Source: Lutimonas zeaxanthinifaciens (lineage in GTDB: Bacteria; Bacteroidota; Bacteroidia; Flavobacteriales; Flavobacteriaceae). Taken from it: a DNA stretch of 64,000 nt. Both the position numbers and the translations under genes were made by a program. Of the stretch, positions 1 through 64,000 are shown one piece after another. Position 1 is the stretch's first letter. Each line of letters begins with the position of its first letter. The stretch is taken from the NCBI RefSeq assembly GCF_030503675.1, contig NZ_CP129964.1, positions 806,001 to 870,000 of the forward strand, written 5' to 3'. The notes under the pieces were generated by a model. The model was not told where the DNA came from, did not search any database, and saw only the letters and a list, made by a program, of their open reading frames with translations.

Positions 1-330
1 ATTATCCCTCCAGTCTTCATCATGGCCATCTGCTGAGGGCCTTCCGTCCAGATGGGAATAATTTAATGGTCCCATTTGCCAGACCATTTTACCGGTATTA
101 GGGCCGGTCATCACATTATAAACCATAGCTCTGTAGGGCCCTTCCTCACTATGGTATTTTTTGTTGTGACTGGCCATTGCCTCTCCAAGAGCTTTTAATT
201 TGGTGTTATCCGGCGTGATATAAAAACTCTCCCACATCGCATAGGAATTTTCTTCTTGCGCCTGAACAAAGCCTATTGAGCCAGTCAGGAAGAGTGTAAT
301 TAACATGTGAATTGTAAATTTTCTAGACAT
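1..330 (-). CDS. Secreted protein of unknown function, 3' part outside the window
   Basis: An open frame of 110 codons runs from ATG at 330 to the window edge without a stop, so the C-terminus is missing. The first 25 or so residues form a typical signal peptide: basic start MSRK, hydrophobic core, then FVQAQ before the mature part, which begins near EEN. The visible mature part is hydrophilic and has no cysteine, with motifs such as YAMWESFYITPD, MASHNKKY and GKMVWQMGPLNYSH. I do not recognise the family; the text looks like a small periplasmic or surface protein. The gene is alone on its strand here. The gene call is secure, the function is not. Confidence 0.75.
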   Translation of the reverse strand, partial: MSRKFTIHMLITLFLTGSIGFVQAQEENSYAMWESFYITPDNTKLKALGEAMASHNKKYHSEEGPYRAMVYNVMTGPNTGKMVWQMGPLNYSHLDGRPSADGHDEDWRDN

Positions 331-657
331 GATATTTTGTGGTTTTAAGGTTAGTGTTTTAAAAAGGAACGATTGTATTGAAAAGGATCGAACGGGAAAA
401 GGTTTGGTTTGTTGATTCACCGGTAATTTCCTTTAAAATAGAAGACGAAATAATAAAAGATGGATTGTTTCTGAAAATGATTTAGGACGAACTGACCTAT
501 TTATATTTCAAGGGTATATAATTTTTTACCGAAGGTATTCTTAAGAATGGACGATATTTGACAAGAATACCAACTTGCTGAGGAGGGAGAAGTAAAAAGA
601 AACTTTGAGAAGGAATTTTAACCAATAGTTACTTCACCTCCGTTTATGCAAACAAAA
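331..657. other. Gene-free stretch with one inverted repeat
   Basis: No convincing coding frame was found on either strand. It holds the leader of the secreted-protein gene (minus strand). It also holds a perfect 9-bp inverted repeat, GGTATTCTT at 534-542 and AAGAATACC at 563-571, around a 20-nt loop. No T-run follows the repeat, so it is not an obvious terminator. It could be an operator or a leader hairpin. Confidence 0.4.
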
Positions 658-792
658 TTAGATTTTTGGGCAATTACTACAATTAAACTTCCCTTTTTTC
701 TTGTATTTTTTACAACACTTCGTTTTTTTCTTTGGCGAATCCATATCAATACAGTTGTAATCAAATACCGTGTAGTAAGAAGTGGTGGTCAT
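658..792 (-). CDS. Tiny Cys- and Lys-rich protein (44 aa)
   Basis: ATG at 792 opens a 44-codon frame ending in TAA at 658-660. The N-terminal half is polar and aromatic (start MTTTSYYTVFDYNCID). The C-terminal half is very basic, with five cysteines in the whole protein and the tail KCCKKYKKKGKFNCSNCPKI. The two Cys pairs (CC and CxxC) suggest a small metal-binding or nucleic-acid-binding knuckle. I recall similar Lys/Cys-rich tiny proteins in other Flavobacteria but cannot name a family. The frame sits about 45 nt behind a consensus promoter at 836-865, which favours the ATG at 792; the internal ATG at 744 (MDSPKKK) is the alternative start. There is no partner gene on this strand. Confidence 0.65.
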   Translation of the reverse strand: MTTTSYYTVFDYNCIDMDSPKKKTKCCKKYKKKGKFNCSNCPKI

Positions 793-835
793 ATCTTATT
801 CTTTATTTTTATTTAAACTAATTCTAAATAAGAAG

Positions 836-865
836 CAAAAGTAACTATTTTATTCTGTTGTGCAA
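836..865 (-). promoter_or_regulatory. Bacteroidetes-type promoter for the tiny Cys-rich gene
   Basis: Read on the minus strand: TTG (863-865), a 19-nt spacer, then TACTTTTG (836-843). This matches the TTG-N19-TAnnTTTG consensus. Transcription would start roughly 35-40 nt before the ATG at 792. Confidence 0.7.
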
Positions 866-1060
866 CTGATTTAAATCAATTTTTCAAGGATTTTTTGTTG
901 CTCTTTTCAGTAAGCTTTATAGTCCTTAAAATTTTTCCCGGATTCTTTACGAAATGGTCCAAATGTAGCTTTGAGAGACAACGATTACCTATTTGATTTG
1001 TTCGTTCATCAAAAAATGACATTTATCATATTTTTTACATCTTTTTATGGTAAAACATCT

Positions 1061-1068
1061 TATTTTTG
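1061..1068 (+). promoter_or_regulatory. Possible -7 box for the 2-oxoglutarate dehydrogenase operon
   Basis: TATTTTTG fits TAnnTTTG and lies 33 nt before the E1 start codon. The matching upstream element is weak: only T-rich sequence near 1041, no TTG. So this is a partial match. Confidence 0.4.
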
Positions 1069-1101
1069 TCAATCATTTCGTTAATATTGAAGTAGTAGTT
1101 C

Positions 1102-3840
1102 ATGGATAGGTTTTCCTTTTTAAATACTGTACATACCGGGTTTATAGAAGATTTGTATCAGCAATACCTGAAAGATCCTGACGCTGTTGAACCGAGCTGG
1201 AGAAGTTTTTTTCAAGGCTATGATCTGGCAAACTCAGACTATAGCCTGGAGGAGGAAGAACCAGAGGTTGAGATTCCGCAACAGGTTTATAAAGAGTTTA
1301 AGGTTATTGAGTTGATTAACGGATACAGGACCCGAGGGCATCTATTTACGAAAACGAATCCTGTTAGAAACAGGCGTACATATACCCCCACTCTTGATAT
1401 TGAAAATTTTGGATTATCCAAAGAAGACCTTGACTCTGTATTTAATGCAGGTAGCATTCTTGGGCTTCAACCGACAACGCTTTCTGAAATAATAAAGCAC
1501 CTTGAACGAATTTATTGTGATTCAATTGGGATTGAATATATGTTTATCCGAAATCCGGAAGAGATTCAGTGGTGGCAAAACAAGCTAAATGAAAATGATA
1601 ACCATCCTGATTATGAGATAAGCACAAAAAAATACATTTTATCCAAACTTACTCAGGCGGTTACATTTGAGCAGTTTCTTCAAACCAAATATGTGGGTCA
1701 GAAGCGATTTTCATTAGAAGGTGGAGAAACCCTTATCCCGGCGCTAGGAGGTCTGTTCAGAATAGCTGCAGAACGTTATGATGTTGATGAATTTGTTTTG
1801 GGAATGGCCCACAGGGGAAGATTGAATACTCTGGTCAATATTTTCAGAAAACCGATCAGGGAACTTTTCAACGAGTTTGATGGTAAAGATTATGATGAAG
1901 ACGATTTTGACGGGGATGTAAAATACCATCTGGGATCCACGATCAAGAAAACACTCAAAAGCAACAAACAGATTACGATGAACCTGGTGCCAAACCCTTC
2001 ACATCTGGAAACTGTTGGTGCTGTTGCCGAAGGTATTGCCCGTGCCAAAATAGATGAAGATTATCATGGAGACTCTTCAAAATTGTTGCCTGTTGTTGTT
2101 CATGGTGATGCTGCTGTGGCCGGACAAGGAATCGTATATGAGCTCATTCAAATGAGTAAACTCAAAGGTTACTCTACAGGAGGTACGGTGCATATTGTGG
2201 TGAACAATCAGATCGGGTTCACTACAAATTATCTGGACGCAAGATCGAGTACGTATTGCACGGATGTTGCAAAAGTAACACTTTCGCCTGTTCTGCATGT
2301 TAATGCAGATGATGTGGAAGCCGTTACTCATGCTGTACTTATGGCGCTTGATTTTAGAATGCGTTTCAAACGAGATGTTTTTATCGACCTTCTGGGTTAT
2401 AGAAAATATGGTCATAATGAAGGGGATGAACCAAGATTTACTCAGCCTATATTGTATAAAGCCATTGCCAAACAGCCCAATCCAAGGGATATATACAACG
2501 AGAAGCTTATACAAGATGGAGTCATTGATGAATCGCATTTACCGAACCTAATAGAGGAGTATAAAAATTTGCTGGAAAAGGAATTTAACAGATCAAAAGA
2601 AGATTCAGCCTCCAAGGTCAACCCTTTTATGGATAATGTATGGAGTGGTTTTATGCATCAGGACCTTGACGGCCTTTTACTCAGTGTAGGTACAAAGTAC
2701 CCTAAGTCAAGGCTCGAAAATATTGCCAGGGTAGTATCAACGGTTCCTGAAGGAGTAAAATTTCTTAGGAAGGCCGAGCGGATTCTAAGAGACCGTTCTA
2801 AAATGGTATTTGAGAGTAACAAATTAGACTGGAGCATGGGTGAAATCTTTGCCTTTGGAAGTTTAATGGAGGAAGGATATAATGTAAGGATTTCTGGACA
2901 GGATGTTGAAAGGGGTACTTTTTCACATCGACATGCGATTCTTAGAGATGAGATTTCATCTGAAAAATTCAATCTTTTGAATTCAAATCCCAAGAATAAG
3001 GGGGTGATGAGTATTTATAATTCATCATTATCTGAATATGGGGTTCTTGGATTTGATTATGGATATGCCATGGCTGCACCTAATACCTTAACCATATGGG
3101 AGGCTCAGTTTGGCGATTTTAGTAATGGAGCCCAAATCATATTTGATCAGTATGTTTCTGCTGCAGAAGACAAATGGAAGCAGCAAAATGGTATTGTGGT
3201 ACTTCTTCCTCACGGCTATGAAGGACAGGGATCGGAACACTCTTCTGCTCGTATTGAGCGTTATTTGCAACTTTGTGCCAATGATAACATGACAGTTGCA
3301 AATTGTACAACTCCTGCAAATTTCTTTCATCTGCTCAGAAGGCAAATGAAAAGAAATTTTAGAAAACCTCTGATCGTTTTTACGCCAAAAAGCTTGTTGA
3401 GACATCCGCTGGCAGTTTCAGAAATAGCTGAGTTTACGGAAGGAGAATTTGCTGAAGTAATTGATGATTCGATAGATCCTGGAGGGGTAGAAAGAATTGT
3501 CTTATGTTCTGGTAAATTCTATTATGATCTTCTTGATGAAAGAAATAAAAATGACAGACAGGATGTGGCATTGATCCGATTGGAACAAATTTTTCCTTTG
3601 CATGAGGAAAAAATTGAGAAAATACTATCTAGATACCCAAATGTTAAGGACTATATCTGGGCCCAGGAAGAACCCAGGAACATGGGAGCTTGGAGTTATA
3701 TGCTTCAGCGATTTGAATTAAGAGAACTAAAAGTAAGATCGAGAAAATTCTATGCGGTTCCTGCAACTGGTTCATCTACAAGATCTAAACGCAGACAGCG
3801 AAGAGTCATAGAAAGTGTTTTTGACAACAAAACAACATAA
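1102..3840 (+). CDS. sucA: 2-oxoglutarate dehydrogenase E1 component (thiamine-diphosphate dependent)
   Basis: Catalyses decarboxylation of 2-oxoglutarate and transfer of the succinyl group to the lipoyl arm of E2 in the TCA cycle. The 912-aa length is normal for the family. Visible features in order: an N-terminal E2-contact segment (residues about 5-40), RGHLFTKTNP near 78-87, GMAHRGRLN near 234, the thiamine-diphosphate site starting with GDAAVAGQG near 335 and ending with NNQIGFTT near 368, YRKYGHNEGDEPRF, and a C-terminal transketolase-like domain with LLPHGYEGQGSEHSSAR. It is followed after 27 nt by the E2 gene, so the two form one operon. The E3 gene is not in the window. Confidence 0.97.
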   Translation: MDRFSFLNTVHTGFIEDLYQQYLKDPDAVEPSWRSFFQGYDLANSDYSLEEEEPEVEIPQQVYKEFKVIELINGYRTRGHLFTKTNPVRNRRTYTPTLDIENFGLSKEDLDSVFNAGSILGLQPTTLSEIIKHLERIYCDSIGIEYMFIRNPEEIQWWQNKLNENDNHPDYEISTKKYILSKLTQAVTFEQFLQTKYVGQKRFSLEGGETLIPALGGLFRIAAERYDVDEFVLGMAHRGRLNTLVNIFRKPIRELFNEFDGKDYDEDDFDGDVKYHLGSTIKKTLKSNKQITMNLVPNPSHLETVGAVAEGIARAKIDEDYHGDSSKLLPVVVHGDAAVAGQGIVYELIQMSKLKGYSTGGTVHIVVNNQIGFTTNYLDARSSTYCTDVAKVTLSPVLHVNADDVEAVTHAVLMALDFRMRFKRDVFIDLLGYRKYGHNEGDEPRFTQPILYKAIAKQPNPRDIYNEKLIQDGVIDESHLPNLIEEYKNLLEKEFNRSKEDSASKVNPFMDNVWSGFMHQDLDGLLLSVGTKYPKSRLENIARVVSTVPEGVKFLRKAERILRDRSKMVFESNKLDWSMGEIFAFGSLMEEGYNVRISGQDVERGTFSHRHAILRDEISSEKFNLLNSNPKNKGVMSIYNSSLSEYGVLGFDYGYAMAAPNTLTIWEAQFGDFSNGAQIIFDQYVSAAEDKWKQQNGIVVLLPHGYEGQGSEHSSARIERYLQLCANDNMTVANCTTPANFFHLLRRQMKRNFRKPLIVFTPKSLLRHPLAVSEIAEFTEGEFAEVIDDSIDPGGVERIVLCSGKFYYDLLDERNKNDRQDVALIRLEQIFPLHEEKIEKILSRYPNVKDYIWAQEEPRNMGAWSYMLQRFELRELKVRSRKFYAVPATGSSTRSKRRQRRVIESVFDNKTT

Positions 3841-3867
3841 ATAATATCATTATAAATTAAGAAAAAA

Positions 3868-5082
3868 ATGATTTTAGAAATGAAAGTGCCCTCTCCGGGG
3901 GAATCAATAACAGAAGTTGAAATTGCAAGCTGGTTGGTGGAAGATGGCGACTATGTGGAAAAGGACCAGGCTATTGCAGAAGTTGATTCAGATAAGGCAA
4001 CCTTGGAACTACCGGCAGAGGAAAGCGGAATAATCACGCTTAAGGCTGAAGAAGGAGATGCTGTAGATGTGGGTGCTGTAGTATGTCTAATTGATATGAG
4101 TGCCGCGAAGGAAGCGGGTGCAAAGAAGAAGGAAACTACGAAGAATGAAGTTTCAGTTTCAGAAGAAAAACCTGTTCAAAAAGAGGAGCCAGCTGAAACT
4201 TACGCCACAGGGGCGGCCTCGCCTGCTGCGAAAAAGATTCTTTCTGAAAAAAATATTGATCCAAAGTCGGTTAAAGGTACGGGAAAGGACGGACGCATAA
4301 CCAAACAGGATGCTCTTGATGCCAAGCCGTCGATGGGGGAAGCTTTGAATGATGAGAACAGAAAATCTGAGAGAAAGAAATTATCCATGCTCAGACGTAA
4401 AGTAGCTGAGCGATTGGTTTCGGTTAAAAATGAAACGGCTATGCTTACCACTTTTAACGAAGTTGATATGCAGCCTATCTTTGATCTGCGCAAAAAGTAT
4501 AAGGAAGAATTCAAAGGAAAACATGAGGTAAGCCTCGGGTTTATGAGTTTCTTTACCTTAGCGGTGGTTAGAGCCCTTAAAATGTTTCCTGATGTAAATT
4601 CTATGATCGACGGAGATTATAAAGTTTCTTATGACTTTGCCGATATATCCATTGCGGTTTCAGGCCCGAAAGGGTTGATGGTACCTGTGATCAGAAATGC
4701 TGAAAACTTGAGTTTTAAAGGTGTGGAAAGTGAAGTTAAACGACTTGCGATCCGGGCAAGGGACGGTCAGATTACTGTAGATGAGATGACTGGAGGAACC
4801 TTTACGATCACCAACGGTGGTGTTTTTGGTTCAATGCTTTCAACCCCAATCTTGAATCCACCACAGAGCGCCATACTCGGGATGCACAATATTGTTGAAA
4901 GGCCGGTAGCCATTGAAGGTAAGGTTGAGATCAGACCTATCATGTTTGTCGCCTTGTCATATGATCACCGTATTATTGACGGGAAAGAATCAGTCGGTTT
5001 CCTTGTTGCCGTAAAAGAGGCTTTGGAGAATCCGGTTGAAATTCTGATGAATGGAGATGAGAAAAAAGCCCTTGAACTTTGA
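3868..5082 (+). CDS. sucB: 2-oxoglutarate dehydrogenase E2 (dihydrolipoyl succinyltransferase)
   Basis: Core subunit of the 2-oxoglutarate dehydrogenase complex (also called odhB); it passes succinyl from lipoate to CoA. The 404 residues hold one N-terminal lipoyl domain with the lipoylated lysine at position 43 ([10 protein letters not shown]). A Lys/Glu-rich linker follows, then a peripheral-subunit-binding domain around residues 115-155 (SPAAKKIL ... [12 protein letters not shown]), then the catalytic domain. The catalytic HxxxDG motif is HRIIDG with His367 and Asp371. One lipoyl domain is the usual number for succinyltransferases. The gene lies 27 nt after E1 and ends 12 nt before the convergent permease gene. 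Confidence 0.96.
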
Positions 5083-5093
5083 TTCAGATACGA

Positions 5094-6266
5094 TTACTGA
5101 GGATTGACCTGTATGATCCTTTTTTTATGAATGTATCGGAACCTGAGGTATAAAATCATATATCCGAAAAGTAATAAAAACAACAAGTGAGCCATTTCTG
5201 ATTTAATATTAATCAGAGATGCGCCTTGCATTGACAACTTGTTAAACATGGTAAAGTACGGTGTGGAAGGCAGAAGATTCGCAACTATCTGAAGGGCTTT
5301 TGGCATGGCTTCTATGGGCCAGGAATATCCTGAAACTAAAAACAGAGGATATGTGGAAAAAGCCATGATCTCTGTCCATCCAATAGCAGTCTTAAAAAAG
5401 GTACTTAGAAAAATGGTATAAACCATTACTGATAAGATAAATGCGAGACTCATAGAAAAATGAAGGAACTCTGATCCCTTAAAGTCAAGATGGTAGTATG
5501 GGAAGATCACTTTGTAGAAGAGGAAGAAAAGTGATGCGTAAAGCACTACATAATAGCTTGATTTGGCCAACATGATCTTCATGAAACCAAAAAAGTTGAT
5601 TTTCGAATCTGAAAGCGTTTTATAATGAACAAGTTCATGAAGTACACTTTGTCCAAATCCGATGATCAGGGTTTGCTGTATAATAAGAACAAGGAGGATC
5701 GGAAGCAGATAATCACCATAATTATTCGTGGCGTTGAAAACTGATTTGATAACCGGCATGATAGGTTGAGCTTGTTGGAGGGCCATTTCCGTGGGAATTC
5801 TGCTGCTAATCAGATAATTAAGCCGTACTCCACCGGCCACTGTAAGCATCACTTGTTGCACGCCTTTATTGATGTCATTTGAGGTCAGGAACTTTGTATT
5901 ATTGAGTATGAGCTCTACAGTTGACCCTTCAAGATTCATGGTTTTTTTCTCAAATTCTCTTGGAACAATCAAGATACCCTGAACCTTCAGATCATTAAAA
6001 AGAAACAGCGCTTCTTCCATATTTGAATAGGACCCCATTACCTTGATCTTCTGGTTGGAATCAACTAGTTCTCCAATTTTTTGAGAAAGAGAACTGTGAT
6101 CGAAGTCTACTATTGCCACCGGAATATCGCTTACGTCTTTATCTTTATAAATAGAGCCAACAAAAAAGGCATAAAAGATGGGAGCCAAAAGACAGGTCAG
6201 CAGTATACTTTTATCCTCTAAAATAAGAGAGAGTTCTTCCCTAACGATCTTTATAAAACTTCTCAT
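5094..6266 (-). CDS. ABC-2 type transporter permease (distal of two)
   Basis: Integral membrane subunit of an export system. The 390 residues show one N-terminal membrane helix, a periplasmic domain with IPVAIVDFDHSSLSQKI, and then five to six membrane segments in the second half. This is the ABC2_membrane_3 arrangement seen in YhhJ/YbhS/YbhR-like permeases. It starts inside the end of the preceding permease gene (4-nt overlap) and is the last gene of the four-gene operon TolC, HlyD, permease, permease. No ATP-binding protein gene sits with them. Substrate is unknown; drugs or lipophilic compounds are typical for the family. Confidence 0.88.
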   Translation of the reverse strand: MRSFIKIVREELSLILEDKSILLTCLLAPIFYAFFVGSIYKDKDVSDIPVAIVDFDHSSLSQKIGELVDSNQKIKVMGSYSNMEEALFLFNDLKVQGILIVPREFEKKTMNLEGSTVELILNNTKFLTSNDINKGVQQVMLTVAGGVRLNYLISSRIPTEMALQQAQPIMPVIKSVFNATNNYGDYLLPILLVLIIQQTLIIGFGQSVLHELVHYKTLSDSKINFFGFMKIMLAKSSYYVVLYASLFFLFYKVIFPYYHLDFKGSEFLHFSMSLAFILSVMVYTIFLSTFFKTAIGWTEIMAFSTYPLFLVSGYSWPIEAMPKALQIVANLLPSTPYFTMFNKLSMQGASLINIKSEMAHLLFLLLFGYMILYLRFRYIHKKRIIQVNPQ

Positions 6267-7423
6267 TGAACCGCTTTTTTAAAATGAAACTGAAGCCCAA
6301 TTACGCTAATGATGTAAGCCACTAGAATAAAAACAAGCAAAGCGATGACCTGGGGGATCAAAAATGAGAAGGAGGTTTCCATTTCCATTCCTTTGATATA
6401 GGCCTTTAGAAAGTGGGTGTAAGGTATGAGATTGGCATACCAGCTGTTAAATGCAGGCATGGCAATTATAGGAAATGTAAATCCACTAAATACAAAGGCT
6501 GGAGAGTTGTAAACAAATGCCATATCCATGGCGATCGCCTGATCCTTGAATAGAATCGAGATCATTATACCAAGCGAACAGTTTGTAATGACGAATAATA
6601 GAATAATCCATAAAAAAGGTATTGTATTGGTGCTACTCGGGATTCCGAGGATTGGATGGATCAATGCAAATATTAGAACGGCAATAAGCATTCCAATTAC
6701 TGTGTAAGCCAGCATTTTACCAAATAATAGTTTTAAAGTACTTCCACCTGAAATCTGATAAAGTTCCTTGAATGAATTTGATGCATATTCAGAATTGATC
6801 GACCGCGTAGCAAGAAAAAAAACGATCATCTGAAGAAGAACCGTGGTTAGTCCTGGTATCAAATAATATAGATAGTTATAGTGCGGATTGTACAGAGGTC
6901 TTGTCTGGGTTTTAACCGGCATAACCATTTTTATTGCCTTTTCATATGGAATTCCTTTGACTGTCAAAGCGTTAAGAATAATTTTAGCTGACAGAGTGTT
7001 TATAAAGGTAGCTGCTTCCTTGTACAACAAGTTCCCATATATAATATTTGAGGAGTTGGTGTAAACCACGATTTTTTCCTGTTTACCACGAAAAATATTT
7101 TTCGAAAAGTTTTTTGGGATATAGTAGACACCCTTGATGTCCGGATGAGAAACAAAATAGGTCTGAAGTTCATTTTGAGAATCTAAAATTTCTTTGACAT
7201 CCAGTTTTGGGGAAGCCTCTATATTGTCAATTACCTGCTGGCTAAAAGGAGATTTATCGTCATCGAGAATGGCAACAGGTACATGCTGGACTGACCCTTC
7301 CTCGTAAATGGATCCCAGATATAAAAAAATAAACAGGGGGATAAAGAGAATCAATACCCAGGCGGAGGACCTCATTCCAAGTCTCTCAAATTCTCTGATT
7401 GATATGTTTAATACTTTTTTCAA
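6263..7423 (-). CDS. ABC-2 type transporter permease (proximal of two)
   Basis: A 386-aa membrane protein with the same fold as its downstream neighbour: a start helix near residues 18-38, a periplasmic domain with VPVAILDDDKSPFSQQV, then a cluster of hydrophobic helices from about residue 180 to the end. The two permeases are paralogues and probably form a heterodimer. The gene overlaps the HlyD gene stop by 4 nt and overlaps the next permease by 4 nt, so translation is coupled. No nucleotide-binding domain is present in this protein either. Confidence 0.88.
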   Translation of the reverse strand: MKKVLNISIREFERLGMRSSAWVLILFIPLFIFLYLGSIYEEGSVQHVPVAILDDDKSPFSQQVIDNIEASPKLDVKEILDSQNELQTYFVSHPDIKGVYYIPKNFSKNIFRGKQEKIVVYTNSSNIIYGNLLYKEAATFINTLSAKIILNALTVKGIPYEKAIKMVMPVKTQTRPLYNPHYNYLYYLIPGLTTVLLQMIVFFLATRSINSEYASNSFKELYQISGGSTLKLLFGKMLAYTVIGMLIAVLIFALIHPILGIPSSTNTIPFLWIILLFVITNCSLGIMISILFKDQAIAMDMAFVYNSPAFVFSGFTFPIIAMPAFNSWYANLIPYTHFLKAYIKGMEMETSFSFLIPQVIALLVFILVAYIISVIGLQFHFKKAVQ

Positions 7424-8403
7424 AGACGAATATTGATACTCATTCCGGGTCTTAGGTCTGAATTTTCCTCTACGGGGTAGAGATGTATCTCAAAGGTCTT
7501 CATATCCATTCTTCCCTTATCTGCTGTAGGTATCCAATCTGCAAAATCAGCCATGGGAGAAATGTAGCTAACACGAAAACTTCTCTTTTCATCATCGAAT
7601 GCAGGAAGGGTACCTTCAATTTCTGAACCTAATTGAAAGCTTGAAAGCATATCTTCCCGAATATGTAAAACAGCGTGAACATCTTCCAATTTCTGGATTG
7701 TAAAAATTGGGTACCCTGCCGGCATTATTTCGCTTTCCTGAGCAAGTTTGGCTGAGATTTCACCAGATACGGGAGCATAGATTTTTAGTTCCTCATAAAA
7801 GGCTTTGGCTTCATTGACCTTTCCTTCAACCGCACTCAATTGACCTCTGGCAGCTTTTTTGTCTTCTTCACGTGCCCCCTTTCGGACCATTTCATAAAGT
7901 GATTCAGCCGCATTCATCTGTTCTTTGGCAGCATTCCGTTTAAAAGTCATTTCGTCCATTTGTTGCGAAGAAATAAGACTGTCTTTATACATATTACGGA
8001 GACGCTGATAGGATTTTTCTGCAAATTCATATTGGCCCCTGGCCATTTCATATTTGTTTTTTAAGGCCATTATTTCTTCTTCCCTTGCTCCTTTGGTTGC
8101 TTTTTCATTCAAAGATTCTGCCGCAGAATATGCGCCTTCAGCCTGTTGCATCTTGGCATCGAGAATATCGCTTTTGATCGAAGCGAGCAGTTGCCCTTTT
8201 TCTACTTCATCTCCAAGTTTGACAAAGATGCTGTCAATTCTTCCCGGTACCTCGGAACCAACTCGAATCTGAGTTGTTTCAAAAAGCCCCACATAGACTC
8301 TGTTCTTATTTTCATCAGGCTTGAGGATCATTAAAATTACGATACCGGTCAGTATGATCAGAACCGGAACGATAAGCACGATTAATTGGATCTTTTTTTT
8401 CAT
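7420..8403 (-). CDS. HlyD-family periplasmic adaptor (membrane fusion) protein
   Basis: Links the inner-membrane permeases to the TolC-like channel. The 327 residues show an N-terminal membrane anchor (residues about 5-27), a first lipoyl half-motif (GSEVPGRIDSIFVKLGDEVEKGQLLA), a long alpha-helical hairpin from about 75 to 190 rich in Ala, Glu and Lys, and the second lipoyl half (YAPVSGEISAKLAQESE). A beta-barrel domain follows and ends with DLRPGMSINIRL. The helical hairpin holds two similar halves (KGAREEEIMALK and KGAREEDKKAAR). It lies 6 nt after the TolC-family gene. Confidence 0.92.
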   Translation of the reverse strand: MKKKIQLIVLIVPVLIILTGIVILMILKPDENKNRVYVGLFETTQIRVGSEVPGRIDSIFVKLGDEVEKGQLLASIKSDILDAKMQQAEGAYSAAESLNEKATKGAREEEIMALKNKYEMARGQYEFAEKSYQRLRNMYKDSLISSQQMDEMTFKRNAAKEQMNAAESLYEMVRKGAREEDKKAARGQLSAVEGKVNEAKAFYEELKIYAPVSGEISAKLAQESEIMPAGYPIFTIQKLEDVHAVLHIREDMLSSFQLGSEIEGTLPAFDDEKRSFRVSYISPMADFADWIPTADKGRMDMKTFEIHLYPVEENSDLRPGMSINIRL

Positions 8404-8409
8404 TTCAAA

Positions 8410-9795
8410 TCAATTATTGAGGTTATTTACTTGCAGGCTACCTGAGGCTATAAGCAATTCGAGTGCAGCCTGTCTTTGTAGGGCAATCATTTTATAATAG
8501 TCGAGAACGGCTTGTTGGTATTCAGTTTCAGCCTGTAATCTTTCTGTGATATTGATCAGTCCCTCCCTGTAACTCGCAATGGCCAGCTTCAGACTGTTTG
8601 AGGCAACATCTTTTTCTTTTTCTTTTAATAAGACCTGTTCTGATTTAACATCAAATTCAATTTTCACCTTTTGTTCAAACAGTTTTAGTTTCTCCTCCGC
8701 ATCTGATTTTTTATTTTCAGCCATATTCTTTTCAATGGAAGTTTTTTGAATTTCATTATCATTTTTTAAGCCTGTAAAAATGTCCCACTCAAAACCGACA
8801 CCAACCAGATAAGCAGGAAATCCTTCAAAATAATTGAGATCAAGATTTATAGGTTGTTCAGAAATTGGAGTATCATAAGGGGTTTGGATTCTTGTGTCGA
8901 ATAAATTAAAATAACTTAATGTAGCAAAGGCCTGAACTTTTGGCAGAAAGTTGTTTTTATTCATTTTTAATTTGTATTCATAAGCCTGAATCGAAGATCT
9001 TAAGGCATTTAATTCCGGTCGGTCCTCGTAGGACTGGCTCTGTTCAGTGAATAACCAGGGTTTAAGGTCAAATTCATATTTTTCTATTTGTGACAATTCC
9101 TTTCCTGTGAGCATCGAGAGTTTTAATCTGAGAAGTCTGAGATTTCCCTCCAGTTCCATTTTTTTTGACGCTAAGTTCAATTCGGCAGCAGCGATTTTTT
9201 CTCTTTCAAATGGAGTAGCTAATCCATTTTCTATGGCAACGTTGACTTTAAGACGTTCCTTGACTAGTCGTTTTTCACTTTCTGTAATAACTGACTTTGA
9301 TTGTTCCAGTAATTCAATTTTATCAAACGTATCGATGACCTCTTTGATTATTTTAGCTCTTTCACTTTCGACCATGAAATTCTTTGCCTTTATTTTTTCT
9401 TTACTGGCCTTGGATCCGTAATTGACCTGAAGCCCTGAAAAAAGTAACATTTTTGCTGTTAGGTTAGTGTAAAAGAAATGCCCATCAGCATCAAATTGCG
9501 AAGATCCGTTAAAGATTTCTGTTCCCGATATAGGAAGATCAAAAGTGGGAATATCCACATTGAGGTTTGCAGAGCCATATGCATAGCCTCCATTCATAGT
9601 TAAAGTAGGAATAAAGTTCTGCCTGATGGCTTTACTTTCAATACTATCAATCATGAGATCATTGTTGGCATTTTTTAATTCATAACTTTTCTGGAGACTG
9701 AGTTGAATCATTTCCAGTTCTGTTTCTGTGAGATTATTCTGCCCAAAAATCACAGTGCTGAGTACCAAGAAGAGTAATAGAAATTTTTTTTTCAT
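8410..9795 (-). CDS. TolC-family outer membrane efflux protein
   Basis: Outer-membrane channel of the export system and first gene of its operon. I place the start at ATG 9795, where the protein begins MKKKFLLLFLVLSTVIF, a proper signal peptide ending near FGQ. A longer frame opens at 9840 but would put 15 polar residues in front of that signal. The mature part holds two long coiled-coil regions in the usual TolC repeat, with the second ending YREGLINITERLQAETEYQQAVLDYYKM. Length (461 aa) is normal. The HlyD gene follows after 6 nt. Confidence 0.92.
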   Translation of the reverse strand: MKKKFLLLFLVLSTVIFGQNNLTETELEMIQLSLQKSYELKNANNDLMIDSIESKAIRQNFIPTLTMNGGYAYGSANLNVDIPTFDLPISGTEIFNGSSQFDADGHFFYTNLTAKMLLFSGLQVNYGSKASKEKIKAKNFMVESERAKIIKEVIDTFDKIELLEQSKSVITESEKRLVKERLKVNVAIENGLATPFEREKIAAAELNLASKKMELEGNLRLLRLKLSMLTGKELSQIEKYEFDLKPWLFTEQSQSYEDRPELNALRSSIQAYEYKLKMNKNNFLPKVQAFATLSYFNLFDTRIQTPYDTPISEQPINLDLNYFEGFPAYLVGVGFEWDIFTGLKNDNEIQKTSIEKNMAENKKSDAEEKLKLFEQKVKIEFDVKSEQVLLKEKEKDVASNSLKLAIASYREGLINITERLQAETEYQQAVLDYYKMIALQRQAALELLIASGSLQVNNLNN

Positions 9796-9864
9796 AGTGT
9801 AACAATAAGAATCGAACAGAAAGAGTTTAGAATGGAACATAGTAACTATTTGATCAGGTCAAAT

Positions 9865-10455
9865 TTATTTATCCAGAGTTAAGATCCAGGAAGCTTCTCC
9901 GGGAATAAGTTTATACCTGAGGGTTTTATCTCCTCCAGTTGGACAGCAATTAGCATCCCCTTCCTTGTATACAGGAAATTTCCTAATAAGACTTCTGTTC
10001 TCAAAATAAATGGAGTCATGTCCCATATAACCCTGATAATCCCCTCCTAAAGACAAATCATCTTCTACGATCTCAGGGAAATATACGGGAGAAAGACTAA
10101 GATCCTTATTAGATGCAAAGCCATAAATAGTGGCATAAGAGCCAGAACCTGATGACGTAGTAATAATGTATAGCTCATCAAAACCGTTGTTATCCAGATC
10201 GTGAAGCAAGAGGTTTTGAATTGGATCAATATCCGATAGGCTAAGTGTATCGGATGTATTTTGGAAATCAACGGGAACTATTTTAACAGTTGTTAGTCCA
10301 TTTTCCGCTGCATTGTAATAGACCCTGATTTCTTTACCGGATGCGGTCAAAAGAATTTTTTCATTCTTTTTATCTTGTCCTGTTGGAGCCGTTTTTTCTT
10401 TCTTACATGCCAAAAAAAGTATAAGGCAAATCAATAAGGGGGTTAGTTTTTGCAT
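9865..10455 (-). CDS. Putative lipoprotein with FG-GAP-like segment
   Basis: A 196-aa protein with a short hydrophobic start ending in LFLACKKEK; Cys16 is a likely lipid attachment site, although the residue at -3 (Phe) is not the most common. The middle contains LLHDLDNNGFDELYIITTSSGSGSYATIYGF, which resembles one FG-GAP/VCBS-type repeat with an acidic DLDNNGFDEL calcium-binding-like loop. The family is unknown to me. It is transcribed toward the TolC gene and ends 70 nt before it, so it could belong to the same transcript, but its own role is unclear. Confidence 0.8.
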   Translation of the reverse strand: MQKLTPLLICLILFLACKKEKTAPTGQDKKNEKILLTASGKEIRVYYNAAENGLTTVKIVPVDFQNTSDTLSLSDIDPIQNLLLHDLDNNGFDELYIITTSSGSGSYATIYGFASNKDLSLSPVYFPEIVEDDLSLGGDYQGYMGHDSIYFENRSLIRKFPVYKEGDANCCPTGGDKTLRYKLIPGEASWILTLDK

Positions 10456-10632
10456 TTTATAGTTTGGGTTTAAAGAACTGATTTAAAAAGATGAAAAATA
10501 AATAACAATAAAAAAGGTACGATTAAAAATAGGTTAACTCTATTGACTGGATCGCTGACTGGTAATGTTATTTTTGAATGCTACTGATGCTTTTCATCTT
10601 TTTATTCAATGCTCCAATTTACAAAAAATTGA

Positions 10633-11289
10633 TCAGTGAAAGTGGTTCTTATATTGTTCAATTCTAAAATCCAGCGTTGAATATTCCGTGTTTAAAGATT
10701 TTTTCAGTTTATAATCAGGATAGGACCCAATTGATCGATTCGCAGCACTTGACGGAGAAATCAGAGAAACCGTTTTAATGCTTTTGCCGTTGATGAAAAA
10801 CTCATGAATACGTGGCCTGTCGATAGATATAGGAACCAGTCTGATTTTTTGATCTTTAAGATGACTTCTGAATAAATATTCAGGTCCGTTTTTACTGTTC
10901 CCGCCCATAAAAAGTATCTTCTCAATCTTTGGATTTGATTCTAAGATTGAGATCAGGTCTCGATTTATTATATGTTTCATACCTAAATCTGACGCATCGA
11001 TTTTATCTCGTGAACATTGTTCTACCATGTCACAGATTCCTATTTTAAAATCTTTTAACAGCTCTTTTCTTTCCGCAATGGCTGATGTTGAATTTTCGTA
11101 ACTGATTTTACGGTTATAAATTTGTTCCAAAATGGGCCAGAGTAAACCGTATTTACTGCCGTAGCAAAAATTCACGTCATCATTGAACAGTTTTCCGGTC
11201 GAAAATCGGGGAGGAGGAATGGTTCCCACGATTAATTTATCAGCCCCTTTGGGAATGAAAGGTGAATAGGGATGACGGTGTACAAACAT
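10633..11289 (-). CDS. Uracil-DNA-glycosylase-like protein
   Basis: The 218-aa sequence has the look of the uracil-DNA-glycosylase superfamily found as stand-alone proteins in Bacteroidetes: an N-terminal VGTIPPPRFSTG loop, a helix region KYGLLWPILEQIY, a central KIGICDMVEQCSR strand-loop, ILFMGGNSKNGPEYLF, and a C-terminal SLISPSSAANRSIG segment in place of the His motif. No zinc or Fe-S cysteines are evident. This assignment rests on motif memory, not on a search; specificity for uracil or mismatches cannot be judged. The gene stands alone between the lipoprotein gene and the sugar-transferase remnant. Confidence 0.7.
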   Translation of the reverse strand: MFVHRHPYSPFIPKGADKLIVGTIPPPRFSTGKLFNDDVNFCYGSKYGLLWPILEQIYNRKISYENSTSAIAERKELLKDFKIGICDMVEQCSRDKIDASDLGMKHIINRDLISILESNPKIEKILFMGGNSKNGPEYLFRSHLKDQKIRLVPISIDRPRIHEFFINGKSIKTVSLISPSSAANRSIGSYPDYKLKKSLNTEYSTLDFRIEQYKNHFH

Positions 11290-11330
11290 AGTTCCAGTTG
11301 AAAGGGTCCATTCAATTCCAGGAAATGTTA

Positions 11331-11536
11331 CTATCTCCCTTTATACAAGAGAATGGTATTTATCGTTTTAAATATAATTCGTATATCAAAGGTCACGGAA
11401 CTGTTTTTAAAATAATACAAGTTATATTCTAATTTTCTATGTAAATCACCAGGATTTTCGCCATATTCATATTTTACTGGTGCCTGGCCAGAAATTCCCG
11501 GTCTGATCATATGTCTGGCTGGGCACCAGTAAAATA
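11331..11536 (-). pseudogene. 3' remnant of an undecaprenyl-phosphate sugar transferase (WcaJ/EpsL type)
   Basis: Read on the minus strand, 11510 to 11331 gives a 59-residue frame ending in TAG. It carries the C-terminal hallmarks of bacterial sugar transferases: MIRPGISGQAPVKYEYG, then RKLEYNLYYFKNSS, then FDIRIIFKTI, and it ends in KGR. Intact enzymes of this family have a further 150-400 residues in front, including a membrane part, and none of that is present. The coding similarity stops at about 11520, inside the far arm of a 23-bp inverted repeat (11470-11492 and 11514-11536, 21 of 23 positions pairing). It sits directly behind the last glycosyltransferase gene of the polysaccharide operon, as expected for a decayed initiating enzyme. 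Confidence 0.8.
11470..11536. repeat. 23-bp inverted repeat at the broken end of the sugar-transferase remnant
   Basis: Arms at 11470-11492 and 11514-11536 pair at 21 of 23 positions around a 21-nt spacer. The arm at 11470-11492 encodes genuine family sequence (SGQAPVKY on the minus strand). The other arm lies where upstream coding should be, so it looks like a copied and inverted piece created when the gene was broken. Confidence 0.75.
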
Positions 11537-11592
11537 GAGGAATCGCTCAAATCAATGATTTTTTACAAAGATAATTTTATTTTGTCACTCAT

Positions 11593-12405
11593 TCAATCCA
11601 AATTTTTGACCCTTGGATCGGTTTTTTTTAAATGGGGATAAAACCTTTTCGGAGTGAGCCCAAGAATAAGTGGAATCAAGGCATAATAGTATTTGAAAAA
11701 AGGTAAGTCAATATGTTTAAAACTCTTGATTCTCAATTTGAAATCGCACCACCGGTAATTCATAGATTTGCGATCAATATAGTTTTTATCCATTCTGTAA
11801 GCGAGTAAAGTTTCTTGTAGATTGTGAAATTTCAAACCTTTCCCAATCGCCCTGAACCACATTTCATAGTCCTGAATAATGGGATAATTTTCATTGTAGA
11901 AACTAATTCTGGCAAAGCGGTCCTTTCTGAATATCACAGTGGAATGTGTCACGGGATTTGCTTTGGGTAGCATACTTAGAATATCTTTGTGGAATTCAGG
12001 AACAGACCTTAAGCTAAGCTCATGTCCTTTGCCGTCAATAACGATTGCTGAGCTTCCTACAAGATCTACTTCAGGGTGTGAATCTAAGTAACTAATTTGA
12101 GCTTCAAATCGTAGAGGAAAGGCCACGTCATCTGCGTCCATTCTTCCGATTAGTTCTCCACGAGCCTTTTTAATACCTTTATTCAAGTTAGCAGTTAATC
12201 CAACGTTGCTTTGATTGTAAATAGGGATTATCCTGGAATCCAAATTGCTATACTGTTCAATGATCCTTCTGCTTTGGTCTTTAGATGCATCGTCGATCAG
12301 GATTAGTTCAAAATCATTAAAGGACTGATGGAGGACACTATCTAATGATTCGGCTAAATACTGTTCACCGTTGAAGACCGAAATGATAACGGATAGCTTG
12401 ATCAT
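11593..12405 (-). CDS. Family 2 glycosyltransferase
   Basis: Transfers a sugar from a nucleotide-sugar donor during exopolysaccharide repeat-unit assembly at the inner face of the membrane. The 270 residues show the GT-A fold of GT2: LSVIISVFNGEQYL at the start, LILIDDASKDQS, NQSNVGLTANLNKGI, and the metal-binding DxD as GRMDADD near residue 90. The second half lacks membrane helices. Its start overlaps the GT4 stop by 4 nt, and it is the last intact gene of the operon before the sugar-transferase remnant. Sugar specificity cannot be read from sequence. Confidence 0.9.
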   Translation of the reverse strand: MIKLSVIISVFNGEQYLAESLDSVLHQSFNDFELILIDDASKDQSRRIIEQYSNLDSRIIPIYNQSNVGLTANLNKGIKKARGELIGRMDADDVAFPLRFEAQISYLDSHPEVDLVGSSAIVIDGKGHELSLRSVPEFHKDILSMLPKANPVTHSTVIFRKDRFARISFYNENYPIIQDYEMWFRAIGKGLKFHNLQETLLAYRMDKNYIDRKSMNYRWCDFKLRIKSFKHIDLPFFKYYYALIPLILGLTPKRFYPHLKKTDPRVKNLD

Positions 12406-13529
12406 TGGGCTGTTAATTTATCTCTTCTCATTGCGTTTAAATATAATTCCTGGTAAGAGTGAGACATAGATTCAACACTAAAATTTTCTTTAACTCTTTG
12501 CTTCAGTTGTTTACCTATTTCATTATTGTAGTTTTGTAAAATACTCTGTAATTTGTGCCAGAGTTCCTGCTCATTTTTTGGATCGAACAAATATGAATAA
12601 TTTTCTCCAACAATTTCGCGATGCGCCGGGATATTTGACAAAACTACGGGAGTTTCACTACTGATGGCCTCTAAGACTGAGTTGGGCATCCCTTCTGTAA
12701 AGGAAGCCGATATATAAAAATCACAAGCCTTTAAATAATCTGAAACCCGATCTGTTCTGCCTTGAAAATGGATATTATGATTGGAGTTTTCAGAAGATAG
12801 TTTATCCAATAGTTCTCCACCTCCGAGAAAAACCAACAATGAATCTTCCATCAGCTTACTTTTGAATACTTCTAATATCAGCATTGGGTTTTTTAAATAG
12901 CTGATTGCTCCGCAAACCACAAAAATATTCTGATTTTGAGGAAGTCTCAGCTTTTTTCTCAGTCTTTTTTTTTCTTCGAGGCTACTGACTGGAGAAAATC
13001 TACTTGTATGAATTCCATTTTGAATGAATTGCATGTCTGTTTCGTCATTGGGAAGAATCCTATCTAAAAGATTATGTGAACAGCAAATCGTATTTGGAAT
13101 CTTCTTAAAGATCCGTTTATGCTTAGAGGCAAGAAAATATCCCATAATAGTTCCGTATCGAAACTTATAATCTTCATCGGGGATATTGTGAATGGTAGTG
13201 AATCGTTGAACATTGCTAAGAACACTGTTAATAAGGTCTGCCCTGATCCCATGTGAATGCACCAAATCTATTTTTCTTTCCTTGATAAGAGAAGCTACTT
13301 TTTTACGGTTTTTAAAAAGACCTATAAGTCGTGAATGGTTGAGCTGTATTATTTCGCAATTAATTGATTTAAATCCCTGTAACATCGAATCCGGCCCTTC
13401 AGGTGACAAGCTAAGTATAGAAATATTGAATAAGTCTTTATCAAGACCACTGACAATTCCAAAAAGAATGTTCATTGGCCCACTTTTTTTCAATGTAGAT
13501 ACCAGATAAAGTATATTAATCTTATTCAT
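12402..13529 (-). CDS. Family 4 glycosyltransferase
   Basis: A retaining GT-B glycosyltransferase of the polysaccharide operon, 375 aa. It has the N-terminal MNKINILYLVSTLKKSGP with the glycine-poor donor loop, HSHGIRADLIN, the interdomain IQNGIHTSRF, VVCGAISYLKNP, and the donor-site ExxxxxxxE motif in EGMPNSVLEAISSETPVV. It overlaps the GT2 gene by 4 nt and lies 74 nt after the Wzy-like gene. The long stretch 13530-13603 has no other gene. Confidence 0.92.
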   Translation of the reverse strand: MNKINILYLVSTLKKSGPMNILFGIVSGLDKDLFNISILSLSPEGPDSMLQGFKSINCEIIQLNHSRLIGLFKNRKKVASLIKERKIDLVHSHGIRADLINSVLSNVQRFTTIHNIPDEDYKFRYGTIMGYFLASKHKRIFKKIPNTICCSHNLLDRILPNDETDMQFIQNGIHTSRFSPVSSLEEKKRLRKKLRLPQNQNIFVVCGAISYLKNPMLILEVFKSKLMEDSLLVFLGGGELLDKLSSENSNHNIHFQGRTDRVSDYLKACDFYISASFTEGMPNSVLEAISSETPVVLSNIPAHREIVGENYSYLFDPKNEQELWHKLQSILQNYNNEIGKQLKQRVKENFSVESMSHSYQELYLNAMRRDKLTAQ

Positions 13530-13603
13530 TTATATTGAGTCCTCCATTTTTAGAATGTTCTTGTAATGAACCTTGCCTGATGCAACTTTAGCAAAAATAC
13601 TTG

Positions 13604-14839
13604 TTATACCAATCTATTGGAGGAATTATTTCTTTTTTTCAACAAATTCTGGTCTCCGAATACGAATAAGCTGTAGAAGAAGGAGATCAGCATGATTCCC
13701 CAGATCCGGTCCATCATATTCTCAAGCAGTAAAAAGATGACTAAAATTGGAATAAAAATATAAGTAAAAAAGTGTTTGCTATAGATCAAAGGCAGGGCAA
13801 GAAAACAAATCAGCAGTATTAGCCCTAGAAGTCCTGCGCTCACTAATTCCTGAAGAAACTGGTTATGCATATTTTTGTCTTCGCCGGTAAGCTCCAGAAC
13901 CCTGTTTCGAGCTTTTTTTGTTCCTATACCGGTAACTAATTCGAGCTTGCTATAGTCCTTCAATGTATTCCAAAGAACTAATCTCCCCTTATTATTACCC
14001 ATTTCTTTTTGTACCCGATTAGAAACGATTTCATTGTAGACTTTTTCAAATCTTACTCGTGTCGATGGAATATTGATGCTGATCGCGCCCAGAAATATAA
14101 TTGCCAGAATCCCGAAAGCCACACTCTTTAAGTTTTTTTGTTTAAAGAATAAGGCTCCAATGATAACAACTAATGAAATGATCCCTGCTTTGGAACTTAT
14201 AAGCAGAATCATGGTGGGATGAAGTATCAACAAGGCAAAGTATCTCCATTGTCTAATTTTTATTAGATTGGTGAATAAAAGAATCATCAAGACTGTTGCA
14301 GAAAAAAATGCATAATAGGAGGGATGCATGTCGATAAAAAGAAATAATCTTTTATAGCTAAGTTCCCCCCAGTTCAAAAACATTTCCTGGGCATAAAATT
14401 CTTCTGTTGTCTGACTATCCCAGTTTCCGTATACAACTTCACCCTTGTTAAACCATGCCCGAAACAATCCTGCGCCTAGAAGAAGAATACTGAAGGTACT
14501 AAGAAAGTAAACAAGGACTTTTAAGGCCAGTGCCTGATGACTTTTCCTTGAATAAACGAAGACTATAGGCATGAGAATAAAAGCTAATCTTTTAGATAGT
14601 TCTCTGAGCTGAAAACCATGATTATTGTATAGATCAAGACATACTGATATAAAAATACTGAGGATAAAGGTTGAAAACCAAATATATTTTCTCAAGAAAT
14701 TTTCCGGATATGTTTTTCCTAATTGAATTAAAGCAATTAATGATACAGAGATGAATATTAACGAATTCCCTGCGAAGGTAATTAGTGCCGAGGGTAATAT
14801 CAGGATGAACAGATATTTAAACAGAATTACAGGTTTCAT
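13604..14839 (-). CDS. O-antigen ligase / Wzy-type polymerase-like membrane protein
   Basis: A 411-aa polytopic protein with about ten hydrophobic segments. A larger periplasmic loop between residues about 150 and 180 (FYAQEMFLNWGELSYKR) leads into IDMHPSYYAFF, the His-Pro-containing motif common to O-antigen ligase and Wzy polymerase proteins. Conserved-looking TGIGTKKARNRVLEL and HNQFLQELVSAGLLGLI follow. It either polymerises repeat units or transfers the chain. The start overlaps the EpsG-like gene end by 4 nt. With an EpsG-like protein next door, two polymerase candidates share the operon. Confidence 0.82.
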   Translation of the reverse strand: MKPVILFKYLFILILPSALITFAGNSLIFISVSLIALIQLGKTYPENFLRKYIWFSTFILSIFISVCLDLYNNHGFQLRELSKRLAFILMPIVFVYSRKSHQALALKVLVYFLSTFSILLLGAGLFRAWFNKGEVVYGNWDSQTTEEFYAQEMFLNWGELSYKRLFLFIDMHPSYYAFFSATVLMILLFTNLIKIRQWRYFALLILHPTMILLISSKAGIISLVVIIGALFFKQKNLKSVAFGILAIIFLGAISINIPSTRVRFEKVYNEIVSNRVQKEMGNNKGRLVLWNTLKDYSKLELVTGIGTKKARNRVLELTGEDKNMHNQFLQELVSAGLLGLILLICFLALPLIYSKHFFTYIFIPILVIFLLLENMMDRIWGIMLISFFYSLFVFGDQNLLKKRNNSSNRLV

Positions 14840-16062
14840 AAGGACTTAATATTTTTAGGCCTTGCTGTTTCTTTATCTATATTTTTTTCGATCCATTGCT
14901 TATCGTATTTCTTAAAACTTAAGGAAATGGCATTCCGATAAACAATTTCGGGTATGTAACCCGCCCGAATGTTTTTTTGTTGTGCAACCAATCGAATTGA
15001 AAAGACCATGGGAATCAGAACGATAAGGCTCACTTTAAGAATTTTTGACATACTCGTTTTTCGATGCTCATTCACAATGGTTAACAGGCCAAAAAACAAG
15101 GCTAAAACCGAATAACGACTGAATAGATTTGGAAATGAGAATAAGACATTGATCATTATGAGGAATGGAATTGCCTGATGCCTGTATTTCCCTTTATTTT
15201 TTGTAAGAATAAAATACAATAGGATAACAACATAAAGCGCCCTCTCAGAATAGAATTGTACTAGTGCTTTCCAAGTTCGCTCCTCAAAATATTCCAGAGC
15301 CCAGTAACCCAGAAAATAATCCTGTAATTTTAGTTTTAGCGGTATGTCGGGAAAAAGCTCTATAAAATGCGTCGTTAAAAATATAAAGATATAACTCCCA
15401 AACGGCATTATGAACAATGAGTAAATAAGGTACTTTTGAAGCTTATTCTGACTTATTCTTGTCATAAAATACAAAGGTATGGCTACCAGAGCAGCAAAAT
15501 GAATCATTGAAGCTATAATAAGCCAGAACAGAATCAAACTTTTGCCTTCAATTTTTCTTACAAATGCAAAGATAACGATCAGCATGGCTAGAGGAAATCG
15601 TAGAAAAAGACCCTGAAGGAGGAAGTCGAACTGCATGACAAATAAGAGTATAACAGATATTTTTATGGCAGGGTTTTGATTTCGTAATAGCCTGAAAGAA
15701 AGTTGAAAATAACCAAAGACTACTCCGAATATCAGTATTCTCAAGGATAATCCGATTTTTGCGAATAAGAAAAGAATTATATAGAAAAGAGAATCTGGCT
15801 TGAGAGAAATAAAAGAGAACAGGCCTTTTAAGCTGGTGTTTTGAAAATCAAAAAAGATAATATACAGACGATATAAATCTCCCGTCGGTGCCAATAGCGA
15901 AGCCGTCAATCCGAAAAACACTGATATCAAAAAAGTATAAAATCCTCTCTTTGTCTTAAACAATTGAAAAATTGTGAATGGAAGAGACCACAATGGTGTA
16001 ATTAAGAACAATACCCCAACAACCAGGTCCGAAGCGTATAATTTTGAGGTAGCAAGTTTCAT
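14836..16062 (-). CDS. EpsG-family polysaccharide polymerase-like membrane protein
   Basis: A 408-aa polytopic protein with roughly ten membrane segments and very few charged residues. Features such as TGDLYRLYIIFFDFQNTS, YFQLSFRLLRNQNPAIK and LFLRFPLAMLIVIFAF resemble EpsG proteins, which are thought to polymerise exopolysaccharide repeat units. It is translationally coupled on both sides (4-nt overlaps with the flippase and the Wzy-like gene). Membership is by gross pattern and context, so an alternative is a Wzy variant. Confidence 0.75.
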   Translation of the reverse strand: MKLATSKLYASDLVVGVLFLITPLWSLPFTIFQLFKTKRGFYTFLISVFFGLTASLLAPTGDLYRLYIIFFDFQNTSLKGLFSFISLKPDSLFYIILFLFAKIGLSLRILIFGVVFGYFQLSFRLLRNQNPAIKISVILLFVMQFDFLLQGLFLRFPLAMLIVIFAFVRKIEGKSLILFWLIIASMIHFAALVAIPLYFMTRISQNKLQKYLIYSLFIMPFGSYIFIFLTTHFIELFPDIPLKLKLQDYFLGYWALEYFEERTWKALVQFYSERALYVVILLYFILTKNKGKYRHQAIPFLIMINVLFSFPNLFSRYSVLALFFGLLTIVNEHRKTSMSKILKVSLIVLIPMVFSIRLVAQQKNIRAGYIPEIVYRNAISLSFKKYDKQWIEKNIDKETARPKNIKSL

Positions 16063-17324
16063 ATTTTGCTAAAAATCAGTTTGTATTTCATTGCAAATCC
16101 AATCCTGAAGACCATGATAATCAGATCGACTAAGATTCTCGTGTATACAATTGTAGTAAGGGTGAAGGAATCCATCAGCCACAGGATTAACAGTATCAAG
16201 ATATACATTATTGATGGAATGATAATACTGAAATTAAATTCTTTGGAGTATCCAAAGGCGACTAAAGTATTTGTTCCGAGAAAATAGGTAATAACCCCTA
16301 CTGGAATCAAAATACTAAGAGCCTCTAAAAGAAAGTTATACTCTAATAGTTCCTGGCCTCCGAGAATAGAAAGAAGAAAGCCTGCTTTCCAGTAGGCCAG
16401 TAATCCCATTAAAACCCCAAGAATGCACGCAAGGTAAATCAATTTTTCATTCATTTTTTTATCTCTCGTTCTCGCAATTGTAGGAAATAATGCAATTGAT
16501 AGCGTCTCAAATGGAAGAAGAAAAGCCGCAATGATTTTAAACGAGACATCAAAACTGGTGACGTCCTGCATTGTAAAATAAATTCCTGCAATCAAGATAA
16601 CCAGGAGATTAATCGATTTGGTGCATAAGGTACTTACAAAAAAGCCCGACCCTTCCTTTAAGGTTTTTTTTATCGTCGAAATTGTAACAGTTATGAGTCG
16701 AGTGTTAAATTTTCGAACTGCGAAAAACAATGTAATCATCCCGATTAATAATTGGCTCATGCTCAACAGGATTGCATAAACGATCATATCATCAGAATCT
16801 GAAACCAATATTATGGTTAGTACGACCAGTAACAATTTAAATGCGAAAACGATTTTGACTGGGGTATCGAGTATTTCTTTGCCTTGAAAAAACCACAAAG
16901 GAAATAGAGCCTCTCCCAGAACAAATCCCAATAAAACGATCATCATTCCTTTATGAGCATACAGAACTGGGGAGAGATAGATGAAAACTAGAAAGAGGCA
17001 GGTTGATATTGAAAAAAGAATCATCTTACTCGTCAAAATAGCAGAGAAAATCTGGTTGGTTTTTTCAGGATTCCTTCTGTTTTCAGATATATATCTTGCA
17101 CTATACGTGTTAAAACCAAAATTTACCGTAAGTACCAGATACTGAATGATGGAAAATGCCCAAACAAAGATCCCATAAGTTTCGCTGCCCAGAGTTCTAA
17201 CGAGAAAAGAAATCAGAATATACTGACTAATAATGTTAAAAAGTCTTCGAAGAGATAGAAAAGAAAAATTTTTAAAGACAATTTTTCCGTCAGGATGAAT
17301 GTTTTTGAGGTTCGATAATTTCAC
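16059..17324 (-). CDS. Wzx-like polysaccharide flippase
   Basis: A 421-aa member of the MATE/MOP exporter superfamily that carries lipid-linked repeat units across the inner membrane. About 12 hydrophobic segments can be counted. The N-terminal LISFLVRTLGSETYGIFVWAFSIIQYL is the characteristic first-helix pair of Wzx/RfbX proteins, followed by FNTYSARYISENRRNPEKTNQIF. It abuts the Wzz-like gene (stop at 17325 region) and overlaps the EpsG-like gene by 4 nt. Confidence 0.9.
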   Translation of the reverse strand: MKLSNLKNIHPDGKIVFKNFSFLSLRRLFNIISQYILISFLVRTLGSETYGIFVWAFSIIQYLVLTVNFGFNTYSARYISENRRNPEKTNQIFSAILTSKMILFSISTCLFLVFIYLSPVLYAHKGMMIVLLGFVLGEALFPLWFFQGKEILDTPVKIVFAFKLLLVVLTIILVSDSDDMIVYAILLSMSQLLIGMITLFFAVRKFNTRLITVTISTIKKTLKEGSGFFVSTLCTKSINLLVILIAGIYFTMQDVTSFDVSFKIIAAFLLPFETLSIALFPTIARTRDKKMNEKLIYLACILGVLMGLLAYWKAGFLLSILGGQELLEYNFLLEALSILIPVGVITYFLGTNTLVAFGYSKEFNFSIIIPSIMYILILLILWLMDSFTLTTIVYTRILVDLIIMVFRIGFAMKYKLIFSKI

Positions 17325-18389
17325 TTATTTCTTGTAAGCCATCAATTCTCTATCAAGTTTTCTAAATCCTATCAAAAGAAACATCAATATAAATCCTCCT
17401 GTAGATCCAATGACAGCAAAATTCCTGTACCAGTGGTTCACCATCATTCCTATCGCATTAAAACTTGATACTACGTTGACAACTACTTTTTCAGAGGTTA
17501 GTTTGATATTTACCTCTATTAATTCCTCATTCATCACCATATATTTGTCAAAAACGTCGACTTCTTTGGCATTGTTCCCGGTTTCAGACATGAAAATATT
17601 TGTACCCGAGTTTCCTTTACTGCTTTCAGCCAACATGACCTTTTTATATAAATTTCTCAGGGAGTCAAGTTCATTCATGGAATTTTCGAGCGCTACTTTT
17701 TTACTGAGTAAGTTGGCATATGCCGTCGATTTAACTTTTCCGAAATAATCATTGTTATTGATGGAATTGATAATTGGTTTTTCAAGTTTTTGAAAGATAA
17801 ATTTATCTTTGGCCGTAATAGTTACAATATGGTATTTAAAGGCTTCAATAGGTTGTTCCCTTGAGAAGGTTTTGAAATTAATAAGCTTCACAGAGTTGGT
17901 GTCCAATTCTGAGACAAAATTCTTGTACGAAAGTATGACCTCATTCTCATTGGAGTAAGGGGTTGCTTCGATCCAGGAGATGCTTTCAGCTTCTTCCTTG
18001 CTTATTCCTAAACTTGATGCCAATCGTTCAAAATCATCCTGTTTAATTAGGTTTAGATAGAATTCGATGTTTTTATACAGTTGCACCGAAGATCCAAAAT
18101 TAGGTTCCACGGTCATCGAAGATTCGTATTGAGCATCTTTCAAACCATATTGATAAATTGCTCCAAGACTTCCTCCGATCAAAGCTGCCAATAGCATCTT
18201 TTTGAGGTTGAGTCTGAAAAACAGCAAAAAGGTAAGAATCCAATGGAATACAGTCTTAACTATATAAATGATCGCATTAACCAATTGACTGATTCCCTTG
18301 CCTATAATCAGAAATAGTTGAGAAATATCAACGTCTTCCTCCTTGTTATTCACTTGTTTCCTACTATTGTTTCCTTCATTTGGATCCAT
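17325..18389 (-). CDS. Wzz-like chain-length / polysaccharide co-polymerase protein
   Basis: A 354-aa protein with two membrane helices, near residues 60-85 (after FRLNLKKMLLAALIGGSLGAI) and near 320-340 (STGGFILMFLLIG). They flank a periplasmic domain of about 230 residues with a coiled-coil part (VALENSMNELDSLRNLYKK). This layout fits chain-length determinant proteins; no cytoplasmic tyrosine-kinase domain is attached. It is the first gene of the operon, whose order is Wzz-like, flippase, EpsG-like, Wzy-like, GT4, GT2. An additional hydrophobic stretch near residues 30-50 is unusual and may be re-entrant. Confidence 0.8.
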   Translation of the reverse strand: MDPNEGNNSRKQVNNKEEDVDISQLFLIIGKGISQLVNAIIYIVKTVFHWILTFLLFFRLNLKKMLLAALIGGSLGAIYQYGLKDAQYESSMTVEPNFGSSVQLYKNIEFYLNLIKQDDFERLASSLGISKEEAESISWIEATPYSNENEVILSYKNFVSELDTNSVKLINFKTFSREQPIEAFKYHIVTITAKDKFIFQKLEKPIINSINNNDYFGKVKSTAYANLLSKKVALENSMNELDSLRNLYKKVMLAESSKGNSGTNIFMSETGNNAKEVDVFDKYMVMNEELIEVNIKLTSEKVVVNVVSSFNAIGMMVNHWYRNFAVIGSTGGFILMFLLIGFRKLDRELMAYKK

Positions 18390-18540
18390 GAAATGAATAT
18401 TTGTTAAAAGGGTAAAAATAATTAAACAAACCTAAGTTACACAACTATTTTATATGTTGTTCAATATTCTTGGAATTTTGAATCAAATGACACCCAATCT
18501 GAAAAGTTCAAAATGGGTGTTCCGGAAACTGTTTTTTGAT

Positions 18541-19902
18541 CTAAAAAGTGACGATCAAAGATGAGGTAAATCTTTTATTGGTTACATCAAGCCGGGCAGG
18601 ATTGGCTCCTTCCGCACTCATAAAACGATATTGTTCACGGTAATCTGAATTGTCATAGGCAAAATCCAGCCCAAATCTTTTAGAGAATTTGACGCCGAGA
18701 CCCAGAGAATATCCTTTTACGTCATATTCATCTGAAGAACTGACATAAGGCGACTGGATAATTTTGTAACCACCTCGAAAACTGAGTATGTTATACTTCC
18801 ATTCCGTACCTATTCGAAATGAATTCGTATTTCTTAAGCCAGTATTGAGTTCAATGTTCTCATCGATAAAATTGCTTGAAGGCTGAAGTTTGGTATTTTT
18901 AAAGCCCTGATATGTGTAATCAAAACTTATCAAACCATTTTTTCCAAAAACGTAGGCTACACTTCCAATAAATTTACCGGGAGTTTTAAGCTTGTAATCA
19001 TAGTAATTTGGCAGTGGATATTCCGGGTCAGGATCCAGTTCATCATTGAATACATAGGTCCTTCTGTATTCGAAACGCTCGGAAAGATTATACCAAATTG
19101 GAGATTGGTAGGCAGCACCTAATCGCAGTCCGTTAACGGGAGTGAGAATCAGCCCTAAACCAAAATTAAACCCATTTCCATAAGTCGAAAGGTATTCAAC
19201 ATTTCTAACATCCATTGTGTTTCCTTGTCCGTCGTTGCTACTTTCTTCAAATATGGTATTCTGATAAAAGTTTATATGATGGAACGCCATGGATCCTCCC
19301 ATGTAAAGGATATCCTTGTAAAGGGTAGCGAAGCTGAAACTGAACTTGTCGTTCAATCCTGAAGTATAGTTGTAAAAATATTGATCCTCTACATTGATAT
19401 AATTGATGTCATTATCTGGGTCGTTGTCAAAGTTAAAATCAGGATCGTCCGGATATTCGGGAATTCCACTGTTACCTCGAACCACATAATTATTGTTGTA
19501 ATGATTTACTACGCTATAGTTGAATCCAAAGGCAAACTTGTAAATGTCAGGATTACCAAAACTGTCCCAGCTGTTTAATCCCCCAATTTGAGCAAAACGG
19601 AAATAGTCATCATTATTATAGATGGTGTTTCCATAAAATGTAGAATTAATGTCGGTATCCCTGTAAGTAAGCGTAGTTGAGAATTCTCCATTATTGTAAA
19701 CCGCCAGACCGGCCGGATTCACATCTACTGCCGTCATATCATTTCCCAAGGCCCCGAAAGCCCCGCTTAATCCCATATATCTGGCAGTTCCCAGAGTGTT
19801 TTCGGTTGAAAAAAGGACAGCCTGATCTGTGTAGCTCAGTGATTGAGCCGAGATGGTAAAACTACATAGCAATAATATTACCAAAGGTATTTTTTGATTC
19901 AT
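18541..19902 (-). CDS. Outer-membrane beta-barrel protein of the OmpP1/FadL type
   Basis: A 453-aa outer-membrane protein with signal peptide MNQKIPLVILLLCSFTISAQ. The mature start carries the FadL-type hatch signature: LGTARYMGLSGAFGALGNDMTAVDVNPAGLAVY, which combines the GAFGALG and NPAGLA motifs. Alternating aromatic strands follow, and the last residues SSLIVTF end in Phe as barrel proteins do. It likely moves a hydrophobic or small substrate across the outer membrane. It lies 21 nt downstream of the low-complexity lipoprotein gene on the same strand, so the two are probably co-transcribed. Confidence 0.85.
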   Translation of the reverse strand: MNQKIPLVILLLCSFTISAQSLSYTDQAVLFSTENTLGTARYMGLSGAFGALGNDMTAVDVNPAGLAVYNNGEFSTTLTYRDTDINSTFYGNTIYNNDDYFRFAQIGGLNSWDSFGNPDIYKFAFGFNYSVVNHYNNNYVVRGNSGIPEYPDDPDFNFDNDPDNDINYINVEDQYFYNYTSGLNDKFSFSFATLYKDILYMGGSMAFHHINFYQNTIFEESSNDGQGNTMDVRNVEYLSTYGNGFNFGLGLILTPVNGLRLGAAYQSPIWYNLSERFEYRRTYVFNDELDPDPEYPLPNYYDYKLKTPGKFIGSVAYVFGKNGLISFDYTYQGFKNTKLQPSSNFIDENIELNTGLRNTNSFRIGTEWKYNILSFRGGYKIIQSPYVSSSDEYDVKGYSLGLGVKFSKRFGLDFAYDNSDYREQYRFMSAEGANPARLDVTNKRFTSSLIVTF

Positions 19903-19923
19903 AATGAATGATTTAATTATCCG

Positions 19924-21234
19924 TTATCTGTTTCTTGAATTGCTAGCCGAAGATGGCCTAGAACTTGCAGACGATCGAGAATAATTCCCTCCGGAAGATG
20001 ATCTGGAAACGCCTGAGGATCTTTTTATTGATGTTGATTTGGCAACCCGGTTACTCGAAGTATTACTGGAACTGCTTCTCGAGCTGGAGGCTGAGCTACT
20101 TGAACGAGCCGTATTTGATGACCTGTTTCTATATTGATACGAAGTTTGAGCCCCTGATGAAGGTACATATTTTTCATACCGCTGAATATTGCCATTCTGC
20201 CGTGCATTTGAATAGGACACTCGACTCTGATTCAATTTCTTTTGTTGACTTTGACCTCTTTTGATGAAGGTTCTGTTACTGGACTGAGTTCTGTTGTCAG
20301 ACCTGTTATCGATCTCGTTGTAAGACATTTGCCTTCTTCCAGAGCTGCTTCTCATGCCTGATGAACCTCCCCTGTAGCCTGAAGAACTACCTCTGTAACC
20401 TGAAGAGCTGCCTCTGGAACCAGGGGCGTAGGACCTGGTACTTCTACCCATAGATTTATAACCGGAACCACTGTTATAGCTCCTGGAATTACTTCGGTAT
20501 CCCGCTCTGTTATTTCGGGTGTTACTGTAACTCGATCTGCTGTAATAAGACCTGCTGTTTCTTGAAGAGGCACTGCTGTTTCTTCTTGAAGAATAATTTG
20601 AAGCCACACTTCTGCTACTGCTGCTTCTGTTGTATCTGGTGTTAAAGGAGTCTGAACGATTTATCCTTCCTGTATTCAATCTGCTTGTATTATGGGCATA
20701 CCTTTTTCCATAGGTTGCTCTTTCGTAATACCCAGGGTAATAAGGAGGATAATAAGGTGGATAATAAGGAGGGTAATAGCCCCATCCGGGATATCCCCAA
20801 CCCCAGCCGTAGCCATAACAAGGGTATCCCCATCCATAATATCCACCCCATCCGTAACATGGACCTCCCCAACCGTAATAGCCTCCAAATCCGAAGCTAA
20901 CATTTACACTAACCGAGGACGTTCCTTCCCATGGTGGATTTGAATAATATCTGTTTTCCACGTACAACGTGTCATTTTCATAATTTCCTTCATAAGCTTC
21001 AACATCTGTAAATATTTCCTCATTATTGGCATATTCACCTCCAAAGTAATTACTGTAGTAATCGCTCCTTCCACTTTCTACAACAACAACTTTTTGAGTT
21101 TCCGGAGAACCATAGATACCGTCACCATTATCATATGCTTGTTGCGACGAACCACAAGAAGAAAAACTTACTGTAAGTAATCCCAGTATCGTACTGTAAA
21201 GGAGAATGTTTTTAACAGGAGTAAAGTTTTTCAT
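19924..21234 (-). CDS. Low-complexity surface lipoprotein (Gly/Tyr/Pro then Ser/Arg rich)
   Basis: A 436-aa lipoprotein. The signal peptide ends in VSFSSCGSS, giving a lipobox with Cys27. Residues about 28-110 are acidic and Tyr-rich, then a Gly/Trp/Tyr stretch (repeats of YGWGG) and three copies of PPYY follow. The last 250 residues consist almost only of Ser, Arg, Asn and Tyr. There is no enzyme motif. Such composition suggests a disordered, possibly adhesive or RNA/polysaccharide-binding surface protein, but this is inference. ATG 21234 is chosen because it gives a clean signal peptide; the next Met would remove its basic start. It is divergent from proS. Confidence 0.85.
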   Translation of the reverse strand: MKNFTPVKNILLYSTILGLLTVSFSSCGSSQQAYDNGDGIYGSPETQKVVVVESGRSDYYSNYFGGEYANNEEIFTDVEAYEGNYENDTLYVENRYYSNPPWEGTSSVSVNVSFGFGGYYGWGGPCYGWGGYYGWGYPCYGYGWGWGYPGWGYYPPYYPPYYPPYYPGYYERATYGKRYAHNTSRLNTGRINRSDSFNTRYNRSSSSRSVASNYSSRRNSSASSRNSRSYYSRSSYSNTRNNRAGYRSNSRSYNSGSGYKSMGRSTRSYAPGSRGSSSGYRGSSSGYRGGSSGMRSSSGRRQMSYNEIDNRSDNRTQSSNRTFIKRGQSQQKKLNQSRVSYSNARQNGNIQRYEKYVPSSGAQTSYQYRNRSSNTARSSSSASSSRSSSSNTSSNRVAKSTSIKRSSGVSRSSSGGNYSRSSASSRPSSASNSRNR

Positions 21235-21271
21235 AGTGACTTATTTTTATGGTTGTAAGGCAAAAAAAAAC

Positions 21272-21279
21272 TAAGTTTG
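21272..21279 (+). promoter_or_regulatory. Likely -7 box for proS
   Basis: TAAGTTTG fits TAnnTTTG, with TTG at 21253-21255 only 16 nt upstream, a spacing slightly short of the usual. A transcript starting here would exclude the long-frame ATG at 21249 and supports the proS start at 21339. Confidence 0.45.
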
Positions 21280-21338
21280 CAACTTATTTTTCTAGTGCAT
21301 TAGGAATATTACAATATTTATGCCAAAAATTATTTTTT

Positions 21339-22814
21339 ATGGGAAGTAAATTGACGAAAAGAGCTGAGGATTATTCAAAATGGTATAATGAATTGGTCCT
21401 TAAAGCGGACCTTGCAGAGAATTCGGGCGTGCGAGGAATGATGGTGATAAAACCCTATGGATATGCCATTTGGGAGAAGATGCAGGCGGAACTCGACAGA
21501 ATGTTTAAGGAGACCGGACATGAGAATGCCTATTTCCCATTACTGATTCCAAAATCTTACTTTAGCAAGGAAGCCAGTCATGTTGATGGTTTTGCCAAAG
21601 AGTGTGCCGTCGTTACTCATTACAGGTTAAAAAATGACGAAGAGGGTAAAGGTATTGTTGTTGATGAAAAAGCTAAACTGGAAGAAGAATTAATTATCAG
21701 GCCGACTTCTGAAACCATTATTTGGGATTCGTATAGAAAATGGATACAATCTTATCGTGACTTACCATTACTGATCAATCAATGGGCCAATGTAATGCGA
21801 TGGGAAATGAGAACCCGATTATTTCTGAGAACAGCAGAGTTTTTGTGGCAGGAAGGACATACCGCCCATGAAACTAAAAATGAGGCTATCGAGGAAACCA
21901 GAAAGATGCAGGAGGTTTATGCAGATTTTGCCGAGAGCTTTATGGCAATGCCTGTAATTAAAGGAACCAAAACTGAAAGTGAACGATTCGCCGGGGCTCT
22001 TGACACCTATACTATAGAAGCAATGATGCAGGATGGTAGGGCGCTTCAGGCAGGAACTTCACATTTTTTAGGGCAGAATTTTGCAAAAGCATTTGATGTC
22101 AAATATACCACAAGGGAAGGGCGGCAGGATTATGTATGGGCAACTTCCTGGGGAGTATCTACAAGACTAATGGGTGCACTGGTAATGTCTCACAGCGATG
22201 ATTTTGGATTGGTTCTCCCGCCAAAACTTGCTCCGATACAGGTGGCAATCGTTCCTATTTATAAAAGTGAGGAACAGCTGCAAAAAATCAATGAAAGAGT
22301 GGAGGTTATTACAAAGGACTTGAGAGCAAAAGGAATTACCGTGAAGTACGATAATCGCACGACACATAAACCTGGCTGGAAGTTTGCTGAATACGAATTA
22401 AAAGGGGTGCCTTTGAGAATAGCAATGGGTCCGAGAGATCTTGAGAATAACACGGCCGAATTAGCGAGAAGGGATACACTTCAAAAGGAAATATTAAGTC
22501 AGGACAATTTAATTGGCAGGGTTGAAGGCTTATTGGAGGAAATACAGACGGCCCTTTTTCAAAAGGCTCTGGACTTTAGAAATAATTTGATAACCGAAGT
22601 AGATTCTTTCGATGAATTCAAACAGGTATTGGAGACCAAAGGGGGATTTGTATCAGCTCATTGGGATGGAACCGCCGAAACCGAGGAAAAGATCAAGAGC
22701 CTGACCAAAGCAACGATCAGGTGTATTCCAAATGATGCCGTGGAAGAAGAAGGAGTCTGCGTTTTGACCGGAAATAAATCAAGTAAAAGGGTTTTATTTG
22801 CCAAGGCATATTAA
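21339..22814 (+). CDS. proS: Prolyl-tRNA synthetase (archaeal/eukaryotic-like type)
   Basis: Charges tRNA-Pro with proline. I start it at ATG 21339 ([18 protein letters not shown]), giving 492 aa. A longer frame from 21249 adds 30 residues that match nothing typical and lie before the probable transcript start. Class II synthetase motifs are clear: motif 2 in [21 protein letters not shown] with [20 protein letters not shown], and motif 3 in [17 protein letters not shown]. An anticodon-binding domain ([13 protein letters not shown]) and a C-terminal zinc-like domain ending in LFAKAY follow. The lack of an editing insertion and this C-terminus place it in the short, archaeal-like group. Promoter and tRNA-Glu follow. 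Confidence 0.95.
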
Positions 22815-22840
22815 AAATTTGAAAAAAAATTAAAAAGTAC

Positions 22841-22870
22841 TTGCAGAGTTTAAAATTTGTATTAATTTTG
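22841..22870 (+). promoter_or_regulatory. Consensus promoter for tRNA-Glu and rpsT
   Basis: TTG (22841-22843), exactly 19 nt, then TAATTTTG (22863-22870). This is one of the best matches to the Bacteroidetes housekeeping promoter in the window. It lies 31 nt before tRNA-Glu. Confidence 0.85.
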
Positions 22871-22901
22871 CACTCGCTTTAATAAATAAAAGCAAGGTCT
22901 A

Positions 22902-22973
22902 GGCCCGTTCGTCTATCGGCTAGGACGCCAGGTTTTCATCCTGGTAAGAGGGGTTCGATTCCCCTACGGGCTA
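22902..22973 (+). tRNA. tRNA-Glu (anticodon TTC)
   Basis: A 72-nt cloverleaf: 7-bp acceptor stem (first pair G-U), D arm, anticodon stem CCAGG/CCTGG (22928-22932 with 22940-22944) holding TTC at 22935-22937, and T arm with GGTTCGATTCC. The terminal CCA is not encoded, so it must be added after transcription. The gene shares a consensus promoter with rpsT 35 nt downstream. Confidence 0.95.
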
Positions 22974-23007
22974 CAAATTTGTTTAAATAACAATTTAATT
23001 AGAAAAG

Positions 23008-23259
23008 ATGGCAAATCATAAGTCGGCACTGAAGAGAATCAGAAGTAATGAGGCAAAGCATTTAAGAAACAAGTATCAGCATAAAACCACACGTAATGCG
23101 ATAAAAAACTTGCGTTCTGTTGAAGAAAAGAAAGAAGCTGAGGCTTTATTGCCAAAAGTAGTTTCTATGGTTGATAAGCTTGCCAAGAAAAATATCATCC
23201 ACAAAAATAAAGCGGCTAATATCAAATCAAATTTGACTGCACACGTTTCGTCTTTATAA
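23008..23259 (+). CDS. rpsT: 30S ribosomal protein S20
   Basis: An 83-aa, strongly basic, helical protein that binds 16S rRNA in the body of the small subunit. It starts MANHKSALKRIRSNEAKHLR, the standard S20 opening, and contains LLPKVVSMVDKLAKKNIIHKNKAANIKS near its C-terminus. Length is normal. It follows tRNA-Glu on one transcript and is closed by a hairpin with a T-run at 23282-23313. Confidence 0.96.
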   Translation: MANHKSALKRIRSNEAKHLRNKYQHKTTRNAIKNLRSVEEKKEAEALLPKVVSMVDKLAKKNIIHKNKAANIKSNLTAHVSSL

Positions 23260-23281
23260 TAAAGAACAAAATACAATATGT

Positions 23282-23313
23282 AAAAAGCAATCCTTTCAGG
23301 GTTGCTTTTTTAT
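23282..23313 (+). terminator. Intrinsic terminator after rpsT
   Basis: AAAGCAA and TTGCTTT arms close a hairpin around the TCCTTTCAGGG region, followed directly by a run of T. It ends the tRNA-Glu/rpsT transcript. Confidence 0.8.
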
Positions 23314-23355
23314 TTCTAAGGGTTTTTGGTTTTTTAAAATGGTATAAAGTCATCG

Positions 23356-24633
23356 CTACCACTCATAAATCCGGTCAGCATCCAATCTTATCATAATGAA
23401 CAGCAGCACTGTAAAGCCCCAAAGAGAAGAACCTCCATAACTGAAGAAGGGAAGAGGAATACCGATTGTAGGAAGCAATCCAATTACCATTCCAACATTG
23501 ATCGTGAAATGGAAAAAGAATATCGCTACAGTTGCGTAAGAAAAAACCTTGCTGAACATTGACTTTTGTCTGTCTGCAATAAATAATAGTCTTATCAGAA
23601 AGGCCATAAAAAGTAAAATAACAAGACTACTGCCCAAAAAACCCCATTCTTCACCAATCGTGCTGAATATATAATCGGTCTGTTGTTCAGGAACAAAATC
23701 ACCTTGTGTTCTGTCTCCTTGAAGAAACCCTTTACCTGTTACTCCACCTGATCCAATAGTGATGACCGATTGAGCCGTATTGTATCCGATTCCCTGGTCA
23801 TCTACATCTTTTCCCAGAAGTATGTTGAATCGGTCTCTGTGTCTTTGCTCAAATACGTTGTTAAAAACATAATCAACACTGACAATAAAAAAGCCCGTAA
23901 ACAGATAGATAGCAGCAAACCTAAGCCAGTTGTGCCTTAAATATTTTTTGTTTTTATAGATCAGATAAACCAGTAAAACTGAAATAGTAACGGTGGCTAT
24001 CAACAAGGTGTTCAGGAACCCGAAATAGAGGGTTATAACGAATAATAATAGTGCAAGGAATCCAATGACCAAATAATACAGCGGCAAACCAAATTGGTAC
24101 AGTACCAGAATTAATGAACCATAAACCAGGGCAGATCCCGGGTCAGGTTGCAATGTGATGAGCAAGGCAGGTAAAAAAATGATCCCAAACGCTTTCAGCT
24201 GATTATTGAGTTTTTTTAGGTCCTGATTTCTTTCATCCAGATAATTCGCCAGTGCCAGTGCTGTTGCGGCTTTAGCAAATTCAGAAGGCTGAATCCCGAA
24301 AGAACCGAAGCTGTACCAGGAAGTAGCTCCGTTAACATTGTTTCCAAATACGAATAGTCCGACTAGTGTTAATATTGAAGCCAAATAAAAAATACCCGAA
24401 AATTGTTCGTAAAATTTTTTATCAATGGCAAGAATGACAATTATGATAATAAAACTCAAAAGAATCCATATCATTTGTTTTCCGTACTTCGTGGAAAAAT
24501 CGAAAATTTCGAATTCAGTCTCCGAAAAAGTAGCTTCATAGATACTGAGCCAACCCAAAAATACGAACAACAGGTACATAACAATAAGGACCCAGTCAAC
24601 TCCTTTAAAAATATTACTCTTCCTTTTGCGCAA
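23356..24633 (-). CDS. rodA: Peptidoglycan glycosyltransferase RodA
   Basis: SEDS-family glycan polymerase that works with PBP2 in side-wall elongation. The 425-aa protein has about ten membrane helices. Family motifs visible include SWYSFGSFGIQPSEFAK, QPDPGSALVYGSL, GIGYNTAQSVITIGSGG, GKGFLQGDRTQGDFVPEQQTDYIFS and GIPLPFFSYGGSS near the C-terminus. Its start lies 20 nt inside the end of the PBP2 gene, so translation is coupled. It is the last gene of the mreB-mreC-mreD-mrdA-rodA operon. Confidence 0.96.
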   Translation of the reverse strand: MRKRKSNIFKGVDWVLIVMYLLFVFLGWLSIYEATFSETEFEIFDFSTKYGKQMIWILLSFIIIIVILAIDKKFYEQFSGIFYLASILTLVGLFVFGNNVNGATSWYSFGSFGIQPSEFAKAATALALANYLDERNQDLKKLNNQLKAFGIIFLPALLITLQPDPGSALVYGSLILVLYQFGLPLYYLVIGFLALLLFVITLYFGFLNTLLIATVTISVLLVYLIYKNKKYLRHNWLRFAAIYLFTGFFIVSVDYVFNNVFEQRHRDRFNILLGKDVDDQGIGYNTAQSVITIGSGGVTGKGFLQGDRTQGDFVPEQQTDYIFSTIGEEWGFLGSSLVILLFMAFLIRLLFIADRQKSMFSKVFSYATVAIFFFHFTINVGMVIGLLPTIGIPLPFFSYGGSSLWGFTVLLFIMIRLDADRIYEW

Positions 24634-26494
24634 CGTAATTCTCTATTTCTAGTTGTTTATTATATTCTTCCTCCAGGCTTCCTTCGAGCATCCTTTTTTC
24701 AAGCCAGTCTCTTTTAACTTCTCCTTTAATGTATTTTTCAATCATCAGGCTGGCAATAGGGGCAGCCCATCTTGAACCCCAATATCCGTTTTCCACAAAT
24801 ACAGCAATAGCAATTTTTGGATCGTCTTTTGGAGCAAAGGCAATAAAGGTGGAATGATCTGTAAACTGGATTCTTTCCCCGTTTATTCTTGCAAAATTTT
24901 CCGCGGTTCCGGTCTTTCCGCAAATCTGAATATCTTCAATTTTAGAGCCTCTGGCGGTTCCAATTTCAAAAACATTCAGCATACCGTCGATTACTGGTTC
25001 GAAATGTCTTGCATCAATCGAGGTATATTTAGGTTTCGTGTATTTATCATTTTGGTTCACGCTGTCGCCTACCTTTTTAAGGATGTGAGGAGTATAGTAA
25101 TATCCCCGGTTTGCAATGGCTGCAGTCATATTTGCAAGCTGAATGGGAGTCGTCAAAACTTCTCCCTGCCCAATCGCGTTGGAGATCGTTGTGATGGCCT
25201 TCCATTTATGATTGGGATAATATCTGTTGTAAAGCTTTGAGTCCGGAATAAGGCCTCTTTGACCGGAAGGCATATCATATCCGAGATAATTACCAAGACC
25301 AAAGCTTTTTGCATGATTACTCCAGACATCCATTCCCTTTTCAGCATCCTCATATTTTTCAATAGTTCTTCGATAAACATTAGAAAAATAGGCATTGCAG
25401 GATCTGTAGATTCCGGTGTTCATTGCAATTGGAGTACCTACAATGCCACAATGGCATTTCATAAATCCACCACGGCCATATTTAAAGCCATGATAACAAT
25501 TAAAGGCCGTTTCAGGGGTAACAACGTCTTCCTGTAGCGCAATCAGGGCATTGATAATTTTGAATGGTGATCCCGGAGGGTATTGGGCCTGAAGCCCTCT
25601 GTCAAGCATTGGCTTTTTGATGGTGTCATTAAAAAGAAGCACCGAATTTTTAGATCGTTTCCTGCCTACAAGCATATTGGGGTTATAGCTGGGGGTAGAT
25701 ACCAATGACAATATTTCGCCCGATGCTGGCTCGATAGCAACGATTCCTCCTCTTTTATTGATCATGAGGCTCTCTGCATACATTTGGAGTTCCATATCCA
25801 GGGTGAGTGAAATGTCTTTGCCAGGGATAGCTAAGGTGTCGAAAACGCCATCTTTATAGGGACCAATTTCTTTATTAAAACGATTTTTTTGAATAAACCT
25901 TACCCCTTTTTTACCACGGAGAACGTCTTCATACTGTTTTTCAATACCTTGATAACCCACTAGTTCTCCAAGTTGGTAATAACTATTCTTTTTAAGCAGC
26001 CTTTCATTAACTTCACTGATATAACCCAGTACGTTAGCGCTTGTATTTTCAGGATACTGGCGTAAGAATCTTTTTTGAATATAGAATCCTTTGTATTTAT
26101 ACATCTTCTCCTGCAGAAAGGCATAATCTTCTTTTGAGACCTGTCCTACAAAAATCGAAGGAATACGGGGAGAGTAATTTTTTGCTTTTTTATAACGCTT
26201 GATAAAGTCTTTCTTTTCAATTTTAAGAAGATCACAAAATTCCAGTGTATCCAAAGGTTCCACGTCTTTAGGAATGATCATGATGTCATACGAAACCTGG
26301 TTGGCCACCATAAGCTTACCGTTTCGATCATAAATAAACCCTCTGTCCGGATAGGCAAATTTTATGGTAACGGCAGAATTATTCAATGGGTTCTGTCTGT
26401 ATTTGGTATCTATAACCTGCAAGAAGAAAAGTCGGCCGATAAAAACGGCTCCAACCGATAAGATCAAAAAATATAATAAGGACTTTCTTGGCAT
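24614..26494 (-). CDS. mrdA: Penicillin-binding protein 2 (transpeptidase)
   Basis: Elongation-specific D,D-transpeptidase, 626 aa. One N-terminal membrane helix (residues 5-25) leads into a dimerisation domain starting RQNPLNNSAVTIKFAYPDRG. The transpeptidase domain then carries all three active-site motifs: SxxK as GSPFK, SxN as RSCNAYFS and KTG as CGKTGTAEN. The tail is Lys/Glu-rich. The SxxK box reads SPFK instead of the common STFK, which keeps the catalytic Ser and Lys. The gene starts 3 nt after mreD ends. Confidence 0.95.
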   Translation of the reverse strand: MPRKSLLYFLILSVGAVFIGRLFFLQVIDTKYRQNPLNNSAVTIKFAYPDRGFIYDRNGKLMVANQVSYDIMIIPKDVEPLDTLEFCDLLKIEKKDFIKRYKKAKNYSPRIPSIFVGQVSKEDYAFLQEKMYKYKGFYIQKRFLRQYPENTSANVLGYISEVNERLLKKNSYYQLGELVGYQGIEKQYEDVLRGKKGVRFIQKNRFNKEIGPYKDGVFDTLAIPGKDISLTLDMELQMYAESLMINKRGGIVAIEPASGEILSLVSTPSYNPNMLVGRKRSKNSVLLFNDTIKKPMLDRGLQAQYPPGSPFKIINALIALQEDVVTPETAFNCYHGFKYGRGGFMKCHCGIVGTPIAMNTGIYRSCNAYFSNVYRRTIEKYEDAEKGMDVWSNHAKSFGLGNYLGYDMPSGQRGLIPDSKLYNRYYPNHKWKAITTISNAIGQGEVLTTPIQLANMTAAIANRGYYYTPHILKKVGDSVNQNDKYTKPKYTSIDARHFEPVIDGMLNVFEIGTARGSKIEDIQICGKTGTAENFARINGERIQFTDHSTFIAFAPKDDPKIAIAVFVENGYWGSRWAAPIASLMIEKYIKGEVKRDWLEKRMLEGSLEEEYNKQLEIENYVAQKEE

Positions 26495-26497
26495 CTT

Positions 26498-27004
26498 CTA
26501 TCTTTTTCTCATTACAAAAGTAAAACTTATCATGGTCAAAATTATTGTAAAGATACTCGTTAGAAGGGTGTTCACAAAAATCATCCCAAATTTACTCCAC
26601 TTAAAATACTCCAGTCCAAAAACAACGAAGTGATGCAAAAAAGTCAGAATCACAACATAAAGAAACATTTTTGGAAAGGGGAGTTTAAAAATCGAGAGTG
26701 TTCCGTATTCTAAATCTCTTTTCCCAAGAACGCTTTGAAGAACAGGAATTCGTATGAACGCGATAAAGAGGGTCGCTGCCGCATTGATCCCTCCCGAATC
26801 TGAAAACATATCGATAAGCAGCCCAAGAAAAAAACTAAGTATTAAAACAGATGCATCATCCTTTCTGATTGGATATAAAAAGATAAAAAATATGTAAAAA
26901 TAAGGGTTTATATAACCCAGAAAGTTAATGTTGTTCAAAACTATGATCTGTAGAAGTATCAGACCGATGAAGAGCAGGGCGTTATTTATATTCTCTCTAT
27001 TCAT
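26498..27004 (-). CDS. mreD: Rod shape-determining protein MreD
   Basis: A 168-aa membrane protein with five hydrophobic segments and almost no loops, as is usual for MreD, which links MreB filaments to the wall synthesis complex. FLGYINPYFYIFFIFLYPIRK and FFLGLLIDMFSDSGGINAAAT (the DxxxGG-type segment of the family) are visible. The start overlaps the end of mreC by 8 nt and mrdA follows after 3 nt. Confidence 0.92.
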   Translation of the reverse strand: MNRENINNALLFIGLILLQIIVLNNINFLGYINPYFYIFFIFLYPIRKDDASVLILSFFLGLLIDMFSDSGGINAAATLFIAFIRIPVLQSVLGKRDLEYGTLSIFKLPFPKMFLYVVILTFLHHFVVFGLEYFKWSKFGMIFVNTLLTSIFTIILTMISFTFVMRKR

Positions 27005-36977: not shown

Positions 36978-37334
36978 TCAGCCTCCGACACGTTTCACCT
37001 GATAGCCTTCTTTTTTAAGAATAGCCATAATTTTATCCCGATGATTTCCCTGTATTAAGATTTCTCCATCCTTTACACTCCCGCCAACACTGCATTTGGT
37101 TTTTAAGAGTTTGGCAAGTCCTTTCAACTCAGTTTCCGTTCCTCTGAAACCTGTAATTATTGTTACCGTTTTACCTCCTCTTCCTTTATTCGAAAAATGC
37201 GCTTCCAGGCTTTGGTCTTCGGGAGCAATGTTTTCTTCAGTTTCTTCTGCGTAATCTGAAAAATCTTCATCCTGGTTGGTTGAAAAAACAAATCCTCCAA
37301 GATCTGATAGGTCCTTAAATTTCTTTTTAGCCAT
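36978..37334 (-). CDS. SUI1/eIF1-family translation factor (YciH-like)
   Basis: A 118-aa protein starting at ATG 37334 (MAKKKFKDLSDLGGFVFSTN). The open frame extends 18 codons further up, but that part overlaps the preceding tiny membrane gene and is not typical. The C-terminal 75 residues are the SUI1 domain: GGKTVTIITGFRGTETELKGLAKLLKTKCSVGGSVKDGEI, split here only for description, with the conserved TKCSVGGSVKDG and IQGNHRDKIMAILKKEGY. A role in start-codon fidelity is suggested for bacterial homologues. The first codons overlap the stop of the 55-aa membrane gene. Confidence 0.88.
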   Translation of the reverse strand: MAKKKFKDLSDLGGFVFSTNQDEDFSDYAEETEENIAPEDQSLEAHFSNKGRGGKTVTIITGFRGTETELKGLAKLLKTKCSVGGSVKDGEILIQGNHRDKIMAILKKEGYQVKRVGG

Positions 37335-37494
37335 TGTATCTTCTGAAGTATTTAACAATTCCAAATATAAATAAAATAAGTCCGACAAAAAACAAACCCA
37401 AAAAACAATAATAGCAATCTTCTTTTGATTTTAAACCCAAAATAGTGACCATTATGGCTGCTAGAATAATTGTAACAGGATTAGAGTAATTCAT
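37327..37494 (-). CDS. Tiny membrane protein (55 aa), second of an overlapping pair
   Basis: ATG at 37494 overlaps the stop of the upstream tiny gene as ATGA, and its own TAA (37327-37329) lies inside the first codons of the SUI1-family gene. Two hydrophobic segments (PVTIILAAIMVTILGL and FLGLFFVGLILFIFGIV) flank a short loop with two cysteines, KSKEDCYYC. The end is basic (KYFRRYNG). This tight chain of overlaps argues that it is a real translated gene. No family is known to me. Confidence 0.7.
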   Translation of the reverse strand: MNYSNPVTIILAAIMVTILGLKSKEDCYYCFLGLFFVGLILFIFGIVKYFRRYNG

Positions 37495-37661
37495 TTTTTT
37501 CGAAGTTTATTCCATGCAAAAATCAGCAGGGCCAATGACTCCAGTGTAAGACCCAAACCAATAAAGATCATGGATTGTGACCAGTCAAAAAAACTTCCGA
37601 CGGCCCCCACAAGGATCAGGACCAAACCAAAGGAAAACAATGAAATCAACTGATTTTTCAT
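37491..37661 (-). CDS. Tiny GldL-like membrane protein (56 aa), first of an overlapping pair
   Basis: ATG 37661 to TGA 37491. The protein has two membrane helices, FSFGLVLILVGAVGSF and MIFIGLGLTLESLALLIF, joined by FDWSQS, and it ends in WNKLRKK. The pattern of a Gly-rich first helix, a Trp-containing turn and GLxLE in the second helix resembles the N-terminal part of the gliding protein GldL. The similarity is only by eye. It begins 4 nt after the DUF6048 gene ends and overlaps the next gene by 4 nt. Confidence 0.7.
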   Translation of the reverse strand: MKNQLISLFSFGLVLILVGAVGSFFDWSQSMIFIGLGLTLESLALLIFAWNKLRKK

Positions 37662-37665
37662 CGAT

Positions 37666-38364
37666 CTATTTTCTGTAAAACGGGATCAAATAAGAAATGG
37701 TATAGTTAAAGCTAAAACCGTTGTTATTGACAAAAACTCTTTCAAAACCCGGAATGTAAAGGTTTTTAAAATTTTCAGGTTGCTTGGATGACAATAGTGT
37801 GTTTCCTCTGAATGAAACACCGAGAAATACATTGTGGAGTACTTCTACTTTCAATCCCAATACCAATTCAGCCCAATGTCCGGTTAAACCGTCATAAGTC
37901 ATTCCCGGGCCAGTGCGTTCAGGTAAAAAGGGATCTGCATTTATTGTATACTCATTGACGGTTTGGCTAAAGGTACTAAAGCCATATCGCAATCCCACAA
38001 CGATCATGTTTTCCATTCCAAGCCAGTTCTTATAGGCGTTATAATCCACTCCTAATTTTACATACTGGCCCTTTGTTGAAAAATTAAAGAAATCTTCCTG
38101 CCTTGTATGTTCTCTGTAACCCAGTTCAGTAGCCGCATAAAATCGTTTGTGAACCCTGTAGTCTCCAACGATTTCAAACCCTTTTTGATCTTCATCGAAC
38201 AAGGAGTAAACGGGTCTTACGATATCTATTCCGACTCTTAACCCGTATCTGTCCTTATAGGTTGCGGTATCCTGTGCCTGCTTTCCGAGCTGGGCAGTCG
38301 CCATCTGACAAGTAAACAGAATTAAAATGCTAATGGTAAATCTTAACATGAGCCCTATTTTCAT
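37666..38364 (-). CDS. DUF6048-type outer membrane beta-barrel protein
   Basis: A 232-aa exported protein with a signal peptide ending near QMATAQ. Alternating strands such as YGLRVGIDIVRPVYSLF, FYAATELGYREHTRQ and NMIVVGLRYGFSTFSQTV suggest an eight-stranded outer-membrane barrel. I associate it with the DUF6048 family, which sits next to a DUF6452 lipoprotein gene and rlmD in Flavobacteria; that pairing holds here. Its start lies 35 nt inside the upstream DUF6452 gene. ATG 38364 or the Met five residues later could be used. Function is unknown. Confidence 0.8.
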   Translation of the reverse strand: MKIGLMLRFTISILILFTCQMATAQLGKQAQDTATYKDRYGLRVGIDIVRPVYSLFDEDQKGFEIVGDYRVHKRFYAATELGYREHTRQEDFFNFSTKGQYVKLGVDYNAYKNWLGMENMIVVGLRYGFSTFSQTVNEYTINADPFLPERTGPGMTYDGLTGHWAELVLGLKVEVLHNVFLGVSFRGNTLLSSKQPENFKNLYIPGFERVFVNNNGFSFNYTISYLIPFYRK

Positions 38365-38836
38365 CGATTATTTGAAGTGGTTCCTTACTAATTTCAATTC
38401 CTTTAATCCAATTTTCCTGGTCATCTACTAACATAGCTTGTGCTTCATTATATACGGTCTTGTAGCCACAGGCTCTTGAGATAAAAATATCTTCCTGAGA
38501 ATAAATAACAGATAATGTATCCCGATTATCTTCGATCCCCTGATCCGCGTCTCCTGAAAGGTTTAATATGATTTTAGTACTGTTATCCGTAACCCTTAAA
38601 GGTACAGCAATTGAATCTGTAAAGACGGTAATGGATTCATCTTCATAATCACCTTCAATCCCCTCAATATTAACAATTAAGCCCTGAACTCTTTTCAATT
38701 CATTTGTATTATTCTCATTGTAAAATCTAAGGATCAGTTTTGGAGTTATTTCTTCTAGACAAATCTCATCTCTTTCGCAACCAAAATTGACCAGCATCAG
38801 CATGAGCACAAAAAAAACTTTTAATCTAAATTTCAT
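38330..38836 (-). CDS. DUF6452-type lipoprotein
   Basis: A 168-aa exported protein whose signal peptide ends in LVNFGCERD, giving Cys20 as a lipid site. The mature part is beta-rich, with CLEEITPKLILRFYNENNTNELKRV and a late CGYKTVYNEAQAMLVDDQENWIKGIE; three Cys lie in the mature region. The genes for this protein and the DUF6048 barrel overlap by 35 nt, so the products probably work together at the outer membrane. Function unknown. Confidence 0.8.
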   Translation of the reverse strand: MKFRLKVFFVLMLMLVNFGCERDEICLEEITPKLILRFYNENNTNELKRVQGLIVNIEGIEGDYEDESITVFTDSIAVPLRVTDNSTKIILNLSGDADQGIEDNRDTLSVIYSQEDIFISRACGYKTVYNEAQAMLVDDQENWIKGIEISKEPLQIIDENRAHVKIYH

Positions 38837-38839
38837 GGT

Positions 38840-40252
38840 TTATTTTTTCTTCTTTAAAAGCACAACGTTTTCCACGTGATGCGTCTGCGGAAACATATCT
38901 ACTGCCTGGGACTTTTTAATGGTATAATGATCTTTCATAAGTGCCAGATCCCTTGCCTGGGTTGCAGAATTACAGCTAATATAAACAACTTTTTCCGGCA
39001 TTATGGCTAAAATTTGTTTTACCACTTTTTGATGCATTCCGTCTCTTGGAGGGTCTGTGATAATCAGATCCGGATGTCCATTTTGTTTTATAAAATCCTC
39101 AGTAAATACTTTCGCCATATCTCCTTCATAGAATACCGCATTGTCAATTCCATTCATTCTGGCGTTTTCCCTGGCATCCTCAATGGCCTGAGGTACGGCT
39201 TCAACCCCTATTACTTTTTTCGCTTTTGATGCAACAAACTGTGCTATTGTACCCGTACCGGTATAAAGGTCGTATATAATTTCATCGTTTTTGATATCGG
39301 CAAAATCTCTTGCAATTTTGTAAAGTTCATAAGCCTGTGCTGAATTGGTCTGATAGAAGGATTTGGCACCAATTTTAAATTTGAGCCCTTCCATTTCTTC
39401 AAAAATATGATCTCTGCCTTTAAAAAGAATTATATCCTGATCGTAAATGGAATCATTACCTTTTTCATTGATAATGTATTGAAGCGAGGTAATGTCTTTG
39501 AAGTTATCTGCAATATAATTGAGCAAAAGTTCTCTCTTTTCGACATCTTCTTTAAAAAACTGAATCACAAGCATGATCTCACCTATTGAACTGATCCTAA
39601 TCATTAGGGTTCTTAAAAGCCCTGTTCTGTGCCTTGGATTAAAAAAGTCTATATTGTTCTTTACGGCAAACTCCTTTATCGAATTTCTGATCAGATTTGA
39701 TGGGTCCTCCTGTAAATGACATTTTTTGATGTCAAGTATTTTGTCCCACATCCCGGGAATGTGAAAACCCAGGGCATTTTTATCGGTAAATTCCTCTTCG
39801 CTCTTTAACTCCTCCTCAGTAAGCCATCTTGAATCAGAAAAGGAAAATTCCATTTTGTTTCTATAAAAGTAAGTCTCCTTGCATCCTGCAATCGGGGTGA
39901 TTTCGGGTAATTCAAGATGACCAATTCGCAAAAGGTTATTTGTAACTTCTTTCTGCTTATAGGCAAGTTGGTCCTTATAATTCATATGTTGCCATTTGCA
40001 ACCTCCACAGATACCAAAATGCTCACATTCCGGAGCTACTCTTTTTTTGGAATAATGGTGAAATTTTATGGCTTTACCCTCGTAATAAGATTTGCGTTTT
40101 CGACCAGTTTTGATATCTACAATATCACCCGGTACTGCGTTACTGACAAAAACCACTCTTCCATCGGGTGACTTGGCTACACTCTTTCCTCTGGCGGCAG
40201 TGTCGATAATTTCAACATTTTCAAATAAATGAAATTTCTTTTTTCTTGACAT
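38840..40252 (-). CDS. rlmD: 23S rRNA (uracil-5-)-methyltransferase RlmD
   Basis: TrmA/RlmD-family enzyme, 470 aa from ATG 40252 (MSRKKKFHLFENVEI); the frame goes six codons higher but the upstream part is atypical. It has an N-terminal TRAM domain, an iron-sulfur cluster set (CEHFGICGGCKW plus a later KKCHL Cys), the SAM-binding YDLYTGTGTIAQFVA, and the DPPRDG loop. The catalytic Cys is in VVYISCNSATQARDL. Target base is inferred from the family (U1939-type or a neighbouring site). It is the first gene of the cluster that continues with the DUF6452 and DUF6048 genes. Confidence 0.92.
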   Translation of the reverse strand: MSRKKKFHLFENVEIIDTAARGKSVAKSPDGRVVFVSNAVPGDIVDIKTGRKRKSYYEGKAIKFHHYSKKRVAPECEHFGICGGCKWQHMNYKDQLAYKQKEVTNNLLRIGHLELPEITPIAGCKETYFYRNKMEFSFSDSRWLTEEELKSEEEFTDKNALGFHIPGMWDKILDIKKCHLQEDPSNLIRNSIKEFAVKNNIDFFNPRHRTGLLRTLMIRISSIGEIMLVIQFFKEDVEKRELLLNYIADNFKDITSLQYIINEKGNDSIYDQDIILFKGRDHIFEEMEGLKFKIGAKSFYQTNSAQAYELYKIARDFADIKNDEIIYDLYTGTGTIAQFVASKAKKVIGVEAVPQAIEDARENARMNGIDNAVFYEGDMAKVFTEDFIKQNGHPDLIITDPPRDGMHQKVVKQILAIMPEKVVYISCNSATQARDLALMKDHYTIKKSQAVDMFPQTHHVENVVLLKKKK

Positions 40253-40342
40253 GTGGCAAAAGTAATTCATTTTTGTGATTTATCGAGCTTGATCGGAACT
40301 TGTTTAAGGACTTGTTTTTCTTGATTTTTGTAGTTTTATCAG

Positions 40343-41431
40343 ATGGAAGCCGAACAAAACAGAAAGATCATACATATTGATATGGACGCCTTCTTTGCCT
40401 CAGTGGAACAGCTTGATGATCCGGCCTTAAAAGGCAAGCCGGTAGCTGTAGGGGGAGGAAGCAAAAGGGGTGTGGTGGCCGCCGCAAGTTACGAGGCGAG
40501 AAAGTTCGGAGTACGATCGGCGATGAGCGGGGTCCAGGCAAAAAAGAATTGCCCTAACCTGATCTTTGTCAAACCCAGATTTAAGCGGTACAAGGAATTG
40601 TCAAAAAAGATCAGAGGGATATTTTTAGAATATTCTGATCTGGTTGAACCTTTATCACTTGATGAGGCTTTTCTCGACGTAACCCATAACAAAAAAGGAA
40701 ATCCATCGGCAACATTAATTGCAAGAGAGATACGTGACAGGATATTTGATGAGACCGGTTTACATGCTTCGGCCGGAATCTCCAACAGTAAATTTGTGGC
40801 AAAGATTGCCTCGGATATGAATAAGCCAAACGGTCAAAAAACAATTCCTCCCGAAGAAGTACTGGATTTTCTTGAAAAACTGCCGATCGAAAAATTTTTT
40901 GGAATTGGTAAGGTAACAGCGGCTAAAATGTACCGGCTCGGAATATTTACCGGGAAGGAGTTGAAATCCAGGTCCCTTGAATTTTTAACGGAACACTTTA
41001 AAAATTCCGGGCAACATTATTACAGGATCGTACGTGGATTGCACAACAGTAAAGTAAAACCAAATCGCACTCAAAAATCAGTCGCGGCTGAACATACATT
41101 TGTTAAGAACCTTACATCTGAAATTTACATGATGGAACGGCTTGAAGATATCTCAAAGGAACTGGAGAAAAGATTGATAAAGTCGAAAGTTGCGGGAAAG
41201 ACTATCACACTCAAAATTAAATACAGTGATTTTTCGGTACAGACACGGAGCAAAACCTTAGCTTACTTTGTAAAGGAAAGCACGGTTCTTTTAGATACTG
41301 TAAGTGAATTGCTGTACCAGGAAAAGGTCAAGGATTCCGTACGGCTTCTTGGTATTTCGGTTTCAAATCTTAATAACAGGAAAACTTCCGATGGTAAAGT
41401 GATGGACATTCAGCTAAAATTTGAATTTTAA
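40343..41431 (+). CDS. dinB: DNA polymerase IV (Y family)
   Basis: Error-prone translesion polymerase, 362 aa. It starts with IIHIDMDAFFASVEQLDDP, which carries the first catalytic Asp, followed by VVAAASYEARKFGVRSAM and the second catalytic pair in PLSLDEAFLDVT. The thumb helix-hairpin-helix (KFFGIGKVTAAKMYRLGI) and the little-finger domain follow. The C-terminal tail ends VMDIQLKFEF, which may include a clamp-binding peptide. No LexA-type operator was identified in front. It ends at a terminator shared with pckA. Confidence 0.95.
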   Translation: MEAEQNRKIIHIDMDAFFASVEQLDDPALKGKPVAVGGGSKRGVVAAASYEARKFGVRSAMSGVQAKKNCPNLIFVKPRFKRYKELSKKIRGIFLEYSDLVEPLSLDEAFLDVTHNKKGNPSATLIAREIRDRIFDETGLHASAGISNSKFVAKIASDMNKPNGQKTIPPEEVLDFLEKLPIEKFFGIGKVTAAKMYRLGIFTGKELKSRSLEFLTEHFKNSGQHYYRIVRGLHNSKVKPNRTQKSVAAEHTFVKNLTSEIYMMERLEDISKELEKRLIKSKVAGKTITLKIKYSDFSVQTRSKTLAYFVKESTVLLDTVSELLYQEKVKDSVRLLGISVSNLNNRKTSDGKVMDIQLKFEF

Positions 41432-41436
41432 ATAAA

Positions 41437-41474
41437 AAAAAGTGTGTATCAAGTTTCCCTGATACACACTTTTA
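41437..41474. terminator. Bidirectional terminator between dinB and pckA
   Basis: A perfect 12-bp stem, AAGTGTGTATCA (41440-41451) with TGATACACACTT (41460-41471). It has an A-run on the left and a T-run on the right. Confidence 0.88.
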
Positions 41475-41490
41475 ATTGAAAAGCAATTGT

Positions 41491-43116
41491 TTAGTCTAGC
41501 TGTGGACCAGCGGCAACTAATGATTTTCCTTCTTCATTATCTGTATATTTCTCGAAGTTTTTCGCGAAAAGACCAGCTAATTTTTTAGCTCTTTTGTCCC
41601 ATTCTGCAGGATCTTCGTAAGTGTCTCTAGGATCTAAGATTTCATCATGTACATCTTCTAAAGAAGTAGGAACTTCTAAATTAAAGACAGGAATAATTTT
41701 AGTTTCAGCTTTATCAACCGAACCGTCTAAAATTCTATCGATAATTCCTCTTGTATCCTGGATAGAAATTCGTTTTCCAGTTCCATTCCAACCTGTGTTT
41801 ACAAGATAAGCCTCTGCTCCGTGCTCTTCCATTTTCTTAACGAGTTCTTCACCGTATTTTGTTGGGTGTAAAGTCAAGAAGGCTTCACCGAAACAAGCTG
41901 AGAATGTTGGAGTAGGTTCATTAACTCCTCTTTCTGTACCGGCTAGTTTAGCTGTAAATCCTGATAGGAAATGGTATTTAGTTTGTTCTGGAGTCAACTT
42001 GGATACCGGAGGCATTACACCGAAAGCATCCGCAGTTAAGAATATAACTTTATTAGCATGACCTGCTTTAGAAACTGGTTTTACAATGTTATCAATATGG
42101 TAAATAGGGTATGTAACTCTTGTGTTCTGAGTCACTGATCCATCAGTGAAATCAATTTTTCCGTTTTCATCAACTGTTACATTCTCAAGTAATGCATCTC
42201 TTTTGATGGCGTTGTAAATATCTGGTTCAGCCTCCTGACACAGGTCAATAGTTTTTGCGTAACATCCACCTTCAAAGTTGAAAACACCTTCATCATCCCA
42301 TCCATGCTCATCATCACCAATTAATGCTCTGTTTGGATCTGTGGAAAGGGTAGTTTTACCTGTTCCTGATAATCCAAAGAAAATAGCTGTTTTACCATCT
42401 TTTCCAACGTTTGCTGAACAGTGCATTGAAGAAATTCCTCGTTGAGGTAAGAAATAGTTCATCATGGCGAACATTCCTTTTTTCATTTCACCACCATACC
42501 AGGTTCCACCAATTATTTGCATTTGCTCTGTTAGATTAAACATCGTAAATACTTCAGAATTTAAACCATGTTTTTTCCAATTATCATTTTGAGTTTCAGA
42601 ACCATTCATAACCACGAAATCTGGTTCTCCAAATGTTTCTAATTCTTCGGAAGTAGGTCTGATAAACATATTTGTAACAAAATGCGCCTGCCATGGAACT
42701 TCTACAATAAATCTAATTTTTAATCTTGTGTCCTCATTGGCACCGCAAAAAGCATCAACTACATATAATTTTTTACCTGATAATTCCTCAAGAACTAATT
42801 GTTTCAATTCATCCCAAACCGCTTGAGTTGTGGGTTTGTTGTCATTTGGTGCTTTATCAGAGGTCCACCACAAAGTATCTTTAGTTACATCATCCTTAAC
42901 TATAAACTTATCCTTAGGTGAACGACCTGTAAATTTACCTGTCATTACATTTAAGGCACCTAATTCGGTTTTGTAAGCTTTTTCATATCCTTCTAAATTC
43001 GGATCCAATTCATACTCATATAATTCATCGTATGACGGGTTGTAAATGATTTCTTTTGGATTTTTAATTCCTATTTCTTCTAAAGACGTAATTACTGATT
43101 TTGTTAGAACTTCCAT
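41491..43116 (-). CDS. pckA: ATP-dependent phosphoenolpyruvate carboxykinase
   Basis: Converts oxaloacetate to phosphoenolpyruvate with ATP for gluconeogenesis. The 541 residues show [21 protein letters not shown]-type substrate-site sequence [14 protein letters not shown], the kinase-1a P-loop [11 protein letters not shown] (about residue 250), the metal site [21 protein letters not shown] and the adenine-binding FTAKLAGTE. Its codon choice looks more biased than that of its neighbours, which is in line with high expression. Its start is preceded by a TAAATTTG box at 43157-43164. Confidence 0.97.
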
Positions 43117-43417
43117 AAGTCAAAATTTAAGTGTTAATTGTTTCTGATTTCTAGAGCAAATTTACGCACAATCATAACCTCGTTTTTATGACTTTTATCA
43201 GTATACAGGTGTATATTTACGATAACGTTTTCGCCAGACGGGGTAAAATTTTGCTTTCTAAAGGTAATAAGAATATCAATGGGGGACAATGCAGATTATC
43301 AACGAGTTGTAAACAAATTATGTTTAATCATATTCTATTCAACTTGTTAAATACTTAGAGATTCAATAAAGAATAAAGCGAATTCAATGAAGATAAATTG
43401 CAATATGGTTAATACAA
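43117..43417. other. Leader region of pckA, otherwise empty
   Basis: The 301-nt gap between pckA and the DUF423 gene. On the minus strand a TAnnTTTG box, TAAATTTG (43157-43164), lies 41 nt upstream of the pckA start, without a clear TTG at the usual distance. No gene, tRNA or strong hairpin was seen in the rest. Confidence 0.5.
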
Positions 43418-43798
43418 TCAATTATCAGCATTTCCCTTGAAAAAACCTATTGCAGCTACGAACCAGCCGGATATGAATAACAGCCCCCCAAGAGGCGTTA
43501 TGAACCAGATTTCTTTGGCCTCTATAAAACCGGTTGAAATAACAAACAAGGATCCGGAAAAAAATAATATTCCCAAAAAGAAAAAGGAACAAACAAACAA
43601 TTTTGTTCCATCTTTTAAAAACGAATTATTGACCAGCAATATACCCAGGACATGGTACATCATATAGCGCACCCCGGTTTCGAAATTCAACAGGTTTTCG
43701 GGGTTTAATTTATCTTTAAGCGAGTGGGCGCCAAACGCACCCAGAGCGATTCCAAGAACCCCTAATAGCGCTGCAATACCGGAAATTTTAGAGACCAT
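43418..43798 (-). CDS. DUF423 (YgdD-type) membrane protein
   Basis: A 126-aa protein with four membrane helices. The family signature is clear at the start: GIAALLGVLGIALGAFGAHSLKDKL, and again in FETGVRYMMYHVLGILLV. The second half holds LGILFFSGSLFVISTG and ITPLGGLLFISGWFVAAIGFF. These small membrane proteins are widespread, with no proven function. The gene is monocistronic and divergent from the saccharopine-dehydrogenase-like gene. Confidence 0.9.
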   Translation of the reverse strand: MVSKISGIAALLGVLGIALGAFGAHSLKDKLNPENLLNFETGVRYMMYHVLGILLVNNSFLKDGTKLFVCSFFFLGILFFSGSLFVISTGFIEAKEIWFITPLGGLLFISGWFVAAIGFFKGNADN

Positions 43799-43946
43799 TT
43801 CATTGATAATTTAATGACTGCTAAGATAGGGATATATAGAATCTATAACAAGGAATGAAAAGTAACTATTCAGGCTAATTTTTTGTTTTATTCTAAGTTC
43901 TATTTCTTTTCATTTTAATTACATTTGAAGAAACAAGAATTTAACT

Positions 43947-45317
43947 ATGAGACGAATTTTAATTGTTGGTGCCGGCAGGTCCTCTTCTGCATTGGTGAGG
44001 TATCTTTTGGAAAAATCAGATCAGGAGAATTTGCTTGTCATTATAGCAGATGTTTCTGTTGAAAATGCGAATAAACTTGCAGGTGGACACAAGAACAGCA
44101 AAGTCGTTAATTTGGATATTTTTGATGTTGAAAAAAGAAATGAGATCATTAAAGGATCTGATATTGTTATATCGATGCTTCCGGCAAGATTTCATTTAGA
44201 AGTAGCAAGGGACTGTCTTGCGTTTGGGAAAAACCTTGTCACCGCTTCTTATATTTCTAAAGATTTGAAGGCTATGCATGAAGAGGTGGTTAAAAAAGGA
44301 CTGATTTTCATGAATGAAATTGGTTTGGATCCTGGAATTGATCATATGAGCGCAATGCAGGTGATTGACAGAATCAAAGATAAGGGGGGAAAGATGATCC
44401 TTTTTGAATCTTTTACAGGAGGTCTTGTAGCTCCGGAAAGTGATAATAACCTTTGGAACTATAAATTTACCTGGAATCCAAGAAATGTTGTAGTTGCAGG
44501 ACAAGGGGGTATAGCAAAATTCATTCAGGAAGGGAAGTACAAATATATACCCTATCACAAACTGTTCAGAAGGACGGAATTCCTTTCTATTGAGGGTTTT
44601 GGTAAGTTCGAGGCACTGGCCAACAGAGATTCATTGAACTACAGGGAAATTTACGGATTACAAGATGCCTTAACCCTTTATCGAGGAACGATAAGAAGGG
44701 TAGGTTTTTCAAGGGCATGGAATATCTTTGTTCAATTGGGAATGACAGACGATAGCTATGTTATGGAAGGTTCAGAGAAGATGAGTTACCGGGAATTTAC
44801 CAATTCCTTTCTGCCTTACAAGCCCCATGATTCGGTTGAGCTGAAGTTGAGACATTATCTTAAGATTGATCAGGACGATGTGATCTGGGAAAAATTACTT
44901 GAAATTGATATTTTCAATCCGGATAAAATTGTAGGGCTCAAAAATGCCACTCCTGCTCAGATACTGCAGAAAATACTTATGGATTCCTGGACCCTCAGCG
45001 AGGAAGATAAGGACATGATCGTTATGTATCACAAGTTTGGATTTGAACTAAATGGCGTTAAAAGGCAGATTGAGTCCAACATGGTAGTCCTTGGAGAGGA
45101 CCAGACGTATACCGCAATGGCTAAAACAGTAGGGTTACCTGTTGCTATGGCAACACTGGATATTTTAAACGGGAAAATTAAGAATCCAGGCGTACAGCTG
45201 CCCATTGCTAAAGAGGTTTACGATCCTATTCTTGAGGAACTCCAAGATTACGGAATTACTTTCAACGAAAAAGAGGTTGAATATCTGGGGTATAACCCTC
45301 ATAATCTAGGGGCGTAA
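43947..45317 (+). CDS. Saccharopine dehydrogenase-like oxidoreductase
   Basis: A 456-aa NAD(P)-binding enzyme. The N-terminal Rossmann motif is ILIVGAGRSSSALVRYLLE, followed by DIVISMLPARFH and the substrate-domain signature NEIGLDPGIDHMSAM. The C-terminal half has a Sacchrp_dh_C-type domain with SYREFTNSFLPYKPHDS and TYTAMAKTVGLPVAMATLDIL. The family includes lysine-degrading saccharopine reductase and other dehydrogenases, so the exact reaction is uncertain; no lysine-ketoglutarate reductase gene is adjacent. Confidence 0.85.
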   Translation: MRRILIVGAGRSSSALVRYLLEKSDQENLLVIIADVSVENANKLAGGHKNSKVVNLDIFDVEKRNEIIKGSDIVISMLPARFHLEVARDCLAFGKNLVTASYISKDLKAMHEEVVKKGLIFMNEIGLDPGIDHMSAMQVIDRIKDKGGKMILFESFTGGLVAPESDNNLWNYKFTWNPRNVVVAGQGGIAKFIQEGKYKYIPYHKLFRRTEFLSIEGFGKFEALANRDSLNYREIYGLQDALTLYRGTIRRVGFSRAWNIFVQLGMTDDSYVMEGSEKMSYREFTNSFLPYKPHDSVELKLRHYLKIDQDDVIWEKLLEIDIFNPDKIVGLKNATPAQILQKILMDSWTLSEEDKDMIVMYHKFGFELNGVKRQIESNMVVLGEDQTYTAMAKTVGLPVAMATLDILNGKIKNPGVQLPIAKEVYDPILEELQDYGITFNEKEVEYLGYNPHNLGA

Positions 45318-45344
45318 CAACTATTTTACGCAGATTTCCTGGGT

Positions 45345-46061
45345 TTACATTTCCAGGTAAAAATCTTTTACGAGCTCCTTGTAGTCTTCTGTGTATTGAT
45401 GACGTGCGACTTCAATTGCCAATTCGTTGATCTCTTTATTTTTCAATTGTTTTGAGAACTGGATCAGGCTTCTTTTTAAAGGACTGCTGATATTTCCGCG
45501 GACTCTTGTTATGCGAATCGGATTCAATTGAAAAGTCTCTGCAAGCTTTAAAAATACGTCTTCTTCTTTAAAGGGAATGATGAAGGCACATTGACCATTG
45601 CTTTTTAATAATTTTGAAGTTGATTTTAGCAGGATTTGAAAATTTAGCTCATGGGTATGTCTCGCCAGAGCTCTTTTGGGGTTTAGTTCTTTAAACGTAT
45701 CCGTGTAATAGGGTGGATTGCATATTATAAGATCATATTGATCATCAATTTCCTCCACAAAATCCTGTAATGAAGCATGATAACAAAAAAGTCGATCTGC
45801 CCAGGCGCTGTCCTCAAAATTTTCAACGGCCTGTTCATAGGCCGCGTCTTCTATTTCCAGGGCATCAATAAGTTCGGCATTACTTCTCTGGGCCATTTGC
45901 ATGGCCAACAGGCCGGTACCGGTACCAATATCCAAAATCGATTCAATATTTTCAGGGATATGTACCCAGCCCCCTAAAAGGACTCCGTCTGTGCCTATTT
46001 TCATAGCGCATTTATCCTGTTTTACACTGAATTCTTTAAAATGGAAGGGTTTGTCTGACAT
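45345..46061 (-). CDS. trmN: tRNA1(Val) adenine-N6 methyltransferase (YfiC/TrmN6 type)
   Basis: A 238-aa SAM-dependent methyltransferase. MKIGTDGVLLGGWVH, SILDIGTGTGLLAMQMAQR (motif I) and LIICNPPYYTDTFKELNP (the NPPY catalytic motif of N6-adenine methyltransferases) are present, and the RALARHTHELNF segment is typical of YfiC. It methylates A37 of tRNA-Val in characterised relatives. It lies 7 nt after rimM and is probably in the same transcript. Confidence 0.88.
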   Translation of the reverse strand: MSDKPFHFKEFSVKQDKCAMKIGTDGVLLGGWVHIPENIESILDIGTGTGLLAMQMAQRSNAELIDALEIEDAAYEQAVENFEDSAWADRLFCYHASLQDFVEEIDDQYDLIICNPPYYTDTFKELNPKRALARHTHELNFQILLKSTSKLLKSNGQCAFIIPFKEEDVFLKLAETFQLNPIRITRVRGNISSPLKRSLIQFSKQLKNKEINELAIEVARHQYTEDYKELVKDFYLEM

Positions 46062-46068
46062 GCTTATT

Positions 46069-46596
46069 TTAAGAACGGTTCATATCAATTAGTCCTTCAG
46101 GTGTGCTGATAAGGATCTTTTTATTTTTCCGGTCTATTTTTTTGATAAAGTCATCTACTATGGGGATCAGGATTTCCTCATTATCATTTTTTACAACAAA
46201 CAAAAGTTGTGCGGAAGCATCATTTATGGAGTCAATAATTCCTATTTTCCCATATGATACATCTTCTATGACAAAGCCTTCAACCTCGTGAAAATAAAAC
46301 TGGTTCCCTTTAAGCTCAGGAAGCAGGTCAAGCGGTAAATAAACATCTCTTTTCAACAAGTATTCGGCTTCTTCTTCTGTATCAATATCTTCAAAACGAA
46401 TACGGATATGATTTCCTTTTTGAATAAGGCTATTTTCAATAAAGTAAGGGACAAGGGTTTTACCCATATCAATAAAAACTGCATTGAGATTTTCATATAT
46501 CTCAGGTTCATCCGTATCCAGCCTCAAAATTAACTCACCCTTGAAGCTGTATTTTTTTACAATCTTTCCCAGATAAAAACAATCCTCTTTTTTCAT
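46069..46596 (-). CDS. rimM: Ribosome maturation factor RimM
   Basis: Assists 30S assembly by binding S19. The 175 residues consist of the N-terminal RimM domain (FYLGKIVKKYSFKGELILRL, a slightly altered GKIxxxHGxKGE motif, with Tyr-Ser for His-Gly) and a C-terminal PRC-barrel domain (GFVIEDVSYGKIGIIDSINDASAQLLFVV, ending IPIVDDFIKKIDRKNKKI). It follows rpsP by 85 nt, the common order in bacteria, but a hairpin terminator lies between them, so expression is probably reduced relative to rpsP. Confidence 0.93.
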   Translation of the reverse strand: MKKEDCFYLGKIVKKYSFKGELILRLDTDEPEIYENLNAVFIDMGKTLVPYFIENSLIQKGNHIRIRFEDIDTEEEAEYLLKRDVYLPLDLLPELKGNQFYFHEVEGFVIEDVSYGKIGIIDSINDASAQLLFVVKNDNEEILIPIVDDFIKKIDRKNKKILISTPEGLIDMNRS

Positions 46597-46630
46597 ATTT
46601 GATTCTTGATCAATTCAAAAATAAAACAAA

Positions 46631-46658
46631 AAAACCTGATAAATCAATATCAGGTTTT
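46631..46658 (-). terminator. Terminator or attenuator between rpsP and rimM
   Basis: AAAACCTGATA and TATCAGGTTTT form an 11-bp stem, followed on the minus strand by a run of T. It would stop most rpsP transcripts and let some reach rimM. Confidence 0.8.
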
Positions 46659-46681
46659 CTTAAAATCGTTAGGATAACGCC

Positions 46682-47269
46682 TTATTTTTCCTCTTCTTTT
46701 GCCTGCTCAGCAACTTCGTCGATTGTTTTTGGGGCTTCATCTTCAACAGTTTCTTCAGCCTTGGCAGCTGCCTCAGCTGCGGCTTTAGCATCAGCTTCAG
46801 CTTTGATAGCCTCATTTTCAGCTTCTTCTGCTGCTGCTTTTCGGCTTTGATTTATTTCTTTTTCCGCTGAAAGTTTTTTCGCTTTTTCATCTTCTTTTGC
46901 TTTAGCGATCTTTCCTTCTTTTTCAGAAACTTTAGAAGCTTTCTCCTCTAACCAAGCCTGAAATTTTGCTTCAGCCTGTTCTTCTGTTAAAGCTCCTTTT
47001 TTAACCCCACCCGCAAGGTGATTTTTTAACAAGGCACCCTTGTATGACAAGATTGCTCTGGCAGTGTCTGTAGGTTGAGCCCCATTCTGAAGCCATTTAA
47101 CAGCACCATCAATATCTAAATCGATTGTTGCAGGGTTTGTGTTCGGGTTGTAAGTCCCCAGTTTTTCCAAAGACCTTCCATCTCTTTTTGAGCGAGCATC
47201 TGCTGCTACGATCCAATAAAATGGTTTTCCTTTTCTACCGTGTCTTTGAAGTCTGATTTTTACTGACAT
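46682..47269 (-). CDS. rpsP: 30S ribosomal protein S16 with a long C-terminal extension
   Basis: The first 85 or so residues are S16 proper: [43 protein letters not shown] and [17 protein letters not shown] tail of about 105 residues follows, made mainly of Ala, Glu and Lys (for example [18 protein letters not shown]), with strong helical and coiled-coil propensity. Tails of this type occur in Bacteroidetes S16 but not in the E. coli protein (82 aa). Role of the tail is unknown. A consensus promoter stands 74 nt upstream. Confidence 0.96.
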
Positions 47270-47342
47270 AATTGTTTAAATTTTTAGGTACTCGACCTAG
47301 GTTATTAATATAAAATAGTTCCACTTTCTCAAAAGTAGGGCG

Positions 47343-47371
47343 CAAAAATACTAAATTTTATTGATTCTCAA
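47343..47371 (-). promoter_or_regulatory. Consensus promoter of rpsP
   Basis: Read on the minus strand: TTG (47369-47371), 18 nt, TATTTTTG (47343-47350). A leader of roughly 65 nt follows. Confidence 0.75.
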
Positions 47372-47496
47372 TTAAAATATAGCAGATAGTTGATTAATAA
47401 CCCTGATGTTGATAACTATTCCCTTCACCCGTTGCAAGTAAAAAGATGAAATGGCTATTTTTATCACTTTCAAATTCTTCTTAAAGAGCAGCCCAT

Positions 47497-50400
47497 ATGT
47501 ATCTTATATTTGACACTGAAACCACTGGTTTACCAAAGAACTGGAATGCCCCTGTCACTGATGTGGACAACTGGCCAAGATGTGTTCAGATAGCCTGGCA
47601 ATTGCATGATGAAATGGGAAGGATGGTATCTCATGAAGATTACCTTATTATACCTCAGAATTATACGATACCTTATGATGCTGAGCAGATTCACGGTATT
47701 TCAACGGATCTTGCCAGAGAAAGAGGAAGACCTTTAACAGAGGTTCTGGAATTATTCAACCAGGCACTTTCGAAATCCAGATTTGTTGTGGGTCAGAATT
47801 TGAATTTTGACCTAAATATTATGGGTTGTGAGTATCACAGGCTGGGCATGGAAACAAATCTAAATTCGATCCCTGTCCTGGATACCTGTACCGAGAAAAC
47901 CGCCCTACTTTGTGAGATACCCGGAGGAAGGTACGGAAAATTTAAGCTCCCGACACTTACGGAACTGCATGAAAAGCTTTTTAACGAACCCTTTCAGGAA
48001 GCGCACAATGCAACTGCTGATGTGGAAGCAACTACTCGATGTTTTCTTGAATTAATCAGAGGGGGGAATTATACAGAAGCAGAACTAAAGGTAGACAGTT
48101 CTTATTTCAGAGATTTTACAGAACATAATACTGAGGTTTTTCAACCAGCGGGCCTTAAGCACCAGAATTTAAAGAAGGAAAGTGAAAAACTAAGGAAAGC
48201 TGCGGTAAAATCCGATGTAACGGACACCGTAATCAATGATCAGCATATTGAAGCACTGAAGGAAGCCAGGTTCGCACATCTTCATAACCACTCACAGTAC
48301 TCAATTCTGCAATCGACCTCAAATATTGGAGAGCTGGTAAAAGCCGCAGCTGACAACGATATGCCTGCTGTTGCCTTGACGGATACCGGAAATATGATGG
48401 GTGCTTTTGTATTCGTTAAGACAGTTCTGAATCACAATAAGAATGCTGAAAAACCTATTGTTCCCATCATAGGATGTGAATTCAATGTATGCGAAAACCA
48501 TCAGGATAAGTCGCATAAGGATAATGGATATCAGGTGGTCCTTCTTGCCAAAAACAAGAAAGGGTATCACAATATGGCGAAATTAGCTTCAACGGCATTT
48601 ATTGACGGATTCTATTATGTCCCAAGAATTGATAAGAAATTGATTCAGGAGTATAAAGAGGATATCATAGTTCTTAGTGGAGGGATCAATGGTGAGATAC
48701 CAAATAAAATTCTTAATATAGGGGAGCATCAGGCTGAAGAGGCCTTGCTATGGTGGAAACAGGAGTTTGGTCAGGATTTTTATTTGGAAATTAGTGATCA
48801 TCAACAGGAGAATGAAAAGCACATCAACGAGGTCCTGATTGATTTTTCCAGAAAACACGGGGTGAAACTCGTTGCCACAAATAATACCTTTTATTTAAAT
48901 AAATCGGATTCAACGGCACATGATATCCTGTTATGTGTAAAAGACGGAGAAAAAATTGCAACCCCAAAAGGAAGAGGTAGAGGATTCAGATATGGCTTGC
49001 CGAATGATGAGTATTATTTTAAGACTCAGGATGAAATGAAAACCTTGTTTCGACATGTTCCGGAGGCCATAATTAATATTCAGGAAATTGTCGATAAAAT
49101 TGAAACATTTGAGCTGGCAAGGAATGTTCTTTTGCCCAAATTTGACATGCCCGAGCAATTCTATGATTCGAAAGATGAGGAAGACGGTGGGAAAAGAGGT
49201 GAGAACGCTTATCTGAGATACCTGACCTATAAAGGTGCAAAAGACAGGTATCCGGAACTGACGGAAGAAATTAAGGAACGGCTTGACTTTGAATTGATGA
49301 TCATTGAGAAAACGGGTTATCCTGGTTATTTTTTGATCGTTGAAGATTTTATCAAGGAAGCACGTAATATGGGGGTTTCAGTTGGCCCCGGAAGAGGTTC
49401 TGCGGCAGGCTCAGCAGTAGCTTATTGCCTTGGAATAACAAATATCGACCCGATAAAATACGATTTGCTTTTTGAGCGTTTTCTTAACCCTGACAGGGTA
49501 TCCCTTCCCGATATTGATATTGATTTTGATGATGAGGGACGGCAACGCGTGATTGATTATGTAATCAATAAATATGGAGCAAATCAGGTGGCCCAGATCA
49601 TAACTTATGGTACCATGGCGGCCAAATCCTCTATCAGAGATACGGCCAGAGTTCTAGATTTGCCGCTTCCGGATGCGGATCGAATCGCAAAACTGATCCC
49701 CGGCCTCAAGCTGAACAATATTTTTGGAACCGATGAAAAGAGTATTTCCAAGGTTAAAGGTTTGAGAAGCGAAGAGAAGGCCAATGTGGATGAACTGGTT
49801 TCCATGGCCGATGGAAACGGAATTGAAGCCGAAACCATCAATCAGGCCCGAATGCTGGAAGGGTCAGTTCGAAATACAGGAACACATGCATGTGGTGTTA
49901 TCATTACCCCTGAGGATATTACAAATTTGATTCCGGTGGCGACTGCCAAGGGAACCGATATGTATGTAACACAGTTTGATAACGGGGTGGTAGAGGATGC
50001 CGGACTATTAAAGATGGACTTTCTGGGATTAAAGACCCTGACCCTTATCAAAGACACCGTAAAGATTGTAAAAGCTTTACATGGGGTCGATCTGGTTCCT
50101 GACGAGTTCCCGTTGGATGACAAAGCCACTTATGAGCTGTTTCAACGTGGAGAAACCATTGGTATTTTTCAATACGAATCTCCAGGGATGCAGAAGCATA
50201 TGAAATCCCTTAAGCCAACAGAGTTCGCTGACCTGATTGCCATGAACGCACTTTACCGGCCGGGACCCATGGAATATATCCCATCCTTTATTGACAGGAA
50301 ACATGGAAGGGAAGAGATCAAGTATGACCTTCCGGATATGGAGGAATATCTTAAAGAGACCTACGGTATTACGGTATATCAGGAACAGGTGATGTTGCTG

Positions 50401-51816
50401 TCTCAAAAACTGGCTGATTTTACAAAAGGCCAGGCGGATATGCTGCGTAAGGCCATGGGTAAAAAGATTTTTGCCCTTCTTGAAAAACTGAAACCGCTTT
50501 TTATCGAGGGAGGTAAGAAAAATGACCATCCTGAAGAGGTACTGGAAAAAATATGGAAAGACTGGGAGGCTTTTGCGGCCTATGCCTTTAACAAATCCCA
50601 CTCTACCTGTTATGCATTTATTGCTTACCAGACGGCCTATTTAAAGGCTCATTATCCTGCAGAATACATGGCCTCTGTTTTGAGCAACAATATGAATGAT
50701 ATCAAGCAGGTATCCTTCTTTATGGAGGAATGCAAAAGAGCGGGAATAGAGGTTCTGGGCCCTGATATCAATGAATCTTATTATAAATTTTCTGTTAACA
50801 AGCAAGGGGCGGTTCGGTTTGGAATGGGTGCCATACGTGGAGTAGGAGAAGGGGCTGTACGTGCCATTGTTGAAGAAAGAAAGGAGAACGGAAATTTCCG
50901 ATCAATTTTTGACGTAACAAAACGAGTCGATCTGAGAGCCGCAAACAAAAAAGCCTTTGACGGTCTGGTACTCGCGGGTGCATTTGATTCTTTTCAGACA
51001 GCCAACAGATCGCAGTATTTTGCCTTGGATGACAAGGGTATCACTTTTATCGAGAAGGCGATTCGTTATGGAAACAAATATCAGGAAAGTAAGAATTCGG
51101 CTCAGGTCTCTTTATTTGGTGAAGCATCTGAGGTTCAGTTTGAGGAACCTGTAATCCCGCCTTGTGAGCCATGGAACGTGATGGAAAAACTTTCCAAAGA
51201 GAAAGAGATGATCGGGATTTATATATCCGGCCATCCACTGGATGATTTTAAAACAGAGATCCAGTATTTTTGCAATGCCGGAGTGGAAGCTTTGAAAAAG
51301 ATCAATGAACTTGAAGGCAAGGAGCTGTCTTTTGCCGGTATCATCACCGATGTACAGCACAGGGTAAGCAAGAACGGAAAACCCTGGGGTCTATTCACTT
51401 TTGAAGATTATTCCGATGCCCATGAATTCCGATTGTTCAACGAGGATTATTTGAAGTTCAGGCATTTTTTAATCCCCAACACCTTCTTGTATCTAAAGAC
51501 AGTGATGCGCAGAGCCTGGCAAAACGGAGATGTAAGGGTTCAGATCACGGCGATCCAGCAATTACAGGATGTACTGGCCAAAATGGCTAAAAAGATCACG
51601 CTTAATGTTCCCATTGAACATATTTCCGAATCAAATATTGAAAAATTTGATAAGGTTTTTAAAAAGCATCAGGGTAGCCAGCATCTAAATTTCATGATCA
51701 TAGATCAGAAAGAGAAACTTAAATTGAACATGCCCAGCCGAAGCTCAAAAATAAATATCACAAAGGAACTTATTGATGAGCTCAACGAAAATGAATGGAG
51801 TTTTAAATTAAACTAG
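47497..51816 (+). CDS. dnaE: DNA polymerase III alpha subunit with N-terminal proofreading exonuclease domain
   Basis: Replicative polymerase, 1439 aa. Residues 1 to about 195 form a DEDDh exonuclease: ExoI FDTETTGL (5-12), ExoII NLNFDLNIM and ExoIII EAHNATADVEAT. After a linker, the PHP domain begins near 255 (AHLHNHSQYS). The polymerase palm follows with GPGRGSAAGSAVAYCLG and the catalytic aspartates in SLPDIDIDFDD (671 region), then the beta-binding and OB regions (ELSFAGIITDVQHR). Elsewhere proofreading is done by a separate DnaQ protein, so this is a fused epsilon-alpha layout. It ends 4 nt into the convergent Rieske gene. Confidence 0.96.
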   Translation: MYLIFDTETTGLPKNWNAPVTDVDNWPRCVQIAWQLHDEMGRMVSHEDYLIIPQNYTIPYDAEQIHGISTDLARERGRPLTEVLELFNQALSKSRFVVGQNLNFDLNIMGCEYHRLGMETNLNSIPVLDTCTEKTALLCEIPGGRYGKFKLPTLTELHEKLFNEPFQEAHNATADVEATTRCFLELIRGGNYTEAELKVDSSYFRDFTEHNTEVFQPAGLKHQNLKKESEKLRKAAVKSDVTDTVINDQHIEALKEARFAHLHNHSQYSILQSTSNIGELVKAAADNDMPAVALTDTGNMMGAFVFVKTVLNHNKNAEKPIVPIIGCEFNVCENHQDKSHKDNGYQVVLLAKNKKGYHNMAKLASTAFIDGFYYVPRIDKKLIQEYKEDIIVLSGGINGEIPNKILNIGEHQAEEALLWWKQEFGQDFYLEISDHQQENEKHINEVLIDFSRKHGVKLVATNNTFYLNKSDSTAHDILLCVKDGEKIATPKGRGRGFRYGLPNDEYYFKTQDEMKTLFRHVPEAIINIQEIVDKIETFELARNVLLPKFDMPEQFYDSKDEEDGGKRGENAYLRYLTYKGAKDRYPELTEEIKERLDFELMIIEKTGYPGYFLIVEDFIKEARNMGVSVGPGRGSAAGSAVAYCLGITNIDPIKYDLLFERFLNPDRVSLPDIDIDFDDEGRQRVIDYVINKYGANQVAQIITYGTMAAKSSIRDTARVLDLPLPDADRIAKLIPGLKLNNIFGTDEKSISKVKGLRSEEKANVDELVSMADGNGIEAETINQARMLEGSVRNTGTHACGVIITPEDITNLIPVATAKGTDMYVTQFDNGVVEDAGLLKMDFLGLKTLTLIKDTVKIVKALHGVDLVPDEFPLDDKATYELFQRGETIGIFQYESPGMQKHMKSLKPTEFADLIAMNALYRPGPMEYIPSFIDRKHGREEIKYDLPDMEEYLKETYGITVYQEQVMLLSQKLADFTKGQADMLRKAMGKKIFALLEKLKPLFIEGGKKNDHPEEVLEKIWKDWEAFAAYAFNKSHSTCYAFIAYQTAYLKAHYPAEYMASVLSNNMNDIKQVSFFMEECKRAGIEVLGPDINESYYKFSVNKQGAVRFGMGAIRGVGEGAVRAIVEERKENGNFRSIFDVTKRVDLRAANKKAFDGLVLAGAFDSFQTANRSQYFALDDKGITFIEKAIRYGNKYQESKNSAQVSLFGEASEVQFEEPVIPPCEPWNVMEKLSKEKEMIGIYISGHPLDDFKTEIQYFCNAGVEALKKINELEGKELSFAGIITDVQHRVSKNGKPWGLFTFEDYSDAHEFRLFNEDYLKFRHFLIPNTFLYLKTVMRRAWQNGDVRVQITAIQQLQDVLAKMAKKITLNVPIEHISESNIEKFDKVFKKHQGSQHLNFMIIDQKEKLKLNMPSRSSKINITKELIDELNENEWSFKLN

Positions 51817-52901
51817 TGATTCATAAACTCAGCGAGTAACCTATGGAAATGATGTACCCCTTTTTCCTTTGAGGGTGAGAACCTACCCGCTTTGTAAAAA
51901 GAAGAAAGTATGCCTTTTTGAACATTTTCAACAACGAATTCATCTTCCCTCTCAACTTTATCAAGATCCTGGCCTGCTCCTTTTTCTAATTTTTGCGGGT
52001 CATAAACGTAGCTAATAAAGGAAACTTTTGTTCTTTCCTTGCTTAGGGGCCTGACCACATTAATAGAAAGTCCCCAGGGGTAAAAGTTGAACATCATATT
52101 GGGAAAAACCCAATAGTAATATGCGGCTACATTTTTTCCGTAATCGATATGATCCTTGGGTAGCTCAAATACTTCATCGGCATCATCGGTATATCCAATC
52201 TGTAGATTACAATATGTATAGATTTCGGTTTTATAACTTCCATAGTCAAGAACCTGATTTAAGCCCTCATGGACAAAGGGAACATGGAATCCTTCCAGAT
52301 AATTATCGCAATATAAGGCCCAGTGAGCCTGTACCAAATAATCCCGTGAGAGGGAATTGTCTAATTTAAATTCATTCATCGGCAGAAAACCGATTCTTTC
52401 CTTCATGATGTCTATCACCTCGTTGAAATCGAATGAAGGTTGTAGGCCTGTGAACAGGAGAGGCCCCCATTGGATCAAAGGAAAGTCCTTAAGATGATCA
52501 CATTCTCGTGGAAAATCCTGAGCTTCTTTAAATTCTGGCATATGCTCAAAATTACCCTTCAAATCAAAACGACGTCCATGGTACATACAGTTGAGTTTTT
52601 TCTGTTTTCCACTTCCTAAAACAACCAGATTCGCCCTGTGAGTGCAAACATTTGTCAGACAATGAAGCTGATCCTCTTCGTCCCTGGTCAAAACCAATGG
52701 TTCCGTCAGGTACTTATCGAGCAGTACAAAAGGGTGAGCCGATTTTGCAATTTTTACAAGATTTTCATCCCCGACAAATTGCCAGGATTTTAAGAAGATC
52801 TTTTCTTTCATGTTTTCAAAGACCTTTTTATCTCGGTAAAAACTTGATGGAAGTGTACTGGCTTTTCTAATATCCGGATCCACAAAGAAATGATTGCTCA
52901 T
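51813..52901 (-). CDS. Rieske-type aromatic-ring/amine oxygenase alpha subunit
   Basis: A 362-aa oxygenase with an N-terminal Rieske [2Fe-2S] domain, Cys86-x-His88 in NVCTHRAN and Cys105-x2-His108 in CMYHGRRFDL. A C-terminal catalytic domain has the mononuclear iron motif in DNYLEGFHVPFVHEG (Asp, two His). The overall layout resembles ring-hydroxylating dioxygenases and quaternary-ammonium monooxygenases such as those acting on choline, carnitine or stachydrine. No reductase gene is adjacent. It is divergent from the dimethylargininase-like gene, which may point to metabolism of methylated amino compounds; this is inference. Confidence 0.87.
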   Translation of the reverse strand: MSNHFFVDPDIRKASTLPSSFYRDKKVFENMKEKIFLKSWQFVGDENLVKIAKSAHPFVLLDKYLTEPLVLTRDEEDQLHCLTNVCTHRANLVVLGSGKQKKLNCMYHGRRFDLKGNFEHMPEFKEAQDFPRECDHLKDFPLIQWGPLLFTGLQPSFDFNEVIDIMKERIGFLPMNEFKLDNSLSRDYLVQAHWALYCDNYLEGFHVPFVHEGLNQVLDYGSYKTEIYTYCNLQIGYTDDADEVFELPKDHIDYGKNVAAYYYWVFPNMMFNFYPWGLSINVVRPLSKERTKVSFISYVYDPQKLEKGAGQDLDKVEREDEFVVENVQKGILSSFYKAGRFSPSKEKGVHHFHRLLAEFMNH

Positions 52902-52974
52902 GATGCTGCTCTTATAATTTATTGTATCATTGTTCTAATGTAATAATTTAAATAACAAATTAGCTTCTTCCATA

Positions 52975-53859
52975 ATGAAAAATACGGCGCATACCGAATA
53001 CTTGCAACTTGAATCTGTTCTCATCAAACCAGTAGATTCAGCGTTTGTTTCCCAGGAGAAAATTGATCAGGAGTGGAACGATTTGCACTATCTTGAAAAA
53101 CCAGATTTTGAAGTGGCAAAAGAGGAATACAAAAACTTTGAGGCAATCTTTCTCAATAAAAAAATTAAAGTTCTTCACTTGCCTGAAAATGAACGGTTAA
53201 GTATGGATTCCATGTACTGCAGAGACGCTTCGGTAGCCACAGATTTTGGCGTGATTTTATGCAGGATGGGAAAAACGGAACGCCGGGGAGAACCTCTTGC
53301 TCAAAAAGAGTTTTATTTAAAACAGGGAATAGATATTTTAGGTACCATTGAAGCTCCGGGTACTTTAGAAGGTGGTGATGTTGCCTGGTTAGACGAAAGG
53401 ACCCTGGCCGTGGGTCACACCTACCGAACCAACAGGTCAGGAATCGAGCAGTTGAAATCAATGCTTGAGCCACATGGCGTTGAGGTCTTCGTTATTGAAT
53501 TACCCCATTATAAGGGGCCTGGTGACGTTTTTCATCTCATGTCCATTTTTAGCCCGGTTGCAGAAAAACTGGCGGTAGTCTATTCACCGCTGATGCCCAT
53601 ATATTTTAGAAATGATTTGCTTGGCAGAGGATATGAGCTTGTAGAGGTTCCTGAAGAAGAATTTGAATCTATGGGTTGCAATGTTTTATCCATTGGGCCG
53701 AAAAAGTGCATAATGATTGAAGGAAACCCTGTGACGGAGCAAGGCCTAAGAGATAAAGGATGCGAAATATATCTTTATAAAGGAGAGCATATCAGTATCA
53801 TGGGGGGAGGGGGGCCAACCTGCCTTACCCGACCCTTAAAAAGATCCTCCAATAAGTGA
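52975..53859 (+). CDS. Dimethylargininase / arginine-deiminase-like amidinohydrolase
   Basis: A 294-aa member of the guanidino-modifying superfamily. Motifs: YCRDASVATDFGVIL (substrate Asp), GTLEGGDVAWL (EGGD motif), VGHTYRTNRSGIEQL, KGPGDVFHLMS (catalytic His with Asp), and the catalytic Cys283 in GGGGPTCLTRPL near the C-terminus. The short length and absence of an extra helical domain fit dimethylarginine dimethylaminohydrolase rather than arginine deiminase. It is divergent from the Rieske gene and followed by mpl after 49 nt. Confidence 0.85.
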   Translation: MKNTAHTEYLQLESVLIKPVDSAFVSQEKIDQEWNDLHYLEKPDFEVAKEEYKNFEAIFLNKKIKVLHLPENERLSMDSMYCRDASVATDFGVILCRMGKTERRGEPLAQKEFYLKQGIDILGTIEAPGTLEGGDVAWLDERTLAVGHTYRTNRSGIEQLKSMLEPHGVEVFVIELPHYKGPGDVFHLMSIFSPVAEKLAVVYSPLMPIYFRNDLLGRGYELVEVPEEEFESMGCNVLSIGPKKCIMIEGNPVTEQGLRDKGCEIYLYKGEHISIMGGGGPTCLTRPLKRSSNK

Positions 53860-53908
53860 AATTCTTCAAGCGATTAATTTGTATTTTTACCCCCGTTAAA
53901 TTCTTATA

Positions 53909-55261
53909 ATGAACATACATTTTATTTCCATAGGAGGCAGTGCCATGCATAACCTGGCCCTTGCACTTCATGAAAAAGGAGACCTGATCACAGGTAGTGA
54001 TGATGCGATTTTTGAACCTTCCAAATCAAGATTGGAATCAAAAGGCCTTCTGCCTGAAGCCTTGGGGTGGTTTCCCCAAAAGATACATGAAGGGCTCGAT
54101 GCAATAATTCTGGGGATGCATGCTAAGGCGGACAACCCTGAATTGATCAAAGCCCAGGAACTGGGGATACCGATTTTTTCCTATCCGGAATACCTTTATG
54201 AGCATTCCAAGAATAAAACAAGGGTTGTTATAGGTGGGTCTCACGGTAAAACGACGATAACCTCAATGATTCTTCATGTTTTGAAATATCACAATATTGA
54301 GGTGGACTATATGGTGGGTGCACAGCTTGAAGGGTTTGACAGAATGGTTCATTTGACAAATGAAAATGAAATTATTGTCCTTGAAGGGGATGAATATCTG
54401 TCTTCACCAATAGACCTTCGTCCAAAATTTCATTTATATAAGGCCAATATTGCCTTGTTAAGTGGGATTGCCTGGGACCATATCAATGTTTTTCCAACCT
54501 ATGAAAACTATGTGGATCAGTTCCGTATTTTTACGGATACCATGGTAAAAGGAGGTATGATGGTGTATAACGAGGAGGATAAAGAAGTCAAAAAAGTGGT
54601 TGAGGAATCCTCGAATCAGATCAAAAGATATCCCTATAAAACTCCGGATTATACCGTTGAGGACGGGGCAACAATTCTTGAAACCGAAGAAGGAGAAATT
54701 CCACTTGAGATCTTTGGGAAACACAATTTACAGAACCTGGAAGGGGCCCGTGGAATTTGTTTTCATTTAGGTGTTAGTGAAGAAGATTTTTATGAGGCAA
54801 TAGCTGATTTTAAGGGAGCAAGTAAAAGGCTTGAAAAAATTGGAGAAAATAGTGAAACTGTAATTTTCAAAGATTTTGCCCATTCTCCGTCCAAGGTCGA
54901 AGCAACAACGAATGCGGTTAAAGAACAGTATCCAAACAGAACGGTTTTAGCCTGTCTTGAATTACACACTTACAGTTCTCTTAATGAGGAATTTTTAAAA
55001 GAGTACAGAGGGAGCCTTGAGAAAGCGGATCAGGCAGTTGTTTTTTATTCACCTCATGCGGTAAAGATCAAACGGTTAAAAGAAGTTAGTGAGGAACAGA
55101 TATCAAAAGCATTTCAAAGGGACGACCTGATCATTTATACGGAACCAAAAGCATTTAAAGACTTTTTGTTTTCCAAGGACCTGAGCAATACGGCACTTCT
55201 TTTGATGAGCAGCGGGAATTACGGAGGATTGGAATTTGATGAGGTAAAAGAGCTGCTGTAA
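53909..55261 (+). CDS. mpl: UDP-MurNAc:tripeptide ligase Mpl (peptidoglycan recycling)
   Basis: Mur-ligase-family protein, 450 aa, that reattaches recycled murein tripeptide to UDP-MurNAc. Three domains: an N-terminal Rossmann part (IHFISIGGSAMHNLALAL), the ATP-binding P-loop GSHGKTTITSMIL near residue 109 with LEGDEYLSSPIDLRPK, and a C-terminal domain with FKDFAHSPSKVEATTNAV. Compared with MurC, the GGSAMHNLA opening and the DEYLSSPIDLRPKF segment are typical of Mpl. It converges on era, 1 nt apart. Confidence 0.9.
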   Translation: MNIHFISIGGSAMHNLALALHEKGDLITGSDDAIFEPSKSRLESKGLLPEALGWFPQKIHEGLDAIILGMHAKADNPELIKAQELGIPIFSYPEYLYEHSKNKTRVVIGGSHGKTTITSMILHVLKYHNIEVDYMVGAQLEGFDRMVHLTNENEIIVLEGDEYLSSPIDLRPKFHLYKANIALLSGIAWDHINVFPTYENYVDQFRIFTDTMVKGGMMVYNEEDKEVKKVVEESSNQIKRYPYKTPDYTVEDGATILETEEGEIPLEIFGKHNLQNLEGARGICFHLGVSEEDFYEAIADFKGASKRLEKIGENSETVIFKDFAHSPSKVEATTNAVKEQYPNRTVLACLELHTYSSLNEEFLKEYRGSLEKADQAVVFYSPHAVKIKRLKEVSEEQISKAFQRDDLIIYTEPKAFKDFLFSKDLSNTALLLMSSGNYGGLEFDEVKELL

Positions 55262-55262
55262 A

Positions 55263-56144
55263 CTATTCTTTATAGCCAAAGCGTTTTAACTGACTGCTAC
55301 TGCTTCGCCAGTTTTTATTTACTTTGACATAGAGATCAAGAAAAATTTTCTTTCCAAAGAATTTTTCCAGATCCTTACGGGCTTCCATTCCTACTTTTTT
55401 TAAAGCCGAACCTTTGTGGCCAATAATGATACCTTTCTGGGTATCTCTCTCCACCATTATTACAGATCTAATTTTAATAATTCTGGCCTCTTCTTTGAAT
55501 TCTTCAGTTTCTATTTCAACCGAATAAGGAATTTCTTTTTTAAAGTGTAAAAGGATTTTTTCTCTAATGGTCTCATTCACAAAAAAGCGTTCCGGCTTAT
55601 CCGTTAGCTGATCCTTTGGATAAAATGGAGGGGACTCAGGCAGCAGTTCAACAATTCGGTTCATGATGGTACCAATGTTGAATTTTTCGAGCGCGGATAC
55701 AGGGTGTATTTCAGCATTTGGTAATGCTTCTTTCCAATACGCCACCTGCTCTTCAAGATCTTTCTGGCTCGATTGGTCAATCTTGTTTATTAGTAATAAA
55801 ACCGGAATTTTCAGGCTTTGAATCTTTTTGAAGAAAGCCTCGTTCTTAAGTCCTTTTTCTCCTGTTTCAACCATATATACCAGGATGTCAGCATCCTCAA
55901 AAGCAGTTTTCACAAAGTCCATCATAGACTCTTGTAATTCATAGGCCGGGTTAATAATTCCTGGTGTATCAGAAAAGACTACCTGATAATTTTCTTCATT
56001 GACGATGCCAAGAATTCGATGCCTTGTAGTCTGGGCCTTCGAGGTAATTATCGACAATCTTTCCCCTACAAGGGCATTCATCAGGGTAGATTTACCCACA
56101 TTTGGATTCCCTATGATATTTACAAATCCCGCTTTATGCTTCAT
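55263..56144 (-). CDS. era: GTPase Era
   Basis: Ribosome assembly GTPase that binds the 3' end of 16S rRNA. The 293 residues hold the GTPase domain (G1 GNPNVGKST, G3 SDTPGI, G4 NKID, G5 VSALEKF) and a C-terminal KH domain (GIIIGHKGSALKKVGMEARKDLEKFF). Its end is close to that of mpl. A TACCTTTG box lies at 56163-56170 on the minus strand, 19 nt before the start. Confidence 0.97.
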   Translation of the reverse strand: MKHKAGFVNIIGNPNVGKSTLMNALVGERLSIITSKAQTTRHRILGIVNEENYQVVFSDTPGIINPAYELQESMMDFVKTAFEDADILVYMVETGEKGLKNEAFFKKIQSLKIPVLLLINKIDQSSQKDLEEQVAYWKEALPNAEIHPVSALEKFNIGTIMNRIVELLPESPPFYPKDQLTDKPERFFVNETIREKILLHFKKEIPYSVEIETEEFKEEARIIKIRSVIMVERDTQKGIIIGHKGSALKKVGMEARKDLEKFFGKKIFLDLYVKVNKNWRSSSSQLKRFGYKE

Positions 56145-56162
56145 TTCGATATAATTGAATTA

Positions 56163-56170
56163 CAAAGGTA
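56163..56170 (-). promoter_or_regulatory. Possible -7 box of era
   Basis: TACCTTTG fits TAnnTTTG. No clear TTG stands at the expected distance. Confidence 0.4.
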
Positions 56171-56215
56171 AGCTTTTAAGATTCTATAGACCGTAAAACA
56201 TTTTTGACTCTCATT

Positions 56216-57697
56216 TTAGATGAGAGCGAAACCGAGGATCAAATATAATGCAGTGGTTATGAAGCCTCCGATCAATGCATAAGGTAATTGTGTTCTAACA
56301 TGGTCAATATGATCTGAAGCTGAAGCCATGGAAGAAATAATACTTGTGTCAGAGATTGGAGAACAATGATCTCCAAAAATTCCGCCACCCAGGGTTGCCG
56401 CAATCACCAAAGTCACTTCTGCTCCGTGAATGTTGGCCATGGGAATGGAGATGGCCAGCATAATCGCAAATGTTCCCCAGGAAGTTCCTGTGGAAAAAGC
56501 AATAAATGAGCTGATGACAAAAACAAGAGCCGGTAGAAACTGAGGAGAAAGCCAGTCTTTTGACCAATTAGCTACAAACTGTCCTGTTCCTAACTCATTA
56601 CAGGCATCTCCAATAGCAAATGCAAGGAGCATTAAAATTGCCAATGGCATCAGTTCGCTTATACCTTTTAAGGTAAGGTCTACCATTTCTTTTAATTTCA
56701 TGATTCCCTGGGACCTGTAGAGAATCATGGCTACGATGATAGAAGTTATAACAGCATACAGAACAGAAGAGGAGCCTGATCCGTTGCCGATTGCTTTGGT
56801 AACATGATCCCAGAATGAGTTGGAACTTTCAACCTTGGACCATCCCGTATACGCAAGATTCACCGGCATCATGATTACCATGGTCAGTAAAGGAACGACC
56901 ATATTATAGGATTTAGCCTTTATTCCCTTCTTGGGTTCATAGGAGGTTATCACATCTGAAATCATGGGTTTTGATCCTTCATCCATCAACATTCCTGTTT
57001 CCAGGGTTCTTTTTTCGGCTTTCCGCATTTGGCCAATATCTCTTTTGCTTACGATAACAATAAATAATATGATCAGGGCCAAAATCGGGTAAAAGTTAAA
57101 GGCAATTGAAGACAGCATTACTCGGAATGGGTTTTCAATGTTCTGAGTGAGTAAAAGCCCCATGATAAAGGCGCCCCAGGCGTTAAAAGGTATAAGTATT
57201 GAGGTTGGTGAGGAACTTGAATCTGCAATATAGGCCAGTTTTTCCCTTGGGATCTTTAATTTGTCAAAAACGGGTCTGTACAAAGTTCCCACTGTAAGAG
57301 AACTGATGCTCGTTTCTACGAATAGTACCACTCCTGTTAACATGGCAAGTAGTTGAACCATGATCCGGCTATAACCGCTGTGTTTATTCTCAAAATACTG
57401 AATTAATTTATTCAACTGATTAACGAATCCTTCAACGCCCCTTGAATATTGGATAAATAGTAAAAGTGCTCCCACCAAGGCGCTAAAAATAATAGTTCTT
57501 GTATTTCCTTCCGATTTAAATACGTTTACCAGGCCCTCAATTGTGGCAAGGGTTCCTGTTAAAAAGTTCCAGTCATTTATGATGAGCCATGAAAACCAGA
57601 TACCAAATACCAAAGCAATGTATACCTGTTTGGTTCGAAGGGCTAAAATAATGGCAATTACTGGAGGTAAAACAGACAAGAAACCGTAGTCATCCAT
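56216..57697 (-). CDS. nhaC: NhaC-family Na+/H+ antiporter
   Basis: A 493-aa polytopic transporter with 11-12 membrane segments. Family features include LPPVIAIILALRTKQVYIAL at the start, RGVEGFVNQL, SSSSPTSILIPFNAWGAFIMGLL, and the conserved FSTGTSWGTFAIMLAISIP and GGIFGDHCSPISDTSIISS in the C-terminal half. These are typical of NhaC antiporters, which exchange sodium for protons. It is separated from the serine hydrolase by 54 nt and from era by 71 nt, so a joint transcript with the hydrolase is possible. Confidence 0.9.
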   Translation of the reverse strand: MDDYGFLSVLPPVIAIILALRTKQVYIALVFGIWFSWLIINDWNFLTGTLATIEGLVNVFKSEGNTRTIIFSALVGALLLFIQYSRGVEGFVNQLNKLIQYFENKHSGYSRIMVQLLAMLTGVVLFVETSISSLTVGTLYRPVFDKLKIPREKLAYIADSSSSPTSILIPFNAWGAFIMGLLLTQNIENPFRVMLSSIAFNFYPILALIILFIVIVSKRDIGQMRKAEKRTLETGMLMDEGSKPMISDVITSYEPKKGIKAKSYNMVVPLLTMVIMMPVNLAYTGWSKVESSNSFWDHVTKAIGNGSGSSSVLYAVITSIIVAMILYRSQGIMKLKEMVDLTLKGISELMPLAILMLLAFAIGDACNELGTGQFVANWSKDWLSPQFLPALVFVISSFIAFSTGTSWGTFAIMLAISIPMANIHGAEVTLVIAATLGGGIFGDHCSPISDTSIISSMASASDHIDHVRTQLPYALIGGFITTALYLILGFALI

Positions 57698-57751
57698 AAG
57701 ATAAAATTAGATTACGGTAAATATATGAATTCTCATATTAGATCGGATCTT

Positions 57752-59038
57752 TTATTTTTTTAGAAATGGATTTACTGCCTTGAACAGATCCTCTTCAACC
57801 TGATAAAATGAGCTCTCTTGACCATATTCATATTTTAATTTGCTTCCGTTGGTTATAAAAACAATTCCGCTTCTGGTCCTGGAGTCAAAATACATGTCAC
57901 TCAATAGTCCATAAGCGATGCCCGGGTGCCCAGACATGTTTCTGTCTTCAAATATAATATCAGATTCAGGCATATTCGTGATATGATGAATTCCTAAGCC
58001 GAAGGATAAATAGAAATGACCCCAGGTGTCTCCGTTTTCGCCATCGAATTCCCAGTGCTTACCGAGCATCGTATGTACTGACTCTTTCTTTAATATTTGC
58101 CTTCCATTTGATTCTCCTTCATTGAAGAACATCAGTATTAATTCTGCCAGGTCAAGGGCGGAGGCCCTTAGGTTGCCCTGAGGTCCGTTCAAAAATCCGT
58201 TTGTACCTAGCTCATAACCGTCGTATAACCGCTTTGATGGTTTAAGCCCTTGATAGTTGTCAGCCTGTGGCGACCAATTTCCATCCTCGAAACGATAAAG
58301 TACCGCCAAGTTATCAATACTCTCCAAGTGAGCCGGATCAAATTCGGCTTTTATCCCCATCGGTTTAAAAATATATTCCCTGCAATAAGCATCAAAACTC
58401 AAGTTACTTAGCAATTCGATAACAGAGGCTACAATGCCCCAGCTCGCGTTCGTATAACTAAAATATGTCCCCGGAGCATTCTTTGAATAGAGATCCTCCG
58501 TAAAATAGGTACCGCCTTTGGAGAATAATGTTTCGATTGCTAACTCATCACTGATCATTTTTCTTGAAAAGTTAACATATCCCTTCCCATCTGCTATACT
58601 ACTCGTATGGTTTAGTATTTGATATAGTGTTATTGGTATTTCAGGAAAATATGGATTCCGTAATTGCCAGCCCAGATAATCACTTACATCCCTGTGTAAA
58701 TCAACCAGTCCTCTGTCCACCAGTTGCATTAAAGCAATGGCTGTTACCGTTTTAGAAATTGATACCACTCGAAACATGGTATTTGAATTCACTCTTGTAC
58801 CATGGTCTAGATTTGCCAAACCAAAACTTTTATTCCATTGCAGTTTACCCTCGTCTATAAGAACCACTGACATACCCATTAATTCATTCTTCTTAAATAC
58901 CGCTTCCAGGGATTTATTTATATCCAGTTCCTTTTTTGCGGGCCTGAATACTGTCGGTGCAGAGCCTTCTTTACATGATAAAACAACAAAAAAGATGTAT
59001 ATAACAAGAACTAAAGATACTTTTAACCTGCCCTTCAT
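57752..59038 (-). CDS. Serine hydrolase (beta-lactamase class C family) lipoprotein
   Basis: A 428-aa exported protein with a lipobox VVLSCKEG (Cys22). It then carries the class C beta-lactamase/DD-peptidase fold: SxxK as RVVSISKTVTAIALMQL with the nucleophile Ser, YxN as SYTNASWGIVASVIELLS, and a HxG-type third motif in SGHPGIAYGL. Substrate is unknown; relatives act on peptides or esters. The mature protein is probably anchored to a membrane and faces the periplasm or the outside. It stands upstream of nhaC. Confidence 0.88.
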   Translation of the reverse strand: MKGRLKVSLVLVIYIFFVVLSCKEGSAPTVFRPAKKELDINKSLEAVFKKNELMGMSVVLIDEGKLQWNKSFGLANLDHGTRVNSNTMFRVVSISKTVTAIALMQLVDRGLVDLHRDVSDYLGWQLRNPYFPEIPITLYQILNHTSSIADGKGYVNFSRKMISDELAIETLFSKGGTYFTEDLYSKNAPGTYFSYTNASWGIVASVIELLSNLSFDAYCREYIFKPMGIKAEFDPAHLESIDNLAVLYRFEDGNWSPQADNYQGLKPSKRLYDGYELGTNGFLNGPQGNLRASALDLAELILMFFNEGESNGRQILKKESVHTMLGKHWEFDGENGDTWGHFYLSFGLGIHHITNMPESDIIFEDRNMSGHPGIAYGLLSDMYFDSRTRSGIVFITNGSKLKYEYGQESSFYQVEEDLFKAVNPFLKK

Positions 59039-59302
59039 GATATGTTCAAAATTAAGGTTGAATAATGATTCTAAATTTAATGCCCTGTTCTAAAAAGTTT
59101 TTTTGAAACAGGATCATAAATATAATCAGAACTTAATGGAATTCGGAAGACTTGAATATACGATGCCAAACAATCAGTTTGAATACGTAGTTGAGCGACC
59201 ATCACAGGGGAAGCTTTACTAGCAAAACCTAATTGGCTAGCGCCAATAGTATTTTTATATCTGAATAGTTTAAGAGCAAGCTCTACACTTTCAGATATAT
59301 AA

Positions 59303-59330
59303 AAAACCTTTCAGATATCTGAAAGGTTTT
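59303..59330. terminator. Palindromic hairpin, possible bidirectional terminator
   Basis: AAAACCTTTCAGATATCTGAAAGGTTTT is a perfect palindrome of 28 bp, stated here only by its ends AAAACCTTTC and GAAAGGTTTT. T-rich sequence on the minus strand side follows. It stands just downstream of the tRNA fragment copy on that strand, mirroring the terminator behind the intact tRNA. Confidence 0.65.
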
Positions 59331-59473
59331 CCTAGTAGCGGGAGCTGGATTGCCTCGCATGCTCGGCGGACCTAAATGGAGTGCTTTACAAAGAAAACCA
59401 TCACGAATCGCTCCGCGCTTCCTGTGGTTTTTTATTTTCTGCACATTCGAGAAGCAAACTTCTCATGTTCCGA

Positions 59474-59503
59474 AATAAAAAAACCAGCTGAACTTCAGCT
59501 GGT
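59474..59503 (-). terminator. Terminator after initiator tRNA
   Basis: ACCAGCTGAA and TTCAGCTGGT form a 10-bp stem at 59483-59503, followed on the minus strand by a T-run. It begins 8 nt after the tRNA 3' end. Confidence 0.85.
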
Positions 59504-59511
59504 CTTCTTTG

Positions 59512-59584
<73 letters not shown>

Positions 59585-59593
59585 ATGTGGGTG

Positions 59594-59625
59594 CAAATAT
59601 ACAACTTATTTATAGATATAAACAA
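59594..59625 (-). promoter_or_regulatory. Promoter of initiator tRNA
   Basis: Read on the minus strand: TTG (59623-59625), 21 nt, TATATTTG (59594-59601). It ends 10 nt before the tRNA 5' end. Confidence 0.65.
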
Positions 59626-59728
59626 AGGAAAATGCATAAAAAAAGTCAGATAATTTTCATATCTGACTTTCAATTATTTATCCAAATAATCCGAAGATTC
59701 TAACTTTGGGGCTTTATAGTAAATGCCC

Positions 59729-61468
59729 TTAGCCGTTCATTGACATTAAAAATTCTTCGTTATTATTTGTGAACTTAATTTTATCTTTTACGAACTCCAT
59801 GGCTTCGATAGGGTTCATATCAGCAAGATATTTTCTGAGCACCCAGATTCTTTGTCTGACCTTCTCTTCATGCAGAAGATCATCCCTACGGGTACTTGAT
59901 TTAACAAGATCAATCGCAGGGTAGATTCTTCTGTTTGAAATATTTCGATCCAATTGCAGTTCCATGTTACCCGTACCTTTAAATTCCTCAAAGATCACTT
60001 CATCCATTTTCGATCCTGTTTCCGTCAAAGCTGTTGCAATAATCGACAGTGACCCACCATTTTCAATATTTCGAGCTGCCCCAAAAAATCTTTTGGGTTT
60101 GTGAAGGGCGTTAGCGTCAATACCACCGGAAAGGATTTTTCCTGAAGCAGGTGCAACAGTATTGTAGGCCCTTGCCAGTCTTGTTATAGAGTCGAGAAGG
60201 ATAACTACGTCATGTCCACACTCAACTAATCTTTTGGCTTTTTCCAAAACTATATTTGCAACTCTTACGTGTTTTTCTGCCGATTCATCAAAAGTAGATG
60301 CAATAACTTCACCAGTTACATTGCGTTGCATATCAGTTACTTCCTCGGGACGTTCGTCAATTAAAAGTACAATCTGATAAACCTCGGGATGATTCGCAGA
60401 AATCGCATTGGCAATATCTTTTAATAAAATGGTCTTACCCGTTTTTGGTTGTGCAACCAGCATTCCGCGTTGTCCTTTTCCGATAGGTGAAAATAAATCA
60501 ATGATACGCGTTGATAAATTACTTCCCTTTTCAGCTAAATTAAATTTTTCCTCAGGAAAAAGAGGGGTTAAATGCTCAAATGAAACTCTGTCCCTTACAA
60601 TACTTGGATTCAAACCATTTATAAGACTTACGCGTATCAGTGGAAAATATTTTTCACCTTCTTTCGGAGGCCTGACTTTTCCTTTTACTGTATCTCCTGT
60701 TTTAAGTCCGAATAGCTTAATTTGCGATTGAGAAACATAGATATCATCCGGAGATGAAAGGTAATTGTAGTCCGAAGATCTCAAAAACCCATATCCATCC
60801 GGCATGATTTCCAACACACCTTCACTTTCTATGATTCCGTCAAATTCAAAATCGGGATCTCTGTATTTACCTGGTTTGTTGCTCTCATTACCACGTTGTT
60901 TGTGACTTTGATTACCACGATTATCTTTTCTCTGATCCTTCTGCTGATTTTTTTGATCTTTTTGATCCTTTTGCTGGGATGGATGTTGCTTCCGCTGATC
61001 CTTTTGCTGCGAATGATGCTGTTTTCTTTGATCTTTCTGCTGATTGCTTTGTTGATTACGATCAGTAGTTGCCGGTTTAGAATCTGTTTTTTGAACAGGA
61101 CCAGTTTCTTTTTTAGTTTGCTCTGAAACTTCAGGTTTTGGATGTTTTGCTGGTTCCACATCTCTCTTATCCACATCTTTTTTTGAAGGAACCTCGTTCT
61201 TTGTTGCGGTGGCAGGGGATGCCTTTTCAGGAGCCGCATCATTTTTTGAAATTCTTTTTCTCTTGGGTTTGGCGACTGGCGAAGTATTTTCCTTAAGTGG
61301 CGCAGTCTTTTCCTTCATCTGCTTTGGATTTGCGGCCTGCATATCAAGTATTTGATAAACCAAATCAAGTTTTTTAAGCTGACGAAATTTTGGAACATCA
61401 ATTTTTTGAGCAATTTCCTGCAACTCCAAAAGTTTCATCTCTTTGAGTTTGTCTATGTCAAACATCAT
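59729..61468 (-). CDS. rho: Transcription termination factor Rho with a long disordered insert
   Basis: Hexameric RNA helicase that ends transcription. The 579 residues have the N-terminal Rho_N domain ([29 protein letters not shown]). A low-complexity segment follows from about residue 50 to 205, rich in Lys, Gln, Asn and Pro, with repeated QQKDQRK units. Then come the cold-shock RNA-binding domain ([21 protein letters not shown]) and the ATPase (P-loop QPKTGKT near residue 340, Walker [17 protein letters not shown]). E. coli Rho (419 aa) lacks the insert. The start can be either of the first two Met codons. Confidence 0.95.
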
Positions 61469-61652
61469 ATATAGTAAATGTTAATTAATGATATCAATTC
61501 TCTGGAAAGAATTATCTGATTAAATGATTATTATGTTTTGATAATATAATAGGGTATCGTAAAAGAAGAAATCTTACAATAAGTTTCGATTTGATGTGAC
61601 AATATTACAAAATAAAATTAATATAGAAAGTGTAATGTTAAAAAGATTAATG

Positions 61653-61660
61653 TAAATTTG
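61653..61660 (+). promoter_or_regulatory. Possible -7 box for the DUF4293 gene
   Basis: TAAATTTG fits TAnnTTTG, 17 nt before ATG 61678. No clear TTG lies upstream. Confidence 0.4.
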
Positions 61661-61677
61661 CGCCTCATTTTAACTAT

Positions 61678-62112
61678 ATGTTGCAAAGAATACAAACGGT
61701 GTACTTGTTGCTGGCGGCTCTTCTCTCTGGAGGCCTGACATTTTTTGTTCCTTTTTGGAGTGATGGCAATGAGATACCTTTAGGTCTTGCTGACATGTTA
61801 GATGGTGGGGACAATTTATTAAAGATTGTTCCGTTCCTCTTTATAGCGTCCGGAATTTTATCGTTAATGACGCTTTTTTTGTTTAAGAACAGATCCAGAC
61901 AAATCATTTACAATAGGCTAAATATTGTAATCAACTTTATATTGTTAGGAATTGTTGTATACTATCTGCTAATGTTACCTGGAGAAGCAGAGGTTTCAGA
62001 GAAGGGTATTGGTGTTGTCATACCTTTAATTGTAATTGTTTTGCTGGCTTTGGCCAATAAAGCTATTATTAAGGATGATAAACTTGTAAAATCTGTAGAT
62101 CGGTTGCGATAG
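61678..62112 (+). CDS. DUF4293 membrane protein
   Basis: A 144-aa protein with four membrane segments. The start MLQRIQTVYLLLAALLSGGLTFFVPFW is the conserved opening of the DUF4293 family of Bacteroidetes, followed by a short loop (GNEIPLGLADMLDGGD), FLFIASGILSLMTLFLFKNRSRQIIYNRLNIVIN, and two more helices; the end is basic (KLVKSVDRLR). It is divergent from rho and ends at a terminator at 62141-62175. Function unknown. Confidence 0.9.
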   Translation: MLQRIQTVYLLLAALLSGGLTFFVPFWSDGNEIPLGLADMLDGGDNLLKIVPFLFIASGILSLMTLFLFKNRSRQIIYNRLNIVINFILLGIVVYYLLMLPGEAEVSEKGIGVVIPLIVIVLLALANKAIIKDDKLVKSVDRLR

Positions 62113-62140
62113 TACTAATAACTTAGTTATAGTGTGTGTA

Positions 62141-62175
62141 AGCTGTCTGAACATTTATTCAGACAGCTTTTTTTG
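62141..62175 (+). terminator. Terminator after the DUF4293 gene
   Basis: Arms AGCTGTCTGA (62141-62150) and TCAGACAGCT (62159-62168) make a perfect 10-bp stem followed by a run of T. Confidence 0.9.
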
Positions 62176-62230
62176 GCTCAAATTTTCTCTAACGGTTTTC
62201 GGGTAATTTTGAAAATCCCAAGTTCCTCTA

Positions 62231-62261
62231 TTGTATGAAACGATGGTTGCCTATATATTTG
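62231..62261 (+). promoter_or_regulatory. Consensus promoter reading into the hairpin array
   Basis: TTG (62231-62233), 20 nt, TATATTTG (62254-62261). It follows the DUF4293 terminator and points into the repeat array, with the first unit about 70 nt downstream. There is no annotated gene after it until 63676. Confidence 0.6.
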
Positions 62262-62292
62262 TAGTGTAATTATTCAAGTAATAGTTACTGTT

Positions 62293-62388
62293 ATGAAAAA
62301 AACAACCTTTGAAAAAAGGTATAAGGGGGGAAAGGAGAGAAGATCACTTTTCACTTTGAAGAAAAAAGAACTTCTCTCCTTAATTTAA
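62293..62388 (+). CDS. Possible 31-residue basic peptide overlapping the first repeat unit
   Basis: ATG at 62293 to TAA at 62388 encodes a Lys/Arg-rich peptide (MKKTTFEKRYKGGKERRSLF, then a LKKKELLSLI tail). It lies at the expected distance from the promoter at 62231-62261 and spans the first hairpin of the array. Against a real gene: the same DNA is the hairpin repeat, and other units carry different or interrupted frames. I rank it as possible only. Confidence 0.3.
   Translation: MKKTTFEKRYKGGKERRSLFTLKKKELLSLI
62332..62381 (+). repeat. Array unit 1
   Basis: Arms 62332-62342 and 62371-62381, 11 of 11 positions pair. The middle (28 nt) differs from the other units and lacks the TGAAGC segment. 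Confidence 0.75.
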
Positions 62389-62392
62389 CTCC

Positions 62393-62661
62393 GGGAATAA
62401 ATTGCTATGAATTCCAAAATTGACATTTTGAAAATTAAATTTCTCGAACTGAGAAGATATTAAGAATTCATTCTTATATCATATAGTTTGCATTAGATGT
62501 AAATAAAAAAAAAGGGGAGGAAGGAGAGAAGTGAAGCGCCATGATTCTTTCATTAAAAAAACAAATTGCTTCTCTCCTTACTATTTTTCAAAAAGTGGGA
62601 AAATTGCTAGACATTCCAAAATTGACATACTGACATCAAATTTCTCAAAGAAATGGGATAT
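62393..62661 (+). repeat. Homologous spacers 1 and 2 of the array
   Basis: The spacer at 62393-62460 and the spacer at 62597-62661 align along their length, with an identical 16-nt core ATTCCAAAATTGACAT at 62411-62426 and 62613-62628. This shows that units 1 and 2 were duplicated together with their spacers as a block of about 200 bp. Confidence 0.75.
62521..62579 (+). repeat. Array unit 2
   Basis: Arms 62521-62531 and 62569-62579, fully paired. TGAAGC follows the first arm as in units 3-5, but the rest of the middle differs. Confidence 0.8.
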
Positions 62662-62723
62662 AGGGTTTATGCCTTGTATAAAAAATACTCCTTGTTCAAA
62701 TAAGGAGAAGAAGAGAGGGGAGA

Positions 62724-62788
62724 AAGGAGAGAAGTGAAGCAAATTGTTTTCTAATACTAAGACTAAAAATAAAATAGCTTCTCTCCTT
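62724..62788 (+). repeat. Array unit 3
   Basis: Arms 62724-62734 and 62778-62788, fully paired. The purine tract begins at 62702. An upstream CTCCTT (62688-62693) can pair with AAGGAG at 62702-62707, giving a second small hairpin before the unit. Confidence 0.85.
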
Positions 62789-62904
62789 ACTATTTTTTCT
62801 CCACTTCAGGAAACAGACCATTTCTGTAAAGACAGATTCAGATTTTGAATCTGATCTGATAAAAAATACTCCTTATTCAATTAAGGAGAAGAAGAGAGGG
62901 GAGA

Positions 62905-62968
62905 GAGGAGAGAAGTGAAGCAAATTGTTTTCTAACACTAATGACAAATACAAATAGCTTCTCTCCTT
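62905..62968 (+). repeat. Array unit 4
   Basis: Arms 62905-62915 and 62958-62968, with one G-T pair at the base. It is almost identical to unit 3 on the 5' side. CTCCTT (62869-62874) and AAGGAG (62883-62888) again form the small upstream hairpin. Confidence 0.85.
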
Positions 62969-63080
62969 ACTATTTTAACATAGATATGATCTCATCAATT
63001 CGAAAAAAAATACTTCAAATTATTGAAGTTGAATAAAAACTCCGGAAAATTCGAATACCAGGAGTGAAAGAGAGGGGAGA

Positions 63081-63144
63081 AAGGAGAGAAGTGAAGCAAA
63101 TTGTTTTCTAAATACTAAGACTAAATAAAATAGCTTCTCTCCTT
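63081..63144 (+). repeat. Array unit 5
   Basis: Arms 63081-63091 and 63134-63144, fully paired. The middle matches unit 3 almost exactly, while the sequence ahead of the purine tract has diverged. Confidence 0.85.
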
Positions 63145-63245
63145 ACTATTTTACACAAAAAAAAATACTCAAATCTTGGGAACTTGAGTATTTTTTAAGA
63201 AGATAAACGAAATCTTCTTTTAAAAGGGGAAAAAGGAAAGGGAGT

Positions 63246-63295
63246 TAGGAGAGAAGCGAAACAAGTTTTCTAATAAACAAATAACCTCTCTCCTT
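63246..63295 (+). repeat. Array unit 6 (diverged, last)
   Basis: Arms 63246-63256 and 63285-63295 pair at 9 of 11 positions. The middle is shortened to 28 nt and the GTG of other units is GCG. Confidence 0.7.
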
Positions 63296-63300
63296 ACTAT

Positions 63301-63675
63301 AAATATTTCAACTATTGAAATTAAATTCAAAACTAACGAAGATGCAAGATAGAAAAAGAAAATGGAATTATCAAATAAAGTCTACAGATTAAGTAGGTGT
63401 TAAAATCATAAAAATCTTAATATCAAGTGATTATCTGTCTAATAAAAAGCATTTATATGGCTTAAACTATAGAAAAAAACATAATAGTAAAATTTTTATA
63501 TCTTTCGAGACGCCAAATTAGTGGTTTCTGGGTATAAACCTCATGGTTTTCAGGTAGCTTAAAAAATACCTGATTTCGCTATTGGTTTGTAACTCATTTG
63601 CCGATACATTTGGTGTATTGGCTTGTTATAGCTGATAAAAACATACATACAGAACAAATCTAAAAGTTTATTATT
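63301..63675. other. Upstream region of the last gene
   Basis: An AT-rich stretch without a coding frame. It contains an inverted repeat CAGGTA/TACCTG near 63551-63572 and the promoter at 63582-63612. Nothing else was recognised. Confidence 0.5.
63582..63612 (+). promoter_or_regulatory. Consensus promoter for the exported protein gene at the window end
   Basis: TTG (63582-63584), 20 nt, TACATTTG (63605-63612). A leader of about 55 nt precedes the ATG at 63676. The CAGGTA/TACCTG inverted repeat just upstream (63551-63572) could be a regulator site. Confidence 0.7.
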
Positions 63676-64000
63676 ATGAAAAATTTTACTATTGCAATTG
63701 CCGTATTGTTGGTTATGGCTTCTTTTACTACCAACTTAACTAACTCATCTTCAACGGTTTTGTCAGATTACGAAGGAACTTTATTAGAATCTGCTCCAAT
63801 CATGGAAAATAATGATGGAGAAGTTTCGGTAACATTTACAGTAGATCAGAATGTTATAGTTTCTTCTGCATTAATCGGTGCTTCCAATGAAATATTTTTA
63901 GTGGAAAATGGTGATTCGAACTCATCGAAAACCGTGACCCTTGATCTTCAACCAGTCGATGGTAAGGTTAAAACTGCCTTTAACAACATTTATGAAGACA
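63676..64000 (+). CDS. Exported protein of unknown function, 3' part outside the window
   Basis: ATG 63676 opens a frame running to the window edge (108 complete codons). The start MKNFTIAIAVLLVMASFTTN is a signal peptide. The mature part is acidic and rich in Ser, Asn and Val (for example NNDGEVSVTFTVDQNVIVSS), without cysteines so far, and looks like a beta-rich secreted protein. A consensus promoter stands upstream. No family was recognised. Confidence 0.75.
   Translation, partial: MKNFTIAIAVLLVMASFTTNLTNSSSTVLSDYEGTLLESAPIMENNDGEVSVTFTVDQNVIVSSALIGASNEIFLVENGDSNSSKTVTLDLQPVDGKVKTAFNNIYED

Follow-up and report, generated by a model that had tools for sequence, protein, structure and literature searches.

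A tandem array of six hairpins in the genome of Lutimonas zeaxanthinifaciens is proposed to encode a stand-alone, structured, multivalent non-coding RNA of ~1 kb that is placed under two-component control and titrates one partner, a proposal on which confidence is evenly divided. The proposal draws on compensatory changes in the hairpin stems, on first and last units that differ from the middle units in a position-specific manner, and on an operator that the array has in common with a neighboring two-component operon.

Layout of the array

The window analyzed here is a 64,000-nucleotide stretch (bases 806001–870000) of the complete 3.53 Mb genome. Model placement located all six hairpins that an earlier note on this DNA had described, in the same orientation, at 62317–63303 (+), with start-to-start distances of 189, 203, 181, 176, and 165, exactly the range of 165–203 nt that the note had given. 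The motifs TGAAGC, in units 2–5, and TTACTAT, in all units except the first, are likewise found where they had been reported. The description of the stem as kept in units 1–5 and mostly kept in unit 6 needs some correction: over 11 bp the stem is perfect in units 1, 2, 3, and 5, whereas unit 4 includes a single G-U pair (GAGGAGAGAAG) and mismatches occur in unit 6. Counting perfect 11-bp inverted repeats with loops of up to 80 gives five in a 1,059-base stretch (units 1, 2, 3, and 5 and the 3' hairpin at 63160). Dinucleotide shuffling, repeated 500 times, gave 0.086 on average and never more than 2, and the full 64-kb window has 14 when counted in this way.

The array is flanked on one side by a DUF4293 gene (61678–62112, Pfam PF14126), beyond which rho lies on the opposite strand (59729–61468), and on the other by a gene here called SEC, which is followed by genes for a response regulator (RR) and a histidine kinase (HK). 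A promoter directed into the array, also claimed earlier, is indeed present (Table 1). The terminator scan takes loops of 3–8 bases only, so that the array units, each of which the note had suggested might act with its T-rich tail as a processing or stop site, are outside its reach. The linker piece that follows unit 1 has a second copy at 62597–62617, and similar linker pieces are visible by eye in relatives. Elsewhere in the window, a 33-base tandem repeat at 60961–61042 belongs to the low-complexity N-terminal part of rho, and an S16-Flavobacteria ribosomal protein leader scores above the Rfam cut-off at 47275–47309 (−).

Table 1. Features of the array and its surroundings, in window coordinates.
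Feature	Position	Strand	Remark
Terminator-like hairpin after DUF4293 gene	62140–62169	+	Sets array apart from DUF4293 gene
Dyad operator CTAACGGTTTTCGGGTA...AAAATCCCAAG	62180–62227	+	Upstream of array; also at SEC operon
Array promoter CTATTG-N20-TATATTTG	62228–62261	+	
Unit 1, first-unit type, GGGGGGAAAGGAGAGAAG	62317–62389	+	
Linker piece GGAA..TTGCTATG..TTCC	62394–62415	+	Hairpin in predicted fold
Unit 2	62506–62587	+	
Small CTCC-loop-GGAG hairpin before unit 3	62688–62707	+	
Unit 3	62709–62796	+	
Small CTCC-loop-GGAG hairpin before unit 4	62869–62888	+	
Unit 4	62890–62976	+	
Unit 5	63066–63152	+	
Covarying 3' hairpin TACTC..GAGTA	63164–63192	+	Interval between last middle unit and last unit
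Unit 6, last-unit type	63231–63303	+	
SEC-RR-HK operator and promoter	63531–63612	+	Architecture as at array
SEC start	63676–64000	+	Gene ends 83 bases past window; RR and HK follow

RNA structure and unit types

The stems carry compensatory changes and many G-U pairs. In an alignment of 30 rows, 96.4% of cells are paired and two-sided changes occur at 5 of 13 pairs, a number as high being found in none of 500 shuffles. In a larger alignment (A3, 108 model matches, 103 of them distinct), which was fitted to the model and therefore leans toward it, 97.3% of the 1,327 cells in the distinct rows are standard pairs, compared with 55–81% in slid controls, and two-sided changes occur at 7 of 13 pairs, compared with a shuffled mean of 2.1 and again with none of 500 shuffles as high; three of the 108 rows are antisense readings of units and are kept in the pairing and column-identity counts. 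One stem pair is G-C in 60 of the distinct rows, G-U in 36, and A-U in 4, and the same G-U with the G kept is found in 6 of 30 rows from BLAST-fetched loci. The covarying 3' hairpin has 85 of 90 cells paired in 10 sequences and two-sided changes at 4 of 9 pairs, with stems aligned by eye and with locus L002, identical to L001 over the stem, omitted from the count. Unit hairpins have predicted energies of −14.6 to −21.8 kcal/mol.

The 5' purine strand GGGGAGAAAGGAGAG has column identities of 0.89–1.0, with G-U drift on the other arm. Its exact 15-nt core is found in 68 of the 96 rows from pattern-fetched loci, 5 of the 12 remaining rows, and 31 of the 51 units from BLAST-fetched loci. The pattern by which 27 loci were fetched prescribes the larger part of the purine strand and some of the 3' arm, so that this conservation and the asymmetry between strands are in part selected for. 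The earlier suggestion that selection acts on structure fits both the compensatory changes and the conservation in relatives described below. Reading frames, as the note had also stated, are not kept, and peptide coding was considered and rejected: the unit-1 frame, with its ATG at 62293, is shifted in L. saemankumensis as judged by eye, and the spacings differ by non-multiples of three. Inspection by eye of the arrays of relatives revealed no conserved reading frame after the unit motif.

Unit types were compared in ten arrays, leaving out one locus cut before its last unit. Middle units have an identity of 0.805 within genomes (39 pairs) versus 0.714 between genomes (457 pairs). First units have an identity of 0.615 to first units of other genomes versus 0.520 to the middle units of their own genome, and the corresponding values for last units are 0.747 and 0.612. 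First and last units are thus position-specific, which points to one long RNA, and these identities suggest that the array acts as a single RNA whose ends are fixed and whose middle is homogenized and variable. Alternatively, the transcript might be a precursor from which processing releases multiple copies of one small RNA, each pairing with mRNAs via the purine strand, as the near-identical units, the AU-rich linkers, and the conserved strand would allow. This is considered fairly unlikely, because the purine strand is one half of the 11-bp stem, the end units are position-specific, and a genome-wide scan for the core's complement gave nothing outside the array at 0–1 mismatch. At up to 2 mismatches, 6 of 12 core-complement matches lie outside the array, compared with 8 for a reversed control, so that antisense targets of the core are not enriched; the scan covered Watson-Crick matches to the complement of the 15-nt core only.

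Distribution and genomic position

BLAST of the array against 60 genomes, the source genome included, places all strong matches (E below 1e-10) within the genus, in 13 of 21 other same-genus genomes; in one genome (G017) the match extends over the promoter only, because masked letters follow. The earlier note had proposed looking for conservation and synteny in relatives, and both are found: the array is present in all seven other same-genus genomes of at least 90% completeness, and in all seven it lies beside rho/DUF4293 or SEC, the array contig ending inside the array in two of them. The eight same-genus genomes in which no match is better than E 0.001 are all 61–84% complete. An exact-pattern scan of GTDB 220 (one genome per species, 84,980 species, contigs of at least 3 kb) retrieved 27 stretches, from L. 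saemankumensis and L. halocynthiae, both of the same genus as the source, three Aureibaculum species, strain F08102, uncultured Flavobacteriaceae, and MAGs labeled just Flavobacteriia, Flavobacteriales, Bacteroidia, or Bacteroidetes. Across these ~85,000 prokaryote genomes all matches are thus from Flavobacteriaceae or from more broadly labeled MAGs.

A covariance model, R1, was built from 30 units, 29 of the 51 cut from BLAST-fetched loci and one other. It identifies strong arrays in 6 of 397 Flavobacteriaceae genomes, in a search with stricter filters that can lose weak matches; omitted from this number are genomes G087, G224, G268, and G417, with one weak match each (E 8e-5 to 8e-4), which were rejected by eye as chance or unrelated hairpins. 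The locus in G224 (L069), from another genus of the family, is a lone, terminator-like hairpin resembling a first unit (GGGGGGAAAGGAGAG..CTCTCCTTTTTTTT). In the source genome all 8 R1 matches fall inside the array and BLAST finds it in one place, so that neither method finds a second copy there; a separate tight pattern matched just two of the six units in this genome. Collections of plasmids, phage records, and viral contigs contain no match to the array.

These data bear on three readings that need no RNA-level titration. A neutral or mobile repeat would account for tandem copies that are more alike within than between genomes, but it can scarcely be credited given conservation in place in the seven same-genus genomes, the compensatory changes, and the lack of a second copy in the source genome. 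Similarly, REP/BIME elements or dispersed palindromes were rejected, since many copies would be expected and the array occupies one place in the genome. A protein-binding array at the DNA level, of centromere or operator type, had been among the options of the earlier note and would suit repeated inverted repeats in a gene-poor stretch. It is disfavored here, and very improbable, because there is one short array in the genome with no counterpart in the plasmid, phage, and viral-contig collections, because one stem position is G-U in 36 of the 103 distinct rows, and because a conserved promoter points into the array.

In Aureibaculum and relatives the array occupies a second genomic position that the earlier note did not include. 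In A. luteum (5 units) and the uncultured 2-853-G (4 units), it has a DUF4870-type gene upstream, and at its end it meets a miaE-type gene that runs toward it; the arrangement is the same by eye in A. marinum (2 units), and in F08102 (2 units) the convergent miaE side is alike and a DUF4870 ORF is not listed. Convergence was read from ORF lists in A. luteum, F08102, and 2-853-G and by eye in A. marinum, and the Pfam names DUF4870 and miaE were tested on the proteins of A. luteum only. Two genomes of the Aureibaculum genus, G356 and G162, still have rho, DUF4293, SEC, RR, and HK together. One decayed unit (loci L128 and L129) remains between DUF4293 and SEC in these two genomes, and the full array is elsewhere. 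That the array at the second locus ends against a convergent gene indicates a stand-alone RNA rather than a leader, and a cis-acting leader or riboswitch was rejected on this ground and because SEC has its own promoter in the window.

Operator, promoter, and the SEC-RR-HK operon

The array and SEC have in common an upstream element of about CTAACGGTTTTCGGGTA-N-AAAAATMCC-N-CTATTG-N20-TANATTTG, and this operator, common to the array and the two-component operon, is also absent from the earlier note. The promoter CTATTG-N19-21-TANATTTG has four exact matches in the 3.53-Mb genome, namely at the array, at SEC, at one site without the operator, and at one site with it, the last being the one site beyond the array and SEC where the exact scan finds both elements. 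Since the scan is exact and would miss the promoter of the L. halocynthiae array (TATGTTTG), the genome may contain additional sites. The promoter is present at the array in G162 and G356, where SEC has the operator but not CTATTG-N20-TANATTTG. The third operator-promoter of the source genome (L132, G000:C1:1982500-1986500, −) precedes four ORFs for small putatively secreted proteins, and a site with the same operator is found in three of five other genomes searched (G004, G013, G189); this locus is probably part of the same regulon.

SEC encodes a putatively secreted protein of 135 aa with a hydrophobic N-terminus resembling a signal peptide. Its predicted fold has seven strands after the signal-like helix (mean pLDDT 71.5), with no PDB match at E ≤ 0.001 and no assignment to a Pfam or NCBIfam family. 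The RR encoded downstream has a GerE/LuxR domain (NarL/LuxR type), and the HK that follows is a TPR histidine kinase. The 6 of 397 family genomes with SEC are precisely those that carry strong arrays, the two counts coming from two draws of 397 genomes whose handles agree wherever both lists contain them; naive counting gives a chance of 2e-13 for this co-occurrence, but the six genomes fall in three genera and are therefore not independent. The common element suggests that the RR binds the operator and would thereby place the array under LuxR/NarL-type control.

Proposed function and alternatives

By sequence, the array comprises a first unit at the 5' end, near-identical middle units in varying number, and a 3' module that differs from them. 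In the proposed mechanism, its RNA would be made when the HK senses an envelope-type signal and the RR occupies the operator. Each hairpin would offer the purine strand within a short helix flanked by unpaired bases, as a docking site for one molecule of a partner that acts in trans and is the same for all units, probably an RNA-binding protein. With several sites per RNA, the partner would be titrated and its target mRNAs released. CsrB and RsmZ titrate CsrA in this way, and the presence of many identical sites under signal control suggests titration of one partner here. By analogy, the best reading is that the array works like CsrB/RsmZ, yet is not a member of those families. Against this reading, searches of the source genome found neither CsrA nor RRM proteins, which would be the obvious partners, the GGA motifs are in stems, not in loops, SEC in the two Aureibaculum-genus genomes lacks the promoter, and the variation in unit number could also reflect neutral duplication of one functional unit. 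The earlier note had listed an RNA sponge among its options, and this option would fit the compensatory changes, the conservation, and the absence of an Rfam match at gathering score; its interpretation as a whole is partly supported.

The partner might instead be the ribosome, the array RNA serving as a decoy that holds 30S subunits whose anti-Shine-Dalgarno is free for lack of bS21. The unit sequence AGAAAGGAG is perfectly complementary to the nine terminal bases of 16S rRNA (CTCCTTTCT), and CACCTCCTTTCT is found at the 16S 3' end in the source genome, at what we take to be the mature end. Pairing with this tail is predicted at −13.0 to −13.6 kcal/mol for the consensus and for units 1, 2, and 4. 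In PMC9976891, bS21-less Flavobacterium ribosomes are described as favoring rpsU, on whose mRNA they initiate faster through its strong Shine-Dalgarno sequence (SD), and pairing below −13 kcal/mol as characteristic of rpsU. However, the top 0.1% of 21,328 18-mers of the window (both strands) pairs as strongly (−13.5), rpsU reaches −19.2 kcal/mol, and unit 6 reaches only −9.0. Moreover, the AAGGAG core is sealed in the stem, GGGG and GAGAAG, which are unpairable with the 16S tail, are about equally conserved, and exact AGAAAGGAG occurs in just two of the six units here, all of which makes a ribosome decoy distinctly unlikely.

A further alternative is a large structural RNA, an RNP scaffold like OLE, in which the units would serve assembly rather than titration. 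The 5' and 3' modules, which are distinct and kept in position, agree with a scaffold, as do the linker pieces kept by eye, but complete arrays have 2–7 units, a variation that a fixed scaffold is not expected to allow, and this alternative is fairly improbable. Returning to titration, a more specific version is put forward tentatively and with somewhat less than even confidence: the array may represent a new class, a two-component tandem-hairpin RNA whose conserved 15-nt purine strand docks a Bacteroidota partner, either a protein or, on ribosomes free of bS21, the 16S tail, and which would act as a Csr-like global titration switch without CsrA.

Comparison with known systems

The Rfam search that the earlier note had proposed, with the covariance models of Rfam 15, gives no family match over the array above the gathering cut-off, and at loose E-values the best sub-threshold match (E 0.076) is on the other strand. 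Among the matches listed in the open-licence literature on sponge or tandem-hairpin RNAs in Bacteroidetes, none describes the array by its title or the start of its abstract.

In CsrB and the Rsm RNAs, the GGA motifs are exposed in hairpin loops. In the array, on the other hand, AAGGAGAG forms the 5' stem arm, in which 97.3% of cells are paired, and the upstream GGGGAGA is outside the main stem. The likeness to CsrB/CsrC and RsmX/Y/Z under GacS/GacA includes a stand-alone RNA with many purine-rich, GGA-bearing hairpins. The number of sites is variable in both cases, and LuxR/NarL-type two-component control would extend to the array if the RR binds the operator that the array has in common with the RR-HK operon. 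PMC8311930 and PMC2375449 are among the papers on these RNAs. The array differs in that its motif is ~15 nt long and in a stem, and in that no Rfam match to those families was found. CsrA/RsmA (PF02599) has no match in the source genome, while the control search detects it in E. coli, B. subtilis, and T. maritima, three of the 14 named genomes. Membership in CsrB/Rsm was rejected because CsrA was not found in the source genome and because the GGA motif is in the stem.

OLE is not known to be tandem-repeated. It resembles the array in being a large structured RNA of few lineages; it differs in coming from Bacillota, and the array has no OLE match in Rfam. PMC12054373 describes OLE as a large structured non-coding RNA of few lineages, with bS21 proposed as a component.

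FopS and GibS are Bacteroides small RNAs associated with RbpB, having several paralogues and a connection to bile-salt (membrane) stress, and the FopS RNAs are short, are encoded individually at numerous loci, and pair with susC mRNAs, according to PMC11697453. They are similar to the array in coming from Bacteroidota. Unlike FopS, the array is composed of tandem units at one locus, and an RRM protein was not found in the source genome.

With the extended SD of rpsU in Flavobacteriales, as described in PMC9976891, the array has in common a GAAAGGAG-type complement of the 16S tail. The rpsU SD precedes a start codon, whereas the array motif is in a stem with no conserved frame seen by eye after it, and an rpsU-type SD element was rejected because the core is paired in the stem and a conserved reading frame is lacking by eye. 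The rpsU locus of the source genome (L133, G000:C1:2668190-2668345) has an 11-base extended SD (GAAAGGAGGTG), as the same paper reports for Flavobacteriales.

Taken together, the array is best read as a new family of RNA, one without a match in Rfam, whose mode of action resembles that of a known kind. Such a family would be of interest in Bacteroidota, from which few large regulatory RNAs are known. If the proposal is true, the array RNA would be a direct bait for the missing global RNA-binding regulator in culturable marine Flavobacteriaceae, and it would offer a test of whether titration of the Csr type has evolved again with another partner.
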